The translations under genes and the position numbers were made by a program. A DNA stretch of 32,662 nt. Origin: a virus. Each line of letters begins with the position of its first letter. Positions within the stretch are counted from its first letter, which is position 1. The stretch is from IMG/VR virus record IMGVR_UViG_3300030430_001287, positions 2,346 to 35,007 of that record; one strand, written 5' to 3'. A model generated the notes under the pieces. The model searched no databases. It was not told where the DNA came from and saw only the letters and a program-made list of their open reading frames with translations. Of this stretch, positions 1 to 32,662 are shown one piece after another.

Positions 1-25
1 ATCCATCACCCCTCCTTGAGCCGTT

Positions 26-55
26 GGGGACTTCGGTCCCCTTCGGTTCTTTCTT
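26..55 (+). terminator. UUCG-loop hairpin upstream of the first early gene
   Basis: A perfect 6-bp stem (GGGGAC at 26-31, GTCCCC at 36-41) closes a TTCG tetraloop, one of the most stable RNA hairpins. A pyrimidine-rich stretch follows at 42-55, but it is not a pure T run. It may be a weak intrinsic terminator or an mRNA 5'-stabilising hairpin. A palindrome copy starts 19 nt after the stem, the same arrangement as in front of the RNA polymerase gene. Confidence 0.55.
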
Positions 56-60
56 CACCT

Positions 61-74
61 CTTGTCATGACAAG
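61..74. repeat. Early-region palindrome, copy 1
   Basis: This is CTTGTCATGACAAG, a perfect 14-bp inverted repeat. Its last bases overlap the ribosome-binding site AAGGAG (72-77) of the gene starting at 84. A protein bound here could cover the start of the transcript or the translation start region. An RNA hairpin would have only a 5-bp stem and 4-nt loop, so a DNA-level operator is the more likely role. Confidence 0.95.
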
Positions 75-83
75 GAGTCACCC

Positions 84-830
84 ATGATTTTCTACGAAGG
101 CACATCTCAACTCGACGGTCAGCCCATCGTGGGCATCATGACTGGTCATCGCAAACCATCATCCAATCCCAAGACTGGCTTCATGGCTCAGACTTGGATC
201 ATCCGACAAGACATTCACCCATCTGCTGCCATCAAGAGTGGCGAGGACTACAGCATCTGTGGTGACTGCGTGCATCGCCGCGATCCCGCCACGGGCAAGC
301 GTACATGCTACGTCAATCAGATGGGGCCAGCCGCTGTGTTTCGCACATACAAGGCAGGCAAGTATAAAAAACTATCACCTCGGTCGCTGTCTTACGCTCG
401 CTCGCTCCGTGTTGGCTCGTACGGCGACCCTGCCATGATCCCCCTCGATGTCTGGCAGTCCCTGCTTTCTCGCTTTGATCGCTGGACTGGGTACACGCAT
501 CAATGGCAGTGGTGCGATCCTGCATACGCCAAGTTCTGCATGGCATCCGTGGAGTCCGACGAGGACCAGCGGCTCGCTGAGGACTTGGGGTATCGCTGCT
601 TCCGCGTCAGGTCTTGTCATGACAAGCACGACGGCTTCATCACATGCCCTGCTTCCGAGGAGGCGGGCAAACGTACAACCTGCGAACGCTGCACATTGTG
701 CGCAGGCAACTTCGATCACAAATCTGGTAGACCGCCCCACATCCAGATCACTGTGCATGGCGTTGGGGCAAGTTCTTTTCAGGAAGGAGCAAGTCATCGC
801 ACGATCCCACATCGTGTCGTTCAAGCGTGA
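84..830 (+). CDS. Conserved phage protein with cysteine clusters
   Basis: The product is 248 aa. ATG 84 is chosen because AAGGAG (72-77) lies 6 nt upstream; the frame stays open back to a TTG at 24 that has no ribosome-binding site. Seven cysteines sit in metal-site-like groups: C59/C62/C75 near the N terminus and C188/C200/C203/C206 (CxxCxxC) near the C terminus. Blocks such as GSYGDPAMIP (111-120) and TGYTHQW (135-141) look like a family of hypothetical proteins I recall from tailed phages. No enzymatic role can be assigned. Residues 177-181 (SCHDK) are encoded by palindrome copy 2, in a stretch that looks like a variable linker. As the first early gene it is probably made by host RNA polymerase. 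Confidence 0.85.
   Translation: MIFYEGTSQLDGQPIVGIMTGHRKPSSNPKTGFMAQTWIIRQDIHPSAAIKSGEDYSICGDCVHRRDPATGKRTCYVNQMGPAAVFRTYKAGKYKKLSPRSLSYARSLRVGSYGDPAMIPLDVWQSLLSRFDRWTGYTHQWQWCDPAYAKFCMASVESDEDQRLAEDLGYRCFRVRSCHDKHDGFITCPASEEAGKRTTCERCTLCAGNFDHKSGRPPHIQITVHGVGASSFQEGASHRTIPHRVVQA
613..626. repeat. Early-region palindrome, copy 2 (intragenic)
   Basis: Identical 14-bp palindrome inside the first early gene. With the preceding T it reads in frame as Ser-Cys-His-Asp-Lys. Confidence 0.95.
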
Positions 831-969
831 ACTAGTGCAGAAAGCACACGCTGCAAAATCTGCTGCTGCCGTACGTTTGGCACAGCGTCTTTTATCTCAA
901 CACCGTGAGTTACTCACAAGTGAGGAAATCAAATGGCTGGAATCAATCAGCAATTCTCGTTCAACATGA
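757..969 (+). CDS. Small hypothetical basic protein
   Basis: An open frame of 70 aa from ATG 757, bridging the 3' end of the first gene and the start of the next (933). Without it there would be about 100 uncovered bases in an otherwise tightly packed region. The C-terminal two thirds (from about FKRELVQKAH) is helical, rich in Ala, Lys and Arg, and looks like a real small protein. The start is unsure: ATG 757 lacks a ribosome-binding site, and GTG 814 would give 51 aa. A strong AGGAAGGAG lies at 781-789, but no standard start codon follows at good spacing. Function unknown. Confidence 0.45.
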   Translation: MALGQVLFRKEQVIARSHIVSFKRELVQKAHAAKSAAAVRLAQRLLSQHRELLTSEEIKWLESISNSRST

Positions 970-1253
970 CTCTTGATGGCGCACATGCGTTGCACATCGG
1001 ACGGCACTCAGTCATGGGTGAGCCGTTCAAGGAGTTTGGCTACGTCACTCTTGAAGCGACCAACGTACACGCCAGACATGCCAAGCAACTGACCATCTGG
1101 TTTGACAATCGTCTCGATGATGAGGGCCAGTCCGGCTTGACCATCACCGACATCGCACAGTTCGGTTTGTCACTGGCCTCGTGGGCTGCTGACCGCAAGG
1201 CCGAGTCTATCGAAAAGGCAGAAGCACAACTCAAGGAGATTACCGATGCCTAA
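933..1253 (+). CDS. Hypothetical early protein
   Basis: The product is 106 aa. ATG 933 follows GAGGA at 922-926 with about 6 nt spacing. The protein is acidic towards its C terminus and ends in a helical segment rich in Ala, Glu and Lys. No signal peptide, membrane segment or known motif was seen. Its stop codon overlaps the start of the next gene at 1246, so the two are probably translationally coupled. I do not recognise the family. Confidence 0.75.
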   Translation: MAGINQQFSFNMTLDGAHALHIGRHSVMGEPFKEFGYVTLEATNVHARHAKQLTIWFDNRLDDEGQSGLTITDIAQFGLSLASWAADRKAESIEKAEAQLKEITDA

Positions 1254-1581
1254 CAAACACTTCACCCTTTCATTCCAAGCAGACATCAAGGTCAACGAGG
1301 ACATCGAGTACTTGGTGCGGGAACTCAATCACGAGAACCTGTCCAACGGCTCCATGCTCAAGACCAACAAGTCTGAGATTCTTCGTCGCATCGTGTCCGC
1401 TGGACTCAAGACTGAGTTGGGCCGATTGCGTCAACGCAAGATTGCCGAACTTGATCAACTCGTTGGCAACTCTTGTCATGACAAGACCGCTGAAGAAGCA
1501 AGGCAGTACGCCGTCAAAATCACCAACCCCAACATCTACAAGAAAACACAGGAGGCTTACCAAAATGGTTGCAATGACTAA
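1246..1581 (+). CDS. Hypothetical early protein, possible ribbon-helix-helix-like segment
   Basis: The product is 111 aa. ATG 1246 is preceded by AAGGAG and overlaps the end of the upstream gene. Residues 3-18 look like a beta strand followed by a turn. Residues 41-58 (NKSEILRRIVSAGLKTEL) resemble the first helix of Arc/MetJ-type ribbon-helix-helix regulators, where a Ser/Thr-x-Ser-Glu-Ile-Ile-Arg pattern is typical. The match is short and from memory, so DNA binding is only a suggestion. Residues 76-80 (SCHDK) are encoded by palindrome copy 3. Such a protein would be a natural candidate to bind the early-region palindromes, since this fold recognises short inverted repeats as dimers. Confidence 0.8.
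   Translation: MPNKHFTLSFQADIKVNEDIEYLVRELNHENLSNGSMLKTNKSEILRRIVSAGLKTELGRLRQRKIAELDQLVGNSCHDKTAEEARQYAVKITNPNIYKKTQEAYQNGCND
1472..1485. repeat. Early-region palindrome, copy 3 (intragenic)
   Basis: Identical 14-bp palindrome, extended to 16 bp here by a flanking T and A. It is read in the same phase as copy 2, again giving SCHDK, within the gene at 1246-1581. Confidence 0.95.
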
Positions 1582-2431
1582 CCCACCCAAACCCACCCCG
1601 TTCGATCCGGGGAACTGGGGCGACATCGTGGATGACAAGACCATCCAAAACCTTCCCACTCCCACCCAGTATCCGCACACCTACCGCGTGCTGCCTCATG
1701 GCACGTTCGTGGACATGGCGGAGCGGCTCCTTGAGTCTCACGGGTTCACCCTGTCCGAGCCAGTCCACTATGCGGCTGCTCCGGTCAAGAACCCCAAGAT
1801 CAAGGACCACAAGAAGTACGGGAGGTTCCTGTCCCTGTACGGGATCTCTCGGCCTGACCTTCCTGAGACGGGCGACCGTTGGTGGGAGTTTGCCTTGACC
1901 AACTCATACGACATGTCCACACGGGCTGGCGGTGCGTTGGGCGAGCGTGTCCAAGTCTGCTCCAACGGCATGACTCTGGGCAAGGTCGCAGGCAAAGTGT
2001 CCAAGAAGCACATGCGTGGCCTCGGCTCCGAGGATGACGGCTTCGAGTCCCTGTACAACATGCTCGATGCTTGCATCAGCGGCATTCCGTCAGTGGCTCA
2101 GGATCGTGTGCGGCGGGTGGAATGGATGAAGAGTACGGAGTGCAGTGATGACGATGCCAAGCACTGCATCATGGAGGCTGCACGCGAGAGTGTCATTGGT
2201 GCTGCGGCGACAATGCGTGTTCTCAGTCACTGGGAGTCTCCAGAGCATCCAGAGTTCCGTGAACGCACCGTAGACTCGCTCTACAACGCCTTCACCTCCA
2301 ACGACCGTGGTCGCAATGTGATCACGCAAGCGTCCCGCTTCGGGCGGCTCGACAAGATTCTCAACGACCGCTTTGTCCCCGTTGATGTGACCAGTCGCAT
2401 TGATGATTCCCTGTCAGCGGCTGAGTTCTAA
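1565..2431 (+). CDS. DUF932-like phage/plasmid protein
   Basis: The product is 288 aa. ATG 1565 follows AGGAGG by about 9 nt and overlaps the upstream gene by 17 bp; a second ATG lies at 1574. The central block ALTNSYDMSTRAGG followed by ERVQVCSNGM fits the pattern (Asn-Ser-x-Asp ... Val-Cys-Ser-Asn-Gly) I associate with DUF932, a family common on phages and plasmids and of unknown biochemical function. The YPHTYRVLPHGTFVDMAERL segment would be the usual N-terminal part. The gene ends just before palindrome copy 4. It is the largest early gene besides the polymerase, and its role during takeover is unknown. Confidence 0.85.
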   Translation: MVAMTNPPKPTPFDPGNWGDIVDDKTIQNLPTPTQYPHTYRVLPHGTFVDMAERLLESHGFTLSEPVHYAAAPVKNPKIKDHKKYGRFLSLYGISRPDLPETGDRWWEFALTNSYDMSTRAGGALGERVQVCSNGMTLGKVAGKVSKKHMRGLGSEDDGFESLYNMLDACISGIPSVAQDRVRRVEWMKSTECSDDDAKHCIMEAARESVIGAAATMRVLSHWESPEHPEFRERTVDSLYNAFTSNDRGRNVITQASRFGRLDKILNDRFVPVDVTSRIDDSLSAAEF

Positions 2432-2433
2432 CC

Positions 2434-2447
2434 CTTGTCATGACAAG
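2434..2447. repeat. Early-region palindrome, copy 4 (intergenic)
   Basis: Identical 14-bp palindrome starting 2 bp after the stop codon at 2431 and 5 bp before a long hairpin (2453-2497). Confidence 0.95.
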
Positions 2448-2452
2448 ACCGT

Positions 2453-2497
2453 TGGTCTGCCACCCTCAGTTCGAGATGGGCTGGGGGTGGTGGGCCA
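2453..2497 (+). other. Long intergenic RNA hairpin
   Basis: Bases 2453-2469 pair with 2481-2497 in a 17-bp stem with several G-T wobbles and an 11-nt loop; the inner 10 bp (2460-2469 with 2481-2490) contain one wobble. No T run follows, so it is not a classical terminator. The ribosome-binding site AAGGAG of the next gene starts immediately after it. An RNase III-type processing site, as used between T7 early genes, is one possibility; an mRNA stabiliser is another. Confidence 0.6.
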
Positions 2498-2511
2498 GCA
2501 AGGAGTAAAAA

Positions 2512-2775
2512 ATGAGACTACCAAGAAATGATTGGTATGCGTGTACGAACAGCGGGTTCACTCGCGTTGGTCAATGCACGCTTGAAATTGCACGTTCACA
2601 AGCACGACGCATGCTGGGCGAGCAGGAGTTCATTCTGTTCACCGCGTATCAACTGCCCCAACTCAAAAGCCGCGTGGAGAGTACGATGGCGTACCACGAG
2701 GACTTGGAGGAGGAGCATACGGAGAACATGCGTCACGATGCCGAGACAGGCAGAGAGGATCCTGACGATGAGTGA
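2512..2775 (+). CDS. Hypothetical early protein
   Basis: The product is 87 aa. ATG 2512 follows AAGGAG with good spacing, directly downstream of a hairpin. The N-terminal half is mixed; the C-terminal 25 residues are strongly acidic (many Glu and Asp). No cysteine cluster, signal peptide or membrane segment. T7-like phages often carry small acidic early proteins that inhibit host enzymes, but nothing in the sequence points to a target. It overlaps the next gene by 8 bp. Confidence 0.75.
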   Translation: MRLPRNDWYACTNSGFTRVGQCTLEIARSQARRMLGEQEFILFTAYQLPQLKSRVESTMAYHEDLEEEHTENMRHDAETGREDPDDE

Positions 2776-3115
2776 TTACGAACGTATCTACAACAAAGAG
2801 TGTGAGACGGTTCAAGGCGAACTGTTTGACTTCGACCACGTTGCAATCTCCAACGACCGGACTGAGTTGATTCTGCCTGAGGGCAAACTCAAACGCATTC
2901 ACATCAACCAGCATGTCATCCGTGCCAACTCAAAGCGGGAGGAGCGTAAGCCCCCGATCACCATCAAGACCTCCGATGGGAATCACAAAGGCTGGTCGGT
3001 TGACATTCACGGTGTCAGTCAGGTCGTGTATCGTCCCGACAAACCACTCAATTGCGGTGCAAAAGTTTGGATGGAAACCACCGCAGCCGTAACACTTAGC
3101 CTTACTCCAGAGTAA
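2768..3115 (+). CDS. Hypothetical early protein
   Basis: The product is 115 aa. ATG 2768 sits inside the 3' end of the preceding gene, giving tight coupling. The frame is open further upstream to 2528, but that part runs against the preceding gene and has no start signal. The protein alternates short predicted strands with charged turns and contains two cysteines that do not form a recognisable site. Function unknown. It is the last gene before the terminator and the RNA polymerase gene. Confidence 0.75.
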   Translation: MSDYERIYNKECETVQGELFDFDHVAISNDRTELILPEGKLKRIHINQHVIRANSKREERKPPITIKTSDGNHKGWSVDIHGVSQVVYRPDKPLNCGAKVWMETTAAVTLSLTPE

Positions 3116-3134
3116 GATCAACTACCTCCTTGCT

Positions 3135-3148
3135 CTTGTCATGACAAG
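3135..3148. repeat. Early-region palindrome, copy 5 (intergenic)
   Basis: Identical palindrome, 16 bp with its flanking T and A, lying between the last early gene and the terminator. It is 80 bp from copy 6, and the terminator lies between them. Confidence 0.95.
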
Positions 3149-3164
3149 AGTGCTTCACTTGTGT

Positions 3165-3203
3165 CCCCCTGTATGACTTCGGTTGTACAGGGGGCTTTTT
3201 TTT
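3165..3203 (+). terminator. Intrinsic terminator before the RNA polymerase gene
   Basis: A 13-bp stem (3165-3177 with 3182-3194), perfect for the outer 9 bp and with two G-T wobbles near the loop, is closed by a TTCG tetraloop. Eight Ts follow at 3196-3203. This is a classical rho-independent terminator and should stop most early transcripts before the polymerase gene. Any readthrough, or a promoter downstream, would then set how much phage RNA polymerase is made. Confidence 0.93.
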
Positions 3204-3211
3204 GGTATGCT
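3183..3211 (+). promoter_or_regulatory. Candidate sigma-70 promoter for the RNA polymerase gene
   Basis: An extended -10 element (TGG then TATGCT, 3203-3211) lies 17 bp after TTGTAC (3183-3188), a poor -35. Transcription would start near 3218, inside palindrome copy 6, which would place that copy as an operator at +1. The -35 lies within the terminator stem. The match is modest and was made by eye. Confidence 0.4.
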
Positions 3212-3214
3212 GGT

Positions 3215-3228
3215 CTTGTCATGACAAG
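3215..3228. repeat. Early-region palindrome, copy 6, at the RNA polymerase start
   Basis: Identical palindrome (16 bp with flanking T and A). Its 3' end supplies the first bases of the ribosome-binding site AAGAGG (3226-3231) of the RNA polymerase gene, mirroring copy 1 and the first early gene. Confidence 0.95.
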
Positions 3229-3236
3229 AGGTGTGC

Positions 3237-5630
3237 ATGGGTAAAACGCAGCAAGAACTTGAAGCCGAGATGATTGATCTGGGCAAGGAACGCTACCGCC
3301 ACAAGGTGAAGCGGGCCAAAGAAACCAAGATGGAGACAACTACGCCAGTGGGCCGCAACCTGCTGCGTGGTGCTGTGGAGAACTTGGAGCAGGGCATCGA
3401 GACATGGCTGGCTGCGAATCGTCGTAAGCCCGGACGTAGACATCGTGCTGCCCCCTACATCGAGATGCTGCCAGCAGGAGTTGTCAGTGCTATCACATGT
3501 CGGTCGCTGTTGGATTCAATCAGCATGGAGAAAAAAATCACACCCACGGCTGCTGCCATCGCTCGCCTGCTGGAAGACGAGTTGATCTTTCGTGCTGTCG
3601 CTGAACAGGAGCCTGCTCTTTGGAAGCAGATGCACCGCGTCATTGATCGACACAAATCACAAAAGACCAAGAGCAAGTTCATCAACCAGACATTGAAGTA
3701 CCACGAGATGGGCATCAGTCGCTGGGACAAGAAAGATGCAGTCGCTGTCGGCCTGACTCTCATCGAGTTGATGCAGATGTATACAGGCATCATTGAGATC
3801 AATACTCGTAAGGACAACAGGGGCAAATCATACACTTACCTTCGTGCGACAGACGGTATAATGGAGTGGATGAGGAAAGGACATGAGGAGGCTGAGGTAT
3901 TGTTCCCGGTATGGTTGCCATCCGTGGATCGCCCTGTGGACTGGGCCAACCCTTTCATCGGTGGGTACGCAGCCATCAACATCAGGCATCGCCCGCTGGT
4001 CAAGACGCAGGACGCGGCCTACCTCGATGAGTTGGGTGTCACGCCTATGGACGATGTGTACAGGGCAGTGAATACACTCCAGAGGGTGCCAGTCCGCTAT
4101 CACGGCACGGTCGCTGCGGCGGTCCAGTGGGCTTGGGACAAAGCGTTGCCTATTGGTGGTCTGCCCTCAATGGAAGATCACGAGATACCCAACAAGCCTC
4201 TTGATATTGATACAAACAGTGAGGCTCGGAAGCGGTGGCGTAAGGATGCTGCACGGGTTCACTTTGAGAATGAGCGGCAAAAGTCCAAGCGTCTGCAAGT
4301 GATGAAGACCATGCAGGTCATGAATCGCTTCAAAGACAACAGGGTGTACTTCCCCGGCAATCTGGACTTCAGGGGGCGATGGTACTACATACCTCACTAT
4401 TGGCAACCACAAGGCCCACCGTGGACGAAAGCGACTCTGAGGTTTGACAGCGGGGCCAAGATCACGGATTCCGGTGCCAAATGGCTTTGGATCAATGCAG
4501 CCAATAAGTGGGGGCTTGATAAAGAACCCTTTACCGATCGACATAAATGGACCGATGACAATATCGAGATGATCAAGGCGATTGGTAAGGAACCAACGTC
4601 AAATCTGGAATGGACAAAAGCAGACGATCCATTCGGCTTTGTGGCGGCTTGTCACGAAATTTCAGAACTGCACTTGCAGGGGTCCGCGTTTCGCACTACG
4701 CTCCCGATCTCTCTTGACGCAACAACGCAAGGCTTGCAGATTTACTCCATGCTGCTTCGGGATCCAGTGTCCGCCTTGTCTACAAACGTGCTGCCGCACC
4801 ACGAGCCATCTGATACTTATCAGTTGGTGGCTGATCGCGTTATTCAGAAACTCCAAGAGAGTTCTGACTCATACGCAAAGAAGTGGCTTGAGTTTGGCAT
4901 CACCCGTTCATGTACAAAGCGGCAGACGATGACTTTGTGCTATGGCTCCACCTTCTACTCCTGTCAGTCGTACACCGCAGAGTGGTTTTACAAGGAGTTG
5001 CAAGGAGGAAAAGAAAACCCGTTCGTCGATGAAACCTACGCACCGTGTAACTTTCTTGCCGGTCTTATTTGGGAAGCAATCAACGAAGTAGTAGGAGCAG
5101 CACACACTTGCATGGAGTGGCTCAGAGAGTGTGCCAAAGTCATGCTTGAACACGATGTCACACCACGGTGGATGACACCGAATGGCTTTCCAGTCAAGAT
5201 GCGTTACGAAAACTACGACTCACAGACTGTCAAGACAATCGTGGCAGGCAACGTGCGGCGACATCGCATCAACGTCGAGAACGGAACGACAAGTAAACGC
5301 AAAACAGTGAACGGCATCTGTGCAAACCTTGTTCACTCTTTTGATGGCATTGGTGGCATCTTTGGACTGACTCTGTTGAAGTGTTTGGATAAAGGAGTAA
5401 ACAATGTCTTTGGTGTGCATGATGCTGCTTCTGTGTTGGCGACCGACTGTGACCTGTTCAACAAAGCAGTGCGTGAAGCCACCGTCGAAATCTTCAGTGA
5501 AGACTGGTTGGGAAAAATCGAAGAAATGTTCTTGACCCTGTTGCCATCTGGAGTACACTTACCTCCCGCTCCCCAACGTGGGGATTTGGATATCACCAAG
5601 GTGTTAGAGTCACCTTACTACTGGAATTGA
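3237..5630 (+). CDS. Single-subunit DNA-directed RNA polymerase (T7 gp1-like)
   Basis: The product is 797 aa, against 883 in T7. ATG 3237 is preceded by AAGAGG with 5 nt spacing; GTG 3231 is in frame but lies in the ribosome-binding site. The T7-type N-terminal domain is present. Palm and fingers motifs are intact: DFRGRWY near residue 377, the first catalytic Asp in SLDATTQG (D494, T7 D537), motif B RSCTKRQTMTLCYG with K561 and Y569 (T7 K631, Y639), and motif C GVHDAAS with D729 (T7 D812). A T7 surface loop between D537 and K631 is absent. The promoter-specificity region (around GNVRRHRINVENG) differs strongly from T7, so its promoters will not look like T7 promoters. It transcribes the middle and late genes that follow. 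Confidence 0.97.
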   Translation: MGKTQQELEAEMIDLGKERYRHKVKRAKETKMETTTPVGRNLLRGAVENLEQGIETWLAANRRKPGRRHRAAPYIEMLPAGVVSAITCRSLLDSISMEKKITPTAAAIARLLEDELIFRAVAEQEPALWKQMHRVIDRHKSQKTKSKFINQTLKYHEMGISRWDKKDAVAVGLTLIELMQMYTGIIEINTRKDNRGKSYTYLRATDGIMEWMRKGHEEAEVLFPVWLPSVDRPVDWANPFIGGYAAINIRHRPLVKTQDAAYLDELGVTPMDDVYRAVNTLQRVPVRYHGTVAAAVQWAWDKALPIGGLPSMEDHEIPNKPLDIDTNSEARKRWRKDAARVHFENERQKSKRLQVMKTMQVMNRFKDNRVYFPGNLDFRGRWYYIPHYWQPQGPPWTKATLRFDSGAKITDSGAKWLWINAANKWGLDKEPFTDRHKWTDDNIEMIKAIGKEPTSNLEWTKADDPFGFVAACHEISELHLQGSAFRTTLPISLDATTQGLQIYSMLLRDPVSALSTNVLPHHEPSDTYQLVADRVIQKLQESSDSYAKKWLEFGITRSCTKRQTMTLCYGSTFYSCQSYTAEWFYKELQGGKENPFVDETYAPCNFLAGLIWEAINEVVGAAHTCMEWLRECAKVMLEHDVTPRWMTPNGFPVKMRYENYDSQTVKTIVAGNVRRHRINVENGTTSKRKTVNGICANLVHSFDGIGGIFGLTLLKCLDKGVNNVFGVHDAASVLATDCDLFNKAVREATVEIFSEDWLGKIEEMFLTLLPSGVHLPPAPQRGDLDITKVLESPYYWN

Positions 5631-5641
5631 AAGGATTCCCT

Positions 5642-6247
5642 ATGCGACGTACTCTTACCAAGTACACAACCAGCGTGGGCATTGCCCGTTACCCGCACCT
5701 GTCTGAACCGGACACCAAGTTCGACGAAGACGGCGTTTACACCACCCAACTGATTCTCGATACCGATGATGTCGAAGAGTTGGAGGGTTTGATCGAAGCC
5801 GCCAAGAACGAGTTGGCTGACGAGATCCGATCTCAAAAGCCCAACACCAAGTTCAAAGATGGTGCAAGCCCAATCATGGATCACGACGAAGATGCAACCA
5901 AGCGAATCGTCAAGTTCAAACTCAAAGCCAAGGGTGGCAAAGGTTCCGAGACTTGGGACCAAAAGCCAGCCATCTTCGATGCCAAGGCAAAGCCCTTCAC
6001 CGGCAGCGAGAACATCGGCGGCGGAAGCAAGATCAAAGTGTCCTGCGAGATCGTCCCCTACCACACTGCATTGGCTGGCCTCGGTGTCTCACTCCGACTC
6101 AAGGCTGTGCAAGTGATCGACCTCGTGGAGTTCACCGGCAAGACTGGTGATGCTTCGGCTCACGGCTTCTCAGAAGAAGAAGGTTTTGATTCAAGTAGCG
6201 TGGAGACTCAGACCTCCCATGCTACCGACGAAGACATCCCCTTCTGA
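5642..6247 (+). CDS. Single-stranded DNA-binding protein (T7 gp2.5-like)
   Basis: The product is 201 aa, against 232 in T7. ATG 5642 follows AAGGA with 7 nt spacing. The body is a beta-rich OB-fold-like domain starting RRTLTKYTTSVGIARYPHL. The end is an acidic, flexible tail rich in Ser, Glu and Asp finishing in DEDIPF, the tip type with which SSB proteins recruit partner replication proteins. It should coat single-stranded DNA at the fork and coordinate the primase-helicase and polymerase. It lies directly downstream of the RNA polymerase gene and its 3' end overlaps the resolvase gene. Confidence 0.9.
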   Translation: MRRTLTKYTTSVGIARYPHLSEPDTKFDEDGVYTTQLILDTDDVEELEGLIEAAKNELADEIRSQKPNTKFKDGASPIMDHDEDATKRIVKFKLKAKGGKGSETWDQKPAIFDAKAKPFTGSENIGGGSKIKVSCEIVPYHTALAGLGVSLRLKAVQVIDLVEFTGKTGDASAHGFSEEEGFDSSSVETQTSHATDEDIPF

Positions 6248-6689
6248 TCAAGTATCCTTTCTTCTCCGTCCAGACGGCTCACACCTAGTCTGGATACCAG
6301 TGGAACCTGTCCCTGCCTCAAGACCCCGTGTTACGAGGCAGGGCAGGGTCTACTACGGAAAGAGATACACGGCATTCCGAAAACAAGTGGAGACTTTGAA
6401 GGATGCATCGACACTGCCAGACATGTTCCCCCTCAGTGGGTGGATGACCATGTTCGCCAGTTTTTACTTGCCTTCTCCCAAGAAGACAAATAGATTGGCC
6501 CCCCGTGGTGACGTTGACAACTTTTTCAAAACCCTCGACTCGTTCAATCGGTTCTTGTGGTATGACGATGATCAAATCATTTGTTCAACCACCACGAAGC
6601 AATACGGGGACACCCCCGGCATCCTGATTGGAGTGAAAGAAGTTGAGCGAATTCCTCAGACACGAGCCTTGTCCCAAGTGTGGGAGTAA
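6219..6689 (+). CDS. RusA-like Holliday junction resolvase
   Basis: About 156 aa from ATG 6219, overlapping the SSB gene by 29 bp. The start is uncertain, because the next in-frame candidate, GTG 6300, would cut into the conserved first strand (WIPVEPVPASRPRV). The RusA pattern is clear: APRGDVDNFFKTL supplies D98 and D100, and WYDDDQI supplies D116-D118, matching the Asp residues that bind metal in RusA (known D70, D72 and D91 in E. coli RusA). It should cut branched DNA formed during replication and clear junctions before packaging. T7 has the unrelated endonuclease I (gp3) at this place in the gene order. Confidence 0.88.
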   Translation: MLPTKTSPSDQVSFLLRPDGSHLVWIPVEPVPASRPRVTRQGRVYYGKRYTAFRKQVETLKDASTLPDMFPLSGWMTMFASFYLPSPKKTNRLAPRGDVDNFFKTLDSFNRFLWYDDDQIICSTTTKQYGDTPGILIGVKEVERIPQTRALSQVWE

Positions 6690-8238
6690 GGACAACCTCG
6701 CCCGTTACAGTGATGGGCATGCTTACTGCTTTGGCTGCGAGTACTACGAACATGCAGACGGGCAGGAACGACAACCAGTGGAGAAACCTAAAGTGGCAAA
6801 CCTAATCAAGTATGAGATCAAGCATCTCAAGCAGAGAAAAATAGATGAAGACACATGTAAGAAGTGGGATTATGGAGTGGGTAAATTCAACGGGCAGGCT
6901 TGTCACGTTGCCAATTACCGCGACAGTGAAGGCAATGTTGTTGCTCAGAAACTGCGGTTTCGTGACAAGTCTTTTGTCTGGCTGGGAGAAACGACGAAAG
7001 TTGGACTCTATGGTTCGCACCTATGGCGGAACGAGGGGAAGATGGTCGTGGTCACCGAAGGGGAACTTGATGCACTGTCCGTCAACCAAGCCTTTGGACT
7101 TAAGTACCCATGTGTCTCGATTCCTAATGGTTGCAAGTCCGCCAAGCGGCTCATCGCCAAGAACATCGACTGGCTCGAAACTTTTGAAACTGTTGTTCTG
7201 TGCTTTGACCAAGATGAGCAAGGCCGTGCGGCTGCCAAGGAGGCGGCGGAAGTCCTAAGCCCCGGCAAGGTCAAGATCGTTACATCACTCGGATTCAAAG
7301 ACGCAAACGAAGCGTTGATGAATGGCAACTCTAAGGCAATCGTTGACGGAATCTACGGAGCCAAGACCTATCGACCTGACGGTGTGGTGGATGGTGCGGA
7401 CTGCTGGGATCTGATCACCGAAGAACGCAACATCAAGTCTGTGTCCTACCCGTGGGCTGGACTCAACGAGAAGTTGTTTGGCATGCGTGGCGGCGAGTTG
7501 GTGACCCTGACCGCAGGCACGGGTGTTGGTAAGTCATCGGTTGCCCGTGAACTGGCGTACCACCTGATGGGCGTGGGTGAGAAGGTGGGCTACATCGCCC
7601 TTGAAGAATCCATCCGAAAGACATCCGAATCTTTGATGGGTATTCACATGGCAAAGCCCCCACACCTGTGGGACGAGAGCATTACGTTGGAGATGAAGCG
7701 TGATGCTTTTGAGAACACCGTTGGCTCGGGCAAGTGTGTGATGTACGACCACTGGGGGTCTATTGATCCGAGTAACCTCCTCAATCAAGTGCGGTACATG
7801 GCTCGTGCGATGGACTGCAACTTCATCTTTATTGATCACCTTTCCATCGTGGTGTCTGCTCTGAGCGAAGGCGACGAGCGTCGGATGATCGACAACACCA
7901 TGACCAAGTTGCGGAGCCTGATCGAAGAGACTGGTGTCCACCTGTGCCTGATCTCACACCTCCGCCGTCCAGAAGGCCGGTCACACGAAGAGGGTGGTTC
8001 TACTTCTCTCGCCCAACTCCGTGGCTCTCACGCCATCGCACAACTCTCTGACGCAGTGATCGGCTGCGAGCGGAACCAGCAGGACGATACGAACGCCAAC
8101 CACTTGACCTTGCGTGTCCTGAAGAACCGTTATGCTGGGGACACGGGCGAAGCCTGCACTCTGGAGTACGGTCGTGAGAACGGGCGACTTCTTGAGTGGG
8201 TTCCACCCGACATCGTTGAGGTTCCGAATGGCGAGTAA
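6643..8238 (+). CDS. Primase-helicase (T7 gp4-like)
   Basis: The product is 531 aa, against 566 in T7. The start is TTG 6643, with GGAG at 6630-6633; it overlaps the resolvase gene by 47 bp, and no ATG precedes the zinc motif. Domains in order: zinc ribbon C10/C13 and C29/C32; TOPRIM primase with VTEGELDAL (E139) and FDQDEQG (D189, D191); DnaB/gp4-type helicase with Walker A AGTGVGKSS (K297), Walker B FIFIDHLS (D398), then ISHLRRPEG and the QLRGSHAIAQLSD and CERNQQ blocks found in T7 gp4. It unwinds the fork as a ring and makes primers for the polymerase. Nothing essential seems missing. Confidence 0.97.
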   Translation: MSEFLRHEPCPKCGSKDNLARYSDGHAYCFGCEYYEHADGQERQPVEKPKVANLIKYEIKHLKQRKIDEDTCKKWDYGVGKFNGQACHVANYRDSEGNVVAQKLRFRDKSFVWLGETTKVGLYGSHLWRNEGKMVVVTEGELDALSVNQAFGLKYPCVSIPNGCKSAKRLIAKNIDWLETFETVVLCFDQDEQGRAAAKEAAEVLSPGKVKIVTSLGFKDANEALMNGNSKAIVDGIYGAKTYRPDGVVDGADCWDLITEERNIKSVSYPWAGLNEKLFGMRGGELVTLTAGTGVGKSSVARELAYHLMGVGEKVGYIALEESIRKTSESLMGIHMAKPPHLWDESITLEMKRDAFENTVGSGKCVMYDHWGSIDPSNLLNQVRYMARAMDCNFIFIDHLSIVVSALSEGDERRMIDNTMTKLRSLIEETGVHLCLISHLRRPEGRSHEEGGSTSLAQLRGSHAIAQLSDAVIGCERNQQDDTNANHLTLRVLKNRYAGDTGEACTLEYGRENGRLLEWVPPDIVEVPNGE

Positions 8239-8596
8239 GCGTTACGAACGCATCAGGAATATGGGCTTCAGCCGCTGCCGAAAAGGGCTGGAGTTCCATC
8301 CTCCTGTTGACATGAAGACGATTGAAGATGTCGAGGGTGCGAAGGGTGCGGAGTATTGCGACATGCCTTGGAAAGGCGAGCCGTATCCGTACACCAAGAT
8401 TGCCAAGCACATCAGCGAACAGGAAGGGCGACCCATCACAAGACAGCGTGTGGAGCAGATTGAAAAGTTCAGTCTGATCCCACGACTCAAGTTGGGTCTG
8501 GTACAAATACCAGAGATTCGTGATCTACTTATCGAGATGGGATACAAGCAACAAGTAAAGGAGATTCTGAAGTATGCCGAAGAAAATAATCTTTGA
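8228..8596 (+). CDS. Small protein with sigma-region-4-like helix-turn-helix
   Basis: The product is 122 aa. ATG 8228 overlaps the primase-helicase stop, and its 3' end overlaps the DNA polymerase start. Residues 55-80 (YTKIAKHIS, then RPITRQRVEQIEK) follow the pattern of the helix-turn-helix in sigma-70 region 4, where a Thr/Ser-Arg-x-Arg-Val/Ile-x-Gln-Ile-Glu recognition helix contacts the -35 element. No other sigma region is visible. It may bind DNA to tune transcription, or it may be a replication accessory that reuses the fold. Its position between two core replication genes hints at timing with replication. DNA binding is inferred, not shown. Confidence 0.8.
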   Translation: MASKRYERIRNMGFSRCRKGLEFHPPVDMKTIEDVEGAKGAEYCDMPWKGEPYPYTKIAKHISEQEGRPITRQRVEQIEKFSLIPRLKLGLVQIPEIRDLLIEMGYKQQVKEILKYAEENNL

Positions 8597-10286
8597 CATA
8601 GAGACGAATGCAATCAAGGACTTCAACACACTGTGTGGCCTGAAGACTTGTCATTGCATTGCCATGAGCATCGACGGGAAAGACCCCGTGATCATGGAAA
8701 ACGGTGACGCACTGCAACTCATGCAGGAAGCAGAAATGCTGATCGGGCACAACATTATGAAGTTTGATCTTCGTGCCCTCAAACGTCTGTACCCCGACTT
8801 CAACTACCAAGGCGAAGTGCGAGACACTCTGGTGATGAGCCGTTTGTTGTTTGGTGATTTGATGTCAACTGATCACCAATCTATTGATTTCCCAAAGAAA
8901 CTAATGGGTAGTCACTCACTCAAAGCGTGGGGTGTCAGGCTGGGCATCCACAAAGGCGACTTTGGTGAGGACACTGATTGGGCATGCTTCACGCCGGAGA
9001 TGGCTGAGTACTGCAAGCAGGACGTAGCGGTAACCGCTGCTCTCTGGAAGCGGATTCAAGAGGAGGATCCTGACTTCCGCCCCACCCAACTGGAACACGA
9101 CTTCGCGGCAATCATTCACGCACAAGAGATCAACGGATTCGTGTTCGACGGAGAAAGGGCTAGAGCCTTACACTCCACGCTGCTCGATGAGAAGTGCCGC
9201 ATCAAAGAGCAACTCCAAGAAGTCTTCCCACCAGCCATCATCCAGTTGAAGACAAAGACAAAAGAAGTACCGTTCAATCCCGGCAGTAGAAAGCAAATCG
9301 CGGAGAGACTGATTGAGAAGTATGGGTGGGAACCTGCTGACTACACCGAATCTGGACAACCCAAAGTAGATGAATCAGTACTAACGTCCCTCCACTACCC
9401 CGAGGCCAAGTTGGTTGCCAGATACTTGCTTGTCAACAAGCGTCTGGGCCAACTGGCTGAGGGGGAGAACGCATGGCTTAAGTTGGAGAAAGGGGGTAGG
9501 ATCCACGGCTCTGTGAACCCATGTGGTTGCGTGTCTACGCGATGCACACACAGCAAGCCCAACATGTCTCAAGTCCCCAGCGTAGGCTCCCCGTGGGGTA
9601 AGGAGTGTCGTGAACTCTTCACGGTGGAGCCGGGAAACGTGTTGGTGGGTGCAGATATGAGTGGGTTAGAGTTGCGTATGTTGGCTCACTATGTGCATCC
9701 GTATGACCAAGGTCGATACACTGCGGAAATCCTTGATGGCGACATCCATACAGCAAACCAAGAGGCGGCGGGACTTGAGACTCGCAACCAAGCCAAAACC
9801 TTTATCTACGCCTTCTTGTATGGAGCGGGTGATGAAAAGATTGGCTCCATCGTTGGCGGTGGTCGTACTGCTGGTCGCCGCATCAAAAAGCAGTTTCTTC
9901 AGAGAATGCCCGGCATTCAAAAACTACAGCAAGCCATCAAGACTGCGATTCGGCAACGCCCGCATCTGGTGGCCCTTGATGGACGGAAGTTGAAGATTAG
10001 GTCAGAGCATTCTGCCTTGAACCTTCTACTCCAATCGGCTGGGTCAATCGCCATGAAGAAAGCCACAGTCAACTTGTGGAACTACATCAGTCACATGCCA
10101 AACATCAAAGCCAGACAGGTGGCTCATGTGCATGACGAGATGCAGATTGAGTGTCGTGAAAGTCAGGGGGACGCGGTAGGTAAATTGGCTGTGGATGCTA
10201 TGAAAGATGCCGGTGATGATCTTGGTGTCAAGTGCCCTCTAACAGGAGAGTACAAGATCGGTTACAATTGGGCTGAGACACACTGA
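8574..10286 (+). CDS. DNA polymerase, family A (T7 gp5-like)
   Basis: The product is 570 aa, against 704 in T7. ATG 8574 has AGGAG upstream. The 3'-5' exonuclease is complete: FDIETN (D8, E10), GHNIMKFDLRAL, and EYCKQDVAVT. The polymerase motifs are complete: GADMSGLELRML (D361), motif B AKTFIYAFLYGAG (K408, Y412, Y416), and VHDEMQIE (D521). Tyr412 is at the position of E. coli Phe762 and T7 Tyr526. The thioredoxin-binding insert that T7 carries just before its FNPSSR block is missing: here only about 15 residues separate EVFPP from PFNPGSR. Processivity must therefore come from elsewhere. It replicates the genome with the neighbouring SSB and primase-helicase. Confidence 0.97.
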   Translation: MPKKIIFDIETNAIKDFNTLCGLKTCHCIAMSIDGKDPVIMENGDALQLMQEAEMLIGHNIMKFDLRALKRLYPDFNYQGEVRDTLVMSRLLFGDLMSTDHQSIDFPKKLMGSHSLKAWGVRLGIHKGDFGEDTDWACFTPEMAEYCKQDVAVTAALWKRIQEEDPDFRPTQLEHDFAAIIHAQEINGFVFDGERARALHSTLLDEKCRIKEQLQEVFPPAIIQLKTKTKEVPFNPGSRKQIAERLIEKYGWEPADYTESGQPKVDESVLTSLHYPEAKLVARYLLVNKRLGQLAEGENAWLKLEKGGRIHGSVNPCGCVSTRCTHSKPNMSQVPSVGSPWGKECRELFTVEPGNVLVGADMSGLELRMLAHYVHPYDQGRYTAEILDGDIHTANQEAAGLETRNQAKTFIYAFLYGAGDEKIGSIVGGGRTAGRRIKKQFLQRMPGIQKLQQAIKTAIRQRPHLVALDGRKLKIRSEHSALNLLLQSAGSIAMKKATVNLWNYISHMPNIKARQVAHVHDEMQIECRESQGDAVGKLAVDAMKDAGDDLGVKCPLTGEYKIGYNWAETH

Positions 10287-10525
10287 TGGAACTACCCGAA
10301 GACAACGAACTGTTTGATGTCCCCGCAGAAGCCATGATCAAGGAACTGCAAAGTCGGTTCGATGAGATGGTGTTCCTTGGGGCCATGAACCTGACCAAGA
10401 AAACAGAGGACATCACGGTTGCGTTCAGTGGTTCATACCACGCCGTCATCGGTCTTCTGGAGATTGGCAAGATGGCATCCAAAGCCGGAGGAGCGTTGTC
10501 TGAAGATGAAGACCCTGTTGGTTGA
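10286..10525 (+). CDS. Hypothetical small acidic protein
   Basis: The product is 79 aa. It starts within the polymerase stop (TGATG), so it is translationally coupled to it, and overlaps the exonuclease gene by 20 bp. The ends are acidic; the middle has a predicted helix-strand-helix with SGSYHAVIGLLEIGKM. No catalytic motif. Its position suggests an accessory role in replication or recombination, but the sequence does not show one. Confidence 0.75.
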   Translation: MELPEDNELFDVPAEAMIKELQSRFDEMVFLGAMNLTKKTEDITVAFSGSYHAVIGLLEIGKMASKAGGALSEDEDPVG

Positions 10526-11237
10526 TGGAGATGTAGTCCTGTACGAAGTTACCACCGCAGTGGAAGAGGCTATCTGCTGGGGCGATGACTTCTGGACTCT
10601 CCACGCCGACATGAAAGTGGCACGGGGCAAACTCAACGCCAACCTCGCCGAACTTCAAAAGACGCTCAAAGCCGACAACATAATCGTGGCCCTCAGTGAT
10701 GTCGGCAACAACTTTCGCAAACATCTATCACCTGACTACAAAAAACACCGCAAGAAAAAGCGGAAGCCTGTCATCTACTACGAACTACGCGAGTTCTGTG
10801 AAGATGTCTATGACTGTGTTTGCTGGAACAATCTGGAGGCAGACGATGTTCTCGGCCTTCTGTCCGACTCGTATGTCAATTCAACAATTGTGACCATCGA
10901 CAAGGACTTGCGGACCATCGCAGGTAATCACTACAACCCAATGAAACCAGATGAGGGTGAAACATGGGTGGATGGTAAGGAAGCAGATTTCAACTTCTAC
11001 AAGCAAACCCTGATGGGGGATCTGGTGGATGGCTACAAAGGCTGCCCCGGCATTGGCCCCAAGACGGCTGAACGCCTGCTCAAAGAGCATGGCTCCTCGT
11101 GGGAAACAGTCCGTGACGCATACCTAAACGCTGGCGAGACAGAGGATTACGCTCTCCTTCAGGCTCGCATGGCTCGGATTCTCCGTCCCGGCGAGTACAA
11201 CGAGCGAACTGGAGAACCAATCCTATGGCAACCGTGA
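10506..11237 (+). CDS. 5'-3' exonuclease (T7 gp6-like, FEN/PolI-nuclease family)
   Basis: The product is 243 aa. ATG 10506 places the first strand LLVDGDVVLYE at the N terminus, as expected. Conserved metal-binding acidic residues appear in order: D7 and D9, NNLEADDVLG, and TIDKDL. The helix-hairpin-helix-like DNA-binding element GCPGIGPKTAERLL follows TLMGDLVDGYK. This is the PolI-N/T7 gp6 arrangement. It should remove primers, process concatemer ends and degrade host DNA. It is shorter than T7 gp6 (about 300 aa) but no motif is lost. It overlaps both neighbours. Confidence 0.92.
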   Translation: MKTLLVDGDVVLYEVTTAVEEAICWGDDFWTLHADMKVARGKLNANLAELQKTLKADNIIVALSDVGNNFRKHLSPDYKKHRKKKRKPVIYYELREFCEDVYDCVCWNNLEADDVLGLLSDSYVNSTIVTIDKDLRTIAGNHYNPMKPDEGETWVDGKEADFNFYKQTLMGDLVDGYKGCPGIGPKTAERLLKEHGSSWETVRDAYLNAGETEDYALLQARMARILRPGEYNERTGEPILWQP

Positions 11238-11569
11238 ACCGTACCGAACTACTGCAAATCCATTCTGAGGTCTGTAACAAGGCCAGACGGCTTATGGAAC
11301 GCAAAAACCATGACTATAGCGGCGGGGACAACCAAGAAGACCCATTTCTCAACTTTACAAGGGTAGAGAAGTTAGGAATCACCAGCACAGAGCAGGGCTT
11401 CTTGGTTCGCATGACTGATAAAGTCAGTAGGCTGATCACGTTCTGTCAGACTGGAACCTTCAAGGTGGAGGATGAAAAACTTGAAGATACCATTACTGAC
11501 TTAATTAACTACTCCATCCTCCTGTACGCCTACTCTATGGGCACTAATAAGGACACCTCTACGGAATGA
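11225..11569 (+). CDS. DUF1599-type (nucleotide modification associated domain 1) protein
   Basis: The product is 114 aa. ATG 11225 overlaps the end of the exonuclease gene. The pattern KNHDYSGGDN, then FLNF, then FLVRMTDKVSRL and DTITDLINYSILL, matches what I know of DUF1599, a small all-helical family found in phages and linked by genome context to nucleotide or base modification. The His, Asp and Glu positions look like the metal- and nucleotide-binding face of MazG-like folds. It may hydrolyse or sanitise a nucleotide during replication. No base-modification synthase is visible in this window, so a specific substrate cannot be named. Confidence 0.85.
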   Translation: MATVNRTELLQIHSEVCNKARRLMERKNHDYSGGDNQEDPFLNFTRVEKLGITSTEQGFLVRMTDKVSRLITFCQTGTFKVEDEKLEDTITDLINYSILLYAYSMGTNKDTSTE

Positions 11570-11790
11570 GCGATTCAAATACCCCCTCAAATGACATTCC
11601 CAGCGAATTTCAGTCAGGTAACTGGCCTGCTATTCCTGAATCAATTATTACTCGTTTGAACGAGTGTTTCCCCGAACGATCCGCTGATTTGACATGGGAC
11701 GAGAAGCAAGTTTGGTTTGCGTCCGGTCAGAGAAGCGTTGTTCGTTTTCTCAATCAAGTGTTCTTAGAACAGAACGAAACAGTCCTATAA
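11566..11790 (+). CDS. Hypothetical small acidic protein
   Basis: The product is 74 aa. It starts in an ATGA overlap with the DUF1599-type gene. It begins with a Ser/Asn/Pro-rich stretch and then has a predicted helical C-terminal half with three Trp residues. No recognisable motif. It lies at the boundary between the DNA metabolism and virion modules. Confidence 0.75.
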   Translation: MSDSNTPSNDIPSEFQSGNWPAIPESIITRLNECFPERSADLTWDEKQVWFASGQRSVVRFLNQVFLEQNETVL

Positions 11791-11800
11791 GGAGTCAACT

Positions 11801-12028
11801 ATGTGTGTAGGTGGTGGTGGCGGTGGTCGCCCTTTATTTCAACCGACCCCCATAACTCCCGTGGCTCCTCCGATGCCCCCGGATCAGATTGACTTGCAGG
11901 GTGTGCCCCAGATGGCCCTCCAGCAAATGATGGGGCAGGCACGGGCAAAAACTCAGTCAGAACTGCGCCGAGGCAATCGCCGTTTGGGTAGCCGACGCAT
12001 GATGACTATTCCAAAGAGTAATTACTGA
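11801..12028 (+). CDS. Small virion/tail assembly protein, T7 gp7.3-like
   Basis: The product is 75 aa. ATG 11801 has AAGGAG with good spacing. A Met-Cys-Val start leads into six glycines, followed by a Pro-rich segment and a basic C terminus (RRGNRRLGSRRMMTIPKSNY). T7 gp7.3, a small protein needed for tail assembly, lies in the same place just before the portal and also has a low-complexity body and a basic, Ser/Gly-rich end. The match rests on position and composition rather than clear homology. The Cys2-Gly start recalls gp14-like virion proteins, which also begin Met-Cys. Confidence 0.65.
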   Translation: MCVGGGGGGRPLFQPTPITPVAPPMPPDQIDLQGVPQMALQQMMGQARAKTQSELRRGNRRLGSRRMMTIPKSNY

Positions 12029-13563
12029 TGTATCAGACTGGCACTATGAGAGGGCAGTACGAGAGAATGGCAGCACGCCGCTCTATGTACCTTGACCGTG
12101 GGCGTGATTCGTCGCGTCTCACCATTCCGACATTGCTGCCTGACGCTGGTAACAACGAAGCCACCAAGTTCCCTACCCCGTATCAGTCCGTTGGTGCGAG
12201 AGGTGTGAACAACCTAGCCTCTGCTCTTCTTCTTTCTCTACTCCCTCCCAACGCACCATTCTTCCGACTCGTCCTCGATGAAGGTGAGGAGAGGAAGATT
12301 GAGGGCATTGACCCAACCATTCTCTCGGAGGTGGAGGATTCCCTTTCTCAGATCGAACGAGCGATTAACAAAGAGATTGAAAGCGGCAACATGCGTGTCT
12401 CTCTCTTTGAAGGACTCAAACATTTAATTGTAACTGGCAACGTGCTGATGTACATGCCAGAGGATTTACCTGTTCGAGTGTGCCGTCTTGATCGGTACGT
12501 TGTCAAGCGATGTCCACAAGGCTACGCCCGATGCATCATTCTCAAAGAGACAGTGCATCCCTCGATGTTGCCGCCTGCGATACGAGAAAAAGTAATGGCA
12601 GGTGTGGAGTCTTCACAAGAACATGTGGAGATGTACACAAAGCAAGAAGCAATTGACATAGACAATGTTGAGATTACACAAGAGGTCGGTGGTGTTCCGA
12701 TTCCTGAAGTAACCCAGCAATTCAAAAAGAGCGAAGCCCCCTTCCTTGCACTCCGCATGGTTCGCGTCGATGGTGAAGATTATGGTCGTGGTTATGTAGA
12801 ACAGTACTACGGCGACCTGTCCTCCTTGGAGGGTCTGAGTAAGGCCATCGTTGAGGGATCTGCGGCGGCTGCTAAGATCCTGTTTCTCGTTAACCCGAAC
12901 GGCACAACTCGTGCCCGGACACTTGCAGAGTCACCTAACGGTGCAATTAGAGAAGGATCGGCAAATGATGTCAGTGTATTGCAAACGCAGAAAGCGGCGG
13001 ATTTCAGCGTTGCTTTTAGTGCAATCAAGCAAATTGAAGATCGGCTTTCGTATGCATTCCTCCTCACCGAATCAACTATACGCAATGCGGATCGGGTCAC
13101 GGCTGAAGAAGTCCGACTCGTAACGCAGTCGATTGAAAAACAACTGGGTGGGATTTACTCCGTACTGTCTCAAGACTTCCAACTTCCAATGCTCAAGCGA
13201 GTGATGAAGCAGATGTCCAAAGACAAAAAGTTGCCATCATTGCCGTCCGACAAGATCGTGCCAACCATCATTACTGGTGTGGAGGCATTGGGTCGTGGTT
13301 CAGACTTGAACCGATTGGACAGTTACTTGGCTGGCATTGCACAGATTTTGGGTCCGCAAGCAATCCAAGAATACGTCAATGTCTCTGAATACCTCAGCAG
13401 GCGTGCTGCCTCGTTGGGTATTGATCGTCGTGGTCTTGTTCGTACTCAAGAAGAACTTGATCAGATGCGGCAACAAGCCGCTATGGCCCAAATGGCCCAA
13501 CAGGCTGGACCGCAAGTGCTTGCCAATGCGTCCGACGCCGCAACCCAACAACCAGAACAATGA
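12028..13563 (+). CDS. Portal protein (head-tail connector, T7 gp8-like)
   Basis: The product is 511 aa, against 536 in T7. It starts in a TGATG overlap. The N-terminal block with TPYQSVGARGVNNLASALLL matches the strongly conserved VGARGLNNLAS block of T7-type portals, and the C terminus is the usual Gln/Ala-rich helical tail. It forms the dodecameric ring at one capsid vertex through which DNA is packaged and ejected, and to which the tail tubular proteins attach. Confidence 0.95.
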   Translation: MYQTGTMRGQYERMAARRSMYLDRGRDSSRLTIPTLLPDAGNNEATKFPTPYQSVGARGVNNLASALLLSLLPPNAPFFRLVLDEGEERKIEGIDPTILSEVEDSLSQIERAINKEIESGNMRVSLFEGLKHLIVTGNVLMYMPEDLPVRVCRLDRYVVKRCPQGYARCIILKETVHPSMLPPAIREKVMAGVESSQEHVEMYTKQEAIDIDNVEITQEVGGVPIPEVTQQFKKSEAPFLALRMVRVDGEDYGRGYVEQYYGDLSSLEGLSKAIVEGSAAAAKILFLVNPNGTTRARTLAESPNGAIREGSANDVSVLQTQKAADFSVAFSAIKQIEDRLSYAFLLTESTIRNADRVTAEEVRLVTQSIEKQLGGIYSVLSQDFQLPMLKRVMKQMSKDKKLPSLPSDKIVPTIITGVEALGRGSDLNRLDSYLAGIAQILGPQAIQEYVNVSEYLSRRAASLGIDRRGLVRTQEELDQMRQQAAMAQMAQQAGPQVLANASDAATQQPEQ

Positions 13564-14354
13564 GTGACCATCAATCCGTAAACATCATTCCCGACAACAT
13601 GGAGAACGCTCCATCGTTGGAACAAGAAGCCGCAGCAATGGAGCAACAACTCGGTGAGCCGCAAGCCCCGCAAGAAGTCGAAGTTGACGAATACACCGAG
13701 GAACGACCCGCGTGGCTCCCTGAGAAGTTCGACTCGCCAGAAGCCCTCGCAGCCGCCTACGCCTCCCTCCAATCAGAGTTCAGCCGAGTAAGAGGCGAGC
13801 AGGTAGAAGGAGAGGACTACGGTGAAGAAGGTGAAATCCAGATCGCACCGTTTAGCGATGAAGACATGATGCCCTTCACAATGGAGTTTGAGCAAACCGG
13901 CGACTTGTCTGAAACCTCTCGACAGGCGTTGGCGGAGCGTGGCTTACCTCGTGAAATGATTGATCGTTACGTCGAAGGCATGCAGGCTCAGACCCACCTT
14001 GAGTTGATGAATGTGTACGACACAGTGGGTGGAGAAGACAACTACGCCGCTATGGTTGACTGGGCTGCTCAGAACCTTGACCCCCAAGAGCAAGAATCCT
14101 TCAACCACATCGTTACGACTGGCGATCAGAATGCGATGATGTTTGCAGTAAACAGTCTTCGTGCAAGGTGGGAAGCATCTGGTCAAATGCCACAGCCTCA
14201 GTTGCTGCAAGGTGATTCTGGGTTTGAGGGGGCATCCGAACGCTTTGAGTCCTTGGCTCAAGTTACTGCCGCAATGAAAGATCCTCGGTACAAGACAGAT
14301 TCTGCATACCGCCGGTCTGTTGAACTTCGTCTTGCACAATCTCAAGTCCTGTAA
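13560..14354 (+). CDS. Capsid assembly scaffolding protein (T7 gp9-like)
   Basis: The product is 264 aa, against 307 in T7. It starts in an ATGA overlap with the portal gene. It is very acidic, with long Glu/Gln-rich helical stretches. The C-terminal block (MKDPRYKTDSAYRRSVELRL) is the basic coat-binding end typical of podovirus scaffolds. It should direct procapsid assembly and leave before DNA fills the head. In T7 the capsid gene follows directly, but here 1.9 kb with ten tiny genes intervenes. Confidence 0.92.
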   Translation: MSDHQSVNIIPDNMENAPSLEQEAAAMEQQLGEPQAPQEVEVDEYTEERPAWLPEKFDSPEALAAAYASLQSEFSRVRGEQVEGEDYGEEGEIQIAPFSDEDMMPFTMEFEQTGDLSETSRQALAERGLPREMIDRYVEGMQAQTHLELMNVYDTVGGEDNYAAMVDWAAQNLDPQEQESFNHIVTTGDQNAMMFAVNSLRARWEASGQMPQPQLLQGDSGFEGASERFESLAQVTAAMKDPRYKTDSAYRRSVELRLAQSQVL

Positions 14355-14363
14355 GGAAATCAC

Positions 14364-14558
14364 ATGCCTAATAAACCCGGATACAAAACTACAGAATTCT
14401 GGCTGTCTCTTTGTGCAGTCGCCCTTGGTGCGGTCATCGGATCAGGAGTCATTCCTGCGGACGGACCTTGGGTTCAAGTCGTTGCCTTGTTAAACACAGC
14501 CTTGGTAGCCATGGGCTACACAGGTTCTCGTCTGACCCTTAAGAATGGAGCCAAGTAA
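14364..14558 (+). CDS. Small membrane protein, holin-like
   Basis: The product is 64 aa. ATG 14364 has AAGGAAATC upstream. Two hydrophobic segments (WLSLCAVALGAVIGSGVI, then WVQVVALLNTALVAMGY) are separated by a short polar turn (PADGP), and the tail is basic (RLTLKNGAK). A short N-terminal polar part, two membrane segments and a positive tail fit class II holins and similar phage membrane proteins. If it is a holin it would permeabilise the inner membrane at lysis. T7 has its holin (gp17.5) after the tail fibre, so this location is unusual. No endolysin gene lies beside it. Confidence 0.7.
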   Translation: MPNKPGYKTTEFWLSLCAVALGAVIGSGVIPADGPWVQVVALLNTALVAMGYTGSRLTLKNGAK

Positions 14559-14674
14559 TGAAGAAAAAGATGACTCCCAAGCAAAAGCGTTTGGCTGCTC
14601 TTGCTCCTCCTCGTAACAAAATCACCAAAGCCGACATCATTGTCGGTGCAAAAAAGAGAGGCGGTAAGAAGTAA
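14558..14674 (+). CDS. Very basic 38-residue peptide
   Basis: ATG 14558 overlaps the preceding stop (TAATG). The peptide has 11 Lys and 3 Arg against one Asp, with a short hydrophobic centre (LAALAPP, ADIIVG). I found it by reading the sequence. Support comes from perfect overlap with both neighbours, since TAATG also links it to the next gene. It may bind DNA or an acidic protein such as the scaffold. Function unknown. Confidence 0.6.
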   Translation: MKKKMTPKQKRLAALAPPRNKITKADIIVGAKKRGGKK

Positions 14675-14739
14675 TGGCTTACGGCAAACCTAAGAAACCA
14701 GTTCCGGTTAAGAAACCTAAACCAAAAAAGGGGTATTGA
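14674..14739 (+). CDS. 21-residue Lys/Pro peptide
   Basis: This mini-gene starts in a TAATG overlap and ends just before the next ATG. It contains 8 Lys and 5 Pro and no acidic residue (PKKPVPVKKPKPKK), like the tip of a histone tail. It is very short, so it could be a non-coding spacer, but the overlap chain on both sides argues for translation. Function unknown. Confidence 0.45.
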   Translation: MAYGKPKKPVPVKKPKPKKGY

Positions 14740-14741
14740 TT

Positions 14742-15086
14742 ATGATGCACGGTAAACGCAAAAAGAAAAAAGGGTCAATGCAAAAGTTCTTGGAAAAAAA
14801 CCAAGTTTTCAAGAGCATGGAAAAACCAGCCCCTGCTCCTGCTCCTGCTGCTCCTACCGCTCCTCGTCCGATACCAACACCTAGAACAGTTGGCCCAACT
14901 GGTGGCTTGTTGCGCAGTCTTCTCCGTATTCAAAATGCTATGGGTGGCGGCTCGGCTGCTAACGCTAGGGGAGTTGGAGCGAGTCTTGGTCGAAAAATTG
15001 AATCAACTGTCAGACCCGTTCCCGGCCTACGACGCGAGATGGAAAAAGTAAACCGTCGCGTTCGTCAGAGGTTTGGTGCTAAGTAA
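14742..15086 (+). CDS. Basic linker protein with Pro-Ala repeats
   Basis: The product is 114 aa from ATG 14742 (a second ATG follows at 14745); AAGGGG lies upstream. Three parts are visible: a Lys-rich head (MMHGKRKKKKGSMQKF), a Pro/Ala linker (about residues 32-48, APAPAPAAP), and a basic helical tail ending RRVRQRFGAK. It has no cysteine and no membrane segment. Two charged ends joined by a rigid Pro-Ala spacer suggest a protein that bridges partners, for example DNA and the inside of the capsid. That role is a guess from composition. Confidence 0.7.
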   Translation: MMHGKRKKKKGSMQKFLEKNQVFKSMEKPAPAPAPAAPTAPRPIPTPRTVGPTGGLLRSLLRIQNAMGGGSAANARGVGASLGRKIESTVRPVPGLRREMEKVNRRVRQRFGAK

Positions 15087-15241
15087 TGTCTAGCCCAAAG
15101 CCCACCAACCCTGCCTTGTGGTCACGAGCAAAAGCATTGGCTCGCAAGAAGTTCAAGGTGTACCCGTCTGCGTATGCCAACGGCTGGGCGGCTAAGTGGT
15201 ACAAGTCCAAAGGCGGCGGGTGGCGTGGGGGTAAGAAATGA
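15086..15241 (+). CDS. Small basic phage protein
   Basis: The product is 51 aa, starting in a TAATG overlap. The segment PALWSRAKALARKKF, then YPSAYANGWAAKWYK, then a Gly-rich basic end is a pattern I recall from small hypothetical proteins in many phages: Trp/Tyr-rich, basic, with a YPSAYAN core. The regular spacing of aromatic residues suggests a compact helical hairpin. No function is known to me. Confidence 0.7.
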   Translation: MSSPKPTNPALWSRAKALARKKFKVYPSAYANGWAAKWYKSKGGGWRGGKK

Positions 15242-15405
15242 AGCATGCCAAACGCTCTGACATGAAAATCAAGGCTGACAAGAAAAAGTTCAAGCCACAC
15301 ATGATGTTCCCTAAAGGTGGCGGTAAGCCTAAGTTTGCCAAGACCTACGAAGATCACATCCGACTTGGTAAGCAGGGGTACGGGCATACGAAGCCCAAGA
15401 AATGA
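15238..15405 (+). CDS. Small basic hypothetical protein
   Basis: The product is 55 aa, linked to both neighbours by ATGA overlaps. It is rich in Lys and Gly (ADKKKFKPHMMFPKGGGK), with three His and several aromatic residues. No family recognised. It is unlikely to be an accidental frame because its start and stop interlock exactly with flanking genes. Confidence 0.65.
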   Translation: MKHAKRSDMKIKADKKKFKPHMMFPKGGGKPKFAKTYEDHIRLGKQGYGHTKPKK

Positions 15406-15650
15406 GTTATCAAGGCGGTCTTCGGAAGTGGTTCAAAGAGGACTGGCGTGATGTCAAAACTGGGGAGAAGTGTGGTCGCAAGTCAGCCAAAGGTGGATCA
15501 AAGCGTCCCTACCCAGCATGTCGCCCAGCAGCCGTAGCAAAGCGACTTACGATCAAAGAAAAGAGGGCCACTGCTCGTCGCAAGACTGGTAGTGGTCGTG
15601 TCAATTGGCAAATCACCGCATCCGGTAGAAGGAGAAAACGTGGCAATTAA
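15402..15650 (+). CDS. Conserved small basic protein with CGR...YPACRP motif
   Basis: The product is 82 aa, starting in an ATGA overlap. The block GGLRKWFKEDWRDVKTG, then CGRKSA, then YPACRP, is a strongly conserved signature I recall in small uncharacterised proteins of marine phages and some giant viruses. I do not give a DUF number because I am not certain of it. Two cysteines separated by a Lys/Gly/Ser stretch may form a disulfide or metal site. The C-terminal half is nearly all Lys, Arg, Thr and Ala. Function unknown; its repeated presence in phage genomes suggests a useful structural or DNA-associated role. Confidence 0.8.
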   Translation: MSYQGGLRKWFKEDWRDVKTGEKCGRKSAKGGSKRPYPACRPAAVAKRLTIKEKRATARRKTGSGRVNWQITASGRRRKRGN

Positions 15651-15891
15651 TTATCGTGGCGAAAGATTCTCCGGCTACAACAAGCCCAAGAGAACCCCCG
15701 GCAAATCCAAGAAGTTTGCTGTGTTGGCAAAGCAGGGAAGCAAGGTTCGATTGATCCGATACGGTGATCCCAACATGAAGATCAAGAAGAACATTCCCGG
15801 TCGGCGTAAGAACTTCCGAGCAAGACATGGCTGCGACAGCCGACCACCAAGCAAACTGTCTGCTCGATACTGGTCATGTAAGAAGTGGTAA
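15640..15891 (+). CDS. Conserved small basic protein (GYNKPKRTPG type)
   Basis: The product is 83 aa. GTG 15640 is chosen because GAAGGAG lies just upstream; the frame is open further back but overlaps the previous gene. The blocks GYNKPKRTPGKSKKF, VRLIRYGDPNM, KNFRARHGC and LSARYWSCKKW recall a family of small phage proteins that often occur near the preceding type. Very basic, with two cysteines late in the chain. Function unknown. It overlaps the preceding gene by 11 bp. Confidence 0.8.
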   Translation: MAINYRGERFSGYNKPKRTPGKSKKFAVLAKQGSKVRLIRYGDPNMKIKKNIPGRRKNFRARHGCDSRPPSKLSARYWSCKKW

Positions 15892-15892
15892 A

Positions 15893-16045
15893 ATGTGGAA
15901 TGCGTTATTTACTGCTTTGTTTCAGGTACTTCTTCCATTCGTACTTGCGGGCAAAACCGCCAAAGACGCCACTCGTCCTCCTGAGCATCACGCTTGGAAG
16001 CGTCGGATGTCAGAGTTCGAGCGTCGTATTCGTGGAAGAAAGTGA
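15893..16045 (+). CDS. 50-residue single-span membrane protein
   Basis: ATG 15893 follows the preceding stop by one base. One hydrophobic segment (ALFTALFQVLLPFVLAG, residues 4-20) is followed by a basic, cytoplasmic-looking tail (WKRRMSEFERRIRGRK). The N-out or N-in topology cannot be decided from sequence. It contains, in another frame, the start of a lipoprotein gene. By position it resembles the inner-membrane partner of a nested spanin pair, but it is too short and lacks a periplasmic coiled coil, so this reading is weak. Confidence 0.65.
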   Translation: MWNALFTALFQVLLPFVLAGKTAKDATRPPEHHAWKRRMSEFERRIRGRK

Positions 16046-16202
16046 TGGACTCGTGAGGCTCGGCCCCGATGTCCGTGGAAAAGTCTACTATTGGGATGGT
16101 GAGGGATGGTCCCTCTCGTCTTCTGTAGTCCGGTTACCAGAAGGTTGGTATGCCGGATCTTTGAATGGTTCCGACTCGCGGCCCGCTCCGGCGGATAACT
16201 GA
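15945..16202 (+). CDS. Nested lipoprotein, o-spanin (Rz1)-like candidate
   Basis: The product is 85 aa from TTG 15945, giving a compact lipoprotein signal: Arg/Lys at positions 2-7, a hydrophobic stretch LVLLSITLGSVGC, and a lipobox-like cysteine at residue 22. ATG 15900 (100 aa) is an alternative start. The mature part (VFVEESDGLVRLGPDVRG, then VVRLPEGWY) resembles small lipoproteins that sit next to phage lysis genes. About 100 bp of the 5' part is nested in another frame inside the preceding membrane-protein gene, as Rz1 is in Rz. It would act in outer-membrane disruption, implying a Gram-negative host. Start and role are both inferred. Confidence 0.6.
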   Translation: MRAKPPKTPLVLLSITLGSVGCQSSSVVFVEESDGLVRLGPDVRGKVYYWDGEGWSLSSSVVRLPEGWYAGSLNGSDSRPAPADN

Positions 16203-16253
16203 AAACGAAGAACTAATCAACTTTAAGGGTTTATTGAAAAAGGAGTCACAATC

Positions 16254-17390
16254 GTGGCATATTCAATTACTAGCCCCAACCGTTTTGGTACGAATGCTGC
16301 CAATACAGGTGCAGGGGTTGATGCACTTTTTCTCAAGGTTTTCAGCGGCGAAGTCCTGACCACCTTTGAGGAAACCAACTTGATGATGGGGCTGCACCGT
16401 GTGCGAACCATCGCCAGCGGCAAGACTGCTCAGTTCCCAGTGACTGGCGTTGCTTCCGCTAAGTACCACACCCCCGGCGAAAGCGTCTTGAATGACGATG
16501 ACGGCGGCGGTCAATACTTGTCCTCCATCAATCACAGTGAGGTCACCATCTCCATTGACGGTGTTCTTACCTCGTCCGCATTCATTGCTGACATTGATGA
16601 AGCCAAGAACCACTACGATGTGCGTGGAATTTACTCCACCGAAATCGGACGGGCTTTGGCTTACCACGCGGACCGAGCAGTCATGCGTACTGTTATTGCA
16701 GGGGCACGAAAAACCACTGACCGCTTCGGAACGGCTGCATCTACTGACTCAGCGGTTGAAGCAAGTAAGTACCTCGGTGGTGTTATCAGTATTGATGGTA
16801 CTGCTGCTGCTACGGCTACTCATATTCTCTCCGAAGGTGAGTATGGTGGCCCAACCGGCACGAACGCAACTCTTGGAACCCAACTGTTTGAAGGCATCTT
16901 CAAAGCAGCCAACTTGATGGACAAGAAGAACGTCAGCCGTGATGGTCGATACTGCATTCTCAGCCCAGATAACTACTACAAGTTGCTGACTGAGAACAAG
17001 GATGCCATCAACCGAGACTTCAACCCAGAAGGCAACGGTTCGTTGTCCGGTGGTCAATTGGTCGAGATTGCTGGTATTCAGATTCTGAAGTCCACCCACT
17101 TGCCTTCTGGCGACGAGTCTTCGTCACAGGATGCAAACTTTGGTGACAACGCCATCAATAACGATGTGTTCGGTGTGGCACAAGGCGGCTACTCCGGCGT
17201 TAACTTCACTGGTACTCAAGGTATTGTCTTCCAAACTGAAGGCGTGGGTAGCGTGAAGTTGATGGATCTGTCTTTGGAGTCTGAGTACTTCATGGAGCGT
17301 ATGGGTACGCTTATGCTTGCCAAGTACGCAATGGGTCACGGCGTTCTTCGTCCTGAAGCCTGTTACGAGTTGGTGGACACCGGATCCTAA
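16254..17390 (+). CDS. Major capsid protein (T7 gp10-like)
   Basis: The product is 378 aa, against 345 for T7 gp10A. GTG 16254 is preceded by AAAGGAG with about 9 nt spacing. The N-terminal arm and the blocks ALFLKVFSGEVLTTFEET, SGKTAQFPVTG, ITIDG-like SISIDGVLTS and NHYDVRGIYSTEIG closely follow T7 gp10 (HK97 fold). It builds the icosahedral shell on the scaffold and portal. No obvious slippery site for a gp10B-type frameshift was seen at the 3' end. A strong hairpin follows the gene, consistent with very high expression of this region. Confidence 0.96.
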   Translation: MAYSITSPNRFGTNAANTGAGVDALFLKVFSGEVLTTFEETNLMMGLHRVRTIASGKTAQFPVTGVASAKYHTPGESVLNDDDGGGQYLSSINHSEVTISIDGVLTSSAFIADIDEAKNHYDVRGIYSTEIGRALAYHADRAVMRTVIAGARKTTDRFGTAASTDSAVEASKYLGGVISIDGTAAATATHILSEGEYGGPTGTNATLGTQLFEGIFKAANLMDKKNVSRDGRYCILSPDNYYKLLTENKDAINRDFNPEGNGSLSGGQLVEIAGIQILKSTHLPSGDESSSQDANFGDNAINNDVFGVAQGGYSGVNFTGTQGIVFQTEGVGSVKLMDLSLESEYFMERMGTLMLAKYAMGHGVLRPEACYELVDTGS

Positions 17391-17425
17391 TCTGGTACAC
17401 TGATTTCGTCTGAGTTCTCCACTTG

Positions 17426-17462
17426 GGGCCACCCGTAGTTCTGCTATGGGTGGCCCTATTCT
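17426..17462 (+). terminator. Terminator-like hairpin after the capsid gene
   Basis: A 13-bp stem (17426-17438 with 17444-17456, one G-T wobble) closes a 5-nt loop and is followed by TATTCTTA. T7 has its late terminator T-phi in the same place, after gene 10, where partial termination keeps capsid transcripts far above tail transcripts. The trailing T stretch is imperfect, so partial termination is likely. Confidence 0.85.
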
Positions 17463-17480
17463 TATGCAAAAGGAGCATCA

Positions 17481-18116
17481 ATGTCTGTTCAAATGACCAC
17501 GGAACTTAATGCGGTAAACACCATGCTTAGTGCTATTGGTGAGCCACCCGTAACTACGCTCGATGGGCAAACAAATGCTGATGCTGCTATTGCACAAAAC
17601 ATCCTATTAGAAATTAACCGTGAAGTACAAACAATGGGCTGGCACTTCAACACCCAACACGACGTTGAGTTTGTGCCAGATACCGACAAGCAAATTGTGC
17701 TTCCTACTAACGTGGTACGCATCGACATTGATCCTCGTGCCCGTAACACAGATTCAGACACAGTTCAATCTACAGTTGACAATCGAGACATCACTCAGCG
17801 TGGAACACGCTTGTTTAACCGATCAAAGAACACGTTTGAGTTTGAGAAGAAAGTAAAGGTAACAGTCATTTTCTTGTTGCTGTTTACCGAACTACCAGAA
17901 GCAGTACGTCGCTACATAACAATCAAGGCTGCTCGTGTGTTCCAAGACCGTATGGTTGGCTCACAAAAGCATCATGCGTTTAGCCGAGCCGACGAGATTC
18001 GTGCTTTGGCTTTGATGAAAGAGTTTGAGATGGATACATCAGACCACACCATCTTTGAAAACTACGACATCTTCCGAATCGTAGCACGAGGGGATGCACA
18101 ACGGGGTCTGCTCTAA
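17481..18116 (+). CDS. Tail tubular protein A (T7 gp11-like)
   Basis: The product is 211 aa, against 196 in T7. ATG 17481 follows AAAAGGAGCATCA. The start of the protein has the family signature AVNTMLSAIGEPPV, followed by VQTMGWHFN, and DITQRGTRLFNR later. It forms the gatekeeper ring between the portal and the nozzle. It is the first gene after the capsid terminator. Confidence 0.93.
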   Translation: MSVQMTTELNAVNTMLSAIGEPPVTTLDGQTNADAAIAQNILLEINREVQTMGWHFNTQHDVEFVPDTDKQIVLPTNVVRIDIDPRARNTDSDTVQSTVDNRDITQRGTRLFNRSKNTFEFEKKVKVTVIFLLLFTELPEAVRRYITIKAARVFQDRMVGSQKHHAFSRADEIRALALMKEFEMDTSDHTIFENYDIFRIVARGDAQRGLL

Positions 18117-20752
18117 TGCCACTGATCCTTACTTCTGTTCCCGATCTTACCGGCGGAGTGTCGCAACAACCTGTGTCACAACGCGGTGTCAATCAATGCG
18201 AAAACCAAGTAAACGCAATGCCATTGATGGTGGGTGGTCTAATCAAGCGACCTCCACTCAACCACGTTACCGAGATCAAAAACGGAACAAACAGTATTGA
18301 CATCAACGCCAATGCTTTTACTCACTTTGTGCGTCGAGACAACGACGAGGAGTTTGTCATTATTGCAGACGGCAACGGTGGCCTAACAGTCAACACGCTT
18401 GATGGCACATCGAGAACGGTGTACATCGACAATAACCTTGCCGGGGATGATTTTTACATTGGTAACGAGGGTGATGCTCCCGGTGGTGCAAACGACCTTG
18501 CAGATCCGGGTGCAGTTCTTCGTGCGTTTACGATTGGTGATGTGACATTTATCGTTAACACAGCGATTACCCCTGCGATGGCTGCTGATGTAGCACCTAA
18601 CTCTCGTCTTCAAGCCAACGAAGAAAAAGAAGCACTGATTCGTCTTAATGCGGTAGGTGGTGTAGACAGCACATTTAGCATCACAGTCAAATTGGGAAGT
18701 GCAAGTGCCCTAACAGCATCAGTCACTTTTCAAGGCGACGATGATGGTGTTGTGGCTGATATCAGTACAGTTGCAGAAATCTTGGTGGATGGTGATGCCA
18801 CTGGACACACAAACTACACCTACTCTGGCACTGGGGGAGGACTTAATGGAATTGCTGGCATTGCTGCTCAACACGCCAACGGTGTCATTCACCTTGATGC
18901 GGACACCACCGACTTTACGGTAACCTGCTCAGACTCTTTTGGTGATGCAGCGTCCACGGTTATCCGAGAGGCCACGACGTTCTTTGGCAGCCTTCCTCCT
19001 ACCGCACCGCACATGATGATTGTCAAGATTGAGGGCAACCCTGAATCACAAGTTGACGATTACTATGTGCAATTTTTTGGGGACGGCTTATCAACCAGTT
19101 TGGCAAAAGATAGTGGAGGAGCCTTTACTAACCCTGACGTTGGAACGATGGTAAAGGGTAAGTGGGTAGAGTGCCCAAGGCCCGGAGTTGTATTTAAGTA
19201 CGACTACAAAACAATGCCACACATCTTGGTACGACAGCCTAATGGTACGTTTGTATTTACTACAGCAGACGGTGTGCAACCTGTTGACCCCGCCGATATT
19301 CCCAACGCTACAGGAAGCATCAACACCACTGTTGACTGGGCCACGTTCAAGTTTGCTGACCGCACGACTGGCGATGATCTTACAAACCCACTACCTTCGT
19401 TTATTGGTCAGGCCATCACAGACATTACGGTGTTTAAGAATCGACTTGTAGCAACAAGCGGAGAAAACGTAACGCTTTCTGAGATTGGCTTTTTCTTCAA
19501 CTTCTTCCGAACCACCGTTACCCAACTACTGGACTCCAGCACCATTGATGTAGGGGTGGGTGGAACAGAGATTGCCAAACTAGATCGGGCTGTTCCATTT
19601 AGTGACCGTCTTATGCTCTTCTCGCAACGTGCCCAGTTCTCTCTGGCGGGCGAAGCAGTGCTAACTCCACTTACTGTGTCGATTACTAATGTAACGGACT
19701 TTGATGCAGATACTACTTCAGCCCCCGTTCCGGCTGGTGCGTCTTTGTTCTTCGCATTCAAGCGTGGGTCGTTCTCTGGATACCGAGAGTACTTCAAGGC
19801 TGGCACAGCGGCAGACATTCAGTTTGATGCGTTAGACATCACAGAGCAAGTTCCTAAGTTTATCGAGGGGACAGTCAAGCGTGCCGTGACCTCTACTCAT
19901 GAAAACCTACTTGTGATCCAAGCGGCTAGTGCAACCAAACTTTACGTTTACAAGTACAACAATACCAATAGAGGCAAAACACAATCTGCTTGGTTTACGT
20001 TTGAATTCAGTAACGCCACTGTTGTCAATATCCAGTTTGTTGGAACATCCCTGTTCATGTTGGTAAAGAGGGGTAGTAAGACATTCTTGGAACGCATGGA
20101 CTTGCAGACCGGCCTCAAGGACACAGGCTCAACTTACGTCACCACACTGGACCGACGCTTCTTGATTGCAGACCGAACAAGTGCGACCGAAACCACCACT
20201 ACTTACACCATTACTGGTACAGAACTAGACACCTCACTGACATACAACGCAGTTACTCAAGGTGGGGAAGTACTTACCATCAATAGTGTTACAGCAGCCG
20301 GTGGCAATACTACTATTGTTGTCAACTCTGTCGTAGACGCTGGGGTGTCGGTGTTTTTCGGACTGCCCTACACCATGACTTACGAGTTTTCCAAGCCTCT
20401 GTTGAAGCGAGGAACGCAGGACGGCAAGATTGACGTTGTGTCTACAGGTCGCCACCAGTTGCGATACATGACACTGGAGTACGACGATACAGCCTCGTTT
20501 ACTCTTCGTGTTACGCCGCAAGTCGGGGGTGCTGACGGTACGCCGATTGACTACCCGTTCAGCGGTAGATTCTTAGCGGCAACTGCAACGCTTGACAATA
20601 TTCCCAGCGAGACTGGCTCTTTCCGCATTCCGATTTTCCTGAAGTCTCAGAATGCCAAGATTGAAATTATCAATTCGTCGGCACTTCCTAGTAATATCCA
20701 GTCAGCGGAATTTGAAGCACAGTACACCACTAGGATCGAGCAACAACAGTGA
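18116..20752 (+). CDS. Tail tubular protein B, nozzle (T7 gp12-like)
   Basis: The product is 878 aa, against 794 in T7. It starts in a TAATG overlap. The N terminus carries the family signature: LTGGVSQQPVSQRGVNQCEN, then GLIKRPPL. The body is beta-rich, as expected for the propeller-like nozzle that carries the fibres and opens for DNA exit. It is about 80 residues longer than T7 gp12; an insertion seems to lie around residues 170-290, a Gly/Thr/Asp-rich stretch. Confidence 0.94.
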   Translation: MPLILTSVPDLTGGVSQQPVSQRGVNQCENQVNAMPLMVGGLIKRPPLNHVTEIKNGTNSIDINANAFTHFVRRDNDEEFVIIADGNGGLTVNTLDGTSRTVYIDNNLAGDDFYIGNEGDAPGGANDLADPGAVLRAFTIGDVTFIVNTAITPAMAADVAPNSRLQANEEKEALIRLNAVGGVDSTFSITVKLGSASALTASVTFQGDDDGVVADISTVAEILVDGDATGHTNYTYSGTGGGLNGIAGIAAQHANGVIHLDADTTDFTVTCSDSFGDAASTVIREATTFFGSLPPTAPHMMIVKIEGNPESQVDDYYVQFFGDGLSTSLAKDSGGAFTNPDVGTMVKGKWVECPRPGVVFKYDYKTMPHILVRQPNGTFVFTTADGVQPVDPADIPNATGSINTTVDWATFKFADRTTGDDLTNPLPSFIGQAITDITVFKNRLVATSGENVTLSEIGFFFNFFRTTVTQLLDSSTIDVGVGGTEIAKLDRAVPFSDRLMLFSQRAQFSLAGEAVLTPLTVSITNVTDFDADTTSAPVPAGASLFFAFKRGSFSGYREYFKAGTAADIQFDALDITEQVPKFIEGTVKRAVTSTHENLLVIQAASATKLYVYKYNNTNRGKTQSAWFTFEFSNATVVNIQFVGTSLFMLVKRGSKTFLERMDLQTGLKDTGSTYVTTLDRRFLIADRTSATETTTTYTITGTELDTSLTYNAVTQGGEVLTINSVTAAGGNTTIVVNSVVDAGVSVFFGLPYTMTYEFSKPLLKRGTQDGKIDVVSTGRHQLRYMTLEYDDTASFTLRVTPQVGGADGTPIDYPFSGRFLAATATLDNIPSETGSFRIPIFLKSQNAKIEIINSSALPSNIQSAEFEAQYTTRIEQQQ

Positions 20753-21201
20753 CCGGAATCGTTGAGTCAAAGAAATCACATGTCGCCGCCGTCTACAACA
20801 ACCTGAGACAGGCAGACCGCGACGAAATCGAGGCGTTGGGCAAAGATGCCTTTACGTCCCTGCGTCAAGGGTTCCGCGAGTCCGCTCCCTGCTACACATG
20901 GATGTACGAAGACGAACCCTCAGCCTTGCTGGGGTGTGTGCCTTACAGCAATGGAGCAGCAGCCATCTGGATGCTTGGCACTGACAATATTGCTAACCAT
21001 AGGTACGCCTTTATGAAAACCTGTGTGCCATTTCACAAAGAACTGGTACGTCCCTACCAATTAACCGCAAACGTCGTAGACGAAAGGAATGAGGTTCACA
21101 TGCGATTCATTAGATATCTCGGATACAACTTTATTGCACGACGTTTGATGGGGCCAAACCAAATGCCCTTTATTGAGTTTGCGAGGTTAAACCATGTGTA
21201 A
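20749..21201 (+). CDS. Internal virion protein A-like (T7 gp13 position, GNAT-like fold)
   Basis: The product is 150 aa, against 138 in T7. GTG 20749 overlaps the nozzle stop codon. The order of blocks (WMYEDEPSALLGCVPY, IWMLGTDNI, ANVVDERNEVHMRFIRYLGY, then MPFIEFARL) resembles gp13-like proteins that keep an acetyltransferase-like outline with the end reading as a substrate-groove strand. No catalytic activity can be claimed. T7 gp13 is needed for morphogenesis of the internal core. Confidence 0.8.
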   Translation: MTGIVESKKSHVAAVYNNLRQADRDEIEALGKDAFTSLRQGFRESAPCYTWMYEDEPSALLGCVPYSNGAAAIWMLGTDNIANHRYAFMKTCVPFHKELVRPYQLTANVVDERNEVHMRFIRYLGYNFIARRLMGPNQMPFIEFARLNHV

Positions 21202-21838
21202 CCCAATTGCTTTTGTTGGTGGTGTTGCCTCTATTGCTGGAGGAGCGGCACAGGGTAGAGCAGCACGGCGACAGGCTGCACAACAGGCTGCGTACAACCG
21301 ACAGGCCGAAGCCGTTGGTCGTATCAACTACGAACGCATGGTTGCTTATCAAGCCCAACTGGCAGAGTTCCAAGAAGACCAGTACACCGCAATGGCAGTC
21401 TCAAGTGAGCAAGCCCTTGGCAACGTGTTCGGATCAATCTTGAATCGAGTCAAGCAAGTAGAACTGGCAACCAAGCAGAACGTCACCAAGTTTTCGCAGC
21501 AGGCCGCATCTCAAATGGCGTTTGGTAAAGCAGCGGCTGCTGAGTCTGGAGTAACCGGCAACAGCATTGCGTTGATGGCTGACGGCTATGCCAAGTTGGA
21601 AGATGAGGCCAACACCAACTCTTTCGCCAACTTAGAAGGCGAGATCCTCCAGCAACAGGCAACGATGGCTGGATACCGTGCTTCGTATCAATCTGCACTC
21701 AACAGCAAACTTCCCCCACCCTTGGCTCCGGTTCAGTTGCCAACACCGCAGGGTCAAGTTACTCAACCTTCTTCTGCTCCTTACATTCTTAGCGGCATTG
21801 CTCAGGCTGCCAACTTTGCGATTCCGTTTATCAAATAG
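21194..21838 (+). CDS. Internal virion protein B (T7 gp14-like)
   Basis: The product is 214 aa, against 196 in T7. ATG 21194 overlaps the upstream gene. It starts Met-Cys-Asn, as T7 gp14 starts Met-Cys-Trp, with a hydrophobic Gly/Ala helix (FVGGVASIAGGAA), then long amphipathic Gln/Ala-rich helices (ARRQAAQQAAYNRQAEA) and a Pro-rich end before a second hydrophobic segment. The T7 protein is ejected and makes the outer-membrane channel; the same role is likely here. Confidence 0.88.
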   Translation: MCNPIAFVGGVASIAGGAAQGRAARRQAAQQAAYNRQAEAVGRINYERMVAYQAQLAEFQEDQYTAMAVSSEQALGNVFGSILNRVKQVELATKQNVTKFSQQAASQMAFGKAAAAESGVTGNSIALMADGYAKLEDEANTNSFANLEGEILQQQATMAGYRASYQSALNSKLPPPLAPVQLPTPQGQVTQPSSAPYILSGIAQAANFAIPFIK

Positions 21839-21855
21839 ACCTAAAGGAACCACAC

Positions 21856-24800
21856 ATGGCTAAAAGACCACAAAAACGATCTGGTGATTTGCAGGCTCCG
21901 GCCCTCAATGCACCACAGTTGGGTGTCACTTCACAGCCTGTGGACACTCGTGTTACTCCAGCAGCAAACGCACCGCAGGCTCCACAGTTGTTGCCAGAGC
22001 CAGCCAAGCCTGACATGCAGGGTGCGAGAGACTTGGAAAACATGGGCCGTGCCTTGGGCGATCTGTCTAAGACACTGTTTGGTTACGCACAAGTCAGTAA
22101 GGAAAGAAGGACACAAGAGAAGAAAGACACTCGTGACGAGGCTCTGCGGAGACTCCGAGAGGGAGCAAAGCCCTTTGAGGAGATGCAGAAAAAGGGCGAC
22201 CTTACTGGTGCTACTCCTCCTCAGTTGAAGGGTGTCAGCATCGCTTACGGCACTTACGCGGTTGAGCAAGCAATGCTGGACTGGCAGCAGCAAGTTGAAA
22301 CTTTGCGAGCAGACCCCGGATATCTAAAAGCAGATGGCTGGCAGTCACACCTAAGCGAAATCCTGCAAAAACGATACAACGAGTTTGCGGGTCTTGTCAA
22401 AGCGGGTGGTCGGCCTGATGCTTTTAACCGTGCATTTAACAGGCTGGCAAAAAATGCCCAAGATCGAGTCCAAGCAGATCATGCACGTTGGTTGCAAGGG
22501 GCTGCGGAAGATAAGCGGCAGGAAGGCGTTCGTGGCGAAATTCGCATGATTTTGGGGAATGCTCTTGATGATGCAGACAGTTTTGATCTAACCACTCCAC
22601 AAGGAGAAGCCGATTACGCACGGGCAGTTACTGATCAACTCAATGTTTTGTTGCAGGACGGCTACGGGCAGACTTACTCTGAAGATGCTTATCCCACAGT
22701 CTTTGGCAAAGCCTTGATTGATCTTGCAGCAATGGAAGACTCGGTTACCGAAATTGCGTTGTTTGCTTTGAGCAACCCAGACCTTGGTGACCTGCTTCAG
22801 AATAACCAAGAAGTTCGTGAGTACTTCTTTGCCAATGAAAACAAAATTAATGATGTTCGATTAGCAGGCCGAGGTCGAACGGCACAGGCTCAGGTTACTG
22901 GCTACGCGGGAACAGTTGAAGCCAGACTGCTCGAAAGTTTTGGCAATGTCTTTAGTGTTGATGGTCGAGGTAAGGATTCACTTCCCGCAGCACTTGGTGG
23001 CGACCCTATTGCGATTATTTCTGGAATTATGGAAGAAGCGGAGCAAGGTAGTACGAACAACGTGACCTTTTCAATAGACGCTTCAGGCCTCAACGTGACT
23101 CTTCAATCTGTCCTTGACCCAACTAAAACAGCAACCATCAATATTAAAAATGCTTACGAGTCAGCAAGACAGACGGCAATCAACAACTTCATCGGGGACG
23201 CTGGTCCTGCGGCAGAAGCACTTGCGGCTGACAGGTTTGGAACAATTCCAAGATCAGTAGCCAAAATTCAATCCGGTATTGCTGCAATCCGTAGTTATAC
23301 ACCACTGGATGACCCAGAGGCGAACGCAAATGCTCTTAGACCAATTGCAGAGGCTTACGATCTTTGGGCTGCATACAACACTCGGATGCACTCTCGTCAA
23401 TTGACTACAGATGCGGGAGTTGGAGAACAGGGTGAGTTGCTGATGCGTGCAATCCACATGTTGGTGCGGCAACCTGAAAATGCACTCACAGTTCAAAACG
23501 CGGCAGCAAGAGTTTCCGATAGATTCCGTCGCTTAGAACAGGAACTTCCAAGCATTTCAACGGGTGCAACATTTAGCGAAGAACTTGCAAAACGAGTCAC
23601 ACCAGATCAAGAAGAAAATGGTGATGACTTGGTTATCAAGAGACTGGCTCAAGTCTTTATGTTCTTAGGAGGTTCGGACAATGCAGGTGATGGACTTCTA
23701 ATTACTCCTGATCAAGCCATTACTGACGCAATGGAGTTTTTGGAAAGCCAAACTTTCTTCGTTGGAGGAAGCCGTCAGTACTACGCAAATACACCAATCC
23801 AAATTGAAGACACTCGTAGAGTTTCCACAGGTGATTACACCAACAGAGACTTGGAGTTGGCTCAACGGCTGCTTGGGTCAGAGAAACCTGAGGGGCTAAT
23901 TGTTGAAGGCATTGCTAAAGGTCATGTTGGAGGATTTTTGACTGAAGACATGATTGCGGAGTACTCCGAAGGTTCTGATAAATTCAAAGTGCGTGCATTT
24001 GTTCCTGCGGACAGCAGCATGACTTCATTCAGGGTTGAAATGAAAGATGACTCGTATTTGGACAATGGCTCGACGTTTAGCATTGCCCAACTGATGGCGT
24101 ACAAAAAATCCTACCAACTTAAGTTGAAATATCCAAAGGGTCCGCCAGATCCAGAAAAAGTTCGACAAGGTAAAGAACTAGCCGAAACCTTGGCAATTGT
24201 AGACGCGCTTGATGACCCTAATGCAAGAGAAGAAGCAAGAAGGCAGGCATTTGCCGACGCAAACCGACGAACAGTACAACGCCGCGAGCAAGCCAAAAAA
24301 GATGCAGCAGATGAAGCAGAAAGAGAAAAAATTCAACGCGATTTTGACAACGCATTTATTGAAGAGGGCATGATTGCTCTCCTTTCTACTAGCCGTGAGG
24401 GCCGGACCATTTTGGCTGACACTCTTTCGTTGAGTGGACCAGATGTAACTGTGTTGCAACAGGTAGCCCCAGATGACTTTGGTGATCTTCAGCCCGGAGA
24501 AGTTACGCTTCCAGCCGGAGATGCACTAACTGCATTGAGGCGATTTAATGAGTCTCGGCTGCCTCAAGCAAAAGCCATCGCAGAACGAAAAGGTGGGTTG
24601 CCTGAACTGGCTCGGAGACTTTACGATAAGGACTTCCGAGGTAACCCACTGCAAGACGATAACTTTGATCTTCGGATGACTTTGACCTCTCCCGCAGCCT
24701 TGCTTGCTTACCAAGACTTGTCACAAGAAGTAAAGGAGGCATTGGGGGAAAACTTTGCGTGGATGGGCGATGCTTCAGTTCCACTGCCTGAAGTGTTTAG

Positions 24801-25368
24801 AGAACGGGCTTTGGTTGAGGGCAAACTAGGAACGATGGTCAGCCGACTCTTTTCTGGTCCCAATTACCTTGGGCGAGCCATTGGCGGCTCAGAAGGATCT
24901 GTTGTTGAAAGCATGATTCTTGCCAATATGATTGCAGAAGGCGACACTGAAGAAGAGATCGAAAATGTAATTCTTCGTCGCTTTGGTTACATCGAAGATG
25001 GCATGGTGCTGCCGGGAGAGCAGGGCAACTACAGAGCCAACGCTGGTCGTAGGGCTGTTCTTGTCCGCAGAATGCTGGCGGCTTCTCCTGAGGGACGAGC
25101 AGAGTTGCGTCGGGCTGAATCCCAGTTTGGAGACTCAAGTCCGAACAAACTGAAGACATACATCAACAGGGGCGAGTTCCTCACTCCAGAAGGAGAAACC
25201 GTATACGGAACCTTCCCGTTTAAGACAGAGGGTGCATACCGGGTTTACGCTGAAATGACTGATGAAGAACGGCGAATCCTTGGCAATCCGTTTTCGTTTA
25301 TGGCTGATCCTCGTAGCCTGTATCCCGATGTGTTCCCACAGCCTGAACCAAAAGAGGAAGATGAATGA
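21856..25368 (+). CDS. Internal virion/ejection protein C (T7 gp15-like)
   Basis: The product is 1170 aa, clearly longer than T7 gp15 (747). ATG 21856 has AAGGAACCA upstream. The N terminus is a Pro/Ala/Gln-rich basic arm (KRPQKRSGDLQAP) followed by long helical stretches rich in Gln, Ala, Glu and Arg, including a charged coiled-coil-like section around residues 790-830. It has no transmembrane segment or enzyme motif. Identification rests on gene order (gp14, then gp15, gp16) and composition. It should form part of the ejected periplasmic tube. Compared with T7, the extra 400 residues are unexplained. Confidence 0.82.
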   Translation: MAKRPQKRSGDLQAPALNAPQLGVTSQPVDTRVTPAANAPQAPQLLPEPAKPDMQGARDLENMGRALGDLSKTLFGYAQVSKERRTQEKKDTRDEALRRLREGAKPFEEMQKKGDLTGATPPQLKGVSIAYGTYAVEQAMLDWQQQVETLRADPGYLKADGWQSHLSEILQKRYNEFAGLVKAGGRPDAFNRAFNRLAKNAQDRVQADHARWLQGAAEDKRQEGVRGEIRMILGNALDDADSFDLTTPQGEADYARAVTDQLNVLLQDGYGQTYSEDAYPTVFGKALIDLAAMEDSVTEIALFALSNPDLGDLLQNNQEVREYFFANENKINDVRLAGRGRTAQAQVTGYAGTVEARLLESFGNVFSVDGRGKDSLPAALGGDPIAIISGIMEEAEQGSTNNVTFSIDASGLNVTLQSVLDPTKTATINIKNAYESARQTAINNFIGDAGPAAEALAADRFGTIPRSVAKIQSGIAAIRSYTPLDDPEANANALRPIAEAYDLWAAYNTRMHSRQLTTDAGVGEQGELLMRAIHMLVRQPENALTVQNAAARVSDRFRRLEQELPSISTGATFSEELAKRVTPDQEENGDDLVIKRLAQVFMFLGGSDNAGDGLLITPDQAITDAMEFLESQTFFVGGSRQYYANTPIQIEDTRRVSTGDYTNRDLELAQRLLGSEKPEGLIVEGIAKGHVGGFLTEDMIAEYSEGSDKFKVRAFVPADSSMTSFRVEMKDDSYLDNGSTFSIAQLMAYKKSYQLKLKYPKGPPDPEKVRQGKELAETLAIVDALDDPNAREEARRQAFADANRRTVQRREQAKKDAADEAEREKIQRDFDNAFIEEGMIALLSTSREGRTILADTLSLSGPDVTVLQQVAPDDFGDLQPGEVTLPAGDALTALRRFNESRLPQAKAIAERKGGLPELARRLYDKDFRGNPLQDDNFDLRMTLTSPAALLAYQDLSQEVKEALGENFAWMGDASVPLPEVFRERALVEGKLGTMVSRLFSGPNYLGRAIGGSEGSVVESMILANMIAEGDTEEEIENVILRRFGYIEDGMVLPGEQGNYRANAGRRAVLVRRMLAASPEGRAELRRAESQFGDSSPNKLKTYINRGEFLTPEGETVYGTFPFKTEGAYRVYAEMTDEERRILGNPFSFMADPRSLYPDVFPQPEPKEEDE

Positions 25369-28300
25369 GTCGGTTACAGTTTGAACTAACTCGGCAGGCC
25401 ACACAGCCAAGCCTTATACCTCCACCTCAACCAACTCAGCGGGAACGAGAGTCGGTAGGCATTAGCCCATCCTTGCTGACTCGTCAAGCATTGATTAGTG
25501 CAAACAATCGTGCCCCCAACTCGCCCCTTAATCGCAACATGTCATTCTTTGACAAGATTGGTCGGGCACTGCTTACTGAGACAGCGACAGCCAACGTGAT
25601 TCGAGATATCTCGACTTACGGATTCTTTGATGATCGGTTTACCGAAGACCCTGACTTTTTTGTCACAGATGCAATGATGGATCGGTATGCATCAGACATT
25701 CCTAAAAACAACAGAGATCGGTTGAGGTCCGCAGGGTCTAGCAACTTTCTTGAGTTCTTGAATCAAGTCAATGACGTTCGGTTCAACATTCAGTCACGCG
25801 ATCAAATGCTTCGTGGTGGTGGCTTGGAAACCTTTGGTGGTATGGCTGCAATTATGCTTGGACACGCAGCCGAACTCGTCCCCTTGACCATTGGTGCTAA
25901 CTTTGTTCTTGGCCCTACGGGCAGTCTTACCACACTGGCAAACCGTGTCAAAACTGTTAACAGTGCATATCGAACGGCAATGTCGGGTCGTTCATTAGCA
26001 TCTGTGGCGGCAAAGGGAACTGATCTGACTTTACGACAACAAGGTGCGATAAGAGGCTTGCAACTTATGGCTTTTGTTGATGCCCCGCGTGAAGCAATCT
26101 TGTTTTCTTCAGACAAAACACTTCGGCCTATTGACGCAATTATGGCAATCGGGCTGTCAGGCACAATCGGTGCAGGTCTTGGTTATCTAAAGCCTCGGTG
26201 GATGTTGGGCGACGTTGGTAAAACAGTACAGAGTGCAGCAGAAGAAATGGCCCGCGAAGCGGTTGCAGATGGTCTAGCAAGAGCGTTGCCTGAAGCCTCG
26301 GAAGCCATCAAAGATGTCGTAAAAGTCAATGCAAAGGCTCGTCGGTCTGCCGCTCGTCGCATGAACGACGCAAAAGTTTTTCGTGAAACTGAACTGCCCA
26401 AGATTGTTGATGAACTGGCAAAGTTGTCTGATGATGAGATTCGGGCTGCTGCACGCTCTGCTGGAATCAACCTTCGTAGGACTGTGGACAACACATCTGC
26501 GTTCCGTTCAGCCCTTGCCAAAGAACTTCGCAAAATTGATGGCATGGATGCCAAGCAACTCCGAGCATACGGTCGAAAAACTGGAGCCAAGGTTACACCT
26601 GTACAGCGAGCCAAAATCTCCCGTGACGTAGAGAACATGCCGGAAAGCACTCTTCGTGAAACGTACCGCCGTGAAATTGGTGATCCGAGTTTGCCGGGAA
26701 TCCGAGGCCGTAGGGCAAAAGTCAAGAAACTCAAAGCGAACCTCAAAGAGCGGTTGATCGCTAAGGCAGAAGAAGAAGCAGCAGCCACAACACGCAAAGC
26801 AGTGCGAGATGCTGCACGGGCTAGAATTGAAAAGTCCGTGGGTCGTACTACTACTGTGCCACGTTCAATGTTTGACGTTCGCAGGAGTGTAACTAGGCGA
26901 ACTCAAAATAAACGACTGAAGGACTACCTCAACGCACGACGCATTATTGATGAAACAGAAGCCACCGAAGAAATGGTGAAGCAGCAGGTCATGCGTAACC
27001 TTGAGAAAGCCACACTTAATCAACTCAAACGAGTTGCGGGTCTTCGTAAGGTTTTGAATCGAGACGAGTTGATCAATCCCAAAACTGGCAAACAGTTTTC
27101 CAAGAAAAAGCAAAAAGAAATCTTGAAGGAGCGGATTGCCGAGTGGGAGCAAAAGAACTTCAACCGTGAAGAACCATTTAGCGGCATTGATGAACTTCGG
27201 ATTGATGATGACATCTTGAATCCGTTGCGTGCATCTGGTGAAGCCGCAGTTGATGGGGCCGGTGTTAAGAGAGCGATCCGCCGACAAAAAGAAAAAGCCC
27301 TTCGTGCCAAGCCCAACCAAAAAGACCCGTCAGGGGGTCCAAGTGAGCGGGGTGTCGGGCCAGAAGTATCAGTGGATGACCTTGCCGAAGGTTTGACTAC
27401 TGCTCGTAAAACTGTGGATCGTAAGGGTGTACGAGAGTCAATCGCACGGTTTATCAATGGTCAACACAAAGGGGAGTGGGGTCCATCTAAGTGGTGGAGC
27501 ATCATTACGGCCCCAATCTCTGCACGCTTTCAAGGATCGTCGGTTCAGGAACTTAGAGACTTTGGTCTTCTGTTCTTTGAAAACATGGGTCTTGGTCCGA
27601 TGAACATCACAACAGTGGTTCGTCACCGTCACGATGCCATCCTGTACCGAATGCAGTCCAAACTGAACGAGGCTATAGAGATGGCGGCAAAGGAAGGTAG
27701 GAAACTTGATCCTGAAGAAGTCGTACGAACTCACCGGATTACTCCTGCTTCTGAACTAAAAGACCTGCCTGCACCTGAGCGTCTTGCCATTCAAGGCATT
27801 CGTGAGGTGTACGAGGATCTTGCCAAGTATGCCAAACAGTACGGAGTTCTCCCTGATGAACTGGCAGACAACCCTCAGTACTTCACTCGTATCTACAAAC
27901 AAACTGAGGCTGCAAAGTACAACAAAGATGATTTGGTTAGTTACTTTGAGCGTGCAATCCTAAGCCACCCCAATGCCACAAAGTTTGGGTCTAACAAGGT
28001 TGTAACCATAGAAGGCAAAGAGATTTCTGTAGCCCGCACGGCTGCTCAACGAATCGTTGACTTCATGACGGACCCAATTGGCAAGTCAAGTTACAAGAAC
28101 ACCAAGGGCTGGATTGCTCGTAACAAAGAATCCTTGATGCGAGACTTGGGCAATGACCAAGAAGAACTGATTGATCAAATGCTGAAGATGGCTGGTGGTG
28201 AAATGCATGACCCAGTTGTCTCGTCAGGCCGCCGTCGTATTGCCATGAATGAAGGCTATGTCGGTGAAGCAGATATGGGCCAGTTGTCTGGTGTACGCAT

Positions 28301-29951
28301 TTCTGACTTCTTCCAAAACGATCCAAGTCAAATTGTCTCCCAATACACTCAACGACTAATCGGTGCAATTGAGATTCGCAAGGGTTTGCAGGTCATGGCT
28401 CAAAAGCATCCCAACACATTCGGCAAACTTCCGGGTGCGGCTGATGGGTCAATGTCGGTTGACGAAGTAACAGCACACCTTTCTAAGTACGCCGACAGCA
28501 ACCGAACCGCAGACTTCATTGAAGAAAATGTGTCTATGTGGTGGCGTGCTACTACTGGTATGCCCATCTACAGAGAAGCGAAAGGGTCAACTCTTCGGAG
28601 TGTGCTGTTTATGCAAAGCCTTGGTCAGTCCACTATTGGTGGGTATCTTGGCCTTGCCCAGTTGCCTGAAATCGGCAATGTCATGATTCAGAATAGTTTG
28701 CGATCTGCAATGACACAGTTTGACATTGGAGAAATGCGTAAAACCCTTTTCTTAGGTCTTCGCAGGGCTAAGGGTCTTCCCGGCCTAGAACCAGTGGATC
28801 GTTTGGGTCGAGCCTTGTACACCCATACGGCTGTGGGTATTGATTACGACAACGCCAACCATGTGATTCGCCGTCTTGACGATATGGGATTTGATGGGCA
28901 CTTACGTCAAGCCTCCAAGCCTGAAAGGTTTGTGGACTGGGCACGGGAAGTGTCAATGCTGCACCCACTTGCCATTATCCCAATGGACACGTTTTTGCGA
29001 CGATGGGGTGTCAAGTCAACCTTCCAGCACTTTGTAGATATTGCGTACAAGTTTGATCCTGATGCTGGCCCTGTCCTGCAAAGATCATTCTGGCGTGATG
29101 ATGTTCGACGCTTTGGTCAACTGGGTATTGACGAAAACATGGCAAAACGTATTGCCAAAGAACTTCGCCGTCCAGACGTAGTTGAGGTAATCGAAACACC
29201 TTTGGGTATTCGAGCGATGGATGTCAACTTTGAAAAGATCGTGGATCAAGGTGCGTATGACGCTTTGATTCTCGGCATGCGTCGGAAGATGGACAGCCTT
29301 GTGCAGCGTCAGCAGTTTACTGATATGCCGGGATGGGTCAGCATGAACCCTGTGATCCGCTCGTTGATGCAGTTCCGAGTCTTTACCCTTGCTTCCAAAT
29401 CGAAACAGTTGGCTGCTGGTATTGCTCGCGGTGATGCCACAGAAGCCGCCAATATGGTTGCATCAGCAGGCTTGGGCTACCTGTCTTACCTTGGCTTGAC
29501 CTACGCCCGATCCTTCTCGGTTCCCCCAGAAGAGTTTGATGCATGGATTGCCGAACGGACCAGTTTTGAAAACACATGGAAGTCTGCGATTGTTCGTAGT
29601 AGTTACTCCAGCATTCTCCCAATGTTGATTGACACTGGAGCAATGGCAATGGGCGGTGCTGGCATCATTCCCGGCAAAGAGCCAATCTTCAACAAATACA
29701 TCCGAAACACTGAAGGCAACTTGAATGTCTTGACTGGATCGGTTGCTTGGGGTATTGGTCAACGGTTTGGCTCAGTGCTTCAAGGAACGCTAGGCAACAT
29801 TCTCAGTGACAAGAATGACTGGAGTAAACAAGACCTCCGAGACATTCAGGCGTTGATTCCTCTTCTCAAACTACCCGTATTGGAACAGATCATCTCTGCG
29901 GGCATCAGTAACACTAACCTCATTGATCGTGACGGGAGTACTAGTAGATAA
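25365..29951 (+). CDS. Internal virion/ejection protein D (T7 gp16-like)
   Basis: The product is 1528 aa, against 1318 in T7; ATGA overlap with the previous gene. The N terminus is Pro/Gln/Arg-rich and lacks the soluble-lytic-transglycosylase domain that opens T7 gp16. Hydrophobic segments occur at about 160-195 (LETFGGMAAIMLGHAAELV) and 250-275. A strongly basic, helical central region (about 300-600) contains four units resembling helix-extended-helix (SAP/LEM-type) DNA-binding repeats near 347-385, 390-428, 425-468 and 543-590. The C-terminal half is mixed, with aromatic segments. Expected role: ejected with the genome, spanning the inner membrane and helping DNA translocation. Confidence 0.85.
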   Translation: MSRLQFELTRQATQPSLIPPPQPTQRERESVGISPSLLTRQALISANNRAPNSPLNRNMSFFDKIGRALLTETATANVIRDISTYGFFDDRFTEDPDFFVTDAMMDRYASDIPKNNRDRLRSAGSSNFLEFLNQVNDVRFNIQSRDQMLRGGGLETFGGMAAIMLGHAAELVPLTIGANFVLGPTGSLTTLANRVKTVNSAYRTAMSGRSLASVAAKGTDLTLRQQGAIRGLQLMAFVDAPREAILFSSDKTLRPIDAIMAIGLSGTIGAGLGYLKPRWMLGDVGKTVQSAAEEMAREAVADGLARALPEASEAIKDVVKVNAKARRSAARRMNDAKVFRETELPKIVDELAKLSDDEIRAAARSAGINLRRTVDNTSAFRSALAKELRKIDGMDAKQLRAYGRKTGAKVTPVQRAKISRDVENMPESTLRETYRREIGDPSLPGIRGRRAKVKKLKANLKERLIAKAEEEAAATTRKAVRDAARARIEKSVGRTTTVPRSMFDVRRSVTRRTQNKRLKDYLNARRIIDETEATEEMVKQQVMRNLEKATLNQLKRVAGLRKVLNRDELINPKTGKQFSKKKQKEILKERIAEWEQKNFNREEPFSGIDELRIDDDILNPLRASGEAAVDGAGVKRAIRRQKEKALRAKPNQKDPSGGPSERGVGPEVSVDDLAEGLTTARKTVDRKGVRESIARFINGQHKGEWGPSKWWSIITAPISARFQGSSVQELRDFGLLFFENMGLGPMNITTVVRHRHDAILYRMQSKLNEAIEMAAKEGRKLDPEEVVRTHRITPASELKDLPAPERLAIQGIREVYEDLAKYAKQYGVLPDELADNPQYFTRIYKQTEAAKYNKDDLVSYFERAILSHPNATKFGSNKVVTIEGKEISVARTAAQRIVDFMTDPIGKSSYKNTKGWIARNKESLMRDLGNDQEELIDQMLKMAGGEMHDPVVSSGRRRIAMNEGYVGEADMGQLSGVRISDFFQNDPSQIVSQYTQRLIGAIEIRKGLQVMAQKHPNTFGKLPGAADGSMSVDEVTAHLSKYADSNRTADFIEENVSMWWRATTGMPIYREAKGSTLRSVLFMQSLGQSTIGGYLGLAQLPEIGNVMIQNSLRSAMTQFDIGEMRKTLFLGLRRAKGLPGLEPVDRLGRALYTHTAVGIDYDNANHVIRRLDDMGFDGHLRQASKPERFVDWAREVSMLHPLAIIPMDTFLRRWGVKSTFQHFVDIAYKFDPDAGPVLQRSFWRDDVRRFGQLGIDENMAKRIAKELRRPDVVEVIETPLGIRAMDVNFEKIVDQGAYDALILGMRRKMDSLVQRQQFTDMPGWVSMNPVIRSLMQFRVFTLASKSKQLAAGIARGDATEAANMVASAGLGYLSYLGLTYARSFSVPPEEFDAWIAERTSFENTWKSAIVRSSYSSILPMLIDTGAMAMGGAGIIPGKEPIFNKYIRNTEGNLNVLTGSVAWGIGQRFGSVLQGTLGNILSDKNDWSKQDLRDIQALIPLLKLPVLEQIISAGISNTNLIDRDGSTSR

Positions 29952-32290
29952 TGGCACTTTCATTCATTGAAGTAAACCCCACAACCGGTGGGCAAACAGT
30001 TTACAGCAACATCAACCTTCAGTTTGTTAGCACTGAAGACATCTTTGTGACCATCAAAAAAGCAGATGGCGAAGTAATTAACCTGACCTCGACTCAATAC
30101 GAAGTCACTACCTCACCAACACTTACAGTCACGATTACTGATTCAGCAGTAAGTAGTGCTATTGTGGTCAATGACACAATCCGTATTTTCCGAGACACAG
30201 ATGTATCTTCACCTGCTCGGATCTTTTCAAACGGATCGGTTCTCAAAGCGTCTGACCTCAACGCCAACCACAATCAGATTCTGTTTGCCCAGCAAGAAAA
30301 CGATGAACTCGGTATTGGCGATGCGTTGCAGAAAGATGCTTCAGGTGCATTCTGGGATGCGACTAACCTAAACATTCGGAATGTTCTTGATGCTGTTGAG
30401 TCAAGCGATGCGGTCACGCTGGGTCAAGTAAACGCCGCGTTGGCTTCAGCGGGTAGCGTTCCGTCTGTACCGCAATCCTACAGCACTGCTTCTGGCACAC
30501 TGTTGAATGGAGCAATCAGCGGTAGCGACACAGTTTTTGATATGACTCCGCCGCCAACCTCTGAGTTTGAGCAGACGTTCATTGTTGAAATTGATGGTGT
30601 CATCCAACGGCCCAATGATGACTACACGGTTACTACAGGAACTACGGTGGGAACACTGAGAATCCTTGGTGCTGATGTTAGAACTCAAAGCATTGTGGTC
30701 ACCAACTTTGGCTTGTCTCGTCAGGTCTTTGACTTCCCATCGACTGGTCAGGCTGTTACTTCTACCACCACTCCTCTTACGCTTCAAGGCCATCCTTCGC
30801 AGACCGCCTGCATTTTCGTTGTGGAGCAAAGTGATGGCGATGACATCTTTTGTGTGAACAATGATCATGTCATTGTAAACGGCTACGGAACTACTACACC
30901 TTTCACTGTAAAGCAGAACATAGACGGTGTAACCACAATCGCAAGATTCCAAAACGCTGCTGGACAAACCGTACACCATTTCAAAGATCCCACAGAAGCA
31001 AGTGGAGGGGGGTCTGCGTTTTACGAAATCCATGATCAAAACACTGTTAATGCAGGCTTGGATCATATGTTGATTCTGCGTCGAACTGCCGTAAACGATG
31101 CCAACAACAGCGAGCGTGGTTCGTTCTTTATTTGTAAGGGCAACGACGGTGCAGGTTCCCCGTCTGGCGGTACAGGCAGAGATCTCTTCAAAATTACACA
31201 AAACGGAAAAGTAGAAATCACAGCAGTTGATGACACCATTGCTGGTGAGGAAGATAATGTAGCAGCACTATTGGTCCGCTACCACCACACCACATTAAAT
31301 GATCCGGCTAATTACATCTCTTGTTTAGCAGCAAACGGTAAATCAAGATTTACAGTTGGGTATGGAAATTCTACTACTGGCCTTGGTTTTAACTTGGGAA
31401 CAGGTACAGATAACACAACCACTACTGTAAATATTGGAAACCGTGATCCCGATGGAGATAACTTGCACCAACTTAGGTGTTTTGCAAAACCCGAATCAGA
31501 CGGTGTAAGCGGCAATGCAAACACTGTTCCGTACTACCGATTTATTCTTCAAGGAAACAAAGCAAGCAACAATCGTCGGGGCATGTGCGAACTTAATGCA
31601 ATGGCTCAAAACTCTGGTGAGGCTTTGTTGGTGCGAACTGTGTCTAGCAATAGCAACAACAGCAAACTAATTGAGTTGAACTACGACGGCAACATTCTGA
31701 TTCAGGATGTCGTTAAGAACAGAACAAAAGATGCAAATTCAGTTCTCCGCAAAGATGAAGCAGGGCGTGCAGCGGACTACACAATTATTGCAAATTACAC
31801 CGATCAAGTAATTGTTCAAAACACCAACAGCAGTCCATCTGGACAATCCTCATTTACAAACAGTGCGTTAGATACTAATTCTTACGCTGTTGTTCAAAGA
31901 ACAAGTTTTCCCGGCACAACAATTACTGAATCAAACGGCGTCATTACAGTTCCAGCAGGAAAATATTTAGTGCGTTGCGATGTAGTAAGTAGAACTCAAG
32001 CCAACGAAACTCTAGCGTTCAGTCACACAGTTACGTTGTTAAAAGATGGGGCTGCTGTTAATTCTACTCGCACTTCGGGCGGCACACGAGTACTCAATTT
32101 AAGTCCAGATGTCCAACATGCGATGACTTTTACTTACACTGAAATACTCGATACTTCAAGTTCTGGAGCAACAACTACTTATCAATTGCAGGCTCAACAC
32201 GATGGTGAAGGTTTGAATCAATTTCAAAGCCCTGCTCAAACTGTATTCCAAACAAAAGTGTTCACCTTCCACAATATTGGAGAATCTTAA
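29951..32290 (+). CDS. Tail fibre protein (T7 gp17-like N terminus, C1q-like C terminus)
   Basis: The product is 779 aa; starts in a TAATG overlap. The first about 170 residues are a T7 gp17-type tail-attachment domain (FVSTEDIFVTIKKADGE, later LKASDLNANHNQILFAQQE, the usual end of this domain). The middle is a repetitive beta-rich shaft of Asn/Thr/Gly-rich strands. The last about 150 residues (from FPGTTITESNGVITVPAGKY) have the alternating strands of a C1q/TNF-like jelly roll, probably the receptor-binding tip. The C-terminal third is visibly more A/T-rich than the rest, as often seen in recently exchanged fibre tips. Confidence 0.93.
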   Translation: MALSFIEVNPTTGGQTVYSNINLQFVSTEDIFVTIKKADGEVINLTSTQYEVTTSPTLTVTITDSAVSSAIVVNDTIRIFRDTDVSSPARIFSNGSVLKASDLNANHNQILFAQQENDELGIGDALQKDASGAFWDATNLNIRNVLDAVESSDAVTLGQVNAALASAGSVPSVPQSYSTASGTLLNGAISGSDTVFDMTPPPTSEFEQTFIVEIDGVIQRPNDDYTVTTGTTVGTLRILGADVRTQSIVVTNFGLSRQVFDFPSTGQAVTSTTTPLTLQGHPSQTACIFVVEQSDGDDIFCVNNDHVIVNGYGTTTPFTVKQNIDGVTTIARFQNAAGQTVHHFKDPTEASGGGSAFYEIHDQNTVNAGLDHMLILRRTAVNDANNSERGSFFICKGNDGAGSPSGGTGRDLFKITQNGKVEITAVDDTIAGEEDNVAALLVRYHHTTLNDPANYISCLAANGKSRFTVGYGNSTTGLGFNLGTGTDNTTTTVNIGNRDPDGDNLHQLRCFAKPESDGVSGNANTVPYYRFILQGNKASNNRRGMCELNAMAQNSGEALLVRTVSSNSNNSKLIELNYDGNILIQDVVKNRTKDANSVLRKDEAGRAADYTIIANYTDQVIVQNTNSSPSGQSSFTNSALDTNSYAVVQRTSFPGTTITESNGVITVPAGKYLVRCDVVSRTQANETLAFSHTVTLLKDGAAVNSTRTSGGTRVLNLSPDVQHAMTFTYTEILDTSSSGATTTYQLQAQHDGEGLNQFQSPAQTVFQTKVFTFHNIGES

Positions 32291-32662
32291 TGGTTACCAA
32301 AATCCCACACTCGATGACTACTGGTGTCATTGGTACAACAGACCTATGTAGTCAAACCCCATCGGGCAAGGCGGGAGCAAACTCTGGCAAAGTTGTTCAG
32401 TTGGACACTAATGGTGAAGTTCCGCCTGCTTTGCTCAGTCCTTGTATTGACCAACATCGGATTACTGTTGATCAAGCAATTACCACTTCTGCTGCTGACA
32501 TTGACTCAACGTGGGAACGTGTTGATACAACTGGTCAGGGCACTACTGCTTTGCAGGTATCTCAAACATCCGGCAAGTTCTTGTTTCCTGTTACCGGAAT
32601 CTACCTTGTAACTCTCCATTGTCAGATTGCACGCACTGCCAGCAACATTGATTTGATCACAG
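32290..32662 (+). CDS. Second fibre/receptor-binding protein, partial (C1q-like)
   Basis: At least 124 aa, running off the window. It starts in a TAATG overlap with the fibre gene. After a Gly/Ser/Thr-rich start (GVIGTTDLCSQTPSGKAGA) it has PPALLSP, which often precedes a trimeric fibre head, then strands ending in SGKFLFPVTGIYLVTLHCQI, a C1q-like pattern close to the one at the end of the preceding fibre. It may be a second tip or a fibre cap. Length and function are unknown because it is truncated. Confidence 0.8.
   Translation, partial: MVTKIPHSMTTGVIGTTDLCSQTPSGKAGANSGKVVQLDTNGEVPPALLSPCIDQHRITVDQAITTSAADIDSTWERVDTTGQGTTALQVSQTSGKFLFPVTGIYLVTLHCQIARTASNIDLIT

Follow-up and report, generated by a model that had tools for sequence, protein, structure and literature searches.

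Repeated palindromes in the early region of a T7-like phage, replaced by other palindromes in its relatives, as candidate operators of a phage regulator

The early region and its palindromes

The stretch of DNA that we have analyzed (the window, 32,662 nucleotides) corresponds to bases 2346–35007 of a 35,007-base viral record, IMGVR_UViG_3300030430_001287, called G000 in our comparisons. Directly to its left are 10 N (record 2336–2345), presumably a gap in the scaffold. To judge from its genes, the phage is T7-like, with a single-subunit RNA polymerase (Autographiviridae type): RNA polymerase, a gp2.5-like SSB, a T7-type primase-helicase, a family A DNA polymerase and an exonuclease appear in T7-like order, as do the structural genes in the same record (connector, scaffold, capsid, tail protein). 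The features of the early region are shown in Table 1.

Table 1. Main features of the early region. Positions refer to the window unless the record is mentioned.
Feature	Position	Strand	Description
Gene 1	record 1061–1762, left of window		First gene of the early region
Dyad copy (record 2406)	61..74	.	Before g3, runs into the Shine-Dalgarno-like AAGGAG of g3
g3, 248 aa, one dyad within	84..830	+	phrog_2554 match (unknown function)
Dyad copy inside g3	613..626	.	Read as S-C-H-D-K
g5, 111 aa, one dyad within	1246..1581	+	Ribbon-helix-helix-like by eye, no hit in profile searches
Dyad copy inside g5	1472..1485	.	g6 probably starts at 1565, about 80 bp further on
Dyad copy	2434..2447	.	2 bp after the g6 stop codon
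Dyad copy	3135..3148	.	After g8, upstream of the terminator that precedes the RNA polymerase gene
Intrinsic-terminator-like hairpin	3165..3194	+	13-bp stem, TTCG loop, T run; consensus match
Predicted host-type promoter, RNA polymerase gene	3183..3211	+	TTGTAC, 17 bp, TATGCT, extended -10 TGG
Dyad copy	3215..3228	.	Centre at +4, where transcription of the RNA polymerase gene is predicted to start
Single-subunit phage RNA polymerase	3237..5630	+	phrog_414, E 1.4e-209

A characteristic feature of this region is the palindrome CTTGTCATGACAAG. An earlier note had described six copies in the window, at 61, 613, 1472, 2434, 3135 and 3215, three of them reaching 16 bp. An exact search agrees: the longer form, with flanking T...A, is found at 1472, 3135 and 3215. 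The full record contains more, with 15 exact copies at record positions 310, 355, 475, 520, 639, 838, 1007, 1828, 2031, 2406, 2958, 3817, 4779, 5480 and 5560. Nine of these, all within the first 2.1 kb, precede the window and were outside the view of the earlier note. The confinement to the early region which it had suggested extends to the whole record, all copies being within bases 1–5,573, and the RNA polymerase gene is the right border of the dyad region. It had also found no further copy in the remaining 29 kb; when up to three mismatches are allowed, the closest further match in the window is a single one, at 24717, with three mismatches, and no copy with one or two mismatches is present in the full 35,007-base record. 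Chance can be discarded, as the note had argued: in 200 out of 200 dinucleotide shuffles no palindromic 12-mer occurs more than once, while 15 copies are observed.

According to our own gene calls, 13 of the 15 copies are outside genes, six of them in non-coding DNA before the first strong predicted promoter. The two copies inside genes (window 613 and 1472) preserve the reading frame. The terminator-like hairpin is found between the last two copies in the window, and the predicted promoter of the RNA polymerase gene, a consensus match only, overlaps the terminator arm. The palindrome is absent downstream of the RNA polymerase gene in the record, which rules it out as a promoter for the phage RNA polymerase; the most frequent 13-mers in that part do not occur more than twice.

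Different palindromes in related phages

The same palindrome (type A) is found in G000, L066 and a fragment, L026. Types B and C are those of L069, L070 and L071; the last two have the same type. These relatives, with an RNA polymerase 85% identical, present a different dyad at matching places, even inside codons. The dyad of L069, CTGGGACGTCCCAG, has 10 sites (9 exact, 1 with one mismatch), while CTGTAGCACTACAG has nine in L071 (7+2) and seven in L070 (4+3). In each case the search of the whole record shows a single cluster. In the alignment, the copy at 2434..2447 shares its column with the different dyads of L069, L070 and L071. At the place of the g3 copy, relatives have S-G-T-S-Q or S-V-A-L-Q, encoded by their own dyads, and another dyad is also found near the place of the g5 copy. 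Conservation of position in relatives, which the earlier note had proposed to check, is present in the sense that sites are at matching places, but the palindrome found there is a different one.

The sites can also be compared with their surroundings. In the alignment of G000 and L066, the three shared sites are identical in 42 of 42 positions, compared with 90% elsewhere; in L070 and L071, seven shared sites have 96/98 identical positions, compared with 93% elsewhere. G000 and L026 share six site columns and G000 site 355 is lost in L026; when this lost site is included, site identity (88/97) shows no excess over the 92% found elsewhere. Between types B and C the situation is reversed, only 42 of the 82 site positions in five shared columns being identical, compared with 78% elsewhere. 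Types A and B have only two exact shared columns, their other sites being near but offset, and the type D pair has one. As far as these alignments go, sites appear nearly invariant within a type and less conserved than their surroundings between types, which requires a sequence-specific partner with a specificity that changes.

More distant relatives, with 51–59% RNA polymerase identity and an integrase, contain yet other dyads. We have detected 12 sites in L144, 11 in the L120 record, eight in L122 (two with a changed centre), four in L119 (3 exact), and three both in L143 and in the L121 record. Apart from these relatives, L141 (type G) has one site, and the type H phage (L140, L146) has one on each of two contigs from one sample series. 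Altogether, seven dyad types are repeated at least three times in a record and an eighth type occurs once on each of two contigs. All types are perfect or near-perfect dyads of 13–15 bp, with little in common beyond the outer bases.

Other searches delimit this distribution. None of 10 cultured relatives has a dyad with 6-bp arms at least three times; a dyad with 5-bp arms occurs four times in two of them. Of 45 g3-family loci examined, three come from the L069–L071 records, and a test for dispersed dyads is negative in the other 42. Local dyad clusters are seen in L088, L093 and L115, which are also g3-family loci. A scan with the HNH protein gave, among the 79 new loci of the best 80, only L151 (from the L071 record) and L175 with a dyad at least eight times. 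In a scan of viral contigs, at least 60 stretches contain a type A site: 58 of the 60 listed have a single, chance-like site, the others are L026 and L036. L067 and L068, with 98% identity in RNA polymerase, start inside this gene and are uninformative on the dyad region. A search of species genomes with an RNA polymerase alignment produced 122 pattern matches, none of them from a relative.

Promoters, orientation and RNA folding

When promoters are predicted in the first 5,700 bases, a dyad accompanies three of the four best, with centres at +4, +40 and +54. In G000 (p 0.004) and L071 (p 0.011) the sites are closer to promoter-like sequences than are random positions; for L069 sites the proximity is not significant (p 0.444). 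A similar extended -10 (TGnTACACT) is found in L069–L071 near the place of the RNA polymerase gene promoter, and two L071 sites, 8681 and 13268, are upstream of a predicted start. The dyads also have features which hint at directionality: type A is preceded by T in 14 of 15 copies and followed by A in 7 of 15, and in types C and E one orientation of the centre predominates. Type D centres in L144 (6 G : 6 C) show no strand preference.

The earlier note had attributed the palindrome to a dimeric DNA-binding protein and not to an RNA hairpin. The strict identity of all copies within one genome does argue for a sequence-specific partner, but the same sequences fold as hairpins: seven test strings of types A–E give -4.5 to -9.6 kcal/mol. 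The dyads might then be RNA-level signals, hairpins bound or cut by a sequence-specific phage protein or RNase, so that early mRNAs are processed or silenced gene by gene. The RNase III sites of T7 provide a comparison. Many sites are directly before ribosome-binding sites, and the unequal flanks of type A are a one-strand feature, both in favor of such a signal. Nevertheless, we consider it unlikely, as one of the three type A strings folds no better than shuffles (z -0.34), some sites are upstream of predicted promoters, six are in the non-coding stretch left of the first strong one and 2 of 15 are in the middle of genes. In types A and B the symmetry extends to the centre, something that a loop does not need, and recognition of structure only does not need a single identical sequence at 15 places.

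Candidate binding proteins

The best candidate for the dyad binder appears to be gene 1: of the early genes, it alone shows no detectable similarity from one dyad type to another (A, B and C). With tblastn, gene 1 of G000 finds nothing in L069 or L071 at E<0.01, and no match at E<=0.1 in 50,697 phage records; gene 1 of the L120 record has no match in these records either. The only same-type pair is G000/L026, a partial one, in which the first 34 residues are common at 94%. Across types, the best blastp E is 0.006 and hhalign is little better than controls. Family searches gave no hit naming gene 1 a repressor. A full-length single-sequence model is poor (pLDDT 46), a trimmed one moderate (67), and no Foldseek match is found at E<=0.001. 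Most VIA neighbours of the trimmed G000 model are generic helix bundles that bind DNA, with a best Z of 5.3, a level that the tool calls common. These models weakly suggest a helix-turn-helix.

Two other genes have been discarded as the specificity factor. The likely DNA-facing strand of g5 (TLSFQ, by eye) is found in both types A and C, whose dyads differ. In g8, the type A members G000 and L066 themselves differ (66% identity, 141 columns).

A weak match to a ParB-like PHROG (E 0.0024, residues 150–229) is seen for gene 1 of L144 and is in favor of a different explanation: centromere-like, packaging or end-protection sites, where a ParB- or KorB-like protein coats the first-entering end of the genome and regulation is secondary. 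KorB of plasmid RK2, a ParB-family protein, is a single helix-turn-helix repressor which acts on short palindromes dispersed over the replicon. The accumulation of nine copies in the first 2.1 kb, adjoining the terminase end in L026, also fits. On the other hand, gene 1 has no convincing ParB match, and the match in L144 is outside the proposed DNA-binding part. The dyads track gene borders as far as the RNA polymerase gene, and relatives with an integrase have some of them after it. We regard this explanation as rather improbable.

Host sites, mobile elements and lifestyle

Different dyads in close relatives could also mean different hosts, each type being the site of a regulator of its own host, captured by the phage. 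This is very improbable. A scan of 84,980 species genomes with the 16-bp form of one dyad type, TCTTGTCATGACAAGA, found it in 41 stretches, with one site each, approximately as expected by chance; one draft genome, Blastopirellula NAT61, accounts for two of the stretches. Types A and C have primases 98% identical, the identity being 95% for DNA polymerase, 92% for g6 and 85% for RNA polymerase, and the values for the replication proteins are those expected for the same or close hosts. A mobile palindrome (REP-like element) which copied itself into the early region is the least credible explanation, hardly worth retaining: strict identity without degenerate copies resembles a recent spread, but relatives have another dyad and not an empty site at the matching place (five shared B/C columns), copies in genes preserve the reading frame, and L026 has no clean gap where G000 site 355 is missing.

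The lytic T7 architecture mentioned in the earlier note describes only part of these phages. No match to the tyrosine integrase family (PF00589) is found in 6/6 records of the close clade (G000, L066, L069, L070, L071 and L140), which may be incomplete, while 6/6 more distant relatives (L119, L120, L122, L142, L143 and L144) do have one, and five of these six contain a repeated dyad. Lysogeny of our phage appears doubtful, since the records of its clade show no integrase.

Comparison with known systems

Phage phiC31 of Streptomyces has conserved inverted repeats in its early region, many symmetric, intergenic copies bound by the phage repressor. A symmetric operator with many early-region copies is also found here, but phiC31 is an unrelated phage, and we know of no case among its close relatives where the whole set of repeats changes at matching places.

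Cluster A mycobacteriophages (L5 and relatives) have many short stoperator copies in promoters and short intergenic spaces, and among related phages the motif varies together with the repressor (PMC6550527, PMC9283540). Stoperators are also reported for Streptomyces phage R4 (PMC10276819). The likeness to Cluster A is clear: one short site with many dispersed copies in promoters or intergenic spaces. There are three differences: L5-type stoperators are asymmetric 13-mers in one orientation, while we find dyads; Cluster A motifs are similar to each other, while our types have little in common; and our phage has a T7-like gene order with its own RNA polymerase.

For the temperate T7-like phages LUZ100, HTVC019P and CRP-113, a lysogeny control of MarR type has been proposed (PMC10134795). 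From this source and the record annotations, the proposed repressor sites flank the RNA polymerase promoter and an integrase is located before the RNA polymerase gene. They resemble our phages in being T7-like and, as regards the distant relatives, in bearing an integrase. In contrast, the MarR family (PF01047) is found in none of the 11 records searched here (14/14 control genomes are positive), and no tyrosine integrase is found before the RNA polymerase gene in the record of our phage.

Proposed mechanism and significance

The dispersed early operator system suggested by the earlier note is the best-supported reading, from the matching positions in relatives, although what it says about lytic growth and RNA hairpins has to be changed. 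From the sequence comparisons, the palindrome probably serves as operator for a sequence-specific regulator that the phage itself encodes; the product of gene 1, as a dimeric repressor that binds DNA, is the most likely one. This repressor would occupy all 15 dispersed sites, whether at promoters, in intergenic spaces or within genes, and would block both initiation and elongation by the host RNA polymerase across the early block, as far as the gene for the phage RNA polymerase, so that early transcription would be shut off. In a cell already holding a phage of the same type the early region would be kept off, resulting in superinfection immunity, and selection for immunity might drive the change in specificity. 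We infer a system like the mycobacteriophage stoperators, but symmetric.

A bolder suggestion, which we consider possible but would not yet favor, is that the specificity of this lock has been exchanged wholesale at least six times, as deduced from seven dyad types repeated at least three times and an eighth seen twice, with positions fixed even inside codons. The branch without integrase would keep the lock under strong selection: immunity without lysogeny.

Superinfection immunity work describes the change in specificity of a repressor with many operators, without loss of function, as poorly understood (PMC6550527). These phages would provide a natural series: close relatives with quite different, nearly homogeneous sets of putative operators at matching places and one candidate gene changing alongside. 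They are a possible source of orthogonal repressor-operator pairs, and would add to T7-like phages a regulator unlike MarR. If the suggestion of immunity without lysogeny is true, virulent phages use dispersed-operator immunity for superinfection exclusion and for early shut-off.

Copies of the dyad in the early region

The earlier note had described six copies of a short palindrome, CTTGTCATGACAAG (the dyad), in the window of phage G000, confined to the early region and too frequent for chance. All six are found where it placed them, and both other claims hold. The complete 35,007-base record (L065) contains 15 copies, nine of them in the left 2.3 kb, outside the window, and all 15 lie inside the first 5,573 bases. 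All are exact: Allowing one or two mismatches across the 35,007 bases adds no further copy. In 200 shuffles, no palindromic 12-mer was ever repeated.

According to our gene calls, two of the 15 copies fall within genes (early genes g3 and g5) and the other 13 do not. The series stops at the gene for the single-subunit RNA polymerase. The last copy is at the predicted transcription start of this gene, with a terminator-like hairpin between it and the copy before. Gene order and content are T7-like, as had been claimed: RNA polymerase (34.9% identity to the best cultured phage among the matches listed), gp2.5-like SSB, RusA-like nuclease, T7-type primase-helicase, family A DNA polymerase, exonuclease, connector, scaffold, capsid and tail protein. 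The T- and G-rich left end of the type A phages contains, in G000, seven of the 15 dyads; relatives L069 and L071 have just a short gap there.

Features of the early region and of related records
Feature	Location	Remarks
Left end without evident gene	L065 1-1060; L026 3040-4098	About 1 kb, T- and G-rich, TTG-rich (TTG 107, CAA 33 in the 1060 bases of L065)
Strong predicted promoter TTGACG-17-GACAAT	record 939	Then dyad, centre +40
Dyad before gene 1	L065 1007-1020; L026 4047-4060	By eye, flanking arms complementary, changed on both sides
Gene 1	record 1061-1762	233 aa, between the two strong predicted promoters
Strong predicted promoter TTGACA-17-GACAAT	record 1949	Then dyad, centre +54
Ten N	L065 2336-2345	Immediately left of the window, in the early region; probably a scaffold gap
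g3	window 84-830	Match confined to the C-terminal half of phrog_2554 (287-523 of 529), a function-unknown family whose relatives occur in mycobacteriophages, Klebsiella and marine phages
g5	window 1246-1581	
Asymmetric CCCACACTTCCC element	L142 5050-6531	Five times at four places, mostly right before gene starts
Longer dyad TACCGCANNTGCGGTA	L175 703-5541	Eight copies

Dyad types in related phages

Gene 1, g3 and the RNA polymerase served as queries to gather relatives. Seven dyad types reach at least three copies in some record; of an eighth, two copies were found. Phages with an 85% identical RNA polymerase (L069, L070 and L071) lack CTTGTCATGACAAG. Relative L142, in the group with 51–59% polymerase identity, has no dyad, the sole integrase-bearing relative in this situation. 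Among ten cultured T7-like phages (31–35% polymerase identity), none has a dyad with 6-bp arms at least three times, and two have one with 5-bp arms four times. L175 (IMGVR 3300030333_005533) is outside this phage group; its dyads, seven of the eight flanked as ACG...CGT, spread over 5 kb and are possibly an independent dispersed-operator system.

Dyad types and their copies
Type	Dyad	Copies	RNA polymerase identity to G000
A	CTTGTCATGACAAG	G000, 15; L066, in common at three places; L026 (fragment reaching gene 1), five exact and one with a single change	98% (L066)
B	CTGGGACGTCCCAG	L069, 10 (9 exact), one cluster in the whole record	
C	CTGTAGCACTACAG	L070, 7 (4 exact); L071, 9 (7 exact); one cluster in each whole record	85%
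D	TCGGAGASTCTCCGA	L122, 8 (two with changed centre); L144, 12	51–59%
	TCGGGGAWTCCCCGA	L120 record, 11; L121 record, 3	51–59%
	CGCACASTGTGCG	L119, 3 and one variant	51–59%
G	CTGGGGATACCCAG	L143, 3; L141, 1	51–59%
H	TTTGGACATCCAAA	L140, 1; L146, 1	85% (L140)

Conservation of the sites

Whether positions are conserved in relatives, as the earlier note expected, has a double answer in the alignments of G000, L069, L070 and L071: Dyads are found at matching places, but the dyad there differs. After g6, the four share one alignment column, with different cores and recognisably related flanks. The dyads within g3 are found at an identical point of a conserved protein, translated as SCHDK (G000), SGTSQ (L069) or SVALQ (L070, L071). 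Downstream, one place in the DNA polymerase gene is occupied by different dyads in L119 and L144 and, as located by matching translation, by a third in the L120 record.

Sites inside a dyad type are nearly invariant. Site positions are identical in 42 of 42 cases between G000 and L066 (90% elsewhere) and in 96 of 98 between L070 and L071 (93% elsewhere). G000 and L026 have six site columns in common, and L026 lacks one site of G000; including this site, 88 of 97 positions are identical against 92% elsewhere, no better conservation. The type D pair shares one column. Between types, B and C have five columns in common, with 42 of 82 identical positions over all sites against 78% elsewhere; for A and B, two columns coincide exactly and the remaining sites are offset. 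Conservation within types and replacement between them imply that a specific partner recognises the dyad sequence, and that this partner has changed.

DNA or RNA recognition

The earlier note took perfect symmetry as suggesting a DNA site and not an RNA hairpin. Several features favour DNA: Some dyads lie upstream of predicted promoters, types A and B are symmetric through the centre, and the type D centre has no strand preference. RNA folding shows that the dyads also form hairpins, so symmetry alone cannot decide. A strand-specific role is favoured by the T before 14 of the 15 G000 copies, with an A after just seven, and by types C and E, mostly in one orientation. For G000 and L071, sites are significantly near to promoter-like sequences; for L069 they are not. 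Arms flank the dyad before gene 1, ACTGGCCC/GGGCCAGT in one phage and CAGGCCT/AGGCCTG in the other, a possible larger hairpin.

A candidate partner

Every gene from g2 to g8 of G000 has a tblastn match in L071 (59–93% identity), and identity is 98% for the primase and 95% for the DNA polymerase. For gene 1, tblastn finds no match in L071 or L069; the L070 contig begins past its slot. Gene 1 is complete at five left ends (G000, L069, L071, the L120 record and L144), and in all five the slot holds a 226–262 aa protein with a dyad ahead of the gene. The evidence linking dyad type to gene 1 comes from five different types and one partial same-type pair: The partial gene 1 of L026 is 94% identical to that of G000 over 34 residues. 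Across types, these proteins are alike by eye only (a helix-turn-helix-like stretch, then a helix); the best blastp E value is 0.006 and profile comparison is little above controls. In a model of the trimmed central part (mean pLDDT 67), the helices are arranged in a helix-turn-helix-like manner. The structure nearest to this model is DeoR with operator (Z 5.3, rmsd 3.3, 52 residues), a Z value which, as the tool warns, may reflect merely a common arrangement. By exclusion and position, gene 1 is the best candidate for the partner.

Proposed role and known systems

A host promoter would drive gene 1 as the first-made product, which, bound to dyads, would block host RNA polymerase at promoters and within early genes. 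After takeover by the phage polymerase, this would amount to early shut-off. The block would also provide immunity to a second phage with the same dyad type, because the dyad-rich end presumably enters the cell first, as the corresponding end does in T7. Dyad clusters stop at the RNA polymerase start in G000, L069, L070 and L071. In some integrase-bearing relatives (L119, L144 and the L120 record) dyads are also found past it, which is what a prophage might need.

The inverted repeats of phiC31 and the KorB operators are parallels to dispersed dyads. Among the matches listed in the literature, with few subscription journals covered, no title deals with dispersed dyad operators in T7-like phages. 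The nearest documented system is the stoperators of Cluster A mycobacteriophages, but these are asymmetric and directional (PMC6550527, PMC9283540). A similar system is said to exist in Streptomyces phage R4 (PMC10276819). For T7-like phages, the sole regulator proposal found is a MarR-type protein in other, temperate members (PMC10134795); none was found in our 11 records.

In summary, the system is real and far from chance. Judged from sequence, it would be a novel form of dispersed-operator control, for which there is a candidate regulator and a putative effect, and it offers a striking natural series of specificities.

Follow-up and report, generated by a model that had tools for sequence, protein, structure and literature searches.

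Small basic genes between the scaffold and capsid genes of a marine T7-like virus, one of which shares a domain with phage capsid proteases

Introduction

In bacteriophage T7, genes 9 and 10 encode the scaffold and the major capsid protein (MCP), respectively, and are adjacent. Lysis genes can form cassettes of the holin, endolysin and Rz/Rz1 type, as in phage lambda. Two small protein families also have to be considered here. Tlr6f (PF19058, DUF5754) is reported from almost every polinton-like virus, from several virophages and many giant viruses, and also from some phages (PMC4642659; PMC12220804), and DUF5754 and DUF5872 are both found in a giant virus, a Chrysochromulina virus (PMC12085832). 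The literature on these two families holds mentions of them and no tested function.

We analyzed a stretch of 32,662 nucleotides (the window), which runs from base 2346 to base 35007 of a virus record 35,007 bases long (IMGVR_UViG_3300030430_001287). The virus is marine and T7-like, with late genes in the order portal, scaffold, MCP and tail tubes. As in T7, the scaffold gene (13560-14354) is followed by the MCP gene (16254-17390), but the two genes, adjacent in T7, are 1.9 kb apart in this virus. A first-pass annotation had described the intervening DNA as an insertion of ten tiny, mostly cationic genes, translated as one unit in stoichiometry with the head proteins and possibly encoding histone-tail-like packaging peptides, with DNA condensation, neutralisation of the scaffold's charge or reinforcement of the capsid as suggested roles.

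Results

Ten open reading frames (A-J), all on the plus strand, fill positions 14364-16202, which confirms both the separation of scaffold and capsid by ten small genes and the insertion relative to T7. Gene A (14364-14558; 64 aa) encodes a holin-like membrane protein. It is followed by B (14558-14674; 38 aa, net charge +13, with 11 Lys and 3 Arg), the Lys-Pro-rich C (14674-14739; 21 aa, +8, with 8 Lys and no acidic residues), D (14742-15086; 114 aa, +21), which varies in length and sequence, E (15086-15241; 51 aa, +13), F (15238-15405; 55 aa, +14), G (15402-15650; 82 aa, +21) and H (15640-15891; 83 aa, +22). E and G resemble the first and second halves of DUF5872, respectively, and H has a predicted folded domain that also occurs in capsid proteases of other phages. 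Gene I (15893-16045; 50 aa) encodes an inner-spanin-like protein with an N-terminal membrane segment and a basic tail, and J (15900-16202; about 100 aa), which is nested in I but read in a different frame, encodes a lipoprotein-like, outer-spanin-like protein. The products were rightly called mostly very basic: seven of the ten (B-H) are so, with net charges of +8 to +22 that sum to +112, while A and I are of membrane type and J is near neutral. The net charge of the scaffold is -35.

The exact start-stop overlaps reported for the block were found at five of the nine junctions, as TAATG at A/B, B/C and D/E and as ATGA at E/F and F/G. They were not found at C/D (a 2-nt gap), H/I (a 1-nt gap), I/J or G/H (an 11-nt overlap), where H starts with GTG and is preceded by the best Shine-Dalgarno site. 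Translation in stoichiometry with the head proteins found no support, and the MCP gene is preceded by its own 51-nt leader (16203-16253, plus strand) with the ribosome site AAAAAGGAG. A strong terminator-like hairpin of 16 pairs follows the MCP gene at 17424-17458. Late co-expression of the block is presumed. The intergenic gaps were searched for a shared late promoter, and the sole find was an early-region palindrome, CTTGTCATGACAAG. This perfect 14-bp palindrome occurs at window positions 61, 613, 1472, 2434, 3135 and 3215 and also at 310-2419 of L254. In all, the first 5.6 kb of the record contain 15 distinct copies of it, where chance would give 0.01 in the window. None of the other fetched loci, few of which cover the early region, has the 12-base core of the palindrome, which may be an operator or early control site. 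The start of the record (L254, 1-900) consists of repetitive, low-complexity sequence.

The interval was compared across 66 distinct T7-like loci holding both scaffold and MCP, namely seven near relatives (MCP identity of 75% or more) and 59 more distant ones. The scaffold-MCP spacer is 1.9-2.6 kb in the seven near relatives and has a median of 644 bases in the 59 others. C, E, G and I are each present in all seven near relatives, H in six, D in five, and B and F in four. Each of B-H occurs in at most two of the 59 wider loci, where the commonest recognisable genes of the interval are A (19/59) and J (21/59). A and J thus form a wider layer, and B-H were most simply gained in the near clade. 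Because the 59 distant loci lack nearly all of B-H, these genes are dispensable for T7-like heads in general. The ten genes do not form the single set that had been proposed, since A, I and J look like a lysis-type cassette and relatives keep A and J without B-H. Genes have been gained and lost at single slots as well: an unrelated basic 52-aa gene lies between E and G, in the slot of F, in L163 (5508-5666), L165 (5846-6004) and L166 (5846-6004). In locus L166 (6492-7538), a gene for an acidic protein of 348 aa, whose beginning is signal-like, is inserted after H; the protein has no match in Pfam. In the MCP gene itself, the middle part (window 16601-17000) is only 79-87% identical to near relatives whose flanking genes reach 96-99% (e.g., L003), which suggests that the coat gene has recombined or diversified.

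Codon comparison of the window genes with near relatives gave dN/dS ratios of 0-0.19 for most genes of the block. The ratios were 0-0.13 for B, 0-0.08 for E, 0.04-0.10 for G and, where measurable, about 0.16-0.25 for D. For H, the ratio was 0-0.13, with no amino-acid changes against 4-9 synonymous changes in four relatives. The C protein is likewise identical in four near relatives, from which its gene differs by 7, 7, 10 and 11 synonymous substitutions. The ratios for I and J, from 0 to about 1.2, are uninformative because the two overlapping genes share synonymous sites. Frames this short and this biased in composition might be taken for spurious, a reading that is opposed by selection and conservation and that we consider hardly credible; for C, E, G and H specifically, purifying selection rules out chance ORFs. 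Purifying selection across most of the block, together with conservation in relatives, confirms that these are real, translated genes.

Gene A carries a hydrophobic segment and matched no family in Pfam and PHROG searches; profile searches with A, I and J gave no convincing family match. The J-like proteins of relatives show clearer lipoboxes. No endolysin was found among the window proteins scanned. In L165, the slot of H, between A and I/J, is taken by a protein of 306 aa that carries both a LysM and a Phage_lysozyme domain. Because this relative has an endolysin between them, and by their own anatomy, A looks like a holin and I/J look like nested spanins. The lysis-type part of the interval is ordinary.

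Among the basic genes, E matches positions 1-38 of DUF5872 (PF19197; Pfam E-value 6.9e-5, 23.8 bits) and G matches positions 54-96 (3.4e-4, 21.6 bits), both below the curated cut-off of 27.5 bits. E also matches PHROG 27331 (4.7e-9), and among 67 homologues of G, 58 have a DUF5872 match, the best at 5e-14. In the window, the two halves of the family are thus two genes with F between them, rather than a single chain. E and G usually adjoin each other: of the 77 loci outside the T7-like group that contain both, 69 have E immediately upstream of G, and at 44 of 46 such loci with H and G the two are no more than 1.5 kb apart. The predicted structure of G is poor (pLDDT 64).

H gave the most informative matches. 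PHROG 7595 matches its residues 2-83 (1.1e-20), a full-length profile match that places H in this family, and PHROG 9979, a family of 278 aa, matches near the C-terminus (3.7e-13). Homologues of H were found in 155 phage records. One of them is contained in ICP1 Gp125, an annotated capsid protease encoded between portal and scaffold, in which the H domain, about 42% identical, is C-terminal to a Peptidase_S78_2 domain at 36-160. Aeromonas phage phiA009 and Vibrio phage 1.101.O have the reverse arrangement, with the H match N-terminal and Peptidase_S78_2 C-terminal. The occurrence of two domain orders suggests that the H-protease fusions arose separately. No serine protease domain was found in the window H itself; this domain is confined to the fused relatives. 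H is predicted to fold compactly, with strands followed by two helices (pLDDT 86), so that the histone-tail reading is rejected for H. A structure search against viral models matched H to ICP1 ORF125 (TM 0.82 on the query) and to an XkdF-like protein. The H fold had no significant match in the PDB, and no convincing PDB relatives were found by sequence; matches to Erlin-1 (E 0.16) were taken as chance.

In a Pfam search, the window H did not match DUF5754. Among its homologues, 24 of 80 matched this family at E<=0.01 (best 4e-5); in a separate scan of homologues, individual bit scores were at most 15.8 against a cut-off of 27.4. H is possibly kin to DUF5754/Tlr6f, which its homologues resemble weakly.

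Gene neighborhoods were counted within 4 kb at loci outside the T7-like group, using labels for the commonest clusters only and loci that are short. At least one head gene (portal, terminase, scaffold or MCP) lies nearby at 55 of the 90 loci with H and at 48 of the 73 with G, counts that are descriptive and have no background rate. The terminase large subunit is near G in 42 of 73 loci and the portal in 43 of 73. A holin or endolysin is near H in 20 of 90 loci and near G in 5 of 73. We also inspected single genomes (KBS-S-2A, Aegir, P-SCSP2, CRP-901, ICBM2, HTVC106P, HMO-2011 and HTVC008M), which fit a head-gene neighborhood in part. KBS-S-2A and Aegir each have a stand-alone H next to head genes, P-SCSP2 has a G homologue between its scaffold and MCP genes, and in CRP-901 a stand-alone H adjoins a DUF2213-labelled stretch; in ICBM2 and HTVC106P, the H homologue adjoins lysis genes, and the settings in HMO-2011 and HTVC008M are ambiguous. 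Any head-gene enrichment behind the proportions for H and G (61-66%) may be modest because head genes fill much of small phage genomes. Part of the signal may reflect a general late-gene location, since H is also found near endolysins or holins, as in the loci counted above and in ICBM2 and HTVC106P. In the literature, we found no virion proteomics for any homologue and nothing direct for HMO-2011.

Discussion

The link to the head that the first-pass annotation had thought plausible gains support from the fusions of H to a capsid protease in three phages and from the frequent location of H and G homologues near portal, scaffold, MCP or terminase genes. The fusions point to, and do not prove, work of H inside the assembling head. 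We give about an even chance to the reading that the interval combines a lysis-type cassette (A, I/J) with a near-clade gain of B-H, encoding accessory assembly or packaging proteins of the assembling head. In this scenario, the cassette would have acquired, within the near clade, seven late genes for small basic proteins, most of them linked by overlapping start and stop codons. The compact, basic H, whose domain elsewhere forms part of a capsid-maturation protease, would probably dock on the acidic scaffold, the protease, the coat or DNA in the prohead. E and G, as the halves of DUF5872, would probably cooperate in the same step, and B, C, D and F would be further basic helpers. We infer head assembly or packaging, the best-supported site of action for the basic genes, from H. 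On this reading, the proteins would be expected in proheads or virions with a binding partner there, and they may have a role on DNA; condensation of packaged DNA by the basic proteins is one of several possibilities.

Other explanations account for parts of these observations. B-H could be mobile accessory genes, gathered at a site among the late genes that is prone to insertion, which act late on the host or against its defences, and not in the head. Their patchy presence, the replacement of slots, the differing gene content of near relatives at the site and the position of H near tail, lysis or other genes in some phages would all fit; the fusions between H and capsid proteases in both orders and the repeated proximity to portal, scaffold and terminase speak against it, and we consider this explanation unlikely. 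The proximity to terminase and portal at G loci, and the strong positive charge of E, G and H, would suit DNA-packaging accessory factors that work with terminase and portal and leave before maturation. This is rather improbable, as no fusion to terminase was seen, the fusions of H are to protease, and T7-like relatives package their DNA without E, G and H.

B-H are flanked by holin-like A and spanin-like I/J, in the place that the endolysin occupies in L165, and endolysins adjoin H homologues in some phages. This could instead mean that B-H are cationic peptides of the lysis cassette, helping the holin or spanins to disrupt the envelope. Lysis genes are near few G and H loci outside the T7-like group, and a folded H fused to a capsid protease argues against such a role, which we judge very unlikely. 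The H family extends over many phages, marine and other, and through the two-order protease fusion it can be assigned a definite place in head assembly that is open to testing.

A broader proposal is that E, G and H make up a mobile module of the capsid interior that tailed phages have in common with giant and polinton-like DNA viruses, with H equivalent to Tlr6f and acting in prohead docking or genome organisation. We regard it as doubtful. If the link to Tlr6f were true, tests of H would bear on a small protein of polinton-like viruses, virophages and giant viruses (PMC4642659).

The locus can be set beside several known systems. Like a lambda-type lysis cassette, it has a membrane protein gene first and a nested lipoprotein gene last, with an endolysin between them in one relative; unlike it, the genes lie between scaffold and MCP, have no family matches and are not accompanied by an endolysin among the proteins scanned. 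The resemblance to DUF5754/Tlr6f consists of weak matches to H homologues, with printed scores below the cut-off and the window H unmatched. E and G together cover the two halves of DUF5872, in a version that is split around F and scores below the curated cut-off. A further counterpart is the ICP1 Gp125-type protease (Peptidase_S78_2/XkdF), which shares the H domain by sequence and by predicted fold, whereas in the window the 83-aa H protein stands on its own, without an attached protease.
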